Of a stretch of DNA of 64,000 bases, positions 1-64,000 are shown in pieces. The notes under the pieces were generated by a model. That model saw only the letters and a program-made list of their open reading frames with translations, was not told the DNA's origin and made no database searches. The DNA comes from an uncultured Dehalococcoidia bacterium (lineage in GTDB: Bacteria; Chloroflexota; Dehalococcoidia; Lucifugimonadales; UBA1123): NCBI GenBank assembly GCA_951812505.1, contig CATOSI010000001.1:558001-622000 (forward strand), written 5' to 3'. Made by a program: the position numbers and the translations under genes. The first letter of the stretch is position 1. Each line of letters starts with the position of its first letter.

Positions 1-170
1 CCGGAGACGCCTTCACTGCCGCACTCGGAGTCGCGCTCGCGGAGGGCCGCTCACTTAACGAGGCCGTCAAGTATGCTTCGGCGGCCGGAGCTTTGGCGGT
101 TACCAAGAGGGGCGCTCAGGAGGCGATGCCCTATCGCCGCGAAGTTGACGCGCTGTTCGGCGAAGGCTAA
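1..170 (+). CDS. PfkB-family carbohydrate kinase (ribokinase-like), C-terminal end only
   Basis: The gene is cut by the left edge and its frame begins at base 3. The visible 55 residues start at GDAFTAALGVALAEG and run through AASAAGALAVTKRGAQEAMP-like sequence to the stop. This matches the C-terminus of PfkB sugar kinases, where the Asp of the GD pair is the catalytic base and the GAQ..MP stretch closes the ATP site. The family phosphorylates sugars or nucleosides in the cytoplasm; the substrate cannot be told from this fragment. The next gene starts 3 bases after the stop, so the two are probably co-transcribed. Confidence 0.75.
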   Translation, partial: GDAFTAALGVALAEGRSLNEAVKYASAAGALAVTKRGAQEAMPYRREVDALFGEG

Positions 171-172
171 GT

Positions 173-3100
173 GTGAACAGTTCGGACACTGACAACGCGG
201 TGGTGGAGATTAACCGCGATCTGAGCAAGCGGGCGGCGCTATGGGGACTCGCGATTGTTTTGCTTCTTGCTCTCGCCCTGCGCCTGTACGGCCTCGACTG
301 GGACGACGGGTTCGGATGGACCCCTCACCCGGACGAACGGGCGATACTCTTCAAAGTCGTGGACCTATCCTTCCCCGGCATATCAGACCTGTCACTGCTG
401 CTGAACGCCGACGAAAGCCCATGGAATCCCCGATGGTTTCCATATGGCAGCCTCCCCATATACGTCCTCAAGGTAACTGGCGCGTTAAGCGGCTTTATCC
501 CGGGTTTAGACCCCATTGATCTGAGGGTGCCCGGACGTGCTGTATCTGCGTTGGCGGATGTTGCCACTGTTGCCCTGGTATATGCGCTGGGCGTTATGGT
601 GTGGTCCAGGAGAGTCGGTCTGCTGGCCTCCGCGCTGGTGGCTGTTGCTGTAATCCATATACAGCTCAGCCACTTCTTCGCCGTGGACACACTGATGGCA
701 CTATTCTGCTTCGCGACTATGCTTTTTCTGGTTAGGGTCGCGCGCTCTGGCAGGTTAAGCGATTCGGTTCTGGCGGGTGTCTTCCTTGGACTCGGTCTCG
801 CCACCAAGATCAGCGTCGCTCCAATTCTTGCAGCTTTTTTTGTCGCGCACTTCATTGCCGCATTCGGTCTGTCAGATTACGGCGAACGCCAGAATGTAAC
901 GTTCACCGACCGTCTGTCCGATGTGGCTTGCAACGCCATTCTGGGAGCGCTTGCAATAGTTGCAGCCTTCCTGATTGCCCAGCCCTACGCGCTGCTGGAC
1001 TGGGACCGCTTCTCCGCGGACATCATCGAGCAATCGGAGATGGTGCGCCGGATCAGGGACTACCCCTATACACGCCAGTACATTGACACAACTCCGTACC
1101 TTTATCACATCCAGCAACTGTCGGTGTGGGGTCTGGGACTGCCGCTTGGAATCGTCGCCTGGGCAGGGACGGCTTATGTAGCGGTTAAGGGGCTGAGGTT
1201 CTGGTGGATATTGTCGTACATCCTGGTGGGCCTATGCTTGCCCGCGGCGATCCTGGCGCTGTCTAACGGACTGCTGAGTCTCGTCCTGGCTTCCGGGATC
1301 TCGGCCGGCGCGCTGGTATTGACTATCCCTTACCGCAGAGTGGAAACACGGATTACGGCACTTCTGCTCTGCTGGGTCGTGCCTTACTTCCTGATTACCG
1401 GCGCGTTCGACGTCAAGTTCATGCGTTATATGATTCCGATAACGCCGTTCCTACTGCTGTTCGCAGCTTCGATGCTGACCGATTTATGGCGCAGAGCCAC
1501 AAGTCTCCCGACCAAGACGAGCAGCCGTGTGCGGGTAATGCTGGGGGCAGCCGGAGCGCTGGCGTTCCTCGTTACGATTTTTTACGCAATCTCATACCTG
1601 GGGATATACAGCGAAACACACTCGGCGGTTCGCGCCGGAGAATGGATCCAGTCCAACGTGCCTCGTGATTCGCTGATCCTGAGAGAGCACTGGGACGAAG
1701 GAGTCCCCGGGCTCGGCGCATACGAGTGGCAAGACCTGGAACTCTATAATCACGACGGCCAGTCTAAGCTGTCCAGGATGAGCGACCAACTTGCTGAGGG
1801 CGACTACATCCTGATCTACAGCAACCGTCTTTACGGGACGATACCACGCCTGCCCGAGCGTTATCCGGTTACTCGGGCTTACTACGAACTTCTGTTCACG
1901 GGCGAACTCGGCTACGCCTTAGCCGCACACTTCGATTCGTACCCCAATCTCTTCGGCGTAGGCTTCGTTGACGATACATTCGGACGGCCCAACCTGCCCG
2001 TACCGGCCCCGCTCGACGGATTGGAGCCTTATACGGTTACTGTACGGCTCGGATTCGCAGATGAGAGCTTCTCGGTTTACGATCACCCGAAGCTCCTTCT
2101 CTTCCGCAACGACGACCGGCTCGTTTCGGAGACGATCTACAACCGCATTTTCGATTCTTCCGGCGGGTTCCCGAACGTATCGAGGCTTACACCGCGCTCA
2201 CCCCCGGAAACGGACATCTCTCGCCAACTCATGCTTACACCGGAACAGTCGGAGGCAAGACAGTCCGGCGGGACCTGGTCGGACATCGTGAACCCCAACC
2301 TTGGAGCGGACTGGGTTTCGGTCGCTATCTGGATCGTGGTCCTGCAAGTCATGGCGCTGATTGTTTTCCCACTCGCCTTTATTATATTCCGACCGCTGAG
2401 AGATAGAGGATGGCTGTTCTCGAAAGGACTGGGCCTCCTCTTGCTGGGGCTGGTTGTTTGGCTTCTGTCCAGCCTGGAATTGATGCCATTCACGCGGACC
2501 ACCATCATCTTGGGTGCGGGAACTCTGTTCCTGGTCAACGTCGCACTTCTGATCAAGAAATTCCAGGAAATCCGCGAATTCTTCAGTAAGAGATGGAATA
2601 TCGTCCTGATCGCGGAACTGCTGTTCTTCGCTGCATTTGTGATTTTCCTCATTGTCAGAATGGCGAACCCGGATCTCTGGCATCCATACAGGGGGGGCGA
2701 GAAACCAATGGACATGGCGTACCTGAACGCCGTGCTGAAGTCGAGTCATATGCCGCCATACGACCCATGGTTCGGCGGCGGCTACATCAACTACTACTAC
2801 TGGGGACAGTTCCTCGTCGGAATGCTGATTCACGCGACCGGAATCGTTCCCGAGGTCGCTGTCAATCTGGCCGTGCCCCTGTTCTTCGCCATGACCACAG
2901 TGTTCTCGTACTCAGTCGTTTACAACCTGGCCTCGGCAGCGAATGCTAGGAGTGCCCTAGCGGGAGGAGTATCCCCTGTCGTCGCGGGACTGTTTGGAGC
3001 GATTTTTGTCGTGGTGCTCGGCAATCTGGACGGAGCGATACAGCTTTGGGAGGGAGCGTGGCGTGTTTTAGTTGAAGGCGTGCCGATGGGCGAATTCGAC

Positions 3101-4720
3101 TTCTGGCGTTCGAGTCGCATGATGCCTCCAGATCCCCCCGGACACGAAATCACCGAGTTCCCGTTCTTTACATTCTTGTTCGCCGATCCTCATGCGCACT
3201 TGTGGGCGCTGCCTTTCACAGTGTTGTGCATCGGTCTATCGGCCGCGGTTCTTTTGGATAGGGTGTCACGCTCCGGTAGCTCATCCCCCTGGGGCTTTGA
3301 GCAGGTCACCAGAATCGCCATCCTGGGAGTCGCCGTCGGCGCACTGAGGCTCTTGAATACCTGGGACTACCCAACTTATCTGCTGTTCGGTTTGGCGGCC
3401 GTCGCGCTGGGCGAATTTCTCGCGCACGGCGGTCTTTCCTTCATAATGTTATTGAGAGCCGGCGTGAAGAGCTTGCTCGTCTTCATTGTCGGATACGTGG
3501 TCTTCCTACCGTATCATCTGAACTACGAGACATTCTTCAGCAGTATCGAAAGGACGACCAACACGACACCCCTATGGCAGTTCCTCGCGATAAGCGGGCT
3601 GTTCGTTTTCATCATTGGCTCCTTCTGCCTCTGGGAATTGCGAAGCATATTGTCTTCGGCGTTCTCTGGAATACGTCCGCGCCTGGACTCACTGCTGGAC
3701 ACGCTCGCCGAACGCCGTCCGAATCGCGCGTCCTCCACACTGCCGACCGTCGGCCCCGGTGCCCTGGTTGGGATGATATTGGCGTCCGTCGCTGTCGGCT
3801 ACTTCCTGACCGCGATTCTCTCCGGATATGGCGCGGGAGGCACGATAATCTTCGCGCTTGCTATTGCAGCGCTAATACTGATCGTCGCCCTGCGCGCCCT
3901 TGCGACTCCTCGCAGTGGGTCTTCGGTCACGCTGTTCGTCGCCCTGATGGCGGGAACGGCCTTCGCCCTCGTCCTCGGACTCGATATCTTCAGGGTCGAA
4001 GGCGATATCGAACGCATGAACAGCGTGTTCAAGTTCTACCTTCAGGTATGGGTACTCCTCGCGCTGGCAGCCGCGTTTATGCTATGGAGGATTCTGGGTT
4101 CCTCGATGTTCTCGGGCAGGAGACCTTGGGAATACCGCTACCTGTGGGCAGGTGGTGTGGTCATCCTCGTTGTGAGCGCGTCCGTTTATCCCATCCTCGG
4201 AACGCAGGACCGGTTGAGAGACAGGTTCAACGGCAACACCACGGCCCTGACGCTGGACGGCCTCGCCTACGTCGAGGGCACGACCTACAACGAACCCGAA
4301 GGTCCGGTTGTTCTCGAAGACGATCTCGAAGGCATCAGGTGGCTTAGAGAAAACGTAAGGGGTTCCCCCATAGTGCTCGAAGCCAATACCCCAACGTATC
4401 GCTGGGGCGGGCGAATCTCGATACACACCGGGCTGCCCAGCGTTGTCGGCTGGCAATGGCACCAGGAGCAGCAGCGCTGGGACTATCGCCAGATGGTAGC
4501 CCCGCGCATTCGAGACGTCGAGCGGATCTACTCCACCGAGGACGTTGCCGTTGCCGTTGACCTTATTGAGGGATATGGGATCAAATACATCTACGTGGGC
4601 CAGCTCGAAAAGTCGTACTATTCGCCGGAGGGGATAGCCAAATTCGATTCCGAGCTTTCGCCATACCTGAATAGGGTGTTCGATTCGGAGAAGGTGGCTA
4701 TCTACGAAGTTCTGAATTAA
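173..4720 (+). CDS. Giant membrane protein: GT39/PMT-like glycosyltransferase fused to a DUF2298 (YYY) domain
   Basis: This is a 1515-aa polytopic membrane protein with a GTG start. The N-terminal half (about residues 20-460) looks like a PMT/ArnT-type lipid-dependent glycosyltransferase: a TM helix followed by a loop with PHPDERA, then many TM helices and a soluble region to about 700. After a further TM bundle, the C-terminal half carries DLWHPYRGGEKPMDMAYLN and GGGYINYYYWGQ, the signature of the Chlor_Arch_YYY (DUF2298) family known from Chloroflexi and archaea. The YYY family has no established reaction; a role in transferring sugars to surface polymers is inference. The two units are separate proteins in some lineages, so the fusion is notable. 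No frameshift is seen along 4.5 kb. Confidence 0.8.
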   Translation: MNSSDTDNAVVEINRDLSKRAALWGLAIVLLLALALRLYGLDWDDGFGWTPHPDERAILFKVVDLSFPGISDLSLLLNADESPWNPRWFPYGSLPIYVLKVTGALSGFIPGLDPIDLRVPGRAVSALADVATVALVYALGVMVWSRRVGLLASALVAVAVIHIQLSHFFAVDTLMALFCFATMLFLVRVARSGRLSDSVLAGVFLGLGLATKISVAPILAAFFVAHFIAAFGLSDYGERQNVTFTDRLSDVACNAILGALAIVAAFLIAQPYALLDWDRFSADIIEQSEMVRRIRDYPYTRQYIDTTPYLYHIQQLSVWGLGLPLGIVAWAGTAYVAVKGLRFWWILSYILVGLCLPAAILALSNGLLSLVLASGISAGALVLTIPYRRVETRITALLLCWVVPYFLITGAFDVKFMRYMIPITPFLLLFAASMLTDLWRRATSLPTKTSSRVRVMLGAAGALAFLVTIFYAISYLGIYSETHSAVRAGEWIQSNVPRDSLILREHWDEGVPGLGAYEWQDLELYNHDGQSKLSRMSDQLAEGDYILIYSNRLYGTIPRLPERYPVTRAYYELLFTGELGYALAAHFDSYPNLFGVGFVDDTFGRPNLPVPAPLDGLEPYTVTVRLGFADESFSVYDHPKLLLFRNDDRLVSETIYNRIFDSSGGFPNVSRLTPRSPPETDISRQLMLTPEQSEARQSGGTWSDIVNPNLGADWVSVAIWIVVLQVMALIVFPLAFIIFRPLRDRGWLFSKGLGLLLLGLVVWLLSSLELMPFTRTTIILGAGTLFLVNVALLIKKFQEIREFFSKRWNIVLIAELLFFAAFVIFLIVRMANPDLWHPYRGGEKPMDMAYLNAVLKSSHMPPYDPWFGGGYINYYYWGQFLVGMLIHATGIVPEVAVNLAVPLFFAMTTVFSYSVVYNLASAANARSALAGGVSPVVAGLFGAIFVVVLGNLDGAIQLWEGAWRVLVEGVPMGEFDFWRSSRMMPPDPPGHEITEFPFFTFLFADPHAHLWALPFTVLCIGLSAAVLLDRVSRSGSSSPWGFEQVTRIAILGVAVGALRLLNTWDYPTYLLFGLAAVALGEFLAHGGLSFIMLLRAGVKSLLVFIVGYVVFLPYHLNYETFFSSIERTTNTTPLWQFLAISGLFVFIIGSFCLWELRSILSSAFSGIRPRLDSLLDTLAERRPNRASSTLPTVGPGALVGMILASVAVGYFLTAILSGYGAGGTIIFALAIAALILIVALRALATPRSGSSVTLFVALMAGTAFALVLGLDIFRVEGDIERMNSVFKFYLQVWVLLALAAAFMLWRILGSSMFSGRRPWEYRYLWAGGVVILVVSASVYPILGTQDRLRDRFNGNTTALTLDGLAYVEGTTYNEPEGPVVLEDDLEGIRWLRENVRGSPIVLEANTPTYRWGGRISIHTGLPSVVGWQWHQEQQRWDYRQMVAPRIRDVERIYSTEDVAVAVDLIEGYGIKYIYVGQLEKSYYSPEGIAKFDSELSPYLNRVFDSEKVAIYEVLN

Positions 4721-4749
4721 CGAAACGGGCAGATACGCGGAGGTATCCC

Positions 4750-4959
4750 ATGTGCAGAAGTATTAAGAAACTCAGAAGTGCGGACCGCCCCGCATCTGAC
4801 GAAGAAATACGCGAGGCCGCGCTACAGTTCGTCCGCAAGATAAGCGGTTACAGGAAGCCCTCCAGGGCAAATGAAGCCGTATTCGACGAAGCCGTAGAAG
4901 ACATCGCGGATGCCTCCAGGAGAATGCTCGACTCGCTCAGAGTGGGAGCGCGTGTTTGA
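4750..4959 (+). CDS. DUF2277 family small protein
   Basis: A 69-aa protein starting MCRSIKKLR and containing EEIREAALQFVRKISG and a KPSRANEAVFDEAV-type stretch. This matches the short DUF2277 family, found widely in actinobacteria and Chloroflexi and of unknown function. The predicted fold is all-helical with no signal peptide or TM segment, so it should be cytoplasmic. The SD GGAGG lies about 6 bases before the ATG, and the gene begins 29 bases after the large glycosyltransferase. It ends 6 bases before the convergent SDR. Confidence 0.75.
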   Translation: MCRSIKKLRSADRPASDEEIREAALQFVRKISGYRKPSRANEAVFDEAVEDIADASRRMLDSLRVGARV

Positions 4960-4965
4960 GTCCGA

Positions 4966-5730
4966 CTACTGCGCGGTCGCGCCGCCGTCAATTATCAGCG
5001 GCTGGCCCGTCATGAACGACGACTCGTCCGAGGCGAGGAACAGTGCGCCGTATGCAATCTCCTTCGGCTGGCCAAAGCGTTTCATGAAGTTGGAGTCCGC
5101 CGCGTCCGACAGGAACTTCTCGCGCTCTTCACCCGTGAACTCGCGGTGTAGTTCCGTCGCCTGCGTCAGAATCGCGCCCGGGCACACGCAGTTCACCCGG
5201 ATGTTTTCCGGCGCCAGATCCATCGCCATGCACCGCGTCAGCTGGAGCAGCGCGCCCTTTGACGTGTTGTACGGCACGAACGCAGGCTGAGCGATGAAAC
5301 TGGACACGGATGCGATATTGACTATCGAGCCGCCACCGGCTTCCCTCATTGTTCCCAGAACGTGCTTCACCATATAAGAAGGCCCCAGCACATTCACGCC
5401 GAATACCCTCTGCCAGTCCGCGTCCGTAACATCCTGCACCTGCCCGAACACGAACGCCGCCGCGTCATTTACCAGAACATTGATCGCCCCATACTCCGAA
5501 ACCGCCTTCTCCACAAGAGCTTGCGCCTGCGACTCCTGCGACACGTCGGTCGAAACGAATTTCGCGCTTCCGCCCGCGTCTTCGATCCTCGCGACCGTCT
5601 CCCGTCCGCCACCGGAGTCAATATCCCCGATCACAACCTTCGCGCCCTCTTGAGCGAACAGTTCGCATATCGCGCGTCCGATGCCCGCGGCCCCGCCCGT
5701 AACGATTGCGACCTTGTTTTCGAGTCTCAT
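4966..5730 (-). CDS. Short-chain dehydrogenase/reductase (SDR), classical type
   Basis: A 254-aa NAD(P)-dependent oxidoreductase. It has the Rossmann motif TGGAAGIGRA near the N-terminus, DVS at the adenine-binding position, NDAA in place of the usual NNAG, a catalytic Ser in NIASVSS, the Tyr-Lys pair in YNTSKGAL, and CPGAI followed by FLASDESSFMTGQ at the C-terminus. An acidic residue after beta-2 (GDIDS) suggests NAD rather than NADP. It lies 30 bases downstream of a rhamnose-mutarotase-like gene on the same strand, so a sugar alcohol or sugar lactone substrate is plausible but unproven. Confidence 0.85.
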   Translation of the reverse strand: MRLENKVAIVTGGAAGIGRAICELFAQEGAKVVIGDIDSGGGRETVARIEDAGGSAKFVSTDVSQESQAQALVEKAVSEYGAINVLVNDAAAFVFGQVQDVTDADWQRVFGVNVLGPSYMVKHVLGTMREAGGGSIVNIASVSSFIAQPAFVPYNTSKGALLQLTRCMAMDLAPENIRVNCVCPGAILTQATELHREFTGEEREKFLSDAADSNFMKRFGQPKEIAYGALFLASDESSFMTGQPLIIDGGATAQ

Positions 5731-5760
5731 TCTCAGCTCCCGCTTACTTCCGGCGACGTC

Positions 5761-6084
5761 TCACTCCGTATGAAACACCTCTTCGAGCTCCACCATCATT
5801 TCGTCGGGTTTCGCTCCCGGAGGAATCTCGAAATATTGAGCCATGAACTCCTGCCAGCGGGCGTTGGCTTCCTCGCCCGACATTCCCTCCAACGCAGCCG
5901 CGAAATCCTCGTCCGCCTCGAAGTACCCGAACAACAGCCCGTCCTCACGTGCGAACAGCGAGTAGTTTCTCCATCCGTTTCGACGCAGCGCGTCCAGCAT
6001 CTCCGGCCACACGTTCCGGTGATGCTCCTTGTATTCCTCAAGCAAGTCCTGCCTGACTTTCAGCAGAAATCCAACTCTCTTGAT
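5761..6084 (-). CDS. L-rhamnose mutarotase-like protein (RhaM/DUF718), probable ATC start
   Basis: The family interconverts alpha and beta anomers of L-rhamnose or related sugars, as a small cytoplasmic ferredoxin-like fold. The motif EEYKEHHRNVWPEM holds the His equivalent to catalytic His22 of E. coli RhaM, and EVFHTE ends the protein as usual. The ORF track starts at a TTG (6045), which removes the first beta strand. Upstream the frame is open and reads IIKRVGFLLKVRQDL, matching the family N-terminus, but offers no ATG, GTG or TTG. A GGAG sits 4 bases before an ATC at 6082-6084, so I extend to that codon (107 aa, against 104 in E. coli). It pairs with the SDR downstream. Confidence 0.65.
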   Translation of the reverse strand: MKRVGFLLKVRQDLLEEYKEHHRNVWPEMLDALRRNGWRNYSLFAREDGLLFGYFEADEDFAAALEGMSGEEANARWQEFMAQYFEIPPGAKPDEMMVELEEVFHTE

Positions 6085-6135
6085 GATGGTGCTCCAAATG
6101 GGATGCGCGAAAGCGGATATGGAAATTGAAGGGAG

Positions 6136-6210
6136 TGGAGCGGGAGACGGGATTCGAACCCGCGACAGCCTGCTTGGAAGGCAGGGACTCTACCACTGAG
6201 CTACTCCCGC
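6136..6210 (-). tRNA. tRNA-Gly (anticodon TCC)
   Basis: The reverse strand folds as a complete cloverleaf: acceptor GCGGGAG/CTCCCGC, D-arm TAGCTCAGTGGTAGAG, anticodon stem CCTGC/GCAGG around loop CTTCCAA (anticodon TCC), and T-arm with GGTTCGAATCC. CCA is encoded at the 3' end. It reads Gly codons GGA/GGG. Confidence 0.95.
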
Positions 6211-6221
6211 TTGACGACTAA

Positions 6222-6236
6222 AGAATACCACAATTG
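6222..6236 (-). promoter_or_regulatory. Candidate extended -10 promoter for tRNA-Gly
   Basis: The minus strand reads CAATTGTGGTATTCT, an extended -10 (TGG-TATTCT), ending 12 bases before the tRNA 5' end. The same 15-mer occurs on the plus strand at 16938-16952 in the divergent transporter region. No good -35 is seen. Confidence 0.4.
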
Positions 6237-6256
6237 CGTTCCTGATTGTAGTCTTG

Positions 6257-6265
6257 TGATACAAT
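6257..6265 (+). promoter_or_regulatory. Candidate extended -10 promoter for crotonase
   Basis: TGATACAAT is an extended -10 about 48 bases before the chosen ATG at 6313. It supports the internal ATG rather than the ORF-track start at 6211, which lies upstream of this promoter. Confidence 0.35.
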
Positions 6266-6312
6266 GCGCCCTCTTTGGTTCAACGTTCACTTTTCTCGGA
6301 AAGGGTGCAGAA

Positions 6313-7158
6313 ATGACCTACGAATTCATCGAATACGACGCGTCCGACGGCATCGGGAGGGTCTTCCTTGCCAGGCCCCAGAAACTGAACGCGCTCAGCC
6401 GCGACTTGCAGGCCGAACTCGTCCACTGTATGCAATCTGCGGACGACGACCCCGACATCCGCGTTATGACTCTCATGGGCAGGGGACGCGCCTTCTGCGC
6501 GGGCTACGACATCACGCCGCCTGCCACCCCCGAAGCTGCGCGCGTAGCCCAGGAAGCCAGGGACAACATCCGCACCGACATCCACCGCATGAAGCAGACG
6601 CCCAACACGATGGCCCAGATACTCAACCTGAGCAAGCCGGTCATCGCCGGTATTCACGGCTACTGCATTGCGGGCGGCACAGACCTTGCAATGCACTGCG
6701 ACATCTCTATCGCTGCGGACGACGCCCAGATAGGCTTTCCTCCGGTGCGCTCGATGGGCGCGCCGCCAACCCACATGTGGACCTATATGGTCGGCCCGCA
6801 GTGGGCAAAGTGGTTCCTGCTCACCGGAGAGTCCATTTCCGGCAAGCGCGCTGAGGAGATTGGCTTCGTCTGGAAGTCCGTCCCCAGAGAGGACCTTGAA
6901 GAAACCGTGGAAGACCTCGCTCGAACCATGGCCAGGATCCCCTGGGAGCTCCTCGCCGCCAACAAGAGCATCGTGAACAGGGCGCTCGAACTGATGGGAC
7001 GCAACACCCTCCAGTACCTTGCCGCCGAGACCGACGCCATCGCTCACCAGGCCCCGATAGTCAAGGAATTCGCCCGGCGCTCCAAGGACGAGGGTCTCAA
7101 GGCCGCACTGGAATGGCGCGACGGCCCCTTCAGGGACTACCGAGGCAGCCGAAGCTGA
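6313..7158 (+). CDS. Enoyl-CoA hydratase/isomerase (crotonase) family protein lacking both usual catalytic Glu
   Basis: A 281-aa crotonase-fold protein. The start is the ATG at 6313 (MTYEFIEYDAS); the longer ORF-track start lies right after the tRNA and adds a non-homologous 34 residues. Family marks are RPQKLNALS, GRGRAFCAGYDI (CoA and oxyanion loop) and IHGYCIAGGTDLAMHCDI (second oxyanion loop). By eye, the two Glu of true hydratases are missing: FPPVRSMG replaces the PEI..G stretch and AKWFLLTG the AxExxLTG stretch. A hydratase is therefore unlikely; another crotonase reaction on an acyl-CoA is the safer call. It stands alone behind its own promoter. Confidence 0.8.
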   Translation: MTYEFIEYDASDGIGRVFLARPQKLNALSRDLQAELVHCMQSADDDPDIRVMTLMGRGRAFCAGYDITPPATPEAARVAQEARDNIRTDIHRMKQTPNTMAQILNLSKPVIAGIHGYCIAGGTDLAMHCDISIAADDAQIGFPPVRSMGAPPTHMWTYMVGPQWAKWFLLTGESISGKRAEEIGFVWKSVPREDLEETVEDLARTMARIPWELLAANKSIVNRALELMGRNTLQYLAAETDAIAHQAPIVKEFARRSKDEGLKAALEWRDGPFRDYRGSRS

Positions 7159-7165
7159 ACCGCTC

Positions 7166-7195
7166 TTGACTTTCAATTCGCCGACTCGCTAGCAT
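7166..7195 (+). promoter_or_regulatory. Candidate sigma-70 promoter of the ABC exporter leader
   Basis: TTGACT and TAGCAT are separated by 18 bases. The predicted transcript begins just ahead of an AGGAG and a short ORF, then meets a strong terminator before the ABC genes. Confidence 0.45.
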
Positions 7196-7212
7196 CAGCC
7201 AATTAGGAGTTG

Positions 7213-7314
7213 ATGGTCGAAATGCTCAATATATCTCCAATAACCACGATGATCGTGAGGGCCCGTTGCCTGAGGGCTGGCCGCGTTCGTGGGGGGAGTG
7301 TGCATTCGGCTTGA
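7213..7314 (+). CDS. Putative 33-aa leader peptide upstream of ABC exporter
   Basis: A short ORF with AGGAG upstream and two possible in-frame starts (7213 and 7222). It ends at a TGA 26 bases before a rho-independent terminator. The translated middle reads MIVRARCLRAGRVRGG, rich in Arg. It has two Arg-x-Arg triplets, the pattern at which macrolides are known to stall ribosomes. The promoter, peptide, terminator and transporter order is that of a ribosome-mediated attenuator. No homologue is known to me. The part after the RAR codons contains GTGGG (7289-7293), which could pair with CCCAC of the terminator 5' arm. Function is inferred only from layout. Confidence 0.45.
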   Translation: MVEMLNISPITTMIVRARCLRAGRVRGGSVHSA

Positions 7315-7340
7315 GTTAAACTCCGTCAGGTCGTTTCTTC

Positions 7341-7375
7341 GCCCACTATCGCGTTCCGAGGTAGTGGGCTTTTTT
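7341..7375 (+). terminator. Rho-independent terminator/attenuator before ABC exporter
   Basis: GCCCACTA pairs perfectly with TAGTGGGC across a 13-base loop and is followed directly by TTTTTT. It lies upstream of the ABC ATPase start (7423), not after a gene, so it should act as an attenuator. Confidence 0.8.
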
Positions 7376-7422
7376 ATTTCGTTTCAAACTCGCCGGGTAT
7401 CGGCGAATCCAGGAGCAATACT

Positions 7423-8265
7423 ATGAATGACTCAGCGCCGCTCCAAGTCGAATCGCTCGCCAAGAGTTTTCCAAGTGGCCCTGACTGGCGGAAAGTCGTT
7501 CCGATTCTCAGGAAACGTCCCCGCAAGGTCAAAGTGCGGCCCATAGACAACGTTTCCTTTGAAATAAAGAGGGGAGAGATATATGGGATCATCGGCGCGA
7601 ATGGCTCTGGCAAATCAACGCTCGTTCGCGTACTGAGCACTCTGTTGCTGCCCGATGATGGCAGCGCCAGGATATTCGGGTTCGACGTAGTGAAAGAGCC
7701 CGGGAAGGTGAGGCCGGCGATAAACCGCGTCTCCGCCGACCCATCGTTCTTCAGGAGTATGAGCGCGATAGAAAACCTGACGTTCTTCGGACGAGTCTAT
7801 GGCTTGAAGACCTCGGGAATAAAGTCTCGCTCCTACGAAATTCTGGAACGTCTCATGCTGACCAGGGAGCAGGCCCGGGACCCGATGCAGAACCTCTCCA
7901 GGGGGCAGCAGCAGAAGGTCGCCGTCGCGAGGGCGTTTCTCACTTCACCCGTGCTGATGCTCCTGGACGAGCCGACCACCGGCCTCGATCCTCGAAGCCG
8001 CCGGGAGGTCCAATCGTTCATACAGACCGTTCGCCGCGACCATGATGCCACGATTCTACTTACGACTCACGATATGCAGGAGGCCGACCTGCTCTGCGAC
8101 CGAATTGCCGTGTTCTCCGAAGGCAGGATTGTCGCCGAGGGCACTCCCGACTACCTGCGCGCTATGGTCGCGGGCGACAGGCCGCCGGAGGATGTCGACA
8201 TGGAAGAAGTCTATCTCGAATTGACCGGCAGAAGCATAGAAGAAGACGAGGAGACACATGACTAG
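7423..8265 (+). CDS. ABC-2 type exporter, ATP-binding subunit (DrrA/CcmA-like)
   Basis: A 280-aa nucleotide-binding protein that powers export of an unknown substrate with the permease encoded next. It has Walker A GANGSGKST, signature LSRGQQQKVAVARA, Walker B LMLLDEPTTGLDP and the switch His in LLTTHDMQEA. A basic insert (RKVVPILRKRPRKVKVRP) precedes the first beta strand; the form is common in polysaccharide or drug ABC-2 ATPases. Its last 8 bases overlap the permease start. It is transcribed through the leader and terminator described above, which suggests inducible expression. Confidence 0.85.
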   Translation: MNDSAPLQVESLAKSFPSGPDWRKVVPILRKRPRKVKVRPIDNVSFEIKRGEIYGIIGANGSGKSTLVRVLSTLLLPDDGSARIFGFDVVKEPGKVRPAINRVSADPSFFRSMSAIENLTFFGRVYGLKTSGIKSRSYEILERLMLTREQARDPMQNLSRGQQQKVAVARAFLTSPVLMLLDEPTTGLDPRSRREVQSFIQTVRRDHDATILLTTHDMQEADLLCDRIAVFSEGRIVAEGTPDYLRAMVAGDRPPEDVDMEEVYLELTGRSIEEDEETHD

Positions 8266-9109
8266 CCTGGAATTTCAGACGGCGCTCGGAAGGCCGCGAC
8301 CTATGAGTCTGGCATGGGCATTCTTCGAACGCCAGATTAACCTTTGGAAGCGGTACTGGGCTTGGGAACTGGTGTGGCTCTTTTACGGCGTCGTGAACAC
8401 GCTTGCCATAACATTCATTGCCGAACAGGTAGGAAAGGACAGCATTGTCGGCAGAGACGAAGTCAACAGGCTTGTCATGTTTCTGTTAATCGGCACACTG
8501 GTATGGGCGTACCTCTCTGCTGTCTTGGATGATGTCAGCCTGGTCGTTGGATGGGAACGCTGGGAGGGCACGATAGAACACACTCTTATGGCCCCGGTGC
8601 CCCGCGTCATACACCTGCTCGGCATGTCCGTCTTCGGAGTCGCCCACGCCATATTCAGGACGGTTCTCATATTCGCCATGGCCGCGCCTTTCTTCGACAT
8701 TAGTATCGCAAACGCCGACTGGCTTGCCGCGTTCGCGGTCATCGCCGTCGGGAGCGTCAGTGTCATCGGACTCGCCATACTCGCGGGCATACTGCCGCTG
8801 CTATACCCTGAGCGCGGCCCTCAGATGTCCTTCATGGTGCAGGCTGCTGTCCTGCTCGTCTCCGGTGTATATTACAGCGTGGACGTGCTGCCCGGCTGGT
8901 TGCAGGCCGTATCCTACCTGTCCCCCGCGACCTATATGCTCGACGGCATTCGAGGAGCGCTGTTGGACGGTCAGAGTCTAGGCGAAATGGTTCGGATTCT
9001 GGTGATCCTTCTCGTTTTCGGTGCGTTCTTCATCCCGTTCAGCGTCTTCGCTTTCTCTCTCGCCGAGAAGTGGGCCAAGATGACCGGTCGCCTGAAGAGA
9101 CAGGGTTGA
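8258..9109 (+). CDS. ABC-2 type transporter permease
   Basis: A 283-aa integral membrane protein with about six TM helices and the ABC-2 layout, including the late loop YSVDVLPGWLQAVSYLSPATY typical of DrrB/ABC2_membrane proteins. It overlaps the ATPase gene by 8 bases, so the two are translationally coupled. Together they should form a homodimeric exporter of a drug, lipid or polymer. Substrate is not predictable from sequence. Confidence 0.85.
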   Translation: MTSLEFQTALGRPRPMSLAWAFFERQINLWKRYWAWELVWLFYGVVNTLAITFIAEQVGKDSIVGRDEVNRLVMFLLIGTLVWAYLSAVLDDVSLVVGWERWEGTIEHTLMAPVPRVIHLLGMSVFGVAHAIFRTVLIFAMAAPFFDISIANADWLAAFAVIAVGSVSVIGLAILAGILPLLYPERGPQMSFMVQAAVLLVSGVYYSVDVLPGWLQAVSYLSPATYMLDGIRGALLDGQSLGEMVRILVILLVFGAFFIPFSVFAFSLAEKWAKMTGRLKRQG

Positions 9110-9235
9110 CGACCGCACTGGGAGCCAGAACAATCGCATCTAATTCGCGCATACACTATGGCGCAAATGTTCTGGTATGTGCTATCATCTATCCATATTC
9201 GGCGGACCCGCAGGCCACGTGGTATGCGAGAGAAC

Positions 9236-9438
9236 CATAAATGGACGTATATGCCCGACGATCAACTACACCTGAAATGCCCATGATCGGCGAAAACTGG
9301 TCTAAACTGGTTGAAATAGACCAGTTTCAGCCGGTTTCTCCCCCAAAACTGGTACCAGTTTTCGACCAGTTTAGTCCGAGACTGGTTACCAGTTTCACGA
9401 ATCTGGCTCTCTGTCCGTACTGATAAACTGAATTTATG
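9236..9438. repeat. Phased hexamer array, locus A (ACTGGT/ACCAGT)
   Basis: The gap 9110-9566 has no convincing gene. It holds ACTGGT at 9296, 9306, 9348 and 9381 and the inverse ACCAGT at 9320, 9354, 9365 and 9388. Neighbouring same-strand copies are 10-11 bp apart where adjacent. A perfect palindrome AAAACTGGTACCAGTTTT lies at the centre. The segment is bounded by CATAAAT (9236) and ATTTATG (9432). The right boundary, read in reverse, is CATAAATTCAGTTTAT, similar to the boundary of locus D. The 60-aa ORF across it is best explained by the repeats. Confidence 0.7.
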
Positions 9439-9487
9439 TTCAGACCGAAATTTAGATGCGATTGCCCTGCGCCGGGAGCGAGTCAGA

Positions 9488-9516
9488 GCGACAAAGACAT
9501 CTACTTCAACTATAAT
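9488..9516 (+). promoter_or_regulatory. Candidate sigma-70 promoter of the epimerase gene
   Basis: GCGACA and TATAAT are separated by 17 bases, 50 bases before the start at 9567. Confidence 0.5.
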
Positions 9517-9566
9517 CCGCTCGGCTGGATAGACTGAGGTCGAAGACAGGTTGACGGGAGGGCGAA

Positions 9567-10337
9567 ATGCCTGACAGAAAGAACGTACTGATTACCGGAG
9601 CCGCCGGACTCATCGGCGGTCTTCTCCAGGACGGCTTGAAGGACTCGTACAACGTAACAGGCGTGGACATCAGGCCGGTGGACCGCTTCACCAGCCTGGT
9701 CGCCGACACTTCCGATCTCGATGCCGTGCTCCCTGCGTACGAAGGCGTGGATACGGTCATAGACCTCGCCAGCGTGCCGGACCAGGACAGCCCCTGGGAT
9801 GTAGTCTATCGGAACAATCTTCCTTCGACCTACAACGCTTTGGAGGCGGCGCGACGGGCCGGAGCGAAGCGGGTGATCTTTGCCAGTTCCAATCACGCGA
9901 CAGGGAACTACGAGAACGATGAGCCTTACGCTTCCATAGTCGCTGGCAGGTACGAAGGGCTCGCCCCGGGAAACTTCCCCCCAGTGACGGTGGACATGCC
10001 GATACGACCGGACGGACCCTACGGAATAGGCAAAGCGTTCGGAGAAGCCGCGGGACGATACTACTCGGACCATTTCGGACTGTCCGTGATCTGCCTCCGG
10101 ATCGGGACTCTGAACCGCGAGGGCAGGCCGCAGGTCCCAAGACAGTTCGCGACCCTGCTGTCCCATCGCGACCTGGTGCAATTGGTTCGAAGGTGCATAG
10201 AAGCGCCTGACACGGTCAGGTTCGCAGTATTCTACGGCGTTTCCAATAACACCTGGAGCTTCTGGGACATCTCGAACTCGCGGGAATTAATCGGGTACGA
10301 ACCCGAGGACGATGCCGAGAAGTGGAGGACGGGCTGA
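9567..10337 (+). CDS. NAD-dependent epimerase/dehydratase, uronate-dehydrogenase-like
   Basis: A 256-aa extended-SDR protein with a strong SD (GGGAGG). The Rossmann motif is TGAAGLIGG, SSNHATGNY holds the catalytic Ser, and YGIGKAFGE has the Tyr-Lys pair. The combination of SSNH.TG and YG..KAFGE is typical of uronate dehydrogenase and close relatives, which oxidise D-galacturonate or D-glucuronate to the lactone. The usual length is about 265 aa, so this looks complete. It is monocistronic, with its own promoter and no sugar-acid genes next to it. An NDP-sugar epimerase is less likely given the short C-terminal domain. Confidence 0.75.
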   Translation: MPDRKNVLITGAAGLIGGLLQDGLKDSYNVTGVDIRPVDRFTSLVADTSDLDAVLPAYEGVDTVIDLASVPDQDSPWDVVYRNNLPSTYNALEAARRAGAKRVIFASSNHATGNYENDEPYASIVAGRYEGLAPGNFPPVTVDMPIRPDGPYGIGKAFGEAAGRYYSDHFGLSVICLRIGTLNREGRPQVPRQFATLLSHRDLVQLVRRCIEAPDTVRFAVFYGVSNNTWSFWDISNSRELIGYEPEDDAEKWRTG

Positions 10338-10427
10338 GACAGTGTGACCAATACCTTTGTGCATTGCGGCCAGCCCCGATTTCCAGAAAGAACGGTCGCT
10401 GCCTGGGGGAGATGGAAGTCGTGGTAT

Positions 10428-10457
10428 TTGACAACTTCAGAATTCCGACATTAACTT
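10428..10457 (+). promoter_or_regulatory. Candidate sigma-70 promoter
   Basis: TTGACA is followed, after 17-18 bases, by TTAACT/TAACTT, about 80 bases before the SDR at 10538. Confidence 0.35.
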
Positions 10458-10537
10458 ATGCTATCGGTACTTTCTCAGGAGAGGACGCCGTGCAGTGACT
10501 GGATGGGAATATCGGTTAACCACTGAGGAGGTGCTCC

Positions 10538-11395
10538 GTGGCCGAAAGACCTCTGGAGGGTAAAGTAGCGATAATCACCGGGGCTGGAAGTCCCATTGGA
10601 ATTGGACACGCGATCACATTGGGACTAGCTCAGGCCGGCGCCAGGGTGGTGCTGACCGACATAAACCAGGAGTGGCTGGACCAGACTGTCGGCGAGGTAC
10701 GAGAGATTGGTGGCGACGACTGCGCCATCGGCATCGCTTCCGATGTAACCGACCCGCAGTCGTGCCAGGATGCGGTGGAGACTACGATAACCCAGATGGG
10801 AGGACTGCACATCCTCGTAAACAATGCCGGCACTAACCCCAGAGCCGCCGGACTAGGGAGCACTAGCGGAGCTACTCCCGCCAACTTCTGGGAGAACTCT
10901 CCGGAGGCTTGGAGCCACGTGGTGGCGGTTAACCTGAGCGGCAATTTCTACATGTCCAGAGCGGCAGTAGTCCATATGCTGGACCAGGGATGGGGCCGCA
11001 TAATCGGAGTGACCACCAGCATGGATACCATGTGGCGCAAGGGTGGGGCTCCTTATGGCCCTTCCAAGGCAGGACACGAAGCGCTGGTCGCCATCATGGC
11101 CCAGGAACTGGAAGACACCGGAGTAACCGCCAACGTTCTGGTTCCCGGAGGCGCCACCTACACCAACATGACCTACAGCGGCGACCCCAACTTGAGAGAC
11201 CAGCTAATTCAGCCAGAAGTGATGCAGAGGCCGGTGGTTTGGCTGGCCTCGGATGACTCGGGTGAGTTCAACGGTCGGCGCATCATTGCCTACAACTGGG
11301 ACGATAATCTTCCCCTGGAGGAACGGCTGGAGAAATGCAGCGCTCCGGCCGCTTGGCCGCAGTTAGGGCAACAAGCCATCCGCCTCAACCGGTAA
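10538..11395 (+). CDS. Short-chain dehydrogenase/reductase
   Basis: A 285-aa SDR with a GTG start behind GAGGAGG. It has TGAGSPIGIGHA (a slightly expanded Gly motif), TDINQ at the cofactor position suggesting NAD, NNAGTN, a Ser in GVTTSMD, YGPSKAGHE for Tyr-Lys, and VPGGAT after the active site. A short insert after NNAGTNP (about residues 95-110) and a C-terminal extension make it longer than the 250-aa norm. A methyltransferase-like gene follows after 12 bases, so the two probably work on one substrate; which one is unknown. Confidence 0.85.
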   Translation: MAERPLEGKVAIITGAGSPIGIGHAITLGLAQAGARVVLTDINQEWLDQTVGEVREIGGDDCAIGIASDVTDPQSCQDAVETTITQMGGLHILVNNAGTNPRAAGLGSTSGATPANFWENSPEAWSHVVAVNLSGNFYMSRAAVVHMLDQGWGRIIGVTTSMDTMWRKGGAPYGPSKAGHEALVAIMAQELEDTGVTANVLVPGGATYTNMTYSGDPNLRDQLIQPEVMQRPVVWLASDDSGEFNGRRIIAYNWDDNLPLEERLEKCSAPAAWPQLGQQAIRLNR

Positions 11396-11407
11396 GAGGA
11401 GAGAAAC

Positions 11408-12322
11408 ATGAGCAACTTTGAGAAATTGCAGGCTCGTCTGGCAGCGGGGGAGACGATATTGATGGACGGGGGTATGGGCTCCGAGATTGAGAAGCGGGGG
11501 CTGGCGAGCCCCACCACGTGGTCGGGCGGTCCGATGCTCACCCATCCAGAGGTCGTGAAGGATATTCACCAGGAATACATAGAAGCAGGCGCCGAGATTA
11601 TCATCACAAACACCTTTGGCACGGGGCGTGACGTGCTGGAGCACGGGGGTCTCGAGCACAAGGTAGCCGAGGCCAACAAGCTGGGAATCGAAGCGGCGGT
11701 ACAGGCAAGGAGAAACTCCGGGACAGAGGACTCGGTGGTCATTGCGGCGTCCGTATCTACGATGGCTCCAATGGCGCACGCGGAAGTTCCGGTGCCCTTT
11801 GAGAAAGCTCTGGATACCTACCGGGAGCAGCTGGGAGAGCTGTCCAAAGGTGGCCCGGACGTAGCGGTGGGCGAGATGTTGGTCCGCATATCCGACACGC
11901 TGGCGGTGATAGAAGCCGCTGCGGAGCTGGGTCTTCCGGTGTGGGTTGGGCTCTCCCTGGTCCGGGATGGAGACGGGCTTTACCTCGGCATCCAGGACAG
12001 ACATGGTGGCGAGACCCTTCAAGACGCTATGGACGCCATCAAGGACAAGGACATAGCATCTGTATTCATTATGCATACGCCGGTGGACGAGACGGGCCCC
12101 GGCCTGGAGATAGTCAGGAAGAACTGGTCGGGAACCTTCGGCGCCTACGCCCACTTCCCGGGTCACGGTGGCCCAAACCCCAGGTCAAACGCCGTGGACC
12201 CACAGCGGTACTTGGAATACGCCAAGGGGTGGAGTGAGCAGGGCGCGCGGATAATTGGAGGGTGCTGCGGCACGAGCCCCGACCACATCCGGGCGCTCAG
12301 AAAGTGGCTGTCCGACTCCTGA
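11408..12322 (+). CDS. Homocysteine S-methyltransferase-family protein (BHMT/MmuM-like) with altered zinc site
   Basis: A 304-aa TIM-barrel family member. DGGMGSEIEKRG near the N-terminus and IIGGCCGTSPDHI near the C-terminus are signature segments; the CC pair supplies two zinc ligands. The third ligand is normally Cys in an N-C-x-P turn. Here the matching place reads FIMHTPVDE, so His seems to replace Cys. Family members move a methyl group from betaine, S-methylmethionine or similar donors to homocysteine. The changed site and the SDR partner suggest a different methylated substrate, such as a methylated amine or sulfonium, but that is inference. Confidence 0.75.
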   Translation: MSNFEKLQARLAAGETILMDGGMGSEIEKRGLASPTTWSGGPMLTHPEVVKDIHQEYIEAGAEIIITNTFGTGRDVLEHGGLEHKVAEANKLGIEAAVQARRNSGTEDSVVIAASVSTMAPMAHAEVPVPFEKALDTYREQLGELSKGGPDVAVGEMLVRISDTLAVIEAAAELGLPVWVGLSLVRDGDGLYLGIQDRHGGETLQDAMDAIKDKDIASVFIMHTPVDETGPGLEIVRKNWSGTFGAYAHFPGHGGPNPRSNAVDPQRYLEYAKGWSEQGARIIGGCCGTSPDHIRALRKWLSDS

Positions 12323-12406
12323 CCCGGAGTCCGCCCAGCTTCCGTGTAAGATCATGGACATCCCGCACTCCCTGCAGTAGGAGATCGCTCGGGTCCATTT
12401 CCCCTC

Positions 12407-13546
12407 TTACCTGCGAGCAGAGTAAGGATCTGCGGCGTCTCTCAAGCCGTCGCCCATGAAGTTGAGCGTGAGCACGGCGAAGATAACGAAGAGTCCCGGC
12501 GTCAGCAGCCATGGCGCGTTCGCCACCGCCTGGAGATTCTGCGCCTCGAACAGAAGCACACCCCAGCTTATAGCGGGCTGGCGGAGTCCGAGCCCGAGGA
12601 AGCTGAGCGAAGTCTCAGCGATGATGATGGCGGGAATCGCCAACGTGGTAGTCGCGATGATGTGGCTCATAAAGGACGGAAGCATGTGTCGGAATATCAC
12701 TCGCAACTGGCCGGAGCCGTAGAGCTGGGCCGCCATCACGAAATCCTCTTCGCGCATGGCGAGGAACCGTCCCCTGACCTCGCGCGCCAACGTGGTCCAT
12801 CCGATTAGTGAAATGATGACCGAGATGGCGAAATACACTCTGACTACGGACCAGTCCTGCGGCACTGCCGCGCCAAGCGCGAGCCAGACCGGAATCGTCG
12901 GCATCGCGCGCAGGAACTCGATGAGACGCTGGATAAGCGAGTCCGTCCAGCCGCCCCTGAAACCTGACAGCCCGCCCATCAGTATTCCGAGGAACAGGCT
13001 TATCGCCACACCCACCAGACCGATGGACATTGAAATCCGCGTCCCGTACATCAGCCGTGAGAACACGTCCCTGCCCAGCTTGTCGGTGCCGAGCGGACGC
13101 AGCGCGTGCATTCCTTCCTCGCTGTCAGCGCCCATGAGATGAATATCGGTCTTGAAAAGGCCGAACAGCTTGTACTCGTGTCCGCTCACGAAGAAGTTGA
13201 TGTAGTGCTTCGTTTCCTTGTCCTGGACATGTTCCATGGCAAGCGTAACCTGGTTGCGCTCGCCCTCGACGCCGTACACGAAGGGCCGGGGAACCCAGCC
13301 ATCGAACAGGTGGATACGCTGTGGGGGCATAAACACCCTGGTCGAGGACGAATCCAGAGGGTCGTGAATGGACAGGAAACCCGGAAACGCCGCTACGACG
13401 TAGAAGCCCAGCACGAGTATCAGGCTTATCATGGCCAGGCGGTGCCGCCTGAAGCGCCACCAGACGAGCTTCCACTGCGAAGCTAGGTATGCGGCTTCCT
13501 CCGGAGTGCTCGCCACCTGGGGATTTACTGCGTCGGTTGTGGCCAT
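12407..13546 (-). CDS. Peptide/nickel-type ABC transporter permease (DppC/OppC family)
   Basis: A 379-aa inner-membrane permease. A first TM helix (about residues 35-57) is followed by a periplasmic insert of around 100 residues, which is long compared with E. coli DppC. Then come LGTDKLGRDVFSRL, typical of OppC, and five further TM helices. The EAA-type loop is seen near EDFVMAAQLYGSGQLRVIFRHMLP. It starts 3 bases after the DppB-type gene ends, in one operon with the binding lipoprotein. The ATPases are encoded divergently at 17219-19296. Confidence 0.9.
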   Translation of the reverse strand: MATTDAVNPQVASTPEEAAYLASQWKLVWWRFRRHRLAMISLILVLGFYVVAAFPGFLSIHDPLDSSSTRVFMPPQRIHLFDGWVPRPFVYGVEGERNQVTLAMEHVQDKETKHYINFFVSGHEYKLFGLFKTDIHLMGADSEEGMHALRPLGTDKLGRDVFSRLMYGTRISMSIGLVGVAISLFLGILMGGLSGFRGGWTDSLIQRLIEFLRAMPTIPVWLALGAAVPQDWSVVRVYFAISVIISLIGWTTLAREVRGRFLAMREEDFVMAAQLYGSGQLRVIFRHMLPSFMSHIIATTTLAIPAIIIAETSLSFLGLGLRQPAISWGVLLFEAQNLQAVANAPWLLTPGLFVIFAVLTLNFMGDGLRDAADPYSARR

Positions 13547-13549
13547 TCC

Positions 13550-14536
13550 CTAGGCTCCGATCCTGATTCTAGGGTCAATGAGTGCGAGTACGACGTCGGA
13601 TATCAATGTGCCTATCAGCGTCAGCGCCGTGAGTATCAGGATGATCGAACCCGCCAGGAACATATCCTGTGTGTAGAGCGCCCTCAGAAGCAACGGCCCC
13701 AGGGTGGGCAGGCTCATCACCGTAGCCACGATCAGGCTTCCTGAGAATAGCTGGGGCAGCGTCCATCCTATCGTGCTGACTATCGGATTGACCGCGATTC
13801 TCACCGGGTATCGCATGATCAGCTGCCACTCCGGTAAGCCCTTCGCCCGCGCTGTTTCGACGTAGGGCTTGTTCAGTTCGTCCAGCAGGTTCGCCCGCAT
13901 TATCCTGGTCAGTCTGGCCGTTCCGTCGGTGCCGAGTATCAGCATCGGAACCCAGATGTGCTTCAGCATGTCTATGACCTTGCCCACGCTCCACGGTGCT
14001 TCCACGTAGTCCGGCGAGAACAATCCGGTGATACTCATCCCAAAGTACGCGAACACCATCCACATGATCACCAGCGCGAGCAGGAAGTTGGGCGTTCCCA
14101 CCCCCAGGTACGAGAAGAAGGTGAATATGTAGTCAATCCAGGAGTATTGCCTGACCGCGGAAAATATCCCAATAGGTATGGCAAGAGTCCAGGTGAAGAC
14201 GACAGTGAACAGGCCGAGAATTATCGTAAGACTGAGACGCTCATTGATAAGATCATTTACCGAGACCCGCATTTCCAGCGACTTCCCGAAGTCCCAGCGC
14301 ATAACGCCCCAGACCCACTTGGCATACTGGATATACATCGGCTCACCGAGCCCGTACTGCTTCCGAAGACTCTCCAGTTCGCCCGGATCCGCGAACTCGC
14401 CCTGGTTCTGAAGCTGGACTACGTAGTCCGAAAGAAAGTCGCCCGGCGGAGCCTGAATCAGCGCGAACGCCACCACGGACATCAGGAACATCATCGGGAT
14501 GAACGTCGCCAGGCGACGAACTATGAAAGTAAGCAT
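13550..14536 (-). CDS. Peptide/nickel-type ABC transporter permease (DppB/OppB family)
   Basis: A 328-aa permease that starts directly with a TM helix (FIVRRLATFIPMMFLMSVVAF), as OppB/DppB proteins do. It has six TM helices and the EAA loop PYVETARAKGLPEWQLIMRYPVR, the contact site for the ATPase. It forms the heterodimeric channel with the DppC-type protein. It lies 142 bases downstream of the lipoprotein gene, separated from it by a strong hairpin. Confidence 0.9.
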   Translation of the reverse strand: MLTFIVRRLATFIPMMFLMSVVAFALIQAPPGDFLSDYVVQLQNQGEFADPGELESLRKQYGLGEPMYIQYAKWVWGVMRWDFGKSLEMRVSVNDLINERLSLTIILGLFTVVFTWTLAIPIGIFSAVRQYSWIDYIFTFFSYLGVGTPNFLLALVIMWMVFAYFGMSITGLFSPDYVEAPWSVGKVIDMLKHIWVPMLILGTDGTARLTRIMRANLLDELNKPYVETARAKGLPEWQLIMRYPVRIAVNPIVSTIGWTLPQLFSGSLIVATVMSLPTLGPLLLRALYTQDMFLAGSIILILTALTLIGTLISDVVLALIDPRIRIGA

Positions 14537-14632
14537 ATCCGGTTTCCGGGTAATCGTTGGTTTTCAGCCGTCAGAATCGGGATAGAGATAGGATAGGGAT
14601 ACGTCGGGCGGGTGAGACTATCGTGGGGGTTG

Positions 14633-14667
14633 CAAGTAGGGGCGTCCCTTGTGGGCGCCCCTACTTG
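14633..14667 (-). promoter_or_regulatory. Stem-loop between binding-protein and permease genes
   Basis: CAAGTAGGGGCG pairs perfectly with CGCCCCTACTTG, with an inner CCC/GGG and a TTGT loop. It lies 12 bases after the lipoprotein stop and lacks a T-tract on the minus strand. This fits a 3'-end stabilising or partial-termination hairpin that keeps the binding protein in excess over permeases, as in malE-malF. Confidence 0.6.
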
Positions 14668-14678
14668 TTCGAGATGCT

Positions 14679-16874
14679 CTAGTTGGAGAACCAGAACTGT
14701 TCCGGGAATCCTGTGGACGGCGTTCGGTATATCCATGCGTTGGCCGCTACGTCGGGGACGTTCTTCAGCCTGTCGCTGGTGATAATCACGCCCTGGTTGG
14801 AAGGACTGAGGCCCGTAACGCCAATTATCCATAGCTGTTCCAGCTGTATCCTGGCGATTTCTTTCCCTAGTTCTATGCGCTCGGCCAGCGGCATCTGCGC
14901 GGTCTGGGCCCGCATTTCGGTCAATTGACTGACGATTTCGGGTGGCTCAATACCCTGCTCTCCATTCGTGTTGTACCAGAGCAGGCTCTGAGGGAACGGA
15001 CCGCCCATCCAGTCAGCCGGTGGGCTGAGAGCCGGGTCCCCGAGACCATAACCCCAGATGTACACCAGGTGTTCGCCCGCTTCTCGGCGTTCCGAAAGCA
15101 GCGTCCTCGTTATCTCGTTGACCTTGGACTTGATTCCCACGTCTTCCCAGTCAGCCGCGATAAGCTCTATCGTATCGGTGTCGCGGCCCTCGCCCGGGGT
15201 GGTATCTAGGATGATGTGCATACGCTCGCCATTATCCATCAGACGGAAGCCATCGGCGTCCTTGTTGGGCATTATGGCGTCCAGAAGCTCATTCGCCTTG
15301 TCTGGGTCGTACTCCGTCCACATGAAGGCGTACTCGTCGCCCGGGTAGTGAGGCTCGGAAGGAGCCGGAGCGGGCTGTCTAGGCGTTCCCTGACCGAGGT
15401 AGCTGATCTCGTTGATTTCGTTGCGATCAATCGCGTGGGAGAGCGCTATCCTGAAGTTTTTATCCTGGAAGTATTTGACTTCAGGTCCCTCCCACTGCTG
15501 GTTGAATTGAATGCCTATTTCGGCCCCGGTGTTGGCGGGCCAGATAGTCATGTGGTATCCGCCTGTCTCCTCGTTCTGCTTGAGAAGAGGGAACATCGAA
15601 AGGTTCACGTGGCGGCCTTGGAAGTCAATCTCACCTGCGATAGCCTTCAGCTGGAGGATGTCGTTGTCCTGGACGAGCGTATATTGCAGCCTGTCAACGT
15701 AGGGGAGCTGATTGCCTTCCTGGTCAACAGCGTAGAAGTACGGGTTCCTAACCGCGGTGAACACCTGCGACGAGCCGTACTTGCTGCCCGCGGTGGGAAT
15801 CCAGGGCTTCATCAGCGGCCTCTCAGGGTTCACCCTCAGGTCGAACATCGCGAGGTAGTACGCCTGCCAGGACTCGTGGCCCGCGTCCTTAGCCTCCTGC
15901 TCTACATTCGGGTTGTACTTGAGGTGGAACTGCTTCATGTAGTTGGACGGTGCGTAGGGTACATTGCAGCACCCGTTGAACTGGTCCATCTGCGCAATGG
16001 TCTCAGGGAACACCCAGAATGGGTCTTTGAAGCTGAACTGGACAGTGTAGTCGTCCACCTTCGTGACCGTTCCCAGTCCGCCCGGCGTCTTCAGCCTGTT
16101 CGGCTTGACTGGGGCAAGATCGTCATCCAGGATAACGTCTTCATAATGGAACACGAAATCATCCGCGGTGAACGGGTCGCCGTTCGACCAGCGCGTACCT
16201 TCACGCAACTTGAATGTCCACGTCTTGCCTCCGTCCGAAGCCTCCCACGACTTGGCGAGGGCGGGAACCAGGGCGCTCGCGTCCTGAGACCAGCGTACTA
16301 GCCGCTCACTAGAGATCCTGCCGTAGTTCCATACGTCGGCCGGTCCGAAATACACTCTGCGGATCGTTCCGCCGTATGTCCCAATGGAGGCTGCCGGTAT
16401 CACCATAGGCTCCGATGGTATGCGTTCGTCTATCGGAGGAAGCTGCCCAGCCGACACCAGTTGCGCCATCAACGGAGCCTCGTTGAAGGTCTTGGGAGCG
16501 GGTATCTCTTTGATTACCTCGATCTCCTTGATTACCTCGACCTCTTTGATTACCTCTTTCTCCACCACCACCGTCTCGCCAGGCACCTGGACCTCCTTGA
16601 CCACCTCTTTCTCCACCACCACCGTCTCGCCAGGCACCTGGACCTCCTTGACCACCTCTTTCTCCACCACCACCGTCTCGCCAGGCACCTGGACCTCCTT
16701 GACCACCTCTTTCTCCACCACCACCGTCTCGCCAGGCACCTGGACCTCCTTGATGACCTCTCTCACGACCTCTTGGATGATTGGAGTAGGAGTAGCGCCG
16801 CTGTCGCCTGTTGCGCAGCCCACCGCCATCGCTACCACACTGACAAGTAATGCTGACCAAATCAGTCTCTTCAT
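14679..16874 (-). CDS. Peptide ABC transporter substrate-binding lipoprotein (DppA/OppA, SBP family 5)
   Basis: I start at the ATG at 16874 because AGGAGGG lies 5 bases before it and the protein then opens with a lipoprotein signal, MKRLIWSALLV..AVGCAT. The ORF-track start adds 22 unrelated residues. The protein is 731 aa. After the lipidated Cys comes a stalk with four 17-residue repeats (VQVPGETVVVEKEVVKE) encoded by 51-bp DNA repeats. The family-5 domain follows, with YGRISSERLVRW, SWEASDGGKTWTFKLREG and SNGDPFTADDFVFHYED. It binds peptides or other solutes outside the membrane and delivers them to the DppBC permeases. Confidence 0.9.
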   Translation of the reverse strand: MKRLIWSALLVSVVAMAVGCATGDSGATPTPIIQEVVREVIKEVQVPGETVVVEKEVVKEVQVPGETVVVEKEVVKEVQVPGETVVVEKEVVKEVQVPGETVVVEKEVIKEVEVIKEIEVIKEIPAPKTFNEAPLMAQLVSAGQLPPIDERIPSEPMVIPAASIGTYGGTIRRVYFGPADVWNYGRISSERLVRWSQDASALVPALAKSWEASDGGKTWTFKLREGTRWSNGDPFTADDFVFHYEDVILDDDLAPVKPNRLKTPGGLGTVTKVDDYTVQFSFKDPFWVFPETIAQMDQFNGCCNVPYAPSNYMKQFHLKYNPNVEQEAKDAGHESWQAYYLAMFDLRVNPERPLMKPWIPTAGSKYGSSQVFTAVRNPYFYAVDQEGNQLPYVDRLQYTLVQDNDILQLKAIAGEIDFQGRHVNLSMFPLLKQNEETGGYHMTIWPANTGAEIGIQFNQQWEGPEVKYFQDKNFRIALSHAIDRNEINEISYLGQGTPRQPAPAPSEPHYPGDEYAFMWTEYDPDKANELLDAIMPNKDADGFRLMDNGERMHIILDTTPGEGRDTDTIELIAADWEDVGIKSKVNEITRTLLSERREAGEHLVYIWGYGLGDPALSPPADWMGGPFPQSLLWYNTNGEQGIEPPEIVSQLTEMRAQTAQMPLAERIELGKEIARIQLEQLWIIGVTGLSPSNQGVIITSDRLKNVPDVAANAWIYRTPSTGFPEQFWFSN
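16553..16756. repeat. Four tandem 51-bp repeats inside the lipoprotein gene
   Basis: CCAGGCACC recurs at 16579, 16630, 16681 and 16732, exactly 51 bp apart, with nearly identical units between. In frame they encode the charged 17-aa stalk repeat that lifts the binding domain off the membrane. Confidence 0.9.
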
Positions 16875-16937
16875 TTCCGCCCTCCTAGCCTGAACGCGGG
16901 CTACACTCCAATTCCCGATTAAAGTTGCATAGAAATT

Positions 16938-16952
16938 CAATTGTGGTATTCT
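16938..16952 (+). promoter_or_regulatory. Candidate extended -10 promoter toward the DppD/DppF ATPase genes
   Basis: CAATTGTGGTATTCT contains the extended -10 TGG-TATTCT and is identical over 15 bases to the tRNA-Gly upstream element. It lies in the 344-bp divergent gap 16875-17218, which otherwise holds a REP-like palindrome and no gene. Confidence 0.35.
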
Positions 16953-17064
16953 GTTTCAGAAATTCCGGGACTACGATTTGCCGAATAATATCCAAACACT
17001 CATGGAGTGTCAATCAACGGGAATCGTGGGAACCTGTATCAGCTTAGTCGGTCACCTCATCGTC

Positions 17065-17084
17065 ATACCCGCGAAGGCGGGTAT
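17065..17084. repeat. REP-like palindrome
   Basis: ATACCCGC-GAAG-GCGGGTAT is a perfect 8-bp stem in the context CGTCAT...CCAGGGG. It resembles the widespread CGTCATTCCCGCGAA-type REP sequence and the hairpin inside both MITE copies in this window, but here it lacks the MITE ends. Confidence 0.7.
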
Positions 17085-17218
17085 CCAGGGGTGGGGCGGC
17101 GCAGATCTTGAATTAGTCCACCGACCAAATTGGTACAGTATCCAATCGTGGCGTCATACAATCGAAACAGGTATCAACTGGCCGTCTTAGTTGGAAATCC
17201 AGAATTAAAGGAGAACAA

Positions 17219-18274
17219 GTGCAGCCCAGTCCATTGCTGGAAGTCAAAGACCTCAAGACCCACTTCTTCCTGGACGAAGGAACGGTTCGGGCGGTTGACG
17301 GCGTCAGTTTCGACATACGTCCCGGTGTGGTGCTCGGAGTGGTGGGCGAGAGCGGCTGCGGAAAGAGCGTGCTTGCGCGCTCGATCATGCGCATCGTAAG
17401 ACCTCCGGGAAGGACCATAGAGGGCAGCATCATCTACGACCGGGGTCTGCGCAGGGGCACCGACGACGACCATGTGGACCTTGTGCAGATGCCCCTCGAC
17501 GATCCGGACATGCGAGACATTCGGGGCAGCGACATCACGATGATCTTCCAGGAGCCGATGGTCTCTTTCAGCCCTGTACATACGATAGGCCAGCAGATCA
17601 TCGAGGGCATAATGCTTCACGACCCCGACATCTCCAAGGAGGAGGCTCGCAGCCGTGCGGTCGAGATGCTCCGTCGCGTGGGGATTCCCAACCCTGAAGC
17701 GCGGATAGACCAGTACACATTCAGTCTCAGCGGAGGAATGCGCCAGCGCTGCATGATAGCGATGGCTCTTGCGGGCGACCCGAACCTGCTGATCGCAGAC
17801 GAGCCGACCACAGCGCTGGACGTGACCACACAGGCCCAGATACTGGAGCTGATGGCTGAGCTTCAGCGAGAGTTCGGGATGGCGATGATGCTCATCACCC
17901 ACAACCTGGGTGTGGTGGCGCAGATGGCCGAGGAGGTCATCGTCATGTATCTGGGCAAGATTGTGGAGTGGACGGACATCAAGACGCTGTTCGAGGATCC
18001 GAAGCATCCCTACACGGCGGAACTGCTCAAATCCATTCCACGGCTTCGGCGAGTCAAACAGGAAGAGAGACTGACGGCAATAGCGGGTAGCGTCCCATCG
18101 CCGTATGTAAGGCCTCCGGGATGTCCATTCCATCCCAGGTGTCCACAGGCGATTCCCGGGACGTGCGACGTTGTGGAACCTGAATTGAAACAGGTCGGTG
18201 ATCGCCACGTGGTCAGTTGTCTTCTGTACGAGGACGACGCCGTCAGCCGGAACACGGAGTCTGTTGGAGCATGA
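17219..18274 (+). CDS. Peptide ABC transporter ATP-binding protein (DppD/OppD)
   Basis: A 351-aa ATPase with a GTG start behind AAAGGAG. It has Walker [10 protein letters not shown], signature [15 protein letters not shown], Walker [14 protein letters not shown] and switch His LITHNLG. The C-terminal oligopeptide-transport domain keeps the four Cys ([25 protein letters not shown]) that bind a [4Fe-4S] cluster in DppD-type proteins. It overlaps the next ATPase gene by ATGA. It should power the permeases encoded on the other strand at 12407-14536. Confidence 0.9.
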
Positions 18275-19296
18275 ACAACGGAAGCGACACCGAGAACCTG
18301 CTGGAAGTCAGAGATCTGAAGACCTACTTTCCGATAACCGCTGGTCTGTGGCGTCGGGTTGTGGGTTACGTCAAGGCGGTTGACGGTGTGAGCTTCGATC
18401 TGAGGCAGGGAGAAACCCTCGGACTGGTTGGGGAGAGTGGCTGCGGCAAGACTACGACCGGAAGGGCGATCATCCGGGCAGTCGAGCCGACCGGGGGAGA
18501 GGTCTTGTATCGCATGTCCGACGACTCGGTTATAGACGCAACCAAGGCGGACCGCCGGGAACTCCAGACACTCCGTCAGCAGATTCAGATCATATTTCAG
18601 GACCCGTTCGCGTCGCTCAATCCGAGGATGACCATATACGACATAGTTGCCGACCCTCTGAGAGTGAACAATCTGGCAGGCGGATCCGAACTGGAAGATC
18701 GGGTGGCGGAGATTCTCCGTTTAGTAGGACTGTCTCCTGCATTCATGAGGCGCTATCCCCACGCCTTCAGCGGAGGTCAGCGACAGCGCATAGGAATCGC
18801 TCGCTCGCTCGTAATGAACCCGCGTCTGGTCATTGCCGACGAGCCGGTGTCGGCACTGGACGTGTCTGTGCAGGCGCAGATACTGAACCTCATGCTAGAC
18901 CTGCAGCACAACCTAGGTCTGACTTACCTGTTCATAAGCCACGACCTGAGCGTGGTACAGTACATCAGCCACAGGGTCGCCGTGATGTACGTGGGCAAAG
19001 TGGTCGAATTGGCGCCCACCGAGAGACTCTTCACACAGCCCAGGCACCCGTACACGCAGGCGCTTCTGTCCTCGGTGCCGGTGCCGGATCCCACGGTGGC
19101 CTCTTTGGGACAATCGCTGGAAGGTGAAGTCGCCGACCCGGCAAATCCTCCCAGCGGCTGTTACTTCCACCCGCGCTGTCCATTCGCGCAGGAAGTCTGT
19201 CGCACGACCGAGCCCGAGTTCCGGCAGATTTCGCCCGACCACTTCACTCGCTGCCACTTCTCTGAGGAACTCGATCTACCCGGAGTTCCGGGGTAA
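18271..19296 (+). CDS. Peptide ABC transporter ATP-binding protein (DppF/OppF)
   Basis: The start is the ATG at 18271, overlapping the previous stop as ATGA; the ORF-track start would overlap by 58 bases. The protein is 341 aa with Walker [10 protein letters not shown], signature [15 protein letters not shown], Walker [14 protein letters not shown] and switch His FISHDLSVV. The C-terminal four-Cys motif is intact ([16 protein letters not shown] and TRCHFS). It pairs with the DppD-type ATPase in the heterodimer. Confidence 0.9.
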
Positions 19297-19501
19297 AGAG
19301 CCGGCCGTCGCCACATCTTCAGGGTACTTTCAGGAATCTAATCTGCCGCCATATTTTAGCCACAGTGGTGACCCCTCCGCGCATCACACTTATGCCTGGA
19401 ATGTATGGGACATAATGGGAAGTTGTAAAACCGGAAAGGGGGCGAGTCAGCCACAGAAGGAAGCAAGGTGGAACTCGATGGGGCGTTGTGTGAGTATGAC
19501 C

Positions 19502-19577
19502 TGGTGGAGATAGGGGGGCTCGAACCCCCAACCTCGGCATTGCGAACGCCGCGCTCTCCCAATTGAGCTATATCCCC
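19502..19577 (-). tRNA. tRNA-Ala (anticodon CGC)
   Basis: The reverse strand folds fully: acceptor GGGGATA/TATCTCC with the G3-U70 wobble pair that identifies Ala, D-arm AGCTCAATTGGGAGAGC, anticodon stem CGGCG/TGCCG around loop TTCGCAA (anticodon CGC), and T-arm GGGGG-TTCGAGC-CCCCC. CCA is encoded. Confidence 0.95.
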
Positions 19578-19595
19578 ACTCTCTTGGACGCGCCC

Positions 19596-19626
19596 ATTAT
19601 ACCATGTTGAACGTTGACCATTACAA
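19596..19626 (-). promoter_or_regulatory. Promoter of tRNA-Ala
   Basis: The minus strand reads TGGTATAAT, a perfect extended -10, 18 bases before the tRNA 5' end. A weak -35 TTGTAA lies 19 bases further upstream. Confidence 0.55.
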
Positions 19627-19745
19627 GTGTGCTGCTACTTGGGCGGGGTCTTTGCAAAGTCGTCCGCGCTTCCATTTCCACTACACATCCATTCCGCCAA
19701 TGCGCTACAATACATCCATGAAGAACAAAGTTTCTGGCACTGGAT

Positions 19746-19880
19746 ACATAAATAAAAATTTATGTTTTCGAAAATCGAAGCCTCGGCGATTTCAAAACAC
19801 GCGAACGCAGGGCGACGCAGGGCAAACTCAGGGCAAAATCGCCCCCTGTACATGCCTGTGACTCGCCTGTTCCTGCCCTG
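19746..19880. repeat. Phased hexamer array, locus B (CAGGGC / GCCCTG)
   Basis: The gap between tRNA-Ala and the SDR (19578-19979) has no gene. It starts with CATAAAT-AAAA-ATTTATG, a perfect AT palindrome, then a hairpin AAATCG/CGATTT. CAGGGC follows at 19808, 19818 and 19829 (10 and 11 bp apart), then the inverted form with CCTG at 19845, 19855, 19866 and 19877 (10, 11, 11 bp). The layout matches loci C and D with a different hexamer. Confidence 0.75.
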
Positions 19881-19979
19881 TACAATTATAAACCAGAATA
19901 TATGAACCTCCGGATCCGCTAACTCGCCGGAACATATCTGACTCAACTCTGAAAAAGCCCTGGCATAACGGAGATTCCA

Positions 19980-20795
19980 ATGGCAGACTTCGATGGCAAA
20001 GTAGTTATCGTTACAGGTGGCGCCCTCGGAATGGGTGGCGACACTGCGGTCGAGTTTGTTCGCAACGGAGCGAGTGTTGTGATAGCCGACCTGAATACTG
20101 AGGCCGGAGACCGGCGTGAGTCCGACATTCGTGCGGAAGGAGGTCGCGCCCTTTTTGTTGAGTCGGACGTCGCGCTCGCAGACGATGCCCGCCGAGTCGT
20201 TGATGGCGCCGTCGCCGAGTTTGGCGGGGTGGACATCCTGTTCAACAACGTCGGGATACAGCCCGTGGACTCTTACAAGAATGTTGAGGATACGCCCGAA
20301 TCAATGTGGGATAGGATTCTGGACGTCAACCTCAAGAGCTACTTTCTTATGGCAAAGTACGCCATCCCGGAAATCCGCAAGAGGGGTGGGGGAGTCATCA
20401 TCAACAACGCCAGCGTGCAGGGACTCCAGTCCCAGTATCTCGTTCCCGCATATGCCGCCAGCAAGGGAGGCGTGCTGTCTTTCACACGCCAGATGGCCCT
20501 CGACTATGCTCCCGAGAACATTCGAGTGCTCGCGATATGCCCCGGAACGATAGATACCGACATGGTGAGAACTGTAGCCGCCGCCGAAGGAGGGGATATC
20601 GAAGTGACCCTGGATCGCTACGGCGCCGGACACCCGGTGGGACGTATCGGTACAGGCCAGGACATCGCTAACCTCGTGATGTTCCTGGCGAGCGATAAGT
20701 CGTCCTTCATGACAGGTACCCATGTGATGATTGACGGCGGATACATGGCCCTCGGGGCATGGGCTGGTGGGGCCGGAGCCGATACCGGGCAGTAG
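19980..20795 (+). CDS. Short-chain dehydrogenase/reductase
   Basis: A 271-aa SDR. It has TGGALGMGGD, ADLNTE at the cofactor position (NAD preference), NNVGIQP, a Ser in NNASVQG, YAASKGGVLS for Tyr-Lys, CPGTIDTDM, and FLASDKSSFMTGTHVMIDGGY at the C-terminus. It resembles 3-oxoacyl reductase or glucose dehydrogenase-type SDRs. It stands alone between a non-coding array and the orphan Opp ATPases, so its substrate cannot be inferred from context. Confidence 0.85.
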   Translation: MADFDGKVVIVTGGALGMGGDTAVEFVRNGASVVIADLNTEAGDRRESDIRAEGGRALFVESDVALADDARRVVDGAVAEFGGVDILFNNVGIQPVDSYKNVEDTPESMWDRILDVNLKSYFLMAKYAIPEIRKRGGGVIINNASVQGLQSQYLVPAYAASKGGVLSFTRQMALDYAPENIRVLAICPGTIDTDMVRTVAAAEGGDIEVTLDRYGAGHPVGRIGTGQDIANLVMFLASDKSSFMTGTHVMIDGGYMALGAWAGGAGADTGQ

Positions 20796-20979
20796 TTTCG
20801 GTTTATAGCCGACCCTGCTTTGGCGGGGTTGCATTTTGCCCTCGCATTGTCTATATTGGGCGCACTTGAACCCCTACTTGTCCAGTAGGTCGGTTCGGGT
20901 GCGGAGTGCTCGGATGCACGCATTTTTCGCAAGCGATTGACATTCACGGTTTAGCTTCGTTACTAAGGAGTAGGGCAGG

Positions 20980-22026
20980 ATGACCACATCCAATGGCAGC
21001 AATAATGACGTTGTACTCGACGTCCAGGACCTGCGAACATATTTCGTTACTCGTTGGGGAGTGGTGAAGGCGGTTGATGGCGTTAGCTTCCAGCTCAAGC
21101 GCGGCGAGACACTGGGTATCGTCGGAGAATCGGGTTCCGGCAAGTCGGTGACCTCTCTCTCCATCATGCGGCTGATCCCGTCCCCTCCGGGACACATAGT
21201 AGGCGGCCAGGTCCTATTGGAAGGTGAAGACATTCTTCAACTCAGTGAAGGCGACATGGAGAAAGTCCGCGGAAGCCGTATCGGAATGGTTCTCCAGGAC
21301 CCGATGACCGCTCTCAACCCAGTCTTCGACATTGAGGACCAGGTTGGCGAAGCCCTGAAGATACACAAAGGCTTTGGCGGCGACGTGCTCAAGGACACGA
21401 TAGTAGATATGCTGCGAAAGGTGCGCATACCTGCACCCGAAGTAAGGATGAGAGACTATCCCCACCAGCTTTCGGGCGGTATGCGTCAGCGCGTTGTCGG
21501 CGCTATCGGTATCTCATGCGACCCGGCGGTGCTGATTGCCGACGAGCCCACCACATCACTCGACGTCACGATTCAGGCGCAGTACCTCAGGCTGCTGAAC
21601 GACCTTCAGCAGGAGACCGGCGTTGCGATCATGTTCATCACGCACGACTTCGGTATCGTGGCAAAGATGTGCGACAGGGTCGCGGTCATGTACGCGGGCC
21701 GAATCGTTGAACTTGCGGACGTTCGCACGATCTTCAACGATCCCAAGCACGAGTACACCAAAGCGCTGATAAACTCGGTGCCCAAGCTGGAAGAAAAGAC
21801 GGGTCGCTTGGCTCAGATTGATGGCCAGCCGCCGCAGCTCTACAATCTTCCTCCTGGAGACGCTTTCGCCGAGAGGTCCCCGCTTCCCACAACGGATATT
21901 GACTTCCAGATAAGGCCCGAATTGGTGGAAGTCGAGCCCGAACACTGGGTACAGCTCTCCCATAGCTCGGTCGCCGAATTTGACAAATATGCCCACCTCG
22001 TTCCCTATGGCGCGGAATACAGTTAA
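20980..22026 (+). CDS. Orphan Opp-type ABC ATPase (OppD-like) without the C-terminal Cys motif
   Basis: A 348-aa ATPase with Walker A GESGSGKSV, signature [15 protein letters not shown], Walker [14 protein letters not shown] and switch His FITHDFG. It aligns with DppD throughout, but the segment that normally reads [10 protein letters not shown] reads PPGDAFAERSP, and the two later Cys are also absent. No permease or binding protein lies beside it; only an OppF-like partner follows after 38 bases. It may serve permeases elsewhere or have another role. The loss of Cys, matched in the partner, implies a variant without the Fe-S cluster. Confidence 0.85.
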   Translation: MTTSNGSNNDVVLDVQDLRTYFVTRWGVVKAVDGVSFQLKRGETLGIVGESGSGKSVTSLSIMRLIPSPPGHIVGGQVLLEGEDILQLSEGDMEKVRGSRIGMVLQDPMTALNPVFDIEDQVGEALKIHKGFGGDVLKDTIVDMLRKVRIPAPEVRMRDYPHQLSGGMRQRVVGAIGISCDPAVLIADEPTTSLDVTIQAQYLRLLNDLQQETGVAIMFITHDFGIVAKMCDRVAVMYAGRIVELADVRTIFNDPKHEYTKALINSVPKLEEKTGRLAQIDGQPPQLYNLPPGDAFAERSPLPTTDIDFQIRPELVEVEPEHWVQLSHSSVAEFDKYAHLVPYGAEYS

Positions 22027-22064
22027 CCCGGATTCAGAGAGTAACAAGGAGTGGTGAAGCCAAA

Positions 22065-23177
22065 ATGGTAGCAGATGCTTCGACTAATGGCTCCAATGGG
22101 ACCACGAATAAGTACGGCGTCGAGTCCGCACCGGGTGTTGACTCTAGTTCCGACGCCATAATATCGGTTCGACACCTTCGCAAGTGGTTCGATGTCGGCG
22201 GCGGCTCACTGTTCAAGCGCCAGAAGAGCATTCTGAAGGCGGTGGACGATGTCAGCTTCGACGTTGACCGCGGCAAGACCATGGGCCTGGTTGGCGAATC
22301 GGGCTGTGGCAAGACGACCACGCTCAAGGTCCTCCTGGGATTGGAAGAACCCACCGACGGACATATCTTCTACGAGGGCGAGGATATAGCCACCCTGAGC
22401 CGCGCCGGAAGGCGAGAGCTCAAGCGGTCGGTCCAGGCAGTATTCCAGGACCCTTGGGCCTCGCTCAACCCCAGAATGCGTGTTGGCAGCATTATCGGCG
22501 AACCGCTTGAAGTCAACACGAACATGACCAAGCAGCAGATAAGGGACAGAGTGAGCGACCTCCTCGTTGAAGTCGGACTCCGCCCTGACCAGAGTTCGCT
22601 TTTCCCTCACGAATTCAGCGGTGGACAGAGGCAGAGGATTGGCGTCGCCAGGGCGCTTGCGCTCAATCCGCAGGTCATCGTTCTGGACGAGCCGGTATCT
22701 GCGCTCGATGTCTCCATTCGTGCGCAGATTATGAATCTGCTTGTTGACCTCCAGCAGGAGCATGGCCTGGCTTACCTTATGGTCGCTCACAACCTCGCGA
22801 CCGTCCGATACATGTGCGACCGGATGGCTGTCATGTATCTCGGCGTATTCCAGGAGATGGGCGATACTGAGAGCATTTTCAATAACCCGGTCCACCTCTA
22901 CACAAATGCGCTCCTCTCTGCTGCCCTCTCATCCCACCCGGACATCCAGAGAGAAGAAATCATTCTCCCCGGCGAAGTCGTGTCCCCCGTAGATCCTCCT
23001 CCCGGAGACGTGTTCCAGACACGGACCCCGCTGGAAGTGGACCCCAACCACGAATATGCAAATTCGCGTCCTCCCCTGGTGGAGGTCGAACCCGACCACT
23101 GGGTAACGATCACACCTTGGAGCACCATCAGCGGCGCCGCGGAACAGGGAGTTAACCTCGCTGCGACAACTTGGTAA
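22065..23177 (+). CDS. Orphan Opp-type ABC ATPase (OppF-like) without the C-terminal Cys motif
   Basis: A 370-aa ATPase with an N-terminal extension rich in Ser, Asn and Gly (about 25 residues). It has Walker [10 protein letters not shown], signature [15 protein letters not shown], Walker [14 protein letters not shown] and switch-region [10 protein letters not shown]. The switch His is kept, but in AHN rather than SHD. The C-terminal domain reads [15 protein letters not shown], with no Cys at the four usual positions, the same pattern as its OppD-like neighbour. A strong terminator follows 38 bases after the stop, so the two ATPases form a closed bicistron. Confidence 0.85.
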
Positions 23178-23214
23178 CATCGCCGCTCGGGGTACGGCAC
23201 ACAGCTTACTAACC

Positions 23215-23244
23215 AAGGCGCGCCACACAAGCGGCGCGCCTTTT
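23215..23244 (+). terminator. Rho-independent terminator after the orphan ATPase pair
   Basis: AAGGCGCGCC pairs perfectly with GGCGCGCCTT around an 8-base loop (ACACAAGC) and runs into TTTT. Confidence 0.85.
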
Positions 23245-23364
23245 CATTGAAGGTCTAATTTGCCATACTGTCGAAAACGCACGGTCGCATTATGAATTTG
23301 AAAGGGAATCAGCACGCTCAGCGCTAACCTTAATGGTCTGGGTGGGCGAAATCGCGGAGAAACA

Positions 23365-24078
23365 ATGCCGAATAACCCAATCGAAGCCGTAACTACGCTT
23401 ACTTTCGACATCTTCGGTACTGTGCTGGACCTCACCGGCAGCCTCGAAGGACCGACCGGGAAATTGCTGACAGAGTTGGGCTCGGACATGACCGGCGCCG
23501 AATTCTATCCCCAGTGGCGTGCAAGACAACGCATAGAGCAGTACCAGGACTCGCTCATCATGCTGGGACACAGCGGATACCTGGAAACCTGTCGCAGGGC
23601 GTTGGTTTATGCTCTCCGTGCCAATGGTATCGAATTCGACCCTGAACGAATCCGAGAGTTCATGAGTGTGTGGCACGAACTGAGCCCGTATGCAGATTCG
23701 CTGCAAGGCTTGAACAGGCTGGCTGGCAAGTACAGTCTTGTTGCTCTATCGAATGGCGAGCCTGAGTTTCTCGACCATCTGGTCGCCAATAGGATCAAAT
23801 TCGACTTTGACAACGTGATTTCGGTGGAGGAAGGGGGCGCGTTCAAACCCCATCCTTCAGTTTACCGCTCAGCGGCCCGCATCCTCGATGTCGAGCCCTC
23901 AGCGATAATGATGGTCGCGGCGCACTCCTTCGACATCATGGGCGCAAGGGTCAGTGGATTCAGGGGAGCTTATGTAAACCGGTACTCGCTGCCCTACGAA
24001 GATACGGAACAGTACACGCCTGACATCGTTGTGAAAGACTTCAACCAGTTGGCCGCGGCTCTGGTCGGGGAGGGTTAG
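23365..24078 (+). CDS. HAD-superfamily hydrolase, haloacid dehalogenase type II-like
   Basis: A 237-aa cytoplasmic HAD protein. Motif I is TFDIFGTVLD with the nucleophile Asp, motif II is LSNGEPEF, motif III has the Lys in GAFKPHPSVY, and motif IV is MMVAAHSFDIMGARVSGF. This matches L-2-haloacid dehalogenases rather than sugar phosphatases, though many such proteins act on other small acids. It is followed after 2 bases by a FAD-dependent oxidase, so the two may take part in one catabolic route. Confidence 0.85.
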   Translation: MPNNPIEAVTTLTFDIFGTVLDLTGSLEGPTGKLLTELGSDMTGAEFYPQWRARQRIEQYQDSLIMLGHSGYLETCRRALVYALRANGIEFDPERIREFMSVWHELSPYADSLQGLNRLAGKYSLVALSNGEPEFLDHLVANRIKFDFDNVISVEEGGAFKPHPSVYRSAARILDVEPSAIMMVAAHSFDIMGARVSGFRGAYVNRYSLPYEDTEQYTPDIVVKDFNQLAAALVGEG

Positions 24079-24080
24079 CC

Positions 24081-25205
24081 ATGTCAGATACCCCCGACGT
24101 CATAGTTGTTGGCGGTGGAGTCGTCGGTACTGCCGTTGCCTACTTCCTGGCAAAGCGTGGTAAGTCCTGTGTGTTGCTGGAAAGGGGGAGAATAGGAGGA
24201 GGGGCTTCCAATGCAGCTTCAGGCATCCTGAGCTCATCTCCCGGCAGTTCTCAATACTCCCGTCTTGCGCATCGCAGCCTCAGACTGTTCCACGAACTTG
24301 CGCCGGTTATCCGCGAGGAGTCCGGTATTGATATTGAATTTGCGGAGTGCGGAGACCTCACTCTGGCAATGAATGGGAGCGACGCAATCGCGTTGCGCGG
24401 TCTTACGAACCAGCTTTCTACTATGGGCGAGGAAGCGAGATGGGTTGACAGCGACGAGTTGAGGGAGTTGGAGCCGCTCCTTAATCCGGCGATTCCCGGC
24501 GGCATGTATGCTCCCGAGTCCTGCCGGGTCAACAACCAGAGACTCGCCAGTGCGCTGGCGTCGTCTGCGCAGAGATACGGAGCGGAAATCAGGCAGGGTG
24601 TCGAAGTAACAGGCCTGATCGTCGAGGACGGTCAGGTCGCGGGTGTCATGGAGAGGGATGGACCTCTGCGATCCGGGTCCGTCGTGCTGGCGTCTGGCGC
24701 CTGGACCGGTGCAATGGACAGGTGGCTGTATGGCGAGCGCGGGCCAAGCGCCTCCCGCATTCCGATGGTCAAACCCGTAAAGGGCGTCAACCTTAATGTC
24801 CAGCCCAGCAATGGTAGTGTAAGCCGGATAGTTCACGGCTCGTGGGGAATCCTGGTACCACGCAATGACGGCTCGATGATAGTAGGCGCGACCGTCGAAG
24901 AGGTAGGCTTCGATACCAGGGTAATGGCTGGCGAGGTGCAGGCTATACTAGGTGTGGCTACGGCGCTGATGCCCTCACTGAGCGACGCGGAAATCAACTG
25001 GAGTATCGCCGGTCTGAGACCCGGATCAGGCGATGAACTGCCGGTCATCGGGCGGATGCCGGAACATGCTAACGTTGTCGTCGCGTCTGGCCACTACAGG
25101 AACGGAATACTGCTGAGTCTGGCGACAGGCGAGGCGGTAGCCGACCTATTGGACGGCTCGGAAAGCGAGTCCCTTTCTGACTTTGATCCGGCTCGATTCT
25201 TCTGA
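24081..25205 (+). CDS. FAD-dependent amino-acid oxidase family (DAO/ glycine oxidase-like)
   Basis: A 374-aa flavoprotein. The dinucleotide motif VIVVGGGVVGTAVAYFLAKRG opens the protein, with Glu (LLERG) binding ribose. GLRPGSGDELPVIGR and GHYRNGILLS, the typical C-terminal FAD contacts of glycine/sarcosine and D-amino acid oxidases, lie near the end. It probably oxidises a small amine or D-amino acid; the substrate is not visible. It is coupled to the HAD gene upstream with a 2-base gap. Confidence 0.85.
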   Translation: MSDTPDVIVVGGGVVGTAVAYFLAKRGKSCVLLERGRIGGGASNAASGILSSSPGSSQYSRLAHRSLRLFHELAPVIREESGIDIEFAECGDLTLAMNGSDAIALRGLTNQLSTMGEEARWVDSDELRELEPLLNPAIPGGMYAPESCRVNNQRLASALASSAQRYGAEIRQGVEVTGLIVEDGQVAGVMERDGPLRSGSVVLASGAWTGAMDRWLYGERGPSASRIPMVKPVKGVNLNVQPSNGSVSRIVHGSWGILVPRNDGSMIVGATVEEVGFDTRVMAGEVQAILGVATALMPSLSDAEINWSIAGLRPGSGDELPVIGRMPEHANVVVASGHYRNGILLSLATGEAVADLLDGSESESLSDFDPARFF

Positions 25206-25212
25206 TGTGATG

Positions 25213-25218
25213 TATAGT
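25213..25218 (+). promoter_or_regulatory. Candidate -10 element (TATAGT)
   Basis: TATAGT follows the FAD oxidase stop by a few bases and lies 28 bases ahead of a short ORF with a good SD. No clear -35 is present. Confidence 0.25.
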
Positions 25219-25245
25219 TAGTACAGCAAAATGTGGAGGGTGCGC

Positions 25246-25305
25246 ATGGTCGTCTCCAATACAAAGCCCCAGCTTACATACACCTTGGATAGGATATTCC
25301 GTTAA
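25246..25305 (+). CDS. Candidate 19-aa leader ORF upstream of the luciferase-like gene
   Basis: ATG with GGAGGG 5 bases upstream, then MVVSNTKPQLTYTLDRIFR and a TAA 46 bases before the next gene. It is too short for the ORF track. The SD quality is the main evidence. No attenuator hairpin is evident after it, so a regulatory role is only possible, and it may be chance. Confidence 0.3.
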   Translation: MVVSNTKPQLTYTLDRIFR

Positions 25306-25351
25306 CGAGAAACTTCGCCCTGCGTACAGAAGTATGAATTAGGAGAGGCAA

Positions 25352-26278
25352 ATGTCGGTCAAAATAGGAATAGGTTTCGGCGGTTGGCCATTCCCTTCCG
25401 CTGACCCGGATCACCTCTGGGAGTACACAGACCTGTGCGAGAATTATGGTGTGGACTCACTCTGGCTCAGCGACAGGATTGTCTCGGAGACCCTTAACAT
25501 GGAGCCGATGATTGCGCTCTCCTTCATCGCGGCTCGGACTAAAGACTTGAAGTTCGGGACTAACGTGCTTGCTCTCCCGCTCAGAAATCCGACTGTTCTC
25601 GCCAAGGAGGTCGCTACCCTGGACTTTCTCTCCGGCGGTCGGTCGCTCCCTGCCGTCGGACTGGGTACGGGCGAGGCAGGAGAATACGAGGCCTGCGGAA
25701 CGATCAAGCGTCAGCGCGGTGGCAGAACAGACGAGGCTATCGAGGTCATGAAACTCCTCTGGTCGCAGGACAACGTCACCTACCACGGGCGCTACTTCAC
25801 CCTGAATGACGTGACCGTCCAGCCCAAGCCAGTCCAGAAGGATCTTCCGCCCGTCTGGATAGGCGGACGCAGCGAATTCGCCATTAGGCGCACGGCGAGA
25901 CTGGGCGACGGCTGGCTTGTGTCTCAGGCGACGCCTGAAGAGGTCGCCGACGGGGTCTCACAAATCAAGACCATGGCAGCCGAGTTCGAGAACGACATCG
26001 AAGAGGACCACTACGGAGCCCTCTTTAGCTACTGCATCGCTGACAGCTACGAGGAGGCTCGCCGGATTTCCGAGCCCTACATGCTCCGGCGCAGGACCGA
26101 TATAGACTACGACGGCTTCTCCGCCTTCGGGACCGCCGACAGGATGCGCGACCTGATTGACTCCTACATTGACGCCGGAGCGACGAAATTCGTGGCCAGG
26201 CCAGCCTGCCCACCAGCGATGATGAACGAACAGCTTGACGCGCTGTCCGCCGATATTTTGCCCATCTACCACAACTGA
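25352..26278 (+). CDS. Luciferase-like (LLM) flavin/F420-dependent oxidoreductase
   Basis: A 308-aa TIM-barrel oxidoreductase of the bacterial luciferase/methylene-H4MPT reductase superfamily. Typical marks are DSLWLSDRI, RNPTVLAKEVATLDFLSGGR, GLGTGEAGEYEACG and PPVWIGGRSEFAIRRTARLGDGW. Length and motifs favour the F420-dependent branch, but FMN use cannot be excluded. The start has a clear SD (AGGAG). An MBL-fold hydrolase follows after 21 bases, suggesting a two-step conversion. Confidence 0.85.
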   Translation: MSVKIGIGFGGWPFPSADPDHLWEYTDLCENYGVDSLWLSDRIVSETLNMEPMIALSFIAARTKDLKFGTNVLALPLRNPTVLAKEVATLDFLSGGRSLPAVGLGTGEAGEYEACGTIKRQRGGRTDEAIEVMKLLWSQDNVTYHGRYFTLNDVTVQPKPVQKDLPPVWIGGRSEFAIRRTARLGDGWLVSQATPEEVADGVSQIKTMAAEFENDIEEDHYGALFSYCIADSYEEARRISEPYMLRRRTDIDYDGFSAFGTADRMRDLIDSYIDAGATKFVARPACPPAMMNEQLDALSADILPIYHN

Positions 26279-26299
26279 ACCGCGAAGGGAGACCAAACC

Positions 26300-27136
26300 A
26301 TGCCCGATTATGCGGTCAAAGTTGGAGACGCCGAGATAATCTCCGTATCCGACGGCCACATACACTTCGCTCCGTCCGACTTTTTCCCTTCAATTGATTC
26401 CGCTGAGTGGGATCCTTACGCTGACGAGCTTACGGACGAAGGATTTATCCGTATGAATGTGGGTTCTTTTGTGATACGGGTCGCGGATGTCGTCGCCCTT
26501 GTGGATACTGGACTTGGAGAAGGCGACCATCCATTTGATAATTCCGAATGGGGCCTGCTCGCCTCCGACATGGCAAGCAAGGGGATTGCCCCAGACGAGA
26601 TAACCACGGTCATCATAACCCATCTTCACCGCGACCACGTCGGTTGGAACATGGTCGAAAAGGACGGCGCGCCGACTCCTTTCTTCCCAAACGCCAGATA
26701 CTACATCCCCAAGGCCGACTGGGACGTCTTCACCCGCCGCGCCGGAATGGCTATGTTCTCCTACATCGCCAAGCAGGTGACGCCTCTCATGGAACTCGGC
26801 GCGCTTGAGTTAGTAGAGGGGGAACGGTCCATAGGCGACCACCTCACTGCGCTCCCGACCCCCGGACATACCCCAGGCCACACAAGCCTGCTCGTCTCAT
26901 CCTCTGGCGAGAGCGCCGTCGTCCTCGGCGACGCCGCTCACGTGCCGGTGCAGGCCCACCACACCGACTGGAGCCCACGCGCCGACACCAACCCCGAACT
27001 GTCCCGCCGGAACCGTACCGACCTTTTCGACCGCATGGAGAAAGACCACTCCCTCGTCGTCTCAGGCCATTTCCCCGTTCCTGGCTTCGGTAGGCTGGTG
27101 AGGGTCAGTGGAAGGCGATACTGGCGCGCCCTTTGA
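26300..27136 (+). CDS. MBL-fold metallo-hydrolase
   Basis: A 278-aa metallo-beta-lactamase fold protein. It has the zinc motif HLHRDHVGWN, the later His in TPGHTPGHTSLLV, the bridging Asp in VVLGDAAH, and a C-terminal His in VSGHFPVPG. The sequence resembles the quorum-quenching lactonase and alkylsulfatase-like branch in which HxHxDH is complete; no signal peptide is present. It is probably co-transcribed with the luciferase-like gene and may hydrolyse its product, for example a lactone or thioester; this is inference. Confidence 0.85.
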   Translation: MPDYAVKVGDAEIISVSDGHIHFAPSDFFPSIDSAEWDPYADELTDEGFIRMNVGSFVIRVADVVALVDTGLGEGDHPFDNSEWGLLASDMASKGIAPDEITTVIITHLHRDHVGWNMVEKDGAPTPFFPNARYYIPKADWDVFTRRAGMAMFSYIAKQVTPLMELGALELVEGERSIGDHLTALPTPGHTPGHTSLLVSSSGESAVVLGDAAHVPVQAHHTDWSPRADTNPELSRRNRTDLFDRMEKDHSLVVSGHFPVPGFGRLVRVSGRRYWRAL

Positions 27137-27168
27137 CAGACGCACCTCATAGGGCGTCATGGACACCA

Positions 27169-27177
27169 TGATAGAAT
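27169..27177 (+). promoter_or_regulatory. Candidate extended -10 promoter for pspC-like gene
   Basis: TGATAGAAT is an extended -10 that overlaps the ORF-track start at 27176, so the real start should be the later ATG at 27218. Confidence 0.35.
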
Positions 27178-27217
27178 GAATAAGCAGCGTTCGGACGTGC
27201 ATCAGGGAGGGACTGAC

Positions 27218-27670
27218 ATGGCCTGCACTCGAAGACTCTACAAGAGCTCGGGCGACAAGATGATTTCAGGCGTCTCGGGCGGAATGGCTGAATACTTCGA
27301 GATCGATCCGGTTTTCGTCCGGCTGGGCTGGGTTGTGTCGGTCTTCCTCACCGGCGGAATTTCGATCCTGGTCTATATCGTAATGGCCATTGTCGTGCCA
27401 AAGGGAGGCCATGGCCCTTCAGCGAACCCAGATGTGGTGGATGAGGAAAGTGGTCAGGTGGGCGAGTATCCCGTCGTTTCGGAGGCTGACATGCGCCAGC
27501 GCGACGAAAGAAAACGTTATATTTTGGGAATCGGCCTGGTTGTGGCGGGAATAGCGCTTCTCATGTACAACCTCGACTTCTTCGGCGCGATTGACTGGGG
27601 TATTGTTGCCGCAATCTCCGTTATTGGCATAGGTGCCGCGCTTATATACGCCTCGGTTCGCCAGAGATAA
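27218..27670 (+). CDS. PspC-domain envelope stress protein
   Basis: A 150-aa protein starting MACTRRLYKSSGDKM after GGGAGGG; the ORF-track start adds 14 residues and overlaps a promoter. The PspC domain covers about residues 4-60 (ISGVSGGMAEYFEIDPVFVR and a TM helix). A charged linker follows, then one or two more TM helices. PspC proteins sit in the inner membrane and respond to envelope stress. A LiaF-like gene follows after 6 bases, as in many Gram-positive and Chloroflexi stress operons. No response regulator is adjacent. Confidence 0.85.
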   Translation: MACTRRLYKSSGDKMISGVSGGMAEYFEIDPVFVRLGWVVSVFLTGGISILVYIVMAIVVPKGGHGPSANPDVVDEESGQVGEYPVVSEADMRQRDERKRYILGIGLVVAGIALLMYNLDFFGAIDWGIVAAISVIGIGAALIYASVRQR

Positions 27671-27676
27671 ATCCCG

Positions 27677-28639
27677 ATGGCTGACCAAACGGAAAGCAAT
27701 CGGTCCAGAAGGCGGATTCCGCTCGCTGCGATCCTGCTTCTGACCCTCGGAGTCGTGCTGCTTCTCAACACAACCGACGTGGTCGGATGGGGAATTTGGT
27801 GGCAAATCTTCCGCTTCTGGCCCCTGATACTCATAGCCGTCGGTCTGAACATCATACTCGCCCCCCGATTCCCGATCATATCGGCCATCGTGGTTGCACT
27901 GGTCCTCGTCGCGGGCATCGGCGCAGCCTATCTGACAAGCTGGGATATGGCCTTTGATGATGACAGGTCGCGTCAGTATGGCATATCCGCCAATCAATCT
28001 GAATTTCTGGAATTGGATGTGGATTTCGGCGCCGGTTCCCTTGTCGTTGACTCCATTGTGTCGCCGGATGAAGGTGAGATGATCATGGCGTACTTCAACG
28101 GCTTGGGGGCCCATACGGACGATAGAATAACCGAAGACGGTCTCGAGGTTACGCTCTCTATAGATGCTCCCGGCATGCGCCTGAAAGACGGCGACGCCGA
28201 GTGGAAGTCCGAAATAGACCTGTTTGGGCTGTTGCGTACTCTGGGTAGCCTAAGATGGGACGTTGGAGTGTCGCCCGACATCGCCGAGATCATATTGGAC
28301 ATCGAGGGCGGCGCGGCGGACATGGACCTGCGCCTTACCCACCTGAATGTAAAGACTCTTGATATGGACGTCGGTGCCGCCGACGTAGAAATAGCTCTAC
28401 CCGCGAATGCCGGACATACCGACATTTACATAGACGCCGGCGCAGCCGACATTGACATCGCCGTACCCAACAACCTTGCCGCTTTGATAAACTCCGACTC
28501 CACCTTGACTGCGTTCGACGTGGACACCTCCAGATTCCCCAAGACTGGTGAAGTATGGCGATCTCCCGACTATGATACCGCCCAGAACAGAGTCGAAATA
28601 AACATAGACGCTGGAGCCTCCAGCATCTCCATCCACTAA
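27677..28639 (+). CDS. LiaF-like membrane protein (DUF5668 + toastrack-type C-terminal domain)
   Basis: A 320-aa protein. After a basic N-terminus come closely spaced TM helices (about residues 18-85) with WGIWWQIFRFWPLILIAVGL, typical of DUF5668/LiaF-like proteins. A long C-terminal domain of beta repeats follows, with recurring GAAD, GAADVEIALP and GASSISIH. This resembles the DUF4097/toastrack fold that caps envelope-stress sensors. With PspC it probably senses membrane or cell-wall damage; the partner regulator is not in the window. Confidence 0.8.
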   Translation: MADQTESNRSRRRIPLAAILLLTLGVVLLLNTTDVVGWGIWWQIFRFWPLILIAVGLNIILAPRFPIISAIVVALVLVAGIGAAYLTSWDMAFDDDRSRQYGISANQSEFLELDVDFGAGSLVVDSIVSPDEGEMIMAYFNGLGAHTDDRITEDGLEVTLSIDAPGMRLKDGDAEWKSEIDLFGLLRTLGSLRWDVGVSPDIAEIILDIEGGAADMDLRLTHLNVKTLDMDVGAADVEIALPANAGHTDIYIDAGAADIDIAVPNNLAALINSDSTLTAFDVDTSRFPKTGEVWRSPDYDTAQNRVEINIDAGASSISIH

Positions 28640-28676
28640 AATCTAAGAATGAACGACTACTCCCCGGAGGAAAAGC

Positions 28677-29456
28677 TTGTACAACATAGACCTCAGCGGC
28701 AAGAACGCGCTCGTATTCGGAGTCGCGAACCAGCGCAGCATAGCGTGGCACATCGCCAGAACGCTCGATCAGGCGGGCGCGCGGATAGCGCTGTCCTACA
28801 TCAACGAAAGAATCAGGCGGAGCGTCGAAAGGCTCGGCTCCCAGCTCTCGTCGTCGCCCATTCTCGTCGAGTGTGACGTCAGCGATGACGCCAACGTACA
28901 GAACACATTCGACACGCTGGCCACTGACATGGATGGTATTGACATAATCGTCCACTCAATAGCCTTTGCCAACAGGGAAGACCTCGGCGGCCCCTTCATA
29001 GATACCCCCAGGGAGGGATTCCGTCTCGCCCTCGATATTAGCGCCTATTCGCTCGTGTCCGTCGCAAGGCACGCCGCGCCCATGATGAAGGGCAGGGGAG
29101 GCAGCATCATAACCATGACTTTCCAGGCATCCGACCGGGTATTCCCGGGCTACAACGTCATGGGGACTGCCAAGGCCGCGCTGGAGAACGAGGTCCGCCA
29201 ACTCGCCTGGGACCTCGGCAAGGATGACACTCGCATCAACGCCATCAGCGCCGGTCCCGTTGACACGCTCTCCTCCAGGGTCATCAGCGGCTACCGAGAC
29301 ATGAAGCGCGCTCACGCCGACAGGTCCCCGATGGGGCGCAACATCACCCACGAAGAAGTCGCCAATACCGCGCTCTTCCTGTGTAGCCCGATGTCCTCCG
29401 GCATTACCGGCGAGGTGATCCACGTCGATACCGGCTACCACATCATGGGCATATAA
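28677..29456 (+). CDS. fabI: Enoyl-[acyl-carrier-protein] reductase (NADH)
   Basis: A 259-aa FabI-type SDR with a TTG start behind CGGAGG. GVANQRSIAWHIA is the divergent Gly motif of FabI. The catalytic pair has the FabI spacing Tyr-x6-Lys in YNVMGTAK, not the Tyr-x3-Lys of ordinary SDRs. ISAGPVDTLSS and GEVIHVDTGYHIMG close the protein. It catalyses the last reduction of each fatty-acid elongation round. It stands alone here, away from other fab genes. Confidence 0.9.
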   Translation: MYNIDLSGKNALVFGVANQRSIAWHIARTLDQAGARIALSYINERIRRSVERLGSQLSSSPILVECDVSDDANVQNTFDTLATDMDGIDIIVHSIAFANREDLGGPFIDTPREGFRLALDISAYSLVSVARHAAPMMKGRGGSIITMTFQASDRVFPGYNVMGTAKAALENEVRQLAWDLGKDDTRINAISAGPVDTLSSRVISGYRDMKRAHADRSPMGRNITHEEVANTALFLCSPMSSGITGEVIHVDTGYHIMGI

Positions 29457-29593
29457 TGGCATAGTCATAAGAGAGCTGACAGACAAAGACCTCATTCATC
29501 AAAGTGGGAGTCTGGAGCCCGATACTCCTGTAAACCTTAATAGATAGGCGAATCGCCAAGGGTTGATATTCAAGCCGCTGAACCGTTTATGAA

Positions 29594-30121
29594 ATGGCAG
29601 AGAGTGAAGAGAAAATGAACTGGGCTGAAACCATCGTTAAGTCCCTTAAGGACGCCGAGGTGTCCCTGATAGCCTACGTCCCCGACGTGAGTATCCACCA
29701 GGTCACCCGTCTTATGGAGGAGGACGACTACTTCCACGTCGTGTCCGCCACACGGGAGGAAGAAGCGATTGGCATCGCTACCGGAGCGTACGCCAGGGGC
29801 AGAAATGCCGCGGTTTTCATGCAGTCCAGTGGCTTCGGCAACTGCATCAACGCGCTCGCCAGTCTCTGTTTGCCTGCCCGTGTGCCGATACCTATGTTCA
29901 TCAACCTGCGTGGCGAGGTCGGGGAGTTCAACATCGCTCAGGTCGCGATGGGACGCGCTACGCGGCCGATACTTGACGTCCTTGGCATCCAGCACTACAC
30001 ACTTGACACTGACGACAGGCTCGACTTGCGGGTCTCAGGGGCGCTCAAGTTGTGCTACGCTTCCCGCCAGCCACTGGCGTTCTGTCTGACGCCGCTACTT
30101 CACGGAGGAAAACTTGCATAG
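29594..30121 (+). CDS. TPP-dependent 2-oxoacid decarboxylase, alpha (PYR) subunit, ComD-like
   Basis: A 175-aa protein matching the pyrimidine-binding half of sulfopyruvate/phosphonopyruvate decarboxylases. The catalytic Glu that activates TPP is in TREEEAIGIATGAYARG, and GFGNCINALASL follows. Its gene overlaps the beta subunit by 8 bases. In other organisms the PYR and PP halves may be fused; here they are split, as in methanogen ComDE. The pathway (coenzyme M-type, phosphonate, or another 3-substituted pyruvate) cannot be chosen, as no companion genes are present. Confidence 0.85.
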   Translation: MAESEEKMNWAETIVKSLKDAEVSLIAYVPDVSIHQVTRLMEEDDYFHVVSATREEEAIGIATGAYARGRNAAVFMQSSGFGNCINALASLCLPARVPIPMFINLRGEVGEFNIAQVAMGRATRPILDVLGIQHYTLDTDDRLDLRVSGALKLCYASRQPLAFCLTPLLHGGKLA

Positions 30122-30668
30122 ATTTTCTGCTACTCAACGACTGCTCACGCTAGTCGGCGACCTGCCCGTCGTTGCTAACCTTGGCCCGACCACGGACGAA
30201 CTCTGGCACGCAGGACACCGCGACCGGAACTTCTATACCTACGGCTCCATGGGACTCTGCTCGTCTATCGCGCTCGGCATGGCGCTATCCTCCGACGAGA
30301 AAGTAATCTCGCTGGACGGCGATGGCTCCCTCCTGATGAACATGGGGACGATTGCCACGATAGGGCGCGAAAGTCCGAAGAACTTGATCATCATAGTCTG
30401 GGACAACGAACAGTGGGCGCAGACCGGCTATCAGTCCAGCCACACCGCTTTCGGCACGGATCTGGCCCAGGTCGCGAAGAGCTGCGACATCCGGAAGACG
30501 GCCACCGTGTTGGACGAAGAGGAACTGGAGTCTGCGGTTCTCCAGGCATTGGAGGAAGACGGCCCTTGGTTCATCGTCGCCAAGATTCAGGAAGAAGAGT
30601 ATCTTCCGGTCGCTCCCATAGAACCCGAACTGACTCTTCACAGATTCAGGGCTTCTTACAGTGGGTAG
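30114..30668 (+). CDS. TPP-dependent 2-oxoacid decarboxylase, beta (PP) subunit, ComE-like
   Basis: A 184-aa protein, TTG start with CGGAGG upstream. The TPP-Mg motif is complete: LDGDGSLLMNMG followed about 25 residues on by VWDNEQW. It supplies the pyrophosphate-binding half of the enzyme, completed by the overlapping upstream gene. Members of this family decarboxylate sulfopyruvate or phosphonopyruvate. Confidence 0.85.
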   Translation: MHRFSATQRLLTLVGDLPVVANLGPTTDELWHAGHRDRNFYTYGSMGLCSSIALGMALSSDEKVISLDGDGSLLMNMGTIATIGRESPKNLIIIVWDNEQWAQTGYQSSHTAFGTDLAQVAKSCDIRKTATVLDEEELESAVLQALEEDGPWFIVAKIQEEEYLPVAPIEPELTLHRFRASYSG

Positions 30669-30744
30669 ATTCTGAGTCCTCAGGTTAAGCCAGACCTTCT
30701 CGCAGTGCGTCAAGCTCCGACTCCGAAGCAGGAAGTCCAGACAC

Positions 30745-32046
30745 CTATGTACGCTGGACCGCTGGACTGGCGGCCTCCGACTGGGGATTGTTCCTCTCCT
30801 GGGCGATTGGAGCCCGGATCTCGGGCATCAGTAGGCCTACCGTCCCTACTGTCAGCAGTCCTAACGAGGCGAATACCGCGATAGCCATGGGTGGCGAGGT
30901 CGTCTGGGCTAGCGCTCCTATCAATAAAGCGCCAATCGGACCCGCACCAATTGCCAGGGATATGACGCCCAGCGCCCGGCCCCGCATATCCTCACTCGCC
31001 GCTATTACCACAATTGTTGACTGCATCGTCCCGAATCCGGCCGTGCCTAATCCGAGCAGGAAGAGAATCAGCATGGATAGCAGAAAGACATTGGATGCCG
31101 CGAAAAACAGGACCATGACGAGCCCAATTATCGAGCCGCCAAGATACACCCGGCCGTGATGCCTCAGCCGAGCTGCCGATGCAATAGATATTGATCCTAT
31201 TATTGCTCCCAGTCCGTCTGCACCCATCATAATTCCCATCAGACCCGGCCCCACATCGAGGATCTCGACGGCGATTACAGGCACCATCTGCATATAAGGG
31301 AACAGCAGGAGATTCATCAACACGGTGATTACCACGGTCGCGAGAATGACCCGATTGCCGCGAACATAGCTAAATCCTTCACCGAGATTTCTGACAATAC
31401 TGCGGGTAACGACGGAAGAAGTCCGCGTAGGCAATTTGAGCATCAACATGAACGCTATCGAAATGATGTAGAAGGCGATGATTACGAAGAATCCGCCTTT
31501 CACCCCAATCAGGGCAATCAACCCGCCCGCGAGCGCCGGCCCCGACATCCTGCTGGCGTGCATACCTACGGAGTCTAGCGCCATCCCGTTGGTGACTCCG
31601 GCCCTGCCTATCAGATCGTGCACCGCCGCTCTCCTCGACGGCATGTCGAAGGCCCATCCCAATCCGCTCGCAAACACGACTATGTACGAGTGCCAGAATA
31701 CGAACATATCGGTAACCAGAAGCACAGTCATGAATATGCCGGCTGCAAGGTTGAGTATCTGTGTGCTCAACAGCAGAGTATGGCGATTCATCCTGTCCGC
31801 AAGTACGCCGCCGAAGGCGCCAAATGCCAGCAGTGGGAACATCCCAAAGAATCCCACCAGGCCAACGTAGAATGGGGAACCCGTCTCCTGCAGTATGATC
31901 CACGCCAGGAATGTCATCTGCATCCAGCGTGAAATGTACGAAAAGAAGTTGGCGGGCCAGAGCAGCCGGAAACCGGGATTCCTGAAGGCATCCAGCGTCG
32001 AGGGCACTCGCGTGAACCTGGGTCTTGGTAAAGAGGTGTTGGCCAT
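30745..32046 (-). CDS. MFS transporter (DHA3/EntS-like exporter)
   Basis: A 433-aa inner-membrane protein with about 12 TM helices. FRNPGFRLLWPANFFSYISRWM at the N-terminus and GVLADRMNRHTLLL in the loop after TM2 are typical of the MFS_3/EntS branch of drug and siderophore exporters. The gene runs on the minus strand with a TTGACG/CATAAT promoter so close to the ATG that a leaderless mRNA is likely. A MITE lies just upstream of that promoter. No neighbouring gene points to a substrate. Confidence 0.85.
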   Translation of the reverse strand: MANTSLPRPRFTRVPSTLDAFRNPGFRLLWPANFFSYISRWMQMTFLAWIILQETGSPFYVGLVGFFGMFPLLAFGAFGGVLADRMNRHTLLLSTQILNLAAGIFMTVLLVTDMFVFWHSYIVVFASGLGWAFDMPSRRAAVHDLIGRAGVTNGMALDSVGMHASRMSGPALAGGLIALIGVKGGFFVIIAFYIISIAFMLMLKLPTRTSSVVTRSIVRNLGEGFSYVRGNRVILATVVITVLMNLLLFPYMQMVPVIAVEILDVGPGLMGIMMGADGLGAIIGSISIASAARLRHHGRVYLGGSIIGLVMVLFFAASNVFLLSMLILFLLGLGTAGFGTMQSTIVVIAASEDMRGRALGVISLAIGAGPIGALLIGALAQTTSPPMAIAVFASLGLLTVGTVGLLMPEIRAPIAQERNNPQSEAASPAVQRT

Positions 32047-32049
32047 AGT

Positions 32050-32077
32050 ATTATGCGCGCCGATTGTACATCGTCAA
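32050..32077 (-). promoter_or_regulatory. Promoter of the MFS gene, probably leaderless
   Basis: On the minus strand TTGACG and CATAAT are 16 bases apart. The -10 ends 3 bases before the ATG, leaving no room for an SD. Confidence 0.5.
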
Positions 32078-32110
32078 CGCCTGCTTAAGAAGGGGATGGC
32101 AGGCTAGAGT

Positions 32111-32245
32111 CAGGGTATTTTCATTATCCTGTTTGACATAATCGTCGTACAGCGTCCAGTTAGCTTTGCCATGCAGCAGCAGCCCACACCCACCCTTGGA
32201 TTCCCGCATTCGCGGGAATGTCGAGACGAAAACGAAAAGACCCTG
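32111..32245. mobile_element. 135-bp MITE, copy 1
   Basis: Ends CAGGGTATTTTC and GAAAAGACCCTG form 12-bp terminal inverted repeats with one mismatch. The 9-bp direct repeat GGCTAGAGT flanks it (32102-32110 and 32246-32254). The body is closely similar to the 41215-41346 copy and contains the hairpin ATTCCCGC-ATTC-GCGGGAAT. It encodes nothing. Confidence 0.9.
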
Positions 32246-32290
32246 GGCTAGAGTAGGTAGGCTTTAGATGGCGAGCTAGGTCCAGCGGAT

Positions 32291-33085
32291 TCATCCTCCG
32301 GGAGCAAGCACGCCTTCCACACTCGCCGATTCCACCCAGCCTTCGACTCCAGTGTCGAAAATGCCGATCTTCGACCACCTGCCTCTTCTGTCGATGAGTC
32401 TGACTTCGCTACCGGCGTCCAAGCTGAATCTGGGATCGAGGCTCTCCCTGGGACCGTGGTACACTCCCGCTGATTCGGCGGTTACCACAGCAATCCGCTC
32501 CCAGTGGAGCCGGTCCATGTGCTTGCCAATCGTAATCGAGCCGAAAATGAAAATGCACAGCACGGCCACTGCGGCAAGCCGACTCACTGTCATGGATGTT
32601 CGGAAGCGGCCTCCCCAGATATAAAGCGCAGCCAACACTCCCGCTACCAGCCATGAGACAAGAGTGGCAATCGCGGCCTGATTGAATGTTACCCAGGGGA
32701 CAAACTCCGAGAGTTGGACGAACACAGGGGTTGCCGACTCACGCGAATTGGGACTGTCAAGCTGCTGTCGCACAAATTCCAGATTCGCCGCAATATCCTC
32801 ATCGAATGGGGCGAACCTCTTCGCCCGAAGATAGTTGAGAATGGCGCGTCCCAAGTCGTCCGACTTGTAGTAGGAGTTAGCCAGATTATAGAAGAGCGTC
32901 GGGTCCTCATACCCGAGGCTGACCAGGTGTTGATACGTTCGCGCCGCTTCTTCGTAATTGCCGTCTTCATAAAATGCTCCGGCAGTTGCGAAGATTTTCA
33001 TGTCCGTCAACTCGTCGCCGTAGCTTACGCTTGAAATGGCGAATATGGCCACAAAGGCGACGACAACTGAGATCAGGATTTTCAT
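32291..33085 (-). CDS. batE: BatE-like TPR/SH3 protein
   Basis: A 264-aa exported or membrane-anchored protein. It has an N-terminal signal or TM helix, TPR-like helices (AGAFYEDGNYEEAARTYQHL, NLANSYYKSDDLGRAI), two TM helices near residues 135-185, and a C-terminal SH3-like domain ending in GVEGWVESASVEGV. This matches BatE of the Bacteroides aerotolerance operon. The start overlaps the BatD stop by 4 bases. It is the last gene of the moxR-bat operon. Confidence 0.8.
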   Translation of the reverse strand: MKILISVVVAFVAIFAISSVSYGDELTDMKIFATAGAFYEDGNYEEAARTYQHLVSLGYEDPTLFYNLANSYYKSDDLGRAILNYLRAKRFAPFDEDIAANLEFVRQQLDSPNSRESATPVFVQLSEFVPWVTFNQAAIATLVSWLVAGVLAALYIWGGRFRTSMTVSRLAAVAVLCIFIFGSITIGKHMDRLHWERIAVVTAESAGVYHGPRESLDPRFSLDAGSEVRLIDRRGRWSKIGIFDTGVEGWVESASVEGVLAPGG

Positions 33086-34881
33086 GTCTGAATCTCCCTC
33101 TCCACCCTACGGACTATTTCAGCCACAGCCTTCGAGGCGCTGCCTTGGTCAGCTAGCCATTGCGGCGCGAATCGTGATTGATCAAGCTCTCGGAGCACTC
33201 CCATAAGTTGCTGAATTGTGTCGTCCTTAACTCCAAGCTCACGCAGTGGAGTTTCAAGTTCTGTGATTGGGAGAGAGGAAGATGATCGTCCCAGAATCAC
33301 GCTCAGGTATCCGTGCAGGGCTGCGGTAGCGACATCCGCGCCGGATGAGGAGGTGTCAAGGTCGGACATCCTTGCAAGAGCTTGCTGCCGCGCTCGAATA
33401 GGTGCGTTAGCAAGTATCGCGGTCTCACGCCTTGCGACTGCCCAGCGCCACACAAATGATGCCAATAGCACGGCAAACGGCAATGCTCCCAGTCCCCAGA
33501 TCATCGGATTGACTTGAGTAGGATCAGAGGGAGCACCGATGCCGCGCGGCGCAGGCTTGATGTGCCTGATGTCTGTAACCGCCAGTGTACCATCCTCGTT
33601 CACTATGGGTTCTGGCATTGGAACCGCATTCGGGTCAGGGGCCACGTGGACTGAAATGCTCTGGGTTGATGCGGTAACATATTCCCCCAGAACAGGATCG
33701 AAATAAGAGTATTCGATTGGGGGCAGGTCGAAGTTACCAGCCGAGTCAGGAACGAGGACTCTTTGGAAAGTCTTTGTGCCGTTTATAACCCCATCCTGTA
33801 CGAATGAGCGATGGACGGAGTCGTTCTCGAACGCGCGCCATCCGGGTATGTCCTGCCAGACGGGATCGGGAAGTGTGTCGAAGTTACCCTGACCGTCGAT
33901 CTTGACAGTCAGCGTCACTGATTCTCCAAGAGTCACCGAAGCTGTATCTAATTCCGCTTCGATGTTGAACTTGCCGACCGCGCCCGTGAAAGAGGCTGGT
34001 TCGTTCGTGGGTAGGGGCTTCACCTGTAGAGCTACAGGCGATGAAGCGTACTCCCTGAATGAGGACGAGAACATACCTCCTGGCACGCCCACCGTACTGG
34101 GTTCTATGGATATGTCTCCCGCGATGGTTGGGAATACTATCGCGCTATATTCGATAACCGCGTATCCGTTTCCTTCAATCACTTCCGGGTATTCGCGCCT
34201 GTCGGTGCGGTCCGGGTTCCAGAAGCCCACGAAGTCGGGTGGACGGTGTATCGGCCTGATAAAGAATGGGTCTGAGGCGTAGAACTTCGAACTGTATGTA
34301 ATCTGCTCGCCGAGATAAGGGGCGTCGTTATCCACCTCGGCCTCGATGAAGTAAGCGCCATCGTTCACCGACGTATCGAACGATGGGTCGCCTTGGTTTA
34401 GCGGAGACTGCGGTCTGAGGAATGAACTCGCTGGCGGGAGCAAGGGAGTGGGTATAGGTGATGGAGTAGGAGGCACCCCCTGTGTGACATTCAGCGTAAT
34501 GGGAGATGTCTCGTAAGTGTCTCCGCCGATGGGTACCTGCACCGGTCCTATCACGATCGTGCCGGTGTGTCTGGGCTGCATTTCGATGATGAACCTGAAT
34601 TCAGCCGTTACCTTCCCCTGATTGTAGGACTGCTGAGAGTTGATCTTTCGTCCGACGATCTGAAGTCCGCTGAGCGTAGGAAAGACCGGCGCGCCGATAT
34701 TGTTCTCGCCGGTCACCGTGACCGTCAAAGTTACTGTGTCGTAGAGCGTGGGATCGGTGCGGTCCACTTCGGCGGTGACGGACGAGGTCTGGGCATTCGC
34801 CGACGGTGGCGCGGCAAATAGCACCACTGCCAACAGCAATGACAGCAGTAGTCCAGTCTTCACTATGTTAGTTGATACCAT
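33082..34881 (-). CDS. batD: BatD-family protein
   Basis: A 599-aa envelope protein. A signal peptide ends near the ANAQT stretch (residues 27-31). Several beta-sandwich (Ig-like) domains follow, with VEVDRTDPTLYDTVTLTVTV-type and VEVDNDAPYLGEQITYSSKFY-type repeats. A single TM helix lies near residue 480, then a basic cytoplasmic helical tail. This is the layout of BatD (oxygen tolerance). It is presumed to bring the VWA proteins BatA/BatB together at the membrane. It is separated from batC by a 363-bp gap holding array C, an unusual break in this operon. Confidence 0.85.
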   Translation of the reverse strand: MVSTNIVKTGLLLSLLLAVVLFAAPPSANAQTSSVTAEVDRTDPTLYDTVTLTVTVTGENNIGAPVFPTLSGLQIVGRKINSQQSYNQGKVTAEFRFIIEMQPRHTGTIVIGPVQVPIGGDTYETSPITLNVTQGVPPTPSPIPTPLLPPASSFLRPQSPLNQGDPSFDTSVNDGAYFIEAEVDNDAPYLGEQITYSSKFYASDPFFIRPIHRPPDFVGFWNPDRTDRREYPEVIEGNGYAVIEYSAIVFPTIAGDISIEPSTVGVPGGMFSSSFREYASSPVALQVKPLPTNEPASFTGAVGKFNIEAELDTASVTLGESVTLTVKIDGQGNFDTLPDPVWQDIPGWRAFENDSVHRSFVQDGVINGTKTFQRVLVPDSAGNFDLPPIEYSYFDPVLGEYVTASTQSISVHVAPDPNAVPMPEPIVNEDGTLAVTDIRHIKPAPRGIGAPSDPTQVNPMIWGLGALPFAVLLASFVWRWAVARRETAILANAPIRARQQALARMSDLDTSSSGADVATAALHGYLSVILGRSSSSLPITELETPLRELGVKDDTIQQLMGVLRELDQSRFAPQWLADQGSASKAVAEIVRRVEREIQT

Positions 34882-34931
34882 ACCGGAGCGACTCCCAGAG
34901 TAACGGCGCGTAAAGCATCGGATTGCTGAGT

Positions 34932-35094
34932 CATATATCTTGATTTATATATCTGCTGGTGGGTCTGCAGGTAGTCTGCTGACGCCCTACAAGAGGGGAA
35001 TGGTACCTGTATTCACCTGCATTTCACATGTATTAGCTTTGGAGCGGTTTTTCACGCTCCCTCTGTTTTCCAATTTATAATTTCGAATTTATGT
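34932..35094. repeat. Phased hexamer array, locus C, inside the bat operon
   Basis: The gap 34882-35244 holds no gene. CATATATCTTGATTTATATA opens it, then CTGCTGGT, CTGCAGGT and CTGCTGAC at 34953, 34965 and 34976 (12 and 11 bp apart). After about 20 bases come ACCTGT, ACCTGC and ACATGT at 35005, 35015 and 35026 (10 and 11 bp). A GGAGCG/CGCTCC hairpin follows. The region ends with TTTATAATTTCGAATTTATG, the reverse form of the AT motif of locus D. Confidence 0.75.
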
Positions 35095-35244
35095 ATGTTG
35101 AGGCTCTGAGCCTCGTCGGTCGGCGCCCAGTCATTAGTTTGTATGTTCGTATTATAGTGGAATTGGGATGTGGATGTGTAGTCCTGTGGGAAACTGGGAA
35201 GACATCTGCACCCCGTACTTTCCAGAATTCTGTTCATCTGCCGC

Positions 35245-36057
35245 CTACCATTGCTGTTCGGGTGGCGATCCCTGAAAGTGGAGTATTCTGCTTCTTAAAG
35301 TGTCGGTGTTGTCAGCCATAGATTCCAGCAATTGTTCGGCCTGTTCCTCTGTCATGCCGGTTGGGGGGACCTCTCCCGGACTGGACTGCGACTCTGTCGA
35401 GCTGGACTCTCCTTCTTCCGGCTCGGTCTCTTCGGAGGGTTCTCCGTCTTCTTCGGAACCCTGGTCCTCCTGGTCCGAAGAATCTTCCTGGTCCTCGGGC
35501 TGCTGTTCCTGCTGTTGCTGCTGACCGGGCGTGTTCCCTTCCCCGTCTTCCTGCTCTTGATTGCCTTCTTGTTCCTGTTCCTGCTCTTGATTGCCTTCTT
35601 GTTCCTGTTCCTGCTGCTCTTGTTCTTGCTGTTCTTCGATCCGTAGAAGAGCAAGTTCCAGGTTATGCTTTGCTTCCTGGTCCTTCGGGTCGAGTCTCAA
35701 CGCCTGTTTATATGCCTCGACTGCCGCTTCATAATCCTCGGACATGTACAGAGAGTTTCCGGCATTGAAGGCAGCATACTGAGACAGGCTGGGCTCGGCG
35801 GTCTCCGCGCTTACGTCTAGCTTATAGCGTGCATCGCCGAACTGCTCCTGCTTGTACAGCGTATTGGCGGAATTATAGGTTACTTCCGGACTTTCCGGCA
35901 TTGCCTCCAGGGCGCGGTCATAGGCTTCCTGCGCCTGTTCGTACTGCTCCGCTTCAAATGCCTCGTTACCTTCTCGTATGGAAGCCGGACCTTCGGAGGC
36001 ACACGCCGTTATAAACAATGCGCAGAAAGCGGCTGTGATGAGCGTGAGAGAATTCAT
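35245..36057 (-). CDS. batC: BatC-like TPR lipoprotein with Gln/Glu-rich tail
   Basis: A 270-aa protein. The N-terminus NSLTLITAAFCALFITACASEG is a lipoprotein signal with the lipobox Cys. Three TPR motifs follow (EQYEQAQEAYDRALEAMPES, then NTLYKQEQFGDARYKL- and SEDYEAAVEAYKQALRLDP-type). From about residue 150 the chain is almost only Gln, Glu, Asp, Ser and Gly. The low-complexity tail is usual in BatC. DNA in this part has a 30-bp near-repeat (35552-35611), so length may vary. The start overlaps the BatB stop by 4 bases. Confidence 0.8.
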   Translation of the reverse strand: MNSLTLITAAFCALFITACASEGPASIREGNEAFEAEQYEQAQEAYDRALEAMPESPEVTYNSANTLYKQEQFGDARYKLDVSAETAEPSLSQYAAFNAGNSLYMSEDYEAAVEAYKQALRLDPKDQEAKHNLELALLRIEEQQEQEQQEQEQEGNQEQEQEQEGNQEQEDGEGNTPGQQQQQEQQPEDQEDSSDQEDQGSEEDGEPSEETEPEEGESSSTESQSSPGEVPPTGMTEEQAEQLLESMADNTDTLRSRILHFQGSPPEQQW

Positions 36058-37091
36058 GTTCTGGACTCCCCACTTTCTCCCGTGCGTCTAGGCAGACGTC
36101 GTCTGTCCGGGATCAACTCTCCCGCAATTAGCAGGAGGACGGATGCGAATGCGAATATCTGGAATCGTTCGATTCTGATAGTTTCGACCTCGCTGCCCAC
36201 GGCGGCTTTCTCGAGAGCGTCAAGTTCAGCGGTGAATTCGCTCGCGGCGTTCGTGGAGCCGCTCAACCTGATAAACTTGCCTCCCCCCGCTTCAGCAACG
36301 GATATGAGCGTGTCCTCGTCCAGCCGGGAGAAGACCATGTTTCCGTCCCTGTCCTGAACATACCCGCGCACGCTGCCGAAGGAAGTCCGAATGGGGATTG
36401 GCTCCCCTTCGGGTGTACCTATCCCAACGGGGTATATCAGGACCCCGTCGGCGGCGGCTTCTCGGGCGGCTTCGACCGCGTCCCCGTCCAGATTCTCTCC
36501 GTCAGTGAAAATAATGACAACCTTCTGGCTGAAGAGTTCCTCGTTGAAACTACGACTGGCAATCTCTATCGCCTCACCGATATCCGTGCCTTGAATGGAA
36601 ATCATCTCCGTGTCGGCGGCTTCGATGAAGTTCCTCGCGCTCAGGTAGTCGAATGTCAATGGGAACTGGAGAAACGCGGCCCCTGAGAAAAGTACCAGAC
36701 CTACTTCATCCCCCTGTAGTCTCTGCATCAAATCAACGATCTCCAGTTTTGCCCTAACCAGGCGATTTGGCTTGATGTCTTCAGCGAGCATTGATCTGGA
36801 GACGTCGAGCGCGATGATTATCTGGACGCCCTCACGCTCAACGGTCTGTACGTTTTCTCCCCACTGTGGTCTTGCCAGCGCTACTATTGCCAGCCCAAGC
36901 GCCGAGATTGTCAGAATCCTGCCGATAATCCTGCCCCTGGAGTTCACGTTCGCGGTCAGCATGTTGACCAGTCGTGGATTGCCGATGCGTTCGAGCATCT
37001 GCCTGCGGTTCTGGACCGCCCAGTAAACAACCCCAATCGCAATCGGCACGGCGATCAGCAAGAGTAAATACTGTGGGTTAGCGAATGTCAT
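36054..37091 (-). CDS. batB: BatB-like von Willebrand factor A (VWA) membrane protein
   Basis: A 345-aa protein with two N-terminal TM helices, a VWA domain (about residues 85-270) and a C-terminal TM helix. The metal-ion site is intact: DVSRSM, then FSGAAFLQFPLT and TDGENLDGD. This is the standard BatA/BatB layout, with the VWA domain placed outside the membrane to bind partners through Mg. It overlaps BatC by 4 bases and follows BatA by 10. Confidence 0.85.
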   Translation of the reverse strand: MTFANPQYLLLLIAVPIAIGVVYWAVQNRRQMLERIGNPRLVNMLTANVNSRGRIIGRILTISALGLAIVALARPQWGENVQTVEREGVQIIIALDVSRSMLAEDIKPNRLVRAKLEIVDLMQRLQGDEVGLVLFSGAAFLQFPLTFDYLSARNFIEAADTEMISIQGTDIGEAIEIASRSFNEELFSQKVVIIFTDGENLDGDAVEAAREAAADGVLIYPVGIGTPEGEPIPIRTSFGSVRGYVQDRDGNMVFSRLDEDTLISVAEAGGGKFIRLSGSTNAASEFTAELDALEKAAVGSEVETIRIERFQIFAFASVLLLIAGELIPDRRRLPRRTGESGESRT

Positions 37092-37101
37092 ACTGTCTCA
37101 A

Positions 37102-38106
37102 TTACGGCATTGGTCTGAAGATAGTTCCGCGTGCGACCACTTCCAGCAGCAATAGTAACGCCGCGGGGATGAGCATCCAATGAGCAAGTTCTTCGTGCTT
37201 GGTATATACCGAAACTTCGTATTCGGATTTTTCGAGGCTGTTGATTTCTTCGTATATCTGTCGCAGTCCTTCTGTGTCGGTGGCGAGGTAATATTTGCCT
37301 CCGGTTCTGGCGGCTATGTCCCTGAGCACATCTTCATCGAGGTCGAATCTCTGGATACCCCTCCTGTTTCTTGGCTGAGACCAGGGAGCAATCGAAGCGA
37401 ACTCGGGGGAACCCATACCCACGGTATATACTCTGATGCCCAGAGTCTCGGCGGCTACCGCCGCGGTCATTGGGTCTATCTCGCCGGAGTTGTTCACCCC
37501 GTCCGTCAGTAGGACGACAACCCTGCTCTCCGCCTCGGAGTCCTTGAGGATACTTGCTGCCGTCGCCAGTCCCGTCCCGATGGCGGTCCCGTCTATGATA
37601 CCCAGTTCGGAAGCCAGTTCCACATCCTGCATAAGTACATCGAGCGTGTCGTGATCCACTGTCGGAGGGCTGTGGACGAATGCCTCGCTCGCGAACACTA
37701 CGACACCGATTCGGTCGTACTCCCTCTGCTGAATAAACTCGGAGATCACATCCTTAGCCGCGTCCAGGCGATTGCTTGGATCGAAGTCCAGCGCCGCCAT
37801 CGAGCCCGAAATATCCACTGCCAGAGATATATCCACTCCTTCTCCCTTCACTATCTCGCTCGCCTCGCTTGATTGCGGTCTTGCGGCGGCAATTATCAGG
37901 AGGGCGAGCGCGAGCCATCGGAGCAGCGACAGGAACGGTCGAACTCTCAGTTTCCAGCTGAGTGATTCAGGTCTTGCGGCATCCGCGCTCGTGAACCTCA
38001 AGGAGGCAGGGCGTGAGCGAGATCTTGCATACCAGGGCATCAGCGCGAGCGCGAGAACAACCGGAAGCAGGAAGAGCAGATAAGGCGTGGCGAAGTCGTA
38101 ACTCAT
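37102..38106 (-). CDS. batA: BatA-like von Willebrand factor A (VWA) membrane protein
   Basis: A 334-aa paralogue of BatB: an N-terminal TM helix (YLLFLLPVVLALALMPWY), a second TM near residue 60, a VWA domain with the metal site DISGSM and TDGVNNSGE, and a C-terminal TM helix. The start overlaps the upstream stop by 4 bases. It belongs to the moxR-DUF58-bat operon, which is associated with oxidative stress tolerance and chaperone-like complex assembly. Confidence 0.85.
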   Translation of the reverse strand: MSYDFATPYLLFLLPVVLALALMPWYARSRSRPASLRFTSADAARPESLSWKLRVRPFLSLLRWLALALLIIAAARPQSSEASEIVKGEGVDISLAVDISGSMAALDFDPSNRLDAAKDVISEFIQQREYDRIGVVVFASEAFVHSPPTVDHDTLDVLMQDVELASELGIIDGTAIGTGLATAASILKDSEAESRVVVLLTDGVNNSGEIDPMTAAVAAETLGIRVYTVGMGSPEFASIAPWSQPRNRRGIQRFDLDEDVLRDIAARTGGKYYLATDTEGLRQIYEEINSLEKSEYEVSVYTKHEELAHWMLIPAALLLLLEVVARGTIFRPMP

Positions 38107-39152
38107 GCAGGCTCCGCTCCAACAGCGACAGGTTCCTGTCCAGGAGTGGAAACGGCCCCTGTCGCCCGAATGAAATCCTTGGATCGTTCGATGACTCTAT
38201 GAGCGTCGTCTGCATCCGGCAGGAACCGCGCGAATTTCACGAGGTCGCACTCTTCTAGTATTTGCCGGAGAGCGTTGCGTTCCAAATCCACAATATCCGA
38301 AGATTCGATACCCCGCACAGTCTGACGAGTTGTCAGTTCAGGAGCGGGGACGCTGAACTGTCCCCACAAGTAATTCCTGAGGCAGTCTGACACGAGTGTA
38401 TAGTGTTCCTTGAAGTCGGCGTCCGTCTCCAAGGGTAGGGCCGCGATTCTATCCAGTTCGGCAATTGCGGTCTCCGCAGGTGTGCTGAGGTCAGGATAGA
38501 CGGGGGCTCTCATCAAACCCCATAGGTACACCGCCAGCGCTGCAAGAGCCACGCCGCCCAAAACTGCCAGCATCGCCAGTCCTTCGCGGTCTCTGAGGGC
38601 CGACAGCGGATCAAGTGGGACCGGAAGCTCTGCCTGTGGTTTTATATCCTTCAACTCACTTTCGTCACCTTCAGGGAGAAATCTTGCCACCACGACATCA
38701 ATGGGCTTCACAGGCCTGTTTACGATTTCGCCGTCCGGCTTGCGGATCGCAACACTGAGTTCTGGCGTTGGAATGTCTCCAGTGGAAAAGAGTACAGCTT
38801 CTATTTGAATGGACGACGTGTTCGTACCGTCCTCATTCTGAGTGGTTGGCTGTGAACTCTGACTCCTGACTTCGAAATCGTCGCCCCACCGGGACGGTAC
38901 CTGGGGGAAGATTACAAAGTGGTCGGGTGGGTAGGTTGCGGACAGCGTGATAATGAACGGGTCGCCAATATAGATGTCTTCAGACTCCGCCTTGTCCACT
39001 TTCTCAACTGTCATGTTCAATTCGACCGGGGCGCTCTGCGCGGAAATAGGAAGCGCGCTGTGCACTCCCAGCGCAATCCAGAATGCAACTGTGAATGCCA
39101 AGGTCGAAATTAGACCGAGAAGCGGGGCGGTGGTAGCGGCGCGTACATTCAT
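38103..39152 (-). CDS. DUF4381/BatD-N-like membrane protein of the bat operon
   Basis: A 349-aa protein. It has a signal/TM helix (LISTLAFTVAFWIALGVHSAL), a periplasmic beta-rich domain (about residues 45-160, ELNMTVEKVDKAESEDIYIG), one TM helix near 195-215, and a helical cytoplasmic domain. The last contains HYTLVSDCLRNYLWGQF and ECDLVKFARFLPD, typical of DUF4381-like proteins found between DUF58 and BatA. Function is unknown; a scaffold between MoxR and the VWA proteins is the usual proposal. It overlaps both neighbours by 4 bases. Confidence 0.75.
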   Translation of the reverse strand: MNVRAATTAPLLGLISTLAFTVAFWIALGVHSALPISAQSAPVELNMTVEKVDKAESEDIYIGDPFIITLSATYPPDHFVIFPQVPSRWGDDFEVRSQSSQPTTQNEDGTNTSSIQIEAVLFSTGDIPTPELSVAIRKPDGEIVNRPVKPIDVVVARFLPEGDESELKDIKPQAELPVPLDPLSALRDREGLAMLAVLGGVALAALAVYLWGLMRAPVYPDLSTPAETAIAELDRIAALPLETDADFKEHYTLVSDCLRNYLWGQFSVPAPELTTRQTVRGIESSDIVDLERNALRQILEECDLVKFARFLPDADDAHRVIERSKDFIRATGAVSTPGQEPVAVGAEPA

Positions 39153-40045
39153 CGAGAGAGCCTGATGGCGCGTCTGTGAAAGAATTCGTTCAGTCCAGCG
39201 ACGTATGGCTCACCGGTTGTTAAGTCAATCCGGTCAACACCGAGCGAGTTCATCGTCTGAATCTTCTCAAGCTGACGTTCCGCGATGCCGACACCATACG
39301 ACCACCGCCAGTCTTCATTGTCGGTGTCAACCCACACCATCTCGCCGGTCTCGGCGTCTTCGAGCGATATGACGCCAACGGGCGGGATCTCGTACTCCAC
39401 AGGGTCGTGCAGGTCGAGCGCAATCAGGTCGTGACGGCGAGCGGTGGCCGACAGCGCGAGCCTGTAGGATTCGGGCGGCGCGATGAAGTCGGAAATTAGG
39501 AAGATGATGCTGCGCTGCTTGAGCAGAAGACTCGCAGTGTTAAGCGCGAGATTTATGTCTGTGCCCGTATTTTCGGGTTCGAAGACAAGCAGGTCGCGCA
39601 CCATTCTGAGAATGTGCCTTCTGCCTTTCTTTGGCGGTACCAGCAATTCCGTCTTATCGGTAAATATCGTAAGGCCGACGCGGTCGCTGTTGGCGGTGGC
39701 CGCGAAGGAAAGAACGGCCGCGAGCTCGGCCGCGAGTTCTCTTTTGAACTGTCCGACGGTGCCGAAGTCCGAAGAACCGCTCGCGTCCACAAGAAGCATG
39801 ACCGTTAGCTCGCGCTCCTCCTGGTACCTGCGGATGTATGGAGAGGCCATTCGCGCGGTTACGTTCCAGTCAATTCGCCTCACGTCGTCGCCCGGGGAGT
39901 AGGGGCGAACCTCATCAAATTCCATCCCGCGCCCTTTGAATACCGACTGATATTCTCCGGCAAAGACGTCGGTCGCCAGGTGGCGGGCGGTAATTTCAAT
40001 CCGGTTGATTTGTTGAATCAGCTCCTGGTCCAGCAAGGCGGGCAT
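39149..40045 (-). CDS. DUF58 domain protein
   Basis: A 298-aa cytoplasmic protein with the DUF58 signature YSPGDDVRRIDWNVTAR and a degenerate VWA fold (LLVDASGSSDFG). It has no TM helix. DUF58 proteins are encoded next to MoxR ATPases and are thought to be their adaptor or substrate. It starts 6 bases after the MoxR stop and overlaps the DUF4381-like gene by 4 bases. Confidence 0.9.
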   Translation of the reverse strand: MPALLDQELIQQINRIEITARHLATDVFAGEYQSVFKGRGMEFDEVRPYSPGDDVRRIDWNVTARMASPYIRRYQEERELTVMLLVDASGSSDFGTVGQFKRELAAELAAVLSFAATANSDRVGLTIFTDKTELLVPPKKGRRHILRMVRDLLVFEPENTGTDINLALNTASLLLKQRSIIFLISDFIAPPESYRLALSATARRHDLIALDLHDPVEYEIPPVGVISLEDAETGEMVWVDTDNEDWRWSYGVGIAERQLEKIQTMNSLGVDRIDLTTGEPYVAGLNEFFHRRAIRLSR

Positions 40046-40051
40046 CCTCGG

Positions 40052-41044
40052 TCAAGGAACTTCGACGTGTTCGAGAATAGTAGAAACGATCTGGGAAGAC
40101 GAGATTGCTTCAGCCTCGGCTTCGTATGTAGGTATGATTCGGTGTCTCAGCACATCCTGGGCGATGGCCTTTACGTCCTCTGGGGAGACATACCCGCGTC
40201 CCTGGATGAATGCATTGGCGCGGGCTGCGGTTACCATGTAGATGCTGGCGCGCGGAGACGCGCCGTATGATATAAGGGAACTCAGGCTGGACAGTCCGTT
40301 GTCCTGGGGATAGCGTGTCGCCATCACCAGATCCAGAATGTAGTCCTTCACCTGGTCGTCAACATATATGTCGCGGACAGTTTTTCTCGCGTTGAGGATA
40401 TCCTCGGGAGAAACGACAGGGGCGATCTCCAGCAGGTCGTCTCCGGTCATCCTGTCAATGATCGCTTTTTCCTCGTCTCTATCCGGGTACTCGACGATGA
40501 CCTTGAGCATGAATCGGTCGACCTGGGCCTCGGGAAGCGGATATGTCCCTTCCTGTTCGATGGGATTCTGCGTGGCGAGGACGAGAAACAGCTCTTCCAT
40601 TTGGTAGGTGGTGTCGCCAATAGTTACCTGGCGTTCCTGCATCGCCTCCAGAAGGGCGCTCTGCACTTTGGCGGGGGCGCGATTAACTTCGTCGGCGAGA
40701 ACCAGGTTGGCGAAGATGGGCCCCTGGTGGACGCTGAACTCGGAGGTTCGCGGGTTGTAAATCTGCGTGCCGATCAGGTCGGCGGGGAGTAAGTCGGGCG
40801 TGAACTGGAGCCTTGAAAAATCTGCGTCTATTGCTCGCGATACTGTGTTCACCAGTAGCGTCTTGGCAAGGCCGGGCACTCCTTCGAGAAGGATGTGTCC
40901 ATCCGCCAGAAGTCCTATCAGGACTCTCTCGACCAGGGCATCCTGTCCGACAATCACTTTGCGTATTTCGTCAAGAAGACGGTTCAGAAACACGGACTCC
41001 TGTTGCACGTGTTCGTTCAATTCCTGAATGCTGTTCAGGTTCAT
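40052..41044 (-). CDS. moxR: MoxR-family AAA+ ATPase
   Basis: A 330-aa AAA+ protein. It has Walker A GVPGLAKT, Walker B LVLADEVNRAPAKVQSALLEAM, sensor 1 VLATQNPIEQEGTYPLPEAQ, an arginine-finger region VDRFMLKV, and the C-terminal lid. MoxR proteins are chaperone-like remodellers that mature metal-centred or secreted complexes with DUF58 and VWA partners. It is the first gene of an eight-gene minus-strand operon. The 370-bp gap upstream (41045-41414) holds a MITE and no gene. Confidence 0.9.
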   Translation of the reverse strand: MNLNSIQELNEHVQQESVFLNRLLDEIRKVIVGQDALVERVLIGLLADGHILLEGVPGLAKTLLVNTVSRAIDADFSRLQFTPDLLPADLIGTQIYNPRTSEFSVHQGPIFANLVLADEVNRAPAKVQSALLEAMQERQVTIGDTTYQMEELFLVLATQNPIEQEGTYPLPEAQVDRFMLKVIVEYPDRDEEKAIIDRMTGDDLLEIAPVVSPEDILNARKTVRDIYVDDQVKDYILDLVMATRYPQDNGLSSLSSLISYGASPRASIYMVTAARANAFIQGRGYVSPEDVKAIAQDVLRHRIIPTYEAEAEAISSSQIVSTILEHVEVP

Positions 41045-41214
41045 TCGAGCCTCCGTTCAAATTCAGCCTGAATAGTGGTATATCCGACGGTATTCAGACT
41101 TTGGCAATCTACATAAATGTACGAACTTCGGCGTGACTGCGGTTTCGAAGACGACGCAAGACAAACCGTGAAATTGAACCTCGTGTCGTCAACGAGACTG
41201 GACCGCGACTGACG

Positions 41215-41346
41215 CAGGGTCTTTTCATTATCCTGTTTGGCATAATCGTGGTACAGCGTCCAGCTAATTTTGCCATGTAGCAGCCTACACCCGCCCCTGG
41301 ATTCCCGCCTTCGCGGGAATGACGATACGAAAACGAAAAGACCCTG
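41215..41346. mobile_element. 132-bp MITE, copy 2
   Basis: Ends CAGGGTCTTTTC and GAAAAGACCCTG are perfect 12-bp inverted repeats. The 10-bp direct repeat GCGACTGACG flanks it (41205-41214 and 41347-41356). The body matches copy 1 along its length, including the hairpin ATTCCCGC-CTTC-GCGGGAAT. It sits upstream of moxR. Confidence 0.92.
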
Positions 41347-41414
41347 GCGACTGACGCCGGGCTGTTGCAAGTAAACGAATCGTTCATGTACATGGGAAGT
41401 GGTTATTGCCGAAA

Positions 41415-42758
41415 TCAGACTCCCTCGTACAGCTCTTCCGTAAGGCGCGAATTCTGGAAGGACAGATACTGCGACTTGCTCATCGTAGGACGAGCGGAAT
41501 CCAGGATGCGTTTCGCCGTCTGTGCGTCGTCGTGCAGGAGATCAATTACGGTCATTGCCATGGCTATCGCGGGGTTGACCACTGCCTGCTCGTAGTCGGT
41601 AACCACGTAATCTGTGCTATGCCCCGAACCTACTGCAGCGGTGGTATAGGGGTGTATGACAGGCATTATCTGGCTTAGATCGCCCATGTCCGTCGAGCCC
41701 CCCCGATTCAGATTATCCGGATGCTCGACGACTTCGTCTTCGCCTACGAGTTCAGTTGCGTTTTGCTTGAATAGTTCCATCATGTCCTGGTCGTTCTTCA
41801 TTGGTAGGTAGCCGGGCAGGGTAACGATCTCGACGCTTCCACCCATCGTCAGAGCGCCCGCGCGCAGACACCTGTCCATCTTATCGTTGGCGTCCGCTAT
41901 CGCCTCGGCCGTGCGTCCTCTTACGCGGCCCTCATACCTGACGTCGGCGGGAATCGAGTTGACCGCGGCTCCGCCCCTGGTAATGATGCCGTGCAGCCTG
42001 ACGTTGTGCTCGTTCCGCAGAGTCTCGCGCTGTGTGTTCAGGGCGTTCAGGGCGACCATTGCGGCCTGGAGCGCGTTGACACCCAGATGCGGCGATCCGC
42101 CCGCGTGGGACGCCTTTCCGATAAACTTCACGTATTTCACGACGTGCCCATTCGATGTGCCGCCAACGGCGAATTTCGCCGCTTCCTGCGAGTTGGAGGC
42201 AGTGTGTACCATCATTGCCATGTCAACATCGTCGAACGCGCCTAGTCGAATGAATTCCTGCTTACCGGCCATGAGACCGAGCTTGCCCTCGTTGTGAAGT
42301 CCCCAGCGGTACTCTACGTCTATAAACTCCTCTGCCGGAACAGCAATGAAGGCGATGTTTCCGGCCAGAGATTCCAAGACTTCCGGCACGAGCAAGCCAA
42401 CGGCGGCCCCGAGCATCATGGGAGTCTGGCAGTGGTGTCCGCAGGCGTGCGCCGCGCCGGTCTCGGGGTCCGTGTGTGGGTGCTCCAGGACTCGCAGCGA
42501 GTCAAGCTCTCCTATAACCGCGATTGTTGGTCCGGGTTTACCTCCCTTCACCACGCCTTTGAGTCCGGTCAACGCGATGCCTGACTGGTGAGCGATGCCC
42601 AACTGGCTCATCTTTTCGCTGACGTAGCTGGATGTCTTCACCTCGGTGAAACCCGGTTCGGGATTGTCCAGTATCGTCCTCGCGGATTCAATTAGCCAGT
42701 CGGCTCGATCATCTATTGCCGCCCGCGCGATGGATTTCAGTTCTTCGATTGTGGGCAT
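41415..42758 (-). CDS. M20-family metallo-amidohydrolase (AbgB-like), copy 1
   Basis: A 447-aa cytoplasmic zinc hydrolase. Metal-binding and catalytic segments include HACGHHCQTPMMLG and VPAEEFIDVE, and the dimerisation domain starts near KYVKFIGKASHAGGSPH. A glycine-rich RGGSTDMGDLS carries a late ligand region. The pattern is close to AbgB and IAA-amino acid amidohydrolases, which remove an acyl or aminobenzoyl group from amino acids. It is the downstream member of a tandem paralogous pair, 17 bases after the other. Confidence 0.85.
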   Translation of the reverse strand: MPTIEELKSIARAAIDDRADWLIESARTILDNPEPGFTEVKTSSYVSEKMSQLGIAHQSGIALTGLKGVVKGGKPGPTIAVIGELDSLRVLEHPHTDPETGAAHACGHHCQTPMMLGAAVGLLVPEVLESLAGNIAFIAVPAEEFIDVEYRWGLHNEGKLGLMAGKQEFIRLGAFDDVDMAMMVHTASNSQEAAKFAVGGTSNGHVVKYVKFIGKASHAGGSPHLGVNALQAAMVALNALNTQRETLRNEHNVRLHGIITRGGAAVNSIPADVRYEGRVRGRTAEAIADANDKMDRCLRAGALTMGGSVEIVTLPGYLPMKNDQDMMELFKQNATELVGEDEVVEHPDNLNRGGSTDMGDLSQIMPVIHPYTTAAVGSGHSTDYVVTDYEQAVVNPAIAMAMTVIDLLHDDAQTAKRILDSARPTMSKSQYLSFQNSRLTEELYEGV

Positions 42759-42775
42759 ATCCAGTCTCCGGTGGA

Positions 42776-44107
42776 CTACTCGGTGTGAGACGACTCTCTC
42801 AGCATGGATCGCATGAGGCTCAAGTAGGACTCTTTTGTAAGTGGCGCTCTGTACTCACCCGCAATCCGACGAGCATTCTTTGCGCCGTCGAAGAGGAGGT
42901 CAATGACCGTCATCGCCATTGCCTTCGCCCCCGTCAGAACGCCGAGTTCGTAGTCCTGGACAACATAGTCTATCCCGTGTCCGTTGCCGGTGGCCGCGAC
43001 AACGTATGGGTGAATCACAGGCATGAGTTGTGATACGTCTCCCATATCGGTGGAGCCCGTGCGATGTCCGAGCCTCTGTACTTTTGTCTTTCCAACCAGG
43101 CCGGCCGCATTCCGTCCATACAACTCGAGCATACTCTCGTCCGACCTGATCGGCAGATAGCCGGGAAGTGTCGTAATCTCGACGGAGCCGCCGACCGCCA
43201 TCGCTCCCGCGCGCAGGGCGCGGTCAACCTTGTCCGAGGCGTCCATAAACGCTTCGGTCCTTGCCCCGCGCACATAAGTCTCCATTCGTACATCGGCGGG
43301 CACCGAACTTACGGCAACTCCTCCCTGCGTGATGATCGGGTGGACGCGCACGGTGTCCGGGTCCTGGTAGGTCTCGCGCTGGGCGTGTATCGCGCTGAGC
43401 GCGATCATCGCGGCGTTCAGGGCGTTGATTCCCATGTGGGGGGCTCCACCTGCGTGAGACGCCCTTCCGAGAAAACGGATGCGTTTGGCGACCATGCCGT
43501 TGTTGGTGCCCCCGAATGCGATGCTACCCGCATCGGCGTCACCGCTGGAGGTGTGGGTCATCATGGCAAGGTCAACGTCGTCGAGCGCGCCAAGACGAAT
43601 AAACTCCGGCTTGCCGCCAATAAATTCCAGCTTGCCCTCGCGCCTGAGATCGTCTCGGTATTCGACCTCTATGTATTCCTCGGCCGGGACAGCCATAAGC
43701 GCTACGCGCCCCGAGAGATTCTCCAGCACACCTTCCGCTTGTAGCGCGGTGGCCACGCCGAGCATCATCCCTATCTGACAATGGTGTCCGCAGGCGTGGG
43801 CGGCGGTCGTTTCGCCATCGGCGTGGGGGTGGCCAAGCACCTTAAGCGAGTCTAGTTCGCCCATGACCGCTATAGTCGGACCTTCCGTCCCGCTCTTGAG
43901 GTCGCCCCTGAGTCCGGTGATGCCGATACCGTCCTTGTAAGGGATGCCAAGTCTCTGGAATGCCTGTGCGACGGTCCGCGCTGTCTTGAACTCTTTGAAG
44001 CCCGGCTCAGGGTTGTCGAGAATGTTCTTGGCAATGCCGATCAGTTCGTCGCCTCGTCGGTCTATCTCGGCGATGGCTTTTGCTTTCAGTTCAGAAGCGG
44101 TTGTCAT
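42776..44107 (-). CDS. M20-family metallo-amidohydrolase (AbgB-like), copy 2
   Basis: A 443-aa paralogue of the preceding entry, with HACGHHCQIGMMLG, VPAEEYIEVE, RIRFLGRASHAGGAPH and RTGSTDMGDVSQLMPVIHPY. The two proteins are alike from end to end, so they arose by tandem duplication but have diverged considerably. The gene has its own promoter at 44143-44170 and is the first of the bicistron. The two may form hetero-dimers, as AbgA and AbgB do, or differ in substrate. Confidence 0.85.
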   Translation of the reverse strand: MTTASELKAKAIAEIDRRGDELIGIAKNILDNPEPGFKEFKTARTVAQAFQRLGIPYKDGIGITGLRGDLKSGTEGPTIAVMGELDSLKVLGHPHADGETTAAHACGHHCQIGMMLGVATALQAEGVLENLSGRVALMAVPAEEYIEVEYRDDLRREGKLEFIGGKPEFIRLGALDDVDLAMMTHTSSGDADAGSIAFGGTNNGMVAKRIRFLGRASHAGGAPHMGINALNAAMIALSAIHAQRETYQDPDTVRVHPIITQGGVAVSSVPADVRMETYVRGARTEAFMDASDKVDRALRAGAMAVGGSVEITTLPGYLPIRSDESMLELYGRNAAGLVGKTKVQRLGHRTGSTDMGDVSQLMPVIHPYVVAATGNGHGIDYVVQDYELGVLTGAKAMAMTVIDLLFDGAKNARRIAGEYRAPLTKESYLSLMRSMLRESSHTE

Positions 44108-44142
44108 TTCTGCGCTCCGAGAGATAATTCATACACGGAACG

Positions 44143-44170
44143 ATTGTAGCAGAGGGAGTGTTGCGGTCAA
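44143..44170 (-). promoter_or_regulatory. Promoter of the M20 gene pair
   Basis: On the minus strand TTGACC and TACAAT are 16 bases apart, 35 bases before the start at 44107. Confidence 0.5.
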
Positions 44171-44178
44171 ACATCGGT

Positions 44179-44745
44179 TCAAGCTCCGAATCCTGTGAAC
44201 AGCCACTGCCTGACATGTCTCCCTGCTATCAATCTGTATCCCACGTAGCAAATAACCACTATACCAGCTGCCTCTGCTACAACGTAGAGCAAGTCCGGGT
44301 CAGGTCCCCATTCGTGGATGAAACGCGGACTGAATGTGGAAGCGGGGAAAGGCCATAGAAGTATCCGGTGGCTGTACCACATCATATCCAGAACGAGGTG
44401 TCCCGCAGATGCAAGAGCCAATACAATCGGCCATTGGCGCTTTACCAATGCCGCAAGCGCGACTGCTGCTGCCAGCACCAGAATGGCGAAGACGAGGGTG
44501 TGTCCGTAGTTTCTCAGGCTGTGGCCGACAAGCGTGGGCGAGATGAACAGGGCTAGCGGCTTATCCACGACGTCAGGCAGCACAGAACCGAGGATGAGAG
44601 CACGGTCATCCAGCCGCTCTACCCATGACGGCCTGAAAGTATGAGAACCGGAAGGTGGCCTGACTCGGCGACTCATGTCTGCAATTGCTCGCGGGCCGTA
44701 CTTCGCAATCGCGAGCGTTAAGCCTATGTGCCCGGCGAATATCAT
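44179..44745 (-). CDS. YbcI/DUF457-like membrane-bound metal-dependent hydrolase
   Basis: A 188-aa protein starting MIFAGHIGLTLAIAKYGPRA with AGAGGA 7 bases upstream; the ORF-track start adds 43 residues that do not fit the family. GHIG near the start, HSLRNYGHTLVF and GHLVLDMMWYSH in TM segments supply the conserved His/Asp residues of DUF457-type inner-membrane hydrolases. There are four or more TM helices. The substrate is unknown. It is divergent from the CocE-type gene, with about 100 bases between starts. Confidence 0.75.
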   Translation of the reverse strand: MIFAGHIGLTLAIAKYGPRAIADMSRRVRPPSGSHTFRPSWVERLDDRALILGSVLPDVVDKPLALFISPTLVGHSLRNYGHTLVFAILVLAAAVALAALVKRQWPIVLALASAGHLVLDMMWYSHRILLWPFPASTFSPRFIHEWGPDPDLLYVVAEAAGIVVICYVGYRLIAGRHVRQWLFTGFGA

Positions 44746-44851
44746 CGCGAAATCCTCTTGCGCAGTCGCAGGGTTGCCCGTCCACAGACCCTGTGCTACA
44801 TTCGCATTGCTCTCTGGGGAGAGCGAAAGACCTATGCTATGGAGAGAAAAG

Positions 44852-46597
44852 ATGCCAGGATCGCATTCCGTCACCTTCGATTATAACGTACCTATCCTCA
44901 TGAGAGACGGAATAACCACCTACGCCGATGTATTCAGGCCACAGGTGGAAGGCCCCGTTCCCGCTTTGTTGCAGCGAACTCCATACGACAAGTCCGCGCC
45001 CGCCAGCCGAACTGGGACGCTCGATGCGGTCCGGGCGGCGAGCCACGGATATGCTGTCGTGATCCAGGATGTTAGGGGACGATACTTGTCGGAGGGCGAA
45101 TTCTACACGTTCTTCAACGAGATAAACGATGGCCACGATACCGTTGAGTGGATAGCCTCTCAGCCCTGGTGCAGCGGCAAGGTCGGCATGTTCGGAGTGT
45201 CTTATGTGGGCGCTACCCAGTGGCTCGCGGCTAAGTCCGGCGCGCCCTCACTGGCCGGTATAGCTCCGGGCGTCACTGCCTCCAATTACCAGGAAGGATG
45301 GGCGTGGCAAGGGGGTGCATTCGAGCTTGGATTCAATTTGTCGTGGGGAATAGGTTCGCTGGGGGCCGCCAATTGGGGGAATTTATCCCGACGGCTCCAC
45401 CTGCATGAAGACGACTTTGAACAACTGCTGGCCGCGAAGGACGGGCTGACCGAATGGTTCCAGTATCTACCGATGAAGGACATGCCTCAGTTGAAGGATG
45501 TCGCGCCATACTACTACGACTGGCTGGACCATCCCGAGTACGACGACTACTGGCAGCAGGTGTCTATCGAGGAATCCCACGCGGACATAACAGTGCCTGC
45601 CTACAACTTCGGTGGCTGGTACGACATATTTCTGGGCGGCACGATCAGAAACTACGAACGAATGCGGGACATGGGCGCGACCGACATTGCGCGAAGCGGA
45701 CAGCGACTGACGCTCGGTCCCTGGATACACGGTGGGTCGCCGCCTTCAGTCTCGGGCGAGTACAACTTCGGAACCCGCGCGGGTGGCGCAGCGATAGACC
45801 TCATGGGAGAGATCCTTCGCTTCTACGACCACGTCATACTTGGCGAGGACAACGGATTCGCGGACGACAAGCCGGTACGCGTATTCGTAATGGGCGAGAA
45901 CGCCTGGAGATATGAGGACAACTGGCCGTTGGAACGCGCCGTCGCTGCTGACTATTACCTCCATAGCCGCGGGAAGGCGAATTCGCTCAATGGCGACGGG
46001 GTCCTGAGTCTCGAACAACCCGGAGAAGAACCGCCGGACGCCTACGTGTACAACCCCATAGATCCTGTGCCCACCGTGGGCGGCGGACTGTGCTGCGACC
46101 CTGCGTTCATGGCGAACGGAGCCTACGACCAACGCTGGGTGGAGGCAAGGGACGATGTTCTCGTCTATACGACACCGCCATTGTCAGAGGACACCGAAGT
46201 GACCGGCTGGGTGAAGGTAACACTATTCGCCGCAAGCAGCGCATCCGACACGGACTTTACCGCCAAGCTTGTTGACGTCGAGCCATCGGGCTACGCGAGG
46301 AACCTCACGGATGGAATTGTGCGGGCACGCTATAAGAATCCGCGCCAACCGGCATCCCTGATACAGCCCGGAGCGATCAACGAGTACGAGATAGATCTGT
46401 GGGCAACCTCAAACCTGTTCAAGAAGGGACACAGGATACGCGTAGAGATATCGAGCTCGAATTTCCCGAGATTCGACCGAAATATGAACACGGGAGAAGA
46501 GATCGGCTCGGATTTCGCATTCGTGCCTGCCATGCAGACCGTGTATCACACGTCCGAGTATCCTTCGCGTCTCACGCTGCCGGTAGTGCCCAGGTAG
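44852..46597 (+). CDS. CocE/NonD-family (S15) alpha/beta hydrolase
   Basis: A 581-aa hydrolase; start at 44852 (MPGSHSVTFDYNVPI) after GGAGAGAAAAG, as the ORF-track start adds 59 residues of unlike sequence. The nucleophile elbow is GMFGVSYVGATQW, with the acid in an NFGGWYDIFLGGT-type loop and His in LGPWIHGGSP. A C-terminal jelly-roll domain (TEVTGWVKVTLFAASSASDTD) is typical of X-Pro dipeptidyl peptidase-like and cocaine esterase-type enzymes. It cleaves esters or amides; no signal peptide is present. It converges on an alpha/beta hydrolase gene 4 bases away. Confidence 0.85.
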   Translation: MPGSHSVTFDYNVPILMRDGITTYADVFRPQVEGPVPALLQRTPYDKSAPASRTGTLDAVRAASHGYAVVIQDVRGRYLSEGEFYTFFNEINDGHDTVEWIASQPWCSGKVGMFGVSYVGATQWLAAKSGAPSLAGIAPGVTASNYQEGWAWQGGAFELGFNLSWGIGSLGAANWGNLSRRLHLHEDDFEQLLAAKDGLTEWFQYLPMKDMPQLKDVAPYYYDWLDHPEYDDYWQQVSIEESHADITVPAYNFGGWYDIFLGGTIRNYERMRDMGATDIARSGQRLTLGPWIHGGSPPSVSGEYNFGTRAGGAAIDLMGEILRFYDHVILGEDNGFADDKPVRVFVMGENAWRYEDNWPLERAVAADYYLHSRGKANSLNGDGVLSLEQPGEEPPDAYVYNPIDPVPTVGGGLCCDPAFMANGAYDQRWVEARDDVLVYTTPPLSEDTEVTGWVKVTLFAASSASDTDFTAKLVDVEPSGYARNLTDGIVRARYKNPRQPASLIQPGAINEYEIDLWATSNLFKKGHRIRVEISSSNFPRFDRNMNTGEEIGSDFAFVPAMQTVYHTSEYPSRLTLPVVPR

Positions 46598-46601
46598 CAG
46601 A

Positions 46602-47390
46602 TCAAGAGAGGAACTCGGTCACGGTCTTGGCGAACTCCGCAGAGTGTTCGTGAGGGAACATGTGGCCGGAGTTGGGCATTGTGACCGACTTGGAGCCAGC
46701 GATGCGCGAGGTCAGCATTTCCGAGTAGGCCGAGGGCACTATCTGGTCGCGGTCGCCAACTATGACGAGGGTCGGGTTCTTGATGCGGCGGGCGCGGCGG
46801 ATTAGGCCCTTGTCCGGTATGGGCCACAGGAACTTGCCGACGGCGTTTAGGGACTGCACCCGGTGAATGATCTGCCAACCAAGTTCCTCGTCGTCTTTGG
46901 GAGTGGGATAGATGCTATGTGCCACGTCGGATTCCGCGTCGGCAAATAGCGCCTGGCGCATCTCTGTGATCGGCGTGGTGTTATAGTCGCGACCGGGGTT
47001 GTCGTCCTGCCAGAGTCCGGCCGGCGCGGCGAGGACTATCTTTCCTAAGTTGTATGAGCAGATCACTGCCATTTCAGCCGCGACCATCGCGCCTGAGTAG
47101 TGTCCTACCACGTGAGGGCTTTCAAGTCCGAGCGCCTCGATAAGATCGTCGTGATACAGCGTAAGGTCGAGAAGGTCTTCGATGTGGTCAAGGCCACTGT
47201 CTCCTTCGAATCCCGGGTGCAGCGGGGCATATACTGTGAAACTCTGGGAGAGTAGGTCCAGGAATTCGGGCCAGCCGTCGTATCCGAAAGCGCCGTGAAG
47301 GTAGAGTAGTGGATCGCCCTCTCCGGCTTTCAGATACTTGGTGGTTATCGGCCCGACCTGGACCGTAAGTTGCTCTGGGGTTTTGGTCAT
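46602..47390 (-). CDS. Alpha/beta hydrolase-fold protein with atypical nucleophile elbow
   Basis: A 262-aa protein with the alpha/beta hydrolase layout: YLHGAFGYDGW (oxyanion loop), VVGHYSGAMVAAE (elbow), VIVGDRDQIVPSAY (acid) and PNSGHMFPHEHSAEF (His). In the usual G-x-S-x-G-G elbow, Ser is third; here an ungapped reading puts Tyr there and Ser one place later. It may still use that Ser, or act as a non-hydrolytic member. A minus-strand luciferase-like gene lies 181 bases upstream, separated by palindromic repeats. Confidence 0.8.
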   Translation of the reverse strand: MTKTPEQLTVQVGPITTKYLKAGEGDPLLYLHGAFGYDGWPEFLDLLSQSFTVYAPLHPGFEGDSGLDHIEDLLDLTLYHDDLIEALGLESPHVVGHYSGAMVAAEMAVICSYNLGKIVLAAPAGLWQDDNPGRDYNTTPITEMRQALFADAESDVAHSIYPTPKDDEELGWQIIHRVQSLNAVGKFLWPIPDKGLIRRARRIKNPTLVIVGDRDQIVPSAYSEMLTSRIAGSKSVTMPNSGHMFPHEHSAEFAKTVTEFLS

Positions 47391-47455
47391 TTCGTCTTCC
47401 TGTTGATTTGTCGAGGATGTAATTCTGGATGGGCGCTTAGGGGAATCACCCCCAT

Positions 47456-47507
47456 CCCCGTATCAAGTACGGGGCGGGCTCTAACCTTCCCCCATCGAGG
47501 GGGAAGG
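47456..47507. repeat. Double palindrome, interspersed-repeat type
   Basis: CCCCG-N9-CGGGG (47456-47474) and CCTTCCCCC-ATCGA-GGGGGAAGG (47485-47507) lie side by side in the 181-bp gap. Neither has a T-tract on the strand of the upstream gene, so they look like a REP-type repeat rather than a terminator. Only one copy is in the window. Confidence 0.6.
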
Positions 47508-47571
47508 AATTTTGGCTACCCTTATCAGCCCGTCAAGGCAGAGGGAGTTTTGGTCTTCAGAGTGGCTTGGT

Positions 47572-48801
47572 TCAGGCGACGGGAGCGGGTTCGGCGCGTT
47601 CGGACTCGGCTGCCGGCTGCGGCCACCAGCGGTCTTCGTACTCGTCCCACATGTCTTCGAGATATGGCTTGACCTGCGTGGCGAACAACTCGGTGTTCTT
47701 CATAGTCAGGTCCTTGGGCATGGAGCCGATCTGGAGAAGGGTCATAAGATGCCCGACTCTCAACCCCTCCACAGCGTTGCGGAGCTGCTCTATCACGGTC
47801 TTCGGACTGCCCGCTATGACATAGCCCTGCTCAACGTAGTCCTCCCAGGTCAGGCGCTGCCTGAACCTGCTGGCGGCGGCTCCGACCTGCTGAACGGCGC
47901 CGGACTTGATCGTGCGGATTGTGCGGTAACCGGGCGCCTCGGCGAAGCCCTCGTACACGTGCAGGCACTTCTTGTAGAAGTAGTCAACGTGCTCTGCGTA
48001 CAGTTCCTTGGCTTTCTCGTCCGTTTCCGCGACGCAGACAAGCTGTAGGAATCCGGCGCGGTAGGGATTGTCGTCAACGCCAAGCCGCTCCATCTCCTTC
48101 CAGAAGCCGTCCATGACCTGTATGCCGCGCTTGTAGCCGAAGTAACTCAAGTAGCAGTAAACGTAGTCCATACGCGCGGTCCACTCCCACGTCTCGACGC
48201 TGCCCCCGCCCGGTATCCAGACCGGAGGATGTGGGTCCTGGAGAGGGCGAGGCCAGATGTTCACGTAGCGAACCTGGTTGTGCTTGCCGTTGAACGCGAA
48301 TGGTTCGGGTTCTGTCCACGCCTTCATCACGAGGTCGTGCGCCTCGTAATACTTCTCTCGGAGGCTGGCGGGGGTCGCGCCGTAGGCGTAGTTGGTGTCC
48401 ATGGACGTGCCAACCGGGAATCCCGCTACCAGCCTGCCGCCGCTGATGCAGTCCAGCATCGCGAACTCCTCCGCTACGCGGAGGGGCGGATTGTACAGCG
48501 CAAGGCTATTGCCGAGAACGACTATCGCGGCGTCCTTGGTGCGGCGCGTCAGCGTAGCGGCGGTGATATTGGGCGACGGCATGATGCCGTAGGCATTGTT
48601 GTGGTGCTCGTTGATGCAGATGCCGTCGAACCCGACCTGGTCTGCGAATTCCAGTTCGTCCAGATACTCGTTGTAGAGTTGGTTCGCCTTGACCGGATCG
48701 AACAGGTGGCTGGGCACGTCCACCCAGACGCTGCGGTACTTCTCCTCGAAATCTTCGGGCAGATAGCGGTAGGGCATGAGGTGGAACCAGCAGAGTTTCA
48801 T
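47572..48801 (-). CDS. Luciferase-like (LLM) monooxygenase
   Basis: A 409-aa flavin-dependent enzyme of the bacterial luciferase superfamily. FDGICINEHHNNAYGIMPSPN near residue 60 is the conserved His-rich segment of luciferase-type monooxygenases, followed by NPPLRVAEEFAMLDCISGGRL and HPPVWIPGGGSVETWEW. It is longer than the 25352 paralogue and belongs to the FMN/FMNH2 monooxygenase side of the family. Substrate is not known. An array and an IS element lie upstream. Confidence 0.85.
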   Translation of the reverse strand: MKLCWFHLMPYRYLPEDFEEKYRSVWVDVPSHLFDPVKANQLYNEYLDELEFADQVGFDGICINEHHNNAYGIMPSPNITAATLTRRTKDAAIVVLGNSLALYNPPLRVAEEFAMLDCISGGRLVAGFPVGTSMDTNYAYGATPASLREKYYEAHDLVMKAWTEPEPFAFNGKHNQVRYVNIWPRPLQDPHPPVWIPGGGSVETWEWTARMDYVYCYLSYFGYKRGIQVMDGFWKEMERLGVDDNPYRAGFLQLVCVAETDEKAKELYAEHVDYFYKKCLHVYEGFAEAPGYRTIRTIKSGAVQQVGAAASRFRQRLTWEDYVEQGYVIAGSPKTVIEQLRNAVEGLRVGHLMTLLQIGSMPKDLTMKNTELFATQVKPYLEDMWDEYEDRWWPQPAAESERAEPAPVA

Positions 48802-48903
48802 TTGGGCGACTCCCGTCTTTAGTTATTAGTGGTCAGTTATTGGTTTTCAGCTACGCTGATGTCCTTATGAGTCGGAGACTTTCGTCGGACGATTCCGGCA
48901 AGT

Positions 48904-48992
48904 CCATAAATTTCGATTTATAATTGCTCTGGTGGGAACAGGTGGCTTAACTGGTGAGGAACAGGTGAAAAGGTCACCTGAGTTTCACCTGA
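48904..48992. repeat. Phased hexamer array, locus D (left part; right part at 49875-49890)
   Basis: CATAAAT-TTCG-ATTTAT opens the locus. CTGGTG, CAGGTG, CTGGTG and CAGGTG follow at 48929, 48939, 48951 and 48962 (10, 12, 11 bp apart). Inverted CACCTG lies at 48975 and 48986, 11 bp apart. With the IS and one TGA removed, GACCTG (49881) falls 10 bp after the last copy. The IS therefore inserted inside the inverted half of the array. Confidence 0.8.
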
Positions 48993-49013
48993 GAGGGTGT
49001 CTGAGAAGTCATT

Positions 49014-49463
49014 TCAGGTAGGATGCGCCAGTCTGCGAAGCATCAGTCTGATCATAGCAGCGTACACGAACGACTCTTCAGTCTCAGGCAAGTATTCATA
49101 GTCCTTAGACAGTCTGCGGTTACGTACCAGCCATGCGAATGTGCGCTCCACAACCCAGCGCCGCGGCAACACTACAAATCCCTTCGGACGAGTTGGAGGC
49201 TCCTGGTCACCTACCACCCATACCCTGCCAGACCAAGTATGTCTCACAACCTCCAAGTCCCAGCCCAGCGTGGTTCTCATCCACTCCTTAAGTCCGCGAT
49301 ATGCGTAGTCCGCCCACACTTTCCTCATCCTCGGAAACCGACTGCTCAGACCGTCCAGCACCATCTTGGATCCCGCGCTATCGCTTATTCCAGCCTCATG
49401 CACCTTCACCTTCAGTACCAACCCTTCAGTATCCACAAGTATATGACGCTTCCTGCCGTTCAC
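49014..49463 (-). CDS. IS5-family transposase, C-terminal ORF
   Basis: This ORF carries [19 protein letters not shown], the second catalytic Asp in [10 protein letters not shown] and the Glu in [23 protein letters not shown]. It lacks the first Asp, which is in the upstream ORF. The listed GTG start is probably not used alone; a -1 shift from the upstream ORF at AAAGGGGGGC restores the family sequence [17 protein letters not shown]. Confidence 0.9.
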
Positions 49464-49840
49464 CTTCTTGCCGCCATCGTAGCTGCGTAAGCCCCCCTTT
49501 CACTCGTCTTCGCCGACTGCGAGTCTATCGCACCCGCGCTCGGTGTGGGCCAACGTCCCTGTGTTACCCTGACTCGCTCGCGCAATGCCTCGTTCATGTC
49601 CTCCCACACACCTACCATTCGCCATGCTCTGAAATAGTGATAGACGGTCTTCCATGGCGGAAGGTCATGTGGGAGCATCCGCCATGGTATCCCACCTCTG
49701 AGAACGTAGAAGATGGCGTTGATGATCTCGCGCATATCTACTGAGCGCGGTCGTCCACCCGCTCTGGCTTTCGGAACCAACGGCTTGAGGATGGCCCATT
49801 CGGTGTCTGTCAGGTCCGTAGGATACGGTTTACGCTTCAT
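49460..49840 (-). CDS. IS5-family transposase, N-terminal ORF
   Basis: A 126-aa ORF starting [17 protein letters not shown], with [20 protein letters not shown] and the first catalytic Asp in [14 protein letters not shown]. In the zero frame it ends soon after the G-run with a non-family tail. A -1 slip on AAAGGGGGGC joins it to the C-terminal ORF and gives a full transposase of about 275 aa. Confidence 0.9.
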
Positions 49841-49967
49841 AATGAGACGATCTTAACACTTCTCAGACACCCTCTGAGATGACCTGAGTTTAGCTACATA
49901 AAAAATTTTCTTTGGTCGGATGATCCACCATGTATAACCTTCTGTTTATGTATTAGACAGCAATTTT

Positions 49968-51104
49968 TCATGCCGATATTGTAGCATGGAACGGGGATGG
50001 GTGTATAGCGTTATGGGAAACTGGACGCGGTTCTGAGTTCGGGTTCTGAGGGTGATTACATCCGAGCGTGGATTGCCGGTCGGATGGGGCGATCTCGAAC
50101 AGAGTGAAGTCGCCTTCGGTTTTGGGCGCGAGGCCGATGTCCTCCATTCGAGTCCGAATGACCCTGTGGGATTCGGGGGCGTCGTCCATGCCGATGAAGC
50201 GGCGACCCAGTTTTGCCGCCTCTACAAGTGTAGTCCCACTTCCGGCGTAGCAGTCGAGTACGGTATCGCCCGGATTCGAGGAGGTGAGTATGACGCGCTC
50301 GATCATGGCGGCGTTCTTCTCGGTGGGATAGAGAGGACGCTGCGGGTCCTTGTATTCCCAGACGTCCTGGGGCATCTTGCCCTTGGTTTGGTCAGCGTAG
50401 TTGATCTTGCGTGGGTTGCCGGTGGCGCTCCAGTGGATGAGGCCGGCGTCGTCAAGTTCTTGTAGTCTTTCAGGTGGGTAGCGCCAGTGACGACCGCGCG
50501 GAGGCCTGACGCCTCGCCAGCGTTGTCCGGTCGGGCCGTCGCGGGTTATGCCTGGGGCGTGCAGGGGGGTCGTGGTGTAGCGGCGACCGTCGGCGTCAAC
50601 GCGTGGATAGAGCCTTTTCAGGTCGTCCTCGCTGAGCGGAGTTCGCTGGGGGTTCCAGGTTATCCGGCTTGGGGAGACGGAGTAGAAGAGGATCGTGTCC
50701 TTGATGTTGCCGTAGGAATACCGATCAAAATTCTTGGGGTTGCTCTTTATACGGGTGATGCTATTGCGAAAGTTTCGAGGGCCGAATACTTTGTCCATGA
50801 GGAAGCGGACGTGGTGTTCCATGTTGATGTCAATGTGGACGTATATCGAGCCGGTGGGAGACATCACCTTGCGAATGGCAAGCAAGCGCAGTCGCAGTGC
50901 GTCGAGATATTCGGAGCCGAGCGTGGTGTCTGAGTAGGCGAGCCTGCCGGACGCGCTGATCGTGTTGGCGCGGTCGGTGTCAACCAGAAACTCGTTATTC
51001 GTCGCAAACGGTGGATCAATGTAAACAAGATCAACGGTTATGCCGCGCTGGGTGAGCAGGCGCAGGCCGGCGAGGTTGTCGGCTGGGTAGAAGAGGTGCT
51101 GCAT
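49968..51104 (-). CDS. Site-specific DNA methyltransferase (beta-type, N4-C or N6-A)
   Basis: A 378-aa methyltransferase. Catalytic motif IV DLVYIDPPFATNNEF lies near residue 30, and the AdoMet motif I VLDCYAGSGTT lies near residue 300, so motif order is that of the beta class (M.MboII/CcrM-like). The target-recognition region is between them (GVRPPRGRHWRYPPERL). DPPF leaves the methylated base open (N6-adenine or N4-cytosine). No restriction endonuclease is adjacent. It starts 3 bases after the DUF2283-like gene on the same strand, so it belongs to the small accessory operon. Confidence 0.85.
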   Translation of the reverse strand: MQHLFYPADNLAGLRLLTQRGITVDLVYIDPPFATNNEFLVDTDRANTISASGRLAYSDTTLGSEYLDALRLRLLAIRKVMSPTGSIYVHIDINMEHHVRFLMDKVFGPRNFRNSITRIKSNPKNFDRYSYGNIKDTILFYSVSPSRITWNPQRTPLSEDDLKRLYPRVDADGRRYTTTPLHAPGITRDGPTGQRWRGVRPPRGRHWRYPPERLQELDDAGLIHWSATGNPRKINYADQTKGKMPQDVWEYKDPQRPLYPTEKNAAMIERVILTSSNPGDTVLDCYAGSGTTLVEAAKLGRRFIGMDDAPESHRVIRTRMEDIGLAPKTEGDFTLFEIAPSDRQSTLGCNHPQNPNSEPRPVSHNAIHPSPFHATISA

Positions 51105-51107
51105 TGG

Positions 51108-51506
51108 CTAATCGGCGTTGACCAGTTCGGGGGACAGTTTTTCGGACACCTTTGCCAGATGGACGCTTGCCCGCCTTATGGCAACGCCTATGGGATCTCG
51201 ATAACCGTCAGGTTCGTATTCGTCCACGTGCCAGTACGCAACCAGGTCTCCATTCTCGGTGATGAGTTCGGGGTCGGTGGCCGTCTTGCCCATTGTCAAG
51301 ATGTCGGCCTCGGCGTCGTATCCTCTATTGCCCAACGGGAGATACGCCGATATTCCCAGCACCTCGACGCCTACTATCTCGTGGCCGTCCTCAGTAGCGA
51401 GGTCGAGCGCTACGCCGGGGTCGTCGAGAAGAGAGGCGGAAACGGCGCTGGGAGTTTGTGTGATAAGGCGTAGATAGTCATCTTCACGACTGTGTCTGAT
51501 TCTCAT
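51108..51506 (-). CDS. Tandem DUF2283-like protein (possible antitoxin)
   Basis: A 132-aa protein, start taken at MRIRHSREDDYLRL, the family-like N-terminus; the ORF-track start is 11 residues longer. Two similar halves resemble DUF2283: first RHSREDDYLRLI with GVALDLATEDGHEIVGVEVLG, then NRGYDAEADILTMG with LVAYWHVDE. DUF2283 genes often neighbour DUF4258 genes, a pairing suspected to be toxin-antitoxin. Here the preceding gene overlaps it by 23 bases. The function is not proven for either. Confidence 0.5.
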   Translation of the reverse strand: MRIRHSREDDYLRLITQTPSAVSASLLDDPGVALDLATEDGHEIVGVEVLGISAYLPLGNRGYDAEADILTMGKTATDPELITENGDLVAYWHVDEYEPDGYRDPIGVAIRRASVHLAKVSEKLSPELVNAD

Positions 51507-51837
51507 TTCGTATCTCCAAGTTTTCGTAACGCATTTCAAAGTAGTCGCGGTTGCCCCTGTTCCAATGACCTGTCGCCGTTCTATCCAGAAAGGCCGTGAC
51601 GATTCGCACGTCGTCCAGCGAGACCGCTACATTCACCATCTTATCGAGTCCAGTCACGAATGCCAGATAACCCCAACTCCGCGTCCCTCTGCTATCAGTG
51701 TAAATGCCGCGAATCAACCAGTTATCGAGCACCTGCTGTACTCGTGTCGCAGTGATGCCAGGGCGTGGCGCGTTTCGGAAATGCTCAGTAAGCCTTCTGG
51801 TCCGACCTCCTGCTGTTATCTCACGCGGCAGTCTCAT
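51484..51837 (-). CDS. Small DUF4258-like protein (possible toxin)
   Basis: A 117-aa basic protein. A predicted N-terminal helix with ITATRVQQVLDNWLIRG is followed by beta strands SWGYLAFVTGLDKMVNVAVSL and RIVTAFLDR. This helix plus curved-sheet plan resembles DUF4258/RelE-like small RNases, but no strict motif is seen. It overlaps the DUF2283-like gene by 23 bases, and its ATG overlaps the stop of a HEPN-like fragment (ATGA). I call it by layout and context, not by a clear family match. Confidence 0.4.
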   Translation of the reverse strand: MRLPREITAGGRTRRLTEHFRNAPRPGITATRVQQVLDNWLIRGIYTDSRGTRSWGYLAFVTGLDKMVNVAVSLDDVRIVTAFLDRTATGHWNRGNRDYFEMRYENLEIRNENQTQS

Positions 51838-51908
51838 ATAGAATGTAGTTGCGCCCTAGACTGGATGATGAATTCGCGACTAACTTCCGGATGAGTTTCG
51901 GTGAGCAA
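51834..51908 (-). pseudogene. N-terminal fragment of a second HEPN-like gene, coupled to the toxin-like gene
   Basis: This 24-codon frame reads LLTETHPEVSREFIIQSRAQ, closely similar to the first 20 or so residues of the 51931-52284 protein (LAQTHLKVSRNFLVHAREQ), and uses the same TTG. It ends at a TGA overlapping the next gene's ATG. GGAG lies about 8 bases before the TTG. It is either a remnant of a duplicated gene or a retained short peptide that couples translation of the toxin-like gene. Confidence 0.6.
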
Positions 51909-51930
51909 TGTAATGGCTCCGGCCTGTGTC

Positions 51931-52284
51931 TCAGTCGGGCGGCGAATCCAGGACGTCAAGCAGTCTCGCTACTCCCACCAGACCTCTATCTATATTTTCG
52001 TCTTCCATCCAGCCTTCATAGAAGTTCTGATGCAGTGCGTTCGCTATGCTGAACAGGTCGAGGACGTCGTTCCTATCCATTTCCGCGGATATTCTGTTTA
52101 TCGCACGGAACAGATCGTTGTGAGAACGGCGTCGCCAGCCGCGCCTTTCGGCTACGGCCTTGACCGCGTGCGCCGCCGCTCCCCAGCCCTTCTCGGACGC
52201 TTGGAGACTGTCGCCTAACGCTAACTGCTCTCTTGCGTGGACGAGAAAATTTCGGCTTACTTTCAGATGGGTTTGGGCGAGCAA
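51931..52284 (-). CDS. HEPN-like/PaREP1-family protein
   Basis: A 117-aa helical protein (TTG start). HLKVSRNFLVHAREQLALGD and SLQASEKGWGAAAHAVKAVAE match the PaREP1/HEPN pattern seen in small proteins of archaea and Chloroflexi. RGWRRRSHNDLFR contains an Arg-x6-His that could be the HEPN RNase motif. HEPN toxins are usually paired with an MNT or other antitoxin; no nucleotidyltransferase lies beside this gene. It is the most upstream member of the minus-strand accessory cluster. Confidence 0.55.
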   Translation of the reverse strand: MLAQTHLKVSRNFLVHAREQLALGDSLQASEKGWGAAAHAVKAVAERRGWRRRSHNDLFRAINRISAEMDRNDVLDLFSIANALHQNFYEGWMEDENIDRGLVGVARLLDVLDSPPD

Positions 52285-52369
52285 TGTCTTGTTCTCTCCG
52301 CTTACGAGTTAATAAGGCACGTACCTGTTCCGGGGGCGATTCTTGAACCGCCCCCGGATTGGGAAGTTC

Positions 52370-54127
52370 CTAATCGTCTTCGAGGGTGCTGGTGTCGCCT
52401 TCGGGGAGGCCGAGCTCGCGGGCTTTGAGGAGGCGGCGCATGATCTTGCCGGAGCGGGTTTTGGGCAGGCCCGGTATGAAGTCGATCTCGCGGGGGGCGA
52501 CGGCTGCGGATAGCTTGGTTCTGGCGAACTGCATTATCTCGCGGCGGAGTTGCGGGGTCTCTTCGTAGCCGTCCTTGAGGGATACGAACGCCTTGACGAC
52601 CTCCATCGCAATGGGATCGGGCTTGCCGATCACGCCCGCCTCCGCGACCGCCTCATGCTCGATGAGCGCGCTCTCGACCTCGAACGGACCAACAAGGTGT
52701 CCGGCGGTGTTGATGACGTCGTCCGCGCGGCCGACGAACCAGAAGTAGCCGTCCTCGTCCATCCTGGCGGTGTCGCCGGTTATGTACCAGCCCTTCTTGA
52801 ATCGGGAGTTGTACATCTCGGTGTTCTGCCAGTAGGTATGGAACATGGAGGGCCAGCCCGGTCGCGCCACCAGGTTGCCGTCCTCGCCCACCGGCACTGG
52901 GTCGAAGTTTTCGTCAACGACGCCAAGCTGGATCCCTGGGATCGGCCTACCCATGGAGCCGGGCTTTATGTCGGTAGAGGCGTAGTTGGCGCACATTATC
53001 GCGCCGGTCTCGGTCTGCCACCAGTTATCGTGGAAAGCGTGGCCGATGGCCTCCTTGCCCCAGACGACGGCCTCGGGGTTCAGCGGCTCGCCCACGCTGG
53101 CAGTGAACCTGAGCGAAGAGAGGTCGTATCGCTTGGGAACTTCGTCTCCCGCCTTCATCAGCATACGGATGGCGGTCGGAGCGGTGTACCAGACGGTCAC
53201 TTTGTGCTTCTGTATCTGCTCGTACCACCAACTCGCGCGGAATCCGCCTTCAAATATAAGCTGAGTCACGCCGTTGGTCCAGGGGGCGAGCATTCCGTAG
53301 GAGGTGCCGGTCACCCATCCGGGGTCGGCGGTACACCAGTAGATGTCGTCTTCGTGGAGATCAAGCGCCCACTTGCCGGTAGCATACTGCTGGACGACGG
53401 CCTGGTGTCTGTGGACCGCGCCCTTGGGCTTTCCCGTAGTGCCCGACGTATAGTGCATTATGGAGTAGTCGTACTGCGATGTGGCGACCGTTGTGAAGTT
53501 CGCCGGCGCCTTGCCCATCTCCTCGTAGTAATCGAGGTCCTGCGAGTCTATGGGCATCGGATCGCGCCCGTCCTTGTTGACTATAATGATGTGCTGAAGA
53601 TCGAACAACTCAGGGATGATATGCGTGATCTTGCGCCTCAGATCTGGCTGAGTGACCAGCACCTTCGCGCCAGAGTCCTCCATGCGGTCCCTGACGGGAT
53701 CTGGACCGAAGGCCGAGAACAGCGGTCCCGCGATTGCGCCCGCCTTGAGAATACCGAATACCGCGATATACTGTTCTGGAAGCCTGTCCATGAACGTGAA
53801 TACGCGGTCCCCGGTCTGAATCCCAAGGCTCTTGAGAACATTGGCGAACTTGTCCGTTTCGCGCTTCATGTCGCCGAACGTGTAGTCTTCTCGCTCGCCG
53901 TTCTTGCCTTCCCAAATCATCGCGATCTTGTCGCGCTTGGGGCCGTTGGCGTGCCGGTCAATCGCCTCGTGCGCCTTATTCAGGCCGCCGCCGGGCAGCC
54001 AGTCGAGTTCATCGAACATCTGCTGCCAGTCGTACTCTTGTACGTTGTTCCTGTCGAGGTTCGGCGCGACATCGAATTCGCTCACCGCAGGCTTGTGGAT
54101 GGTTTCGAAAGAAGATCCTGTGGTCAT
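52370..54127 (-). CDS. acs: Acetate--CoA ligase (acetyl-CoA synthetase)
   Basis: A 585-aa AMP-forming ligase. It has P-loop YTSGTTGKPKGAVH, WWQTETGAIM (A5-type motif), YFWFVGRADDVINTAGHLVG with the hinge, and KTRSGKIMRR, whose Lys is the acetylation-regulated catalytic residue. Start taken at the ATG at 54127 (MTTGSSFET), 8 bases after GGAG; the track start is a GTG three codons upstream. It is slightly short compared with E. coli Acs, similar to Bacillus AcsA. It activates acetate or propionate and has a good sigma-70 promoter. Confidence 0.9.
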   Translation of the reverse strand: MTTGSSFETIHKPAVSEFDVAPNLDRNNVQEYDWQQMFDELDWLPGGGLNKAHEAIDRHANGPKRDKIAMIWEGKNGEREDYTFGDMKRETDKFANVLKSLGIQTGDRVFTFMDRLPEQYIAVFGILKAGAIAGPLFSAFGPDPVRDRMEDSGAKVLVTQPDLRRKITHIIPELFDLQHIIIVNKDGRDPMPIDSQDLDYYEEMGKAPANFTTVATSQYDYSIMHYTSGTTGKPKGAVHRHQAVVQQYATGKWALDLHEDDIYWCTADPGWVTGTSYGMLAPWTNGVTQLIFEGGFRASWWYEQIQKHKVTVWYTAPTAIRMLMKAGDEVPKRYDLSSLRFTASVGEPLNPEAVVWGKEAIGHAFHDNWWQTETGAIMCANYASTDIKPGSMGRPIPGIQLGVVDENFDPVPVGEDGNLVARPGWPSMFHTYWQNTEMYNSRFKKGWYITGDTARMDEDGYFWFVGRADDVINTAGHLVGPFEVESALIEHEAVAEAGVIGKPDPIAMEVVKAFVSLKDGYEETPQLRREIMQFARTKLSAAVAPREIDFIPGLPKTRSGKIMRRLLKARELGLPEGDTSTLEDD

Positions 54128-54196
54128 GTCTCTCACTCCGGCGTCAGGATTTGTTCATGAGCGCGGGTTGTGCGCTGGATGTGTGGTGTCGCCCGC

Positions 54197-54224
54197 ATTA
54201 TACACCAACGAGACGGGAATCCAA
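54197..54224 (-). promoter_or_regulatory. Promoter of acetyl-CoA synthetase
   Basis: On the minus strand TTGGAT and TATAAT are 16 bases apart, about 70 bases before the ATG. Confidence 0.55.
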
Positions 54225-54244
54225 CGGGCCCGATTCTACGCTTC

Positions 54245-54273
54245 TTGACCCATGTTCTACCCGTTCATATAAT
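54245..54273 (+). promoter_or_regulatory. Promoter of crotonase/CoA-transferase operon
   Basis: TTGACC and TATAAT are exactly 17 bases apart. The predicted start site near 54280 leaves no SD for the ATG at 54292 but a good one for the TTG at 54304. Confidence 0.65.
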
Positions 54274-54303
54274 GGCGCCAACCAAACGTAAATGGAGAGG
54301 CGA

Positions 54304-55068
54304 TTGAGTTACGAACATCTTCTACTCGACATACAGGACCACGTGGGCGTCATAAAGCTGAATCGCCCCGAGGTTCTCAATGCGATGAACCGCAAGCTAT
54401 TCAGCGAGATTGACGAGGCCGTGTCCCAGCTGGAGGACGACGACGACGTCCATGCCATTATCTTTACTGGAGCGGGCGAAAGAGCATTCTCGGCGGGCGC
54501 CGACATCCACGAAATGGCGGAGCAGGCGACGATGGACAATCCACCCCCGCCGGATCCGAGGCGGCCGGAGTATTCATGGCACATCGCGGCGGCGACTAAG
54601 CCGACAATCGGAGCGCTGAACGGGCTAGCCTTCGGTGGCGGCGCTGTTCTGGCTTCCAGCTTCGATATTCGCGTCGGCTGCGAGAGGACGCGCTTCCGAT
54701 TCCTAGCAGTGCAGTACGGACGAGTGAACTCCACCTGGAGCCTGCCACAACAGGTTGGCTGGCCCATGGCCAAGGAACTGCTGTTCACAGCACGGGTGGT
54801 GGAAGCCGAGGAGGCGCATCGGATAGGGCTACTGAACCACCTGGTGCCGTCGGACAAACTTATGGATAAGGCGATGGAGTTGGCGGGGCTTATAGCGGCG
54901 AACGACTCGCGCATGGTGCAGGGCGTGAAGAGACTGCTTATCAGGGACATCGGTGAGGACTGGCGCTCGCACTATGATAACGAACTGAACGCGCAGGCGG
55001 ATGAACTCGCGCCGACACCGGTGTTGGAGGGCTTCAAGCCTTTCCTGGACAGAAAGGGACGGATTTAG
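54304..55068 (+). CDS. Enoyl-CoA hydratase/isomerase family protein
   Basis: A 254-aa crotonase. I use the TTG at 54304 (MSYEHLLLDIQDHVG) because GGAG lies 6 bases ahead; the track ATG at 54292 has no SD and lies close to the predicted transcript start. Motifs are LNRPEVLNAMN, GERAFSAGADIHEMA and LNGLAFGGGAVLASSFDI. By eye, the first catalytic Glu (PE of hydratases) is not kept (FLAVQYGRVN), while the second position is Glu (MAKELLFTA). It could be an isomerase or other crotonase. A CaiB-type CoA-transferase follows after 2 bases. Confidence 0.8.
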   Translation: MSYEHLLLDIQDHVGVIKLNRPEVLNAMNRKLFSEIDEAVSQLEDDDDVHAIIFTGAGERAFSAGADIHEMAEQATMDNPPPPDPRRPEYSWHIAAATKPTIGALNGLAFGGGAVLASSFDIRVGCERTRFRFLAVQYGRVNSTWSLPQQVGWPMAKELLFTARVVEAEEAHRIGLLNHLVPSDKLMDKAMELAGLIAANDSRMVQGVKRLLIRDIGEDWRSHYDNELNAQADELAPTPVLEGFKPFLDRKGRI

Positions 55069-55070
55069 AC

Positions 55071-56285
55071 ATGACAGAATTGCAGACACCGCTCGAAGGA
55101 CTCAGGCTTCTGGACCTGGGACGCTACCAGGCTGGCCCGCGCTGCGCACTCATGTTCGCTCGCATGGGAGCCGAGGTCATCAAGATAGAGTCGCTCGGAG
55201 GCGACGAGAGCCGACGCAACGGGCCGCGAGTCAGGGGCCAGAGCGCGTACTGGGTGCAGTACAACTCCGGCAAGAAGAGCCTGGCGATCAATCTCAGGAC
55301 TGATGAGGGTAAGGAGGTACTCCGCGACCTGGTCAAAGAGTCCGACTTCTTCCTCCAGAACTTCAGACCGGGCACCATAGACATCATGGGATTCGGATAC
55401 GAAGAACTCAAGAAGTTGAATCCCCGCATCATCATGATCAACGTGTCCGCCTACGGTCAGTACGGTCCTTACAAGGAGCGCGTGGGGTTCGACCCCATCG
55501 GACAGGCAATGGGCGGCCTGATGTCGCTGACCGGATTCCCGGACGATCCTCCAATCCGCACATTCTTCCCCCTCATAGACCGCATAACCTCCCTCCATGC
55601 CACAATAGGCGCGCTGGCCGCGCTCAGGGAGCGCGAGTTCTCAGGCATGGGACAGGAGCTCGAAGTCTGTCTCGCAGACACGGGCTACACGGTCAATGAG
55701 ATTCCCATCTCCGCGTACCTGGGCGATGGCTACGAGCAGCCGCGTGAGGGCAACGGACGCGGCACCGGCGGAACTTACAAGACAGCCGACGGCTGGATGA
55801 TTATTGCGGCCACCAACGAAAACATGTGGGGCCGACTCTGCGAAGCTGTAGAGAGGCCCGAATGGCTTGAGGACGAGCGTTTCGCCACGCGCGAGCTGCG
55901 CTCCCAGAACGCCGACATCCTGGAAGAGGGGCTGTCGGAATGGTTTGCCGACAAGAATATGCAGGAAACCTCCGACCACCTCGCGTCGCTTGGCGTGCCT
56001 TGCTCACCAGTGAACACCACCGCGCAGGCGGCAAAGGACCCGCACCTAACCGAACGCGAGATCATGATGGAGATTCCCGACCCCGTGGCCGGCACGATGT
56101 GGGTGACCGGCAAGTCCGTCAAGTTCAGCAGAACGCCGATGGTAGTGGGAACAACGCCGCTTGTCGGTGAGCATACCACCGAGATTCTGCGCGACATCCT
56201 CGGATACGGCGACGACAGGATCCAGTCCCTCCAAGACGCCCAGGTGGTGCGGTCGGCTGAGATGGCAGCGGCCGCCGCGGACTAG
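55071..56285 (+). CDS. CaiB/BaiF-family (class III) CoA-transferase
   Basis: A 404-aa CoA-transferase. It shows LLDLGRYQAGPRCALMFARMGAEVIKIE at the N-terminus, NSGKKSLAINLRT, NFRPGTIDIMGFGYEEL, and the catalytic Asp in EVCLADTGYTVNE. The family moves CoA between organic acids, such as carnitine, bile acid, mesaconate or succinate esters. It is coupled to the crotonase upstream, so the two probably handle one acyl-CoA. The substrate pair cannot be chosen. Confidence 0.9.
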   Translation: MTELQTPLEGLRLLDLGRYQAGPRCALMFARMGAEVIKIESLGGDESRRNGPRVRGQSAYWVQYNSGKKSLAINLRTDEGKEVLRDLVKESDFFLQNFRPGTIDIMGFGYEELKKLNPRIIMINVSAYGQYGPYKERVGFDPIGQAMGGLMSLTGFPDDPPIRTFFPLIDRITSLHATIGALAALREREFSGMGQELEVCLADTGYTVNEIPISAYLGDGYEQPREGNGRGTGGTYKTADGWMIIAATNENMWGRLCEAVERPEWLEDERFATRELRSQNADILEEGLSEWFADKNMQETSDHLASLGVPCSPVNTTAQAAKDPHLTEREIMMEIPDPVAGTMWVTGKSVKFSRTPMVVGTTPLVGEHTTEILRDILGYGDDRIQSLQDAQVVRSAEMAAAAAD

Positions 56286-56293
56286 GCGCTGCA

Positions 56294-57133
56294 TTGGAGA
56301 TTATGGAGTTGATAGCCCGCGCCCCTTGGCGCGAGGCTGTCACCTACCGCGATACCTGGCCGCATGAGTATGTGGTCGTCGAGAAGGACGGTCAGCAGGA
56401 ATTGCTGGTCGCCTTTCATCATCGCATATCGCGGGACGAGGGCATCGAGTGCCGATTCTTCCACCGGACACAGAAGTACCTCTTTCTGGGCGAATACAAA
56501 TACTGGGCGCTGCAGGACGGGGATGAAATAATCCTCAATCGCGCGTTACTGTACAAAGACAGGCGGGACTTCGTGATTCGTGAGGGGGACAGAGGTGTAA
56601 CCGTGGACGATGATTCGCGCGTTGCCGAGGCCGATCTGACGGAGGACGAGAACGCGGTGGCGTCATGGCCTGAAGGCAGGATGGAGCAATTGGACGTCCG
56701 GGAAGTCTGGGCTGATGAAGCCGCCGACTTCACGCCGTGGCTGGCTGAGAACTTGGATATATTGGGAGAGGAAGTTGGCTTGGACCTGGAGTTGGTAGAG
56801 ACGGAAAAGGCAGTTGGTTCGTTCTACCTCGATATATTGGCTAAGGACGTTGACAACGGAACGTTAGTCGCCATTGAAAACCAGCTGGAATGGAGCGATC
56901 ATGGCCATCTGGGACAACTCCTAACCTACGCCGCGAAGTGCGACGCTCAAGTTGCGATATGGATTGCACCTGAGTTCAGATATGAACATCGAGAGACCAT
57001 AAATCGTCTCAACCAGTGGACGGGCAGCGAGATACAGTTCTATGGAGTTGAAGTAAAGATTGTCAGGATCGGCGAATCGGCACCTGCGCCGGACTTCCGA
57101 GCGGTGGCCGTTCCCGATGGATGGGGATGGTAA
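56294..57133 (+). CDS. Two-domain protein with a PD-(D/E)XK-like C-terminal region
   Basis: A 279-aa protein of unknown function. The N-terminal part (about 1-110) reads APWREAVTYRDTWPHEYVVV, GIECRFFHRTQKYLFLGEYK and RDFVIREGD, a short conserved unit I have seen mostly as a stand-alone hypothetical protein. The C-terminal part (about 145-260) resembles the nuclease-like region of DUF4268-type proteins: FTPWLAENLDILGEEVGLDL, FYLDILAKD, VAIENQLEWSDHGHLGQLLTYAAKC. D...ENQ could be a PD-(D/E)XK core, with Gln in place of Lys. The start ATG at 56294 is near the CoA-transferase stop (8 bases). Confidence 0.55.
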   Translation: MEIMELIARAPWREAVTYRDTWPHEYVVVEKDGQQELLVAFHHRISRDEGIECRFFHRTQKYLFLGEYKYWALQDGDEIILNRALLYKDRRDFVIREGDRGVTVDDDSRVAEADLTEDENAVASWPEGRMEQLDVREVWADEAADFTPWLAENLDILGEEVGLDLELVETEKAVGSFYLDILAKDVDNGTLVAIENQLEWSDHGHLGQLLTYAAKCDAQVAIWIAPEFRYEHRETINRLNQWTGSEIQFYGVEVKIVRIGESAPAPDFRAVAVPDGWGW

Positions 57134-57145
57134 TAGGAGACGGTA

Positions 57146-57292
57146 ATGACAGCCGAGTTCCTACCGCTTGAAGGCAGAGTTGCATTAGTAACCGGCTTAG
57201 GCAGCAACATCGGCAGGGCCACGATTCTCGAACTTGCGCGGCTTGGCGCTGACGTGGTGGTCAATTTTGGGTCGAACCGATCAACTGGATGA
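57146..57292 (+). pseudogene. Truncated short-chain dehydrogenase (48 codons)
   Basis: Below the ORF-track limit. It reads [20 protein letters not shown] then [17 protein letters not shown] and stops at TGA. This matches the first 45 residues of the intact SDR at 57964, including a similar RBS (ATAGGAGAC against ATAGGGAGAC). The rest of the gene is absent; a nuclease-like gene starts 6 bases later. It is the left remnant of a duplicated SDR. Confidence 0.8.
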
Positions 57293-57298
57293 ACGAAT

Positions 57299-57937
57299 AT
57301 GGCATTCATAAATACCAAAGATGACCTTATGAGATTGCTCAAAGACGACGCTGAACTCAGGGAACTACTGAGGGAGATGGTTTCGGAAACGGTCTCGGAG
57401 GTACAGAAAGAGACGCTGAAAATCCAGCGCGACACGCTTACAGAATTACGCGCGATGCGGGCTGACACGAACGCGATGCGCGGGGACATCAGTCATTTGG
57501 TCGGAGACAACCTGGAGCGAAAGATAGGCTTCAGACTGCCCGCGCTGCTGGCTCACCGACTGGAACTGAGTGGCCTGGAAGTGCTGCTGTATCAGGAACG
57601 CGAGATTGTCGTGGACCCCGAATTAGAGGAAGTCATAGGGCAAGCCTATGGGCATAAGTCCATCAACCAGAGCCAGCGTCGTAGGCTTCTGGAGACTGAC
57701 ATGATAGCGAGAGCTCGCAGACCGGACGATAATCTGGCTTTCTTTCCGGTTGAGGTGTCGGCGGCCATAGGCGTTGATGATATATCCAGAGCCGAAGAAT
57801 CGGCCCAGATACTCACGGCGATTACTGGCATGGCCGCGAGTCCTATCGTTTGCGGTTACCGACTCACGGCAGACGCTCGAAACTACAACCGAACTTCGGA
57901 GGGTAGAAGGGCTACGGTAATCAGAATAAAGCGGTAG
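57299..57937 (+). CDS. Coiled-coil + PD-(D/E)XK-like (DUF3782-type) protein
   Basis: A 212-aa protein. Residues 1-70 are a long charged helix or coiled coil (LRELLREMVSETVSEVQKET). The C-terminal half has the layout of a common cyanobacterial/Chloroflexi family of predicted PD-(D/E)XK proteins: ETDMIARARRPDDNLAFFPVEVSAAI followed by AEESAQILTAITGMAASPIV. D...VEVS would be the active-site core, with the usual Lys not evident. Such genes are scattered and often mobile. Here it sits between an SDR fragment and an intact SDR. Confidence 0.6.
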   Translation: MAFINTKDDLMRLLKDDAELRELLREMVSETVSEVQKETLKIQRDTLTELRAMRADTNAMRGDISHLVGDNLERKIGFRLPALLAHRLELSGLEVLLYQEREIVVDPELEEVIGQAYGHKSINQSQRRRLLETDMIARARRPDDNLAFFPVEVSAAIGVDDISRAEESAQILTAITGMAASPIVCGYRLTADARNYNRTSEGRRATVIRIKR

Positions 57938-57963
57938 AACTTATACATGATAGGGAGACAACT

Positions 57964-58719
57964 ATGTCAGACGAGTCAAGACCGCTAGAAGGCAGAGTTG
58001 CGCTCGTGACCGGCTCAGGCCGCAACATCGGCAGGGCCACGATACTTGAACTCGCGCAACTCGGCGCCGGTGTCGTCGTCAACTCGAGGTCGAACCGCGA
58101 TGAAGCGGAAGCCGTAGCCCAGGAAGTGCGCGAACTTGGCGCGAACGCTGTCGTCGCCATTGCGGACGTCGCCGATCAGAGACAGGTTTACGACATGGTC
58201 GGAGCCGCGATCTCAGAATTCGGGCGCGTTGACATACTGGTCAACAACGCTGGCATGAGGCAGGCTAAACCATTCATCGAGATGACTGTCGAGGACTGGC
58301 GTATCGTGAACGGCGTCAACATGGACGGGCCGTTCTACGCTTGTCAGGCCGTCGTCCCCGGTATGATAGATCGCGGCTGGGGCAGGATTATCAACATCTC
58401 GGGCCTCAATGCGTTCACCGGAAGGGCGGAGTGGGCGCACGTCTGCGCCGGAAAGATGGGCGCCCTGGGTATGACCCGCGCGCTGGCGGTCGAGCTGGCT
58501 CCACACGGCATTCTCGTCAACCACATAGTCCCCGGCGCATTCGACACGTCTCGCGTCGAGGGTCAGAGCGCTCCGGCAGGGCAGGCGTCGGGCATACCTG
58601 TAGGCCGCCTGGGATTGCCCGACGAGATAGCCAAGACGGTCGCCTTCCTTGTTTCGGAAGGGGCGAATTACGTCACCGGACAGACGATACACGTGAACGG
58701 CGGGGCGCTGAGGGGGTAA
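57964..58719 (+). CDS. Short-chain dehydrogenase/reductase with replaced catalytic Tyr
   Basis: A 251-aa SDR with TGSGRNIGRAT, NSRSNRDEAE (Arg favours NADP), NNAGMRQ, NISGLNAFTG and VPGAFDTSRV. In place of Tyr-x3-Lys the chain reads AHVCAGKMGALG, so an ungapped alignment puts Val at the Tyr position while Lys is kept. The Ser of NISG is present. The protein may be inactive as a standard dehydrogenase or use another residue. A moaD gene follows after 8 bases. Confidence 0.85.
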   Translation: MSDESRPLEGRVALVTGSGRNIGRATILELAQLGAGVVVNSRSNRDEAEAVAQEVRELGANAVVAIADVADQRQVYDMVGAAISEFGRVDILVNNAGMRQAKPFIEMTVEDWRIVNGVNMDGPFYACQAVVPGMIDRGWGRIINISGLNAFTGRAEWAHVCAGKMGALGMTRALAVELAPHGILVNHIVPGAFDTSRVEGQSAPAGQASGIPVGRLGLPDEIAKTVAFLVSEGANYVTGQTIHVNGGALRG

Positions 58720-58727
58720 GATATCTC

Positions 58728-58970
58728 GTGAAAGTACAAGTATTGTTCTTCGCCAGCTACCGCGAAAAGGCCGGCGTGGGGCGTCTTACACTGGACATGC
58801 ACAACGGCGCGACGGTTGGTGATTTGGCTGATACAGTGCGCGTGAAGTATCCCGAACTGCCGGAACCCGAGCGTATCGTGGTCGCGGTAAACAACGAGTA
58901 TCAGGACCACGATTTCGTCCTTGGCGACGGGGATGAGGCCGCGCTGATTCCCCCTGTAAGCGGCGGATAG
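58728..58970 (+). CDS. moaD: Molybdopterin synthase small subunit
   Basis: An 80-aa beta-grasp protein with a GTG start; the ORF track shows it only as the tail of a longer shadow frame. It begins MKVQVLFFASYREKAGV and ends in ALIPPVSGG, the Gly-Gly tail that carries the thiocarboxylate. Moderate SD only, so it may be coupled to the SDR upstream. MoaE follows after 18 bases, which confirms the call. Confidence 0.9.
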   Translation: MKVQVLFFASYREKAGVGRLTLDMHNGATVGDLADTVRVKYPELPEPERIVVAVNNEYQDHDFVLGDGDEAALIPPVSGG

Positions 58971-58988
58971 CCGGAGGGTCATCTTTCC

Positions 58989-59435
58989 ATGATAGTTATA
59001 ACGCACGATGAACTGGATACCGGACAGGTCGTCTCGGAAGTGGGGCATCCCGGAGCCGGGGCGACTGTGACTTTCGTCGGTACGACCAGGGACAACACCG
59101 CCGGACGCCGCGTCCTCTTCCTGGAGTACGAGGCATACCACCCAATGGCCGATCAACAATTGGCGCGAGTGGCGGAGGAAATGCGCGACCGCTGGGACTT
59201 GACCGGCGTGGCGATTCATCACAGGCTGGGCAAACTGGAGATAGGGGAAGCAAGCCTTGTAGTTGCTGTCTCATCCGCGCACCGCAAGGAGGCGTTCGAT
59301 GCGTGCCACTTCAGCATTGACCGCATCAAGCAGATCGTACCGATCTGGAAGAAAGAGTTCTTCGAGGGCGGTGAAGTGTGGGTTGGAAGCCAGTCGGACT
59401 TTGATCCGGTCCATACGAAGCAGGCCGTTGTTTGA
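58989..59435 (+). CDS. moaE: Molybdopterin synthase catalytic subunit
   Basis: A 148-aa MoaE protein. GATVTFVGTTRDNTAGRRV, LEYEAYHPMADQQLARVAEE, RLGKLEIGEASLVVAVSSAHRK and IWKKEFFEGGEVWVG are the family blocks; the two Lys in the KKE region contact the MoaD tail. With MoaD it puts sulfur into precursor Z during molybdenum cofactor synthesis. Other moa genes are outside the window. Confidence 0.93.
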   Translation: MIVITHDELDTGQVVSEVGHPGAGATVTFVGTTRDNTAGRRVLFLEYEAYHPMADQQLARVAEEMRDRWDLTGVAIHHRLGKLEIGEASLVVAVSSAHRKEAFDACHFSIDRIKQIVPIWKKEFFEGGEVWVGSQSDFDPVHTKQAVV

Positions 59436-59874
59436 GTCTTGGATCGCCTGTCATGGCATTCCAACTCAATTACCGCCACTGCTGAAATTACGTGAATGTT
59501 TGGATCATTCGCCTTTGAGAGCTAGTTTTGCTCTTGTGATGTATTCCAAATTGTGTAAAACATGACTAAGAGGCTTGGGATAATTACGATATTCGACATT
59601 GTTTATTCTGATAGTGCAGAATTTCACAATCAGAATCCTTGATGGTCGTTGCCTTCTCTGGTATAGTCAAAACTAACGCGGATGGTTCGCACATCTGCAG
59701 TTACATACGTTTTGGCGGCATTGTGACGCAGGTATGACATCAAACTTCTGAATAACGTTATCCACTGAGGACCAGACCCTAATGTGGGCGATCCGAAACA
59801 GTGGCGACATGGAAGACTTTACGATTCGGGCCGAGTCCGCGTTGTCTGCTATATTGAAGTAACGAGAGTTGGGA
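59436..59874. other. 439-bp intergenic region
   Basis: I see no supported gene here. It is more AT-rich than its neighbours and has no array of the A-D type. Near its right end TGCTATATT (59847-59855) is an extended -10 that would start the miaB transcript about 12 bases before its ATG. Confidence 0.5.
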
Positions 59875-61176
59875 ATGCAAAGCTACTACGTCTGGACAGT
59901 CGGCTGTCAGATGAACAAAGCCGACTCCGAGCGTCTGGAAAGCGCACTGGGACAGATGGGACTATCGCCCGGCGATTCCGTACGCGACTCTGACGTGATC
60001 GTTCTGAACAGCTGCGTCGTCCGCGAGAGCGCCGAAGACCGTGTAGTCGGAATGCTGACGCACCTCAAGCCGGTCAAGCAGCGAGACCCAGAAAAGGTGC
60101 TCGCCCTGATGGGTTGCATGGTTGGCCCACGCAAAGACGCGCTCAGCGAGCGATATCCGTATGTTGACGTATTCATGCAGCCCCAACAGTACGCGCCCCT
60201 GATTGAACTTCTTGGCGACAGGCTTGGCATTGACCCCGATGGATGTGTCGGCCCTCTGTCGGCAACCCCCAGCGTCGCGACATACATTCCGATTATTCAT
60301 GGCTGCGACAAGTTCTGCTCGTTCTGCATTATTCCGTATCGGAGGGGCAGGGAAGTAAGCCGGACTATCGAGGATGTAGTAAACGAGGCCACTCACCTGT
60401 CTAGGCGAGGTGTCAAGGAGATTACTCTACTCGGACAAAACGTTGACTCATACGGTCACGACCTGCCCGGAAACCTCGACCTCGGCGACCTGCTCGCCGC
60501 CGTCAACGAAGTGGAGAATCTGGAGCGTATCCGCTTCCTCACTTCCCATCCAAATGACATGAGCGATCACATCATCGCGGCAATTGCAGATCTGGATAAG
60601 GTGTGCGAACACGTGAATCTTCCGTTCCAGGCGGGAGACGACCATGTCCTCGCCGAGATGCGACGCGGTTACACAAATGCCGAATACAGGGAGAAGATCA
60701 ACGTCATCAGGGACCGCATCCCTGATGTCTCGCTGGCGACCGATCTGATCGTTGGCTTCTGCGGAGAGACCGAAGACCAGTTCGAGCGCACAGCTGAGCT
60801 TGTTAGAGACATTAAGTTCGACAAGGTACATGCTGCCGCGTACTCCACGCGTCCCGATACAATTGCCGCCAGATTGATGGAGGACGACGTTCCTGAAGAC
60901 GAAAAGCGTCGGCGTCTGAAAGTGATAGAGGCGCTTCAGGAAGAAGTCGCCACAGAGATCAATTCCAGGCTCCTCGGTTCCACCCAGGAAGTGCTGGTCG
61001 AGGGTAGGCGGAAGGGAAGATGGTTCGGAAGAAACCGCAATGACAAGCTGGTATTCTTCGATAGTGTAGAGGACCTCACCGGTAACATCGAAACGGTCAG
61101 AATCGAGAGGACGAGCCCCTGGTCTCTCCAGGGAGCGCTCGTTAGTGAAAAAGACATAGTCACAGCCGGGCGGTAG
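59875..61176 (+). CDS. miaB: tRNA-2-methylthio-N6-dimethylallyladenosine synthase
   Basis: A 433-aa radical-SAM methylthiotransferase. I use the ATG at 59875 (MQSYYVWTVGCQMN); the track start is a TTG two codons earlier. The N-terminal cluster Cys are in GCQMN, NSCVVRE and MGCMVG. The radical-SAM triad is HGCDKFCSFCIIPYRRGRE. A C-terminal TRAM domain follows from about residue 375. It modifies A37 of tRNAs reading U-starting codons. MiaB rather than MtaB or RimO is supported by the N-terminal and radical-SAM blocks. Confidence 0.9.
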   Translation: MQSYYVWTVGCQMNKADSERLESALGQMGLSPGDSVRDSDVIVLNSCVVRESAEDRVVGMLTHLKPVKQRDPEKVLALMGCMVGPRKDALSERYPYVDVFMQPQQYAPLIELLGDRLGIDPDGCVGPLSATPSVATYIPIIHGCDKFCSFCIIPYRRGREVSRTIEDVVNEATHLSRRGVKEITLLGQNVDSYGHDLPGNLDLGDLLAAVNEVENLERIRFLTSHPNDMSDHIIAAIADLDKVCEHVNLPFQAGDDHVLAEMRRGYTNAEYREKINVIRDRIPDVSLATDLIVGFCGETEDQFERTAELVRDIKFDKVHAAAYSTRPDTIAARLMEDDVPEDEKRRRLKVIEALQEEVATEINSRLLGSTQEVLVEGRRKGRWFGRNRNDKLVFFDSVEDLTGNIETVRIERTSPWSLQGALVSEKDIVTAGR

Positions 61177-61205
61177 TGGCCTAATCCGCTTGGGGTTGGA
61201 GAATT

Positions 61206-62417
61206 ATGTTAAAGACAGAGACCAAGATACGAACGATACCCATTACCGAGATAGAACAGTCCGCGTTCTGTACCACGGACGACGAACTGAACTCCAGGAC
61301 TCTGGATGACGAGTTCGCTGTCGGTGTTCGCTGGCAGAAACTGCCAATAGAATACATGCGGATGAAGCCCGAAGAACTGGATGCCCGCATAACTGAGGCG
61401 CGCTCCAGGCTGGGAGACACAGTCGTAGTGTTGGGGCATCACTACCAGCGCGATGAAGTAATTAAATTCGCGGACTTTCAGGGCGACTCGTTCAAGCTGT
61501 CCCAATTAGCCGCCTCGCAGGAAAACGCAGACCACATTGTGTTCTGCGGCGTTCACTTCATGGCTGAGACAGCCGATATACTGAGCAGTCCGTCGCAGAA
61601 GGTAATCCTTCCCAATCTGACGGCCGGGTGCTCGATGGCGGATATGGCCCAGATTGACGACGTTCTGGACTGCTGGGACGACCTTGATTACGTTCTGGGC
61701 GACAGTGGCGGGGCGACTCCTATTACCTACATGAACTCCACCGCGGACATCAAGGCGCTTTGCGGCAGGAACGACGGCATAGTATGCACGTCGTCGAACG
61801 CTCCGGCGACTTTTGAATGGGCATTCGGACGTGGAAGCAGGGTCCTCTTCCTTCCCGATCAGCATCTGGGACGCAATACGGGCCTGAAAATGGGCGTTGA
61901 TCTGGACGACATGATTCTGTGGAATCCGTTCAAGGAACTCGGTGGAAACACTGAAGAGGACCTCGTAAATTCAAAGGTTATCCTCTGGCAGGGACACTGC
62001 TCAGTGCATACCCGCTTTACGGTGGATCAGATTGAGAAGGCGCGTGAAAAGTATCCCGACGTCAACATCCTGGTCCATCCCGAATGCACGATGGAAGTTG
62101 TCGGCGCCGCAGACTACGATGGCTCGACTGAATATATCAAGGCGATGATAGCCGACGCGCCTTCGGGCTCGAAATGGGCTGTTGGCACCGAGATAAGCCT
62201 CGTCAACCGGTTGGCGGCGCAGAACCCCGACAAGCTGGTGTTCTGCCTCGACTCGGTTATCTGCCCCTGCTCCACGATGTACCGGATCCATCCGGCGTAT
62301 GTGTCGTGGGTGCTCGATGGCCTCAACGAGGGCGTAGTCGTCAACAGGATAGAGGTGGACGAGGATACGGCGGTGGAGGCGCGGGTTGCGCTCGACAGGA
62401 TGCTGTCGGTGGTGTAG
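61206..62417 (+). CDS. nadA: Quinolinate synthase A
   Basis: A 403-aa enzyme. The three cluster Cys are in LTAGCSMADM, WQGHCSVHTRF and VICPCSTMYRIHP. Substrate-binding blocks include VVLGHHYQRDEVIKFADF, GVHFMAETADIL and HPECTMEVV. It condenses iminoaspartate and dihydroxyacetone phosphate to quinolinate. The first 50 residues extend beyond the usual start; an internal ATG at MRMKPEELDARI is possible, but the SD GGAG fits the ATG at 61206. NadC follows downstream, separated by an opposite-strand gene; no nadB is in the window. Confidence 0.92.
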   Translation: MLKTETKIRTIPITEIEQSAFCTTDDELNSRTLDDEFAVGVRWQKLPIEYMRMKPEELDARITEARSRLGDTVVVLGHHYQRDEVIKFADFQGDSFKLSQLAASQENADHIVFCGVHFMAETADILSSPSQKVILPNLTAGCSMADMAQIDDVLDCWDDLDYVLGDSGGATPITYMNSTADIKALCGRNDGIVCTSSNAPATFEWAFGRGSRVLFLPDQHLGRNTGLKMGVDLDDMILWNPFKELGGNTEEDLVNSKVILWQGHCSVHTRFTVDQIEKAREKYPDVNILVHPECTMEVVGAADYDGSTEYIKAMIADAPSGSKWAVGTEISLVNRLAAQNPDKLVFCLDSVICPCSTMYRIHPAYVSWVLDGLNEGVVVNRIEVDEDTAVEARVALDRMLSVV

Positions 62418-62426
62418 GCGAGGCAG

Positions 62427-62771
62427 TCAGCTGTTGGCGGGCGCCGAGTGCCTGTTCCGTATCAACATGACGATGGACAGGACTATCAGCGCGAACGCGA
62501 ACGGCGCGGTCAGAAGCCCTATGCTGATAATCGTCAGGGTGGAGAACGCGAGAGTCACCATCCCAATCAGTCCAACTGACAGCCATCGCGTGCCGACATT
62601 TCGCGACACTATCGCTATCACGACCATTAACGTGACGCACACCCCGCTTAGAGCCAGCGCCGACCAATTCAGGTGTTGACTGGGATTCATCCCCACTATC
62701 CAATAGGCGAAAATCAGTACGGTCTGCGACGCGAAAGCCGCAATGAACAGAATGAACAGCGACAATCGCAT
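62427..62771 (-). CDS. Small integral membrane protein of unknown function
   Basis: A 114-aa protein with four predicted TM helices (MRLSLFILFIAAFASQTVLI, WSALALSGVCVTLMVVIAI, WLSVGLIGMVTLAFSTLTI, TAPFAFALIVLSIVMLI). I use the ATG at 62771 because GGGAGG lies 6 bases upstream; the track ATG is five codons earlier and overlaps that SD. It lies opposite to and between nadA and nadC. I recognise no family. Confidence 0.6.
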   Translation of the reverse strand: MRLSLFILFIAAFASQTVLIFAYWIVGMNPSQHLNWSALALSGVCVTLMVVIAIVSRNVGTRWLSVGLIGMVTLAFSTLTIISIGLLTAPFAFALIVLSIVMLIRNRHSAPANS

Positions 62772-62898
62772 ATCGAACCTCCCCATATATATCCGTCTGT
62801 ACCCAGTACGAGGTGCCTTTTCATAGTATCACCCAGTTTCCGCAGAATTACACATCGTTGGCCTATGAAGAACGTGTTACGATGGAGCCCTTACAACC

Positions 62899-63753
62899 AT
62901 GCTGATTACGTCCGACATTCAGAATCTTATTGACGCCGCTTTCGCCGAGGACGTTCTAACCGGCGACCCGACGACCGACGTCCTCATTCCGCCTGATCTG
63001 ATGGGGCGGGCCGCGCTGGTCACGCGAGATTCGGGCGTTCTTGCGGGAATAGAGGTGGCGACCGCCGCGTTCGGGCGTTTCGACCCGTCCCTGCGGACGA
63101 AGATACTCACTCCGGACGGTTCTAGAGTGTCTCCGGGCGACCGTCTCGCCCTGGTGAGCGGCAGCGTGGCGTCCATACTCAAGGCCGAGCGGACGGCAGT
63201 GAATTTCCTCCAGCATCTGAGCGGCGTCGCCTCCGAGACTCGCCGCTACGTTGACGCAGTTTCGGGTCTTCACGCGAAGATCGTGGACACCCGCAAGACG
63301 ACTCCGGGACTGCGAAAGCTGGAAAAGTACGCGGTAACGATGGGTGGTGCCCAGAATCACCGGCAGAATCTCGCGGACGGCATCCTGATAAAGGACAATC
63401 ACATAGAAGCGATGGCTCTGCAGGGACTCAATATCGGCGATGTGGTCAAGAGGGCTAATGCTCGCGCGTCCCATACCATCAAGGTTGAGATCGAGGTGGA
63501 TACCATTGCCCAGCTCGAGGAGGTCCTCGATGCCGGCGCCGACCTGGTGCTGCTGGACAACATGTCCACCGAACAGATGCGAAAGGCCGTCGAAATCACA
63601 GACGGCAGAGCAGTGTTAGAAGCCTCAGGGGGAATCACGCTCCAGACAGTCAGGGCTATCGCTGAGACAGGCGTTGACATAATCTCGGTTGGAGCGCTAA
63701 CTCACTCTGCGCCGGCAATGAACGTCAGCCTCGACATGGAAATTGATGGATGA
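62899..63753 (+). CDS. nadC: Nicotinate-nucleotide pyrophosphorylase (carboxylating)
   Basis: A 284-aa type II phosphoribosyltransferase. EDVLTGDPTTDVLIP, FLQHLSGVASETRRYVDAV, IVDTRKTTPGLRKLEKYAV (quinolinate-binding Arg/Lys), GGAQNHRQNLADGILIKDNH and VEIEVDTIAQLEEVLDAGAD are diagnostic. It turns quinolinate and PRPP into nicotinate mononucleotide, the step after NadA. The stop overlaps the next gene's start as ATGA. Confidence 0.95.
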   Translation: MLITSDIQNLIDAAFAEDVLTGDPTTDVLIPPDLMGRAALVTRDSGVLAGIEVATAAFGRFDPSLRTKILTPDGSRVSPGDRLALVSGSVASILKAERTAVNFLQHLSGVASETRRYVDAVSGLHAKIVDTRKTTPGLRKLEKYAVTMGGAQNHRQNLADGILIKDNHIEAMALQGLNIGDVVKRANARASHTIKVEIEVDTIAQLEEVLDAGADLVLLDNMSTEQMRKAVEITDGRAVLEASGGITLQTVRAIAETGVDIISVGALTHSAPAMNVSLDMEIDG

Positions 63754-64000
63754 GTTTCTATCCAGGGAAATATTCCATCCTCGCGGTAACTGTCGCAGCC
63801 TTGCTAATGGTGGCAGTTCTTGGAGGAAGGGGAGAAACCACAGGCCGGGGTGACGCATGGCCTCCCGAATATCTGGTGTATCGCATCGCTGTCGTCTCGG
63901 CCGACGGACAGGTAAGCACAATGCGGCGCGATGGATCTGGGGAACGCGCCATCTCGGATGATGAGGGGTTCTTTACCTGGCCTACGTGGTCCCCCGATGG
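63750..64000 (+). CDS. TolB-like beta-propeller protein, N-terminal part
   Basis: The gene is cut by the right edge; 83 codons are visible. A signal or anchor helix (YSILAVTVAALLMVAVLGG) is followed by LVYRIAVVSADGQVSTMRRDGSG and FTWPTWSPDG. The WSPDG end is the PD40 repeat of TolB/WD40-like propellers. It starts within the nadC stop (ATGA), so the two are translationally coupled, though no functional link is evident. It is probably exported. Confidence 0.7.
   Translation, partial: MSFYPGKYSILAVTVAALLMVAVLGGRGETTGRGDAWPPEYLVYRIAVVSADGQVSTMRRDGSGERAISDDEGFFTWPTWSPD

Follow-up and report, generated by a model that had tools for sequence, protein, structure and literature searches.

A long gap in the moxR-bat operon

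We wondered why batC and batD stand apart in the moxR-bat operon of an uncultured Dehalococcoidia bacterium when the other genes of this operon are tightly packed. The operon lies within a stretch of 64,000 nt (GCA_951812505.1, CATOSI010000001.1, 558,001-622,000), referred to here as the window; the genome it belongs to is termed G000. Pfam matches to BatD, BatA/VWA, DUF58 and MoxR-type AAA_3 back the identity of the operon. By ORF coordinates the batC-batD gap measures exactly 363 bases, whereas the remaining neighbours among the eight genes overlap or lie at most about 10 bp apart, as a preliminary description of this DNA had stated. The genes and the element in the gap are:

40052-41044, minus strand: moxR (ORF; MoxR-type AAA_3 among the Pfam results for the operon)
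39149-40045, minus strand: DUF58 gene (ORF; DUF58 among these Pfam results)
38103-39152, minus strand: ORF of the operon (ORF coordinates)
37102-38106, minus strand: VWA gene (ORF; BatA/VWA among these Pfam results)
36054-37091, minus strand: VWA gene (ORF; BatA/VWA among these Pfam results)
35245-36057, minus strand: batC, encoding a TPR protein, upstream of the element
34882-35244, minus strand: locus C, a decayed element of subfamily 1 that occupies the batC-batD gap (HMM match of 199 bits)
33082-34881, minus strand: batD, downstream of the element and co-oriented with it (PF13584, E = 5e-35)
32291-33085, minus strand: batE-like gene, encoding a TPR/SH3 protein

Two tandem repeats were also noted, one at 35548-35636, where batC is rich in Gln/Glu, and one of 51 bp elsewhere in the window, at 16504-16761.

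The preliminary description had proposed that the gap holds an inserted element. The spacing in relatives bears this out: batC and batD are adjacent, about 1-35 bp apart, in seven of them (G001, G003-G007 and G016), which include the congeners G001 and G003 as well as more distant genomes, and the sequence in the gap belongs to a dispersed family bounded by terminal inverted repeats (TIRs). The congener G002 has a gap of about 0.55 kb, which is filled by a different element of the same general anatomy. Direct comparison revealed no extended similarity between the G000 and G002 gaps. For this reason we do not claim a single inherited insertion, and the gap in G002 was probably hit independently.

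The element at locus C

The following parts were assigned at locus C.

35217-35232, minus strand: probable left-TIR remnant CAGAATTCTGGAAAGT (family sequence CAGGGCCTTTTCAAAGT; flank comparison, weak similarity)
35175-35180, minus strand: -35-like box TACACA of the internal promoter (conserved)
35133-35157, minus strand: -10 box together with the nearly invariant initial region CTATAATACGAACATACAAACTAAT (most conserved block of the 42-copy alignment)
35076-35093, minus strand: AT box 1, CATAAATTCGAAATTATA (ACATAAA-N7-TTAT nearly invariant in 42 copies)
35041-35060, minus strand: GGAGCG...CGCTCC hairpin (varies among copies, without consensus structure)
34953-35031, minus strand: degenerate array of about 11-bp CWGGTG units, forward and then reverse
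34932-34951, minus strand: AT box 2, TATATAAATCAAGATATATG (TATAAA-N6-TATATG nearly invariant in the 42-copy alignment)

The GGAGCG/CGCTCC hairpin reported earlier was thus located. An array with AT motifs at both ends had been described as well; the AT boxes are present, but the array is degenerate and can be recognised solely through alignment with other copies. Consistent with this, repeat and tandem-repeat finders run on the gap alone returned no family. Both TIRs have decayed, the left one being barely recognisable and the right one unrecognisable, and no target duplication is visible at this locus. The internal promoter upstream of batD and batE looks intact (35151-35180). The earlier statement that the gap is not an ordinary promoter region therefore holds in so far as an inserted element fills it, but has to be qualified, since a sigma70-like promoter (TACACA-18-TATAAT) reads into batD. 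Transcription of batD and batE may start from this promoter, and the element may alter their expression.

A dispersed family with common anatomy

BLAST placed the gap sequence at 46 related positions in G000, the best besides itself with E = 8e-39, and its resemblance to them is therefore not due to chance. G000, which was examined through searches and individual stretches of sequence and whose assembly is flagged at 8.7% contamination, holds roughly 45 + 25, or about 70, copies. Among the 40 genomes searched (G000 and relatives), the family is confined to G000 and its congener G002, and is absent from the congeners G001 and G003. A search for the exact core among 85k species returned the G002 assembly only, records of the own genome possibly having been left out, and viral contigs did not contain it. 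An HMM built from the copies detected two further copies in the window:

19644-19962, plus strand: second copy, subfamily 2 with CAGGGC units (TIR pair; BLAST 94%)
48901-50026, minus strand: third copy, subfamily 1 (HMM), split by an IS5-family element at about 48994-49873 (NF033580)

The former stops 17 bp short of the next co-directional gene. The IS5-family element sits in the identical array unit of two subfamily-1 copies (window 48994-49873 and L013), at CTCAG/CTGAG, which suggests that this IS finds a target hotspot in the array.

Three subfamilies, built alike, are told apart by the array hexamer, which is CWGGTG in subfamily 1, CAGGGC in subfamily 2 and CTGGGM in subfamily 3. Subfamily 2, 319 bp long, and subfamily 3, at about 284 bp, retain the geometry. 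Subfamily 2 has been amplified in G000 (25 matches versus 2) and subfamily 3 in G002 (32 versus 2). In the aligned copies the order toward the downstream gene is TIR, sigma70-like promoter, AT box, AGCTAA, array, AT box and TIR. The internal promoter reads TACACA-18 bp-TATAAT and is followed by the near-invariant RCGAACATACAAACTAAT; its -35/-10 spacer is 18 bp long in 31 of 40 scored copies. A further consensus of the first AT box is CATAA-N8-TTATG, that of the second is TATAAA-N6-TATATG. The array comprises seven to eight units of about 11 bp spaced 10-12 bp apart, three forward and then four or five reverse. From its sequence the internal promoter is predicted to be active, and the helically phased array looks like a protein-binding site that a protein may occupy. 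As the element carries its own promoter, it could rewire the genes beside an insertion.

A class of 123 bp consists of TIRs around the palindrome TTCCCGCGAAGGCGGGAA and nothing else. Elements of about 123 bp spread this palindrome (L097-L100, L102, L109, L202-L212) and are a possible origin of a REP-like repeat.

Ends, target duplications and empty sites

The best copies end in TIRs of 18 bp (CAGGGCnTTTnCAAAGTC) flanked by a 9-bp duplication of the target. Allowing at most two mismatches, CAGGGCNTTTNCAAAGTC matched 55 times in G000 and 45 times in G002, with 2 and 0 matches for the reversed control; in congeners the same search gave 1 and 2 matches. Fresh copies are flanked by exact 9-bp duplications: GTGATAGCT (L094), CTGACTTCG (L095), CACGCCTCA (L099) and CTCTTTAGC (L109). 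Empty orthologous sites were found in G002 at lexA, rplI and the L003 gene, and homology resumes there at the native core promoter. At an alcohol-dehydrogenase-like locus common to G000 and G002 (L011/L024), the flanks are 94-99% identical and the elements only 81%, a contrast compatible with a single base-pair position having been hit repeatedly or converted.

With copies of about 110-440 bp (below the 600 bp used to delimit MITEs) that lack a transposase gene and have TIRs and a target-site duplication, the family has these properties of MITEs; we call it only MITE-like because no transposase with these ends was found.

Probable insertion in one orientation at a fixed distance from promoters

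Genes were called from codon usage in a strand-symmetric manner, and orientation was scored for copies with a called gene downstream. That gene was co-directional for 42/42 copies of subfamily 1, 20/21 of subfamily 2 and 22/26 of subfamily 3, while the gene upstream of copies lay on either strand. Sites between tandem genes held 27 sense and 2 antisense copies (p about 2e-6, a nominal value, as are all p-values here, because some copies share history).

The right flanks also carry a positional signal, scored with an E. coli-like promoter consensus. TTG occurs at offset 18 past the right TIR in 13 of 47 right flanks (mean elsewhere 0.66, about 0.7 expected), and TANNNT at offset 41 in 11 of 47 (mean elsewhere 0.58). 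The two peaks correspond to a -35/-10 pair with 17-bp spacing. Left flanks lack them and show a weaker one at 17 bp (3/40 copies). About half of the copies have no clear promoter at 18 bp and copy A of the window departs from the rule; in addition, no native promoter is obvious in the operon that surrounds locus C. These points count against promoter targeting.

Several 123-bp copies follow the 18-bp rule, and in two cases (L043, L044) the TIR of another MITE ends exactly 18 bp upstream of TACACA inside a subfamily-1 element. As judged from these positions, the TIRs are probably sufficient for targeting, and the nested ends indicate that the internal promoter itself is probably treated as a promoter at which to insert.

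Insertion relative to the relatives, the family with its TIRs and duplications, the orientation bias and the family-wide promoter spacing are thus apparent from sequence comparison. In our view locus C is likely to be a copy, dating from an old insertion, of a MITE-like, non-autonomous element. A transposase acting in trans would recognise the 18-bp TIRs and probably contact promoter-bound RNA polymerase. It would place the element in a single orientation some 18 bp ahead of the -35 box in a sigma70 promoter, duplicating 9 bp of target, and the element would bring its own sigma70-like promoter and phased array, both aimed at the downstream gene.

Might selection rather than targeting have shaped these patterns? 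Transposition into intergenic DNA could be untargeted, with selection purging copies that do not face a gene or that break a promoter. Intergenic promoter-proximal sites are those of least harm, and subfamily 3 does include some antisense cases. Nevertheless, we regard this explanation as unlikely. A peak at 18 bp that is precise to the base pair is hard to obtain via selection alone, as is the almost uniform orientation of the young subfamily 2, whose duplications are perfect, and nested TIR ends lie 18 bp upstream of another element's promoter.

A copy with an HNH-type gene

One copy, L092, is exceptional. Its positions 1008-2405 (G000:C2:1028007-1029404) form a 1398-bp TIR-bounded element, in which a subfamily-3 array region is followed by a foreign-looking 342-aa HNH-type ORF that starts in AT box 2 and ends before the right TIR. 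It is the lone intact-looking TIR pair of more than 1 kb; L013 is long through an IS insertion. A deletion between its two CTTTGCAA sequences would yield the short form, so L092 may represent a parent or a passenger event. That an HNH-endonuclease element of this kind was the parent, and that the short copies are internal deletions via the shared CTTTGCAA, appears doubtful to us. The sequence of L092, the similarity of its product to HNH_3 and zinc-loop domains (below the Pfam cut-offs) and the predicted deletion junction, which would match subfamily-3 ends, speak for such a parent; however, it is a single copy, and HNH homologues occur elsewhere in other settings. No HNH enzyme is known to generate 9-bp duplications, and the gene may therefore be a passenger. 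Such a parent would bear on where the element came from and would not conflict with TIR-directed insertion upstream of promoters. The HNH gene was rejected as a family hallmark, being present in one copy only.

Coding capacity, RNA structure and regulation

That the conserved region encodes a leader peptide or a structured leader RNA is very improbable. Many copies do have an SD-like GGAG and an ATG after the internal promoter, and two subfamily-1 arrays fold better than shuffled sequences do (z -3.3 and -4.7). At locus C, by contrast, the array folds no better than shuffles (z -0.23), RNAalifold found no consensus pair over 42 copies, and Rfam returned nothing in the gap and no credible match to a known family. 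No conserved ORF was detected in the element; candidate frames are inconsistent among copies and vary in length, whereas the ATACATAAA block is fixed at the nucleotide level. A non-mobile regulatory region, in the sense of a large regulon with common promoter and operator array, would suit nearly all-sense copies upstream of genes with a strongly conserved TATAAT core and array, but is highly implausible in view of the TIRs, 9-bp duplications, empty sites, nested copies, patchy occurrence among congeners and unrelated downstream genes.

Returning to the mobile, promoter-directed element, we put forward one more idea tentatively and with low confidence. The family might be a new promoter-seeking group of Dehalococcoidia elements, in which the array with its fixed geometry, three forward units and then four reverse ones at a spacing of 10-12 bp, docks a dedicated protein through the subfamily hexamer, so that every subfamily would place a regulated promoter of its own in front of host genes.

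Comparison with known elements

Few bacterial transposons are known to insert precisely and in one orientation ahead of housekeeping promoters. Those described are TnGBS ICEs, ISLre2 and part of ISKra4, assigned to p-MULT 3/4 with Mutator-superfamily DDE transposases; they enter on the upstream side of a sigmaA promoter, 15-17 bp from its -35 box, turn the right IR toward that promoter and produce duplications of 8-9 bp (PMC3942029). Our family, by analogy, resembles them in insertion: common to both are the orientation and fixed distance upstream of a housekeeping -35 box, TIRs of at least 18 bp with terminal C and 8-9-bp duplications (here CAGGG ends and 9 bp), and the possibility that elements with symmetric ends use both sides. 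Unlike them, the present elements insert at 18 bp and not at 15-17, are non-autonomous and only 0.12-0.4 kb long with no cognate transposase found, have a TIR beginning CAGGG, and contain an internal promoter and phased array. In the uncultured Chloroflexota lineage studied here, spacing of this base-pair precision is seen with non-autonomous elements of very small size, the longer of which carry the promoter and array. If targeting is intrinsic, the ends would suffice to direct insertion, each copy would be a natural promoter-replacement experiment, and the insertion signal could serve as a promoter map of an uncultured genome.

Correia elements lack an array and have TIRs and a duplication that differ from those of the present family. 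In Neisseria they are, like ours, short TIR-bounded elements that lie in front of genes and contain sigma70 promoters (PMC10969869). BrickBuilt of Porphyromonas gingivalis is likewise an intergenic MITE with an internal repeat array and promoters (PMC4596501); its array, in contrast, is a head-to-tail 23-bp minisatellite, and the portion of the published account compared here describes no fixed promoter spacing.

ISAs1 elements generate duplications of 8-10 bp. Their TIRs of 14-22 bp start with CAGGG and are accompanied by a short duplication (PMC11946415), and our family agrees with them in TIR tip, TIR length and duplication. By contrast, no ISAs1 copy with the present TIRs was found, and promoter-directed insertion is not described in the part of the ISAs1 literature compared.

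Candidate transposases

In searches that covered ISAs1, IS256-type and ISKra4 transposases, an autonomous element with matching TIRs and a DDE transposase was not found. An ISKra4 partner was rejected, as the NF033572 model stayed below its cut-off everywhere and gave sub-threshold matches only; an IS256-type partner was rejected since intact copies with readable ends carry other ends. An N-terminal ISH6/ISKra4-like transposase fragment lies at L199 1405-1755, near an IS256-type copy in G000. For ISAs1, only transposase fragments were seen, none beside a matching TIR. Such fragments are present in G000, G001 and G002, where they lie divergently upstream of DUF1800-like genes (L088, L089, L090); several array elements are likewise located upstream of DUF1800-like genes.
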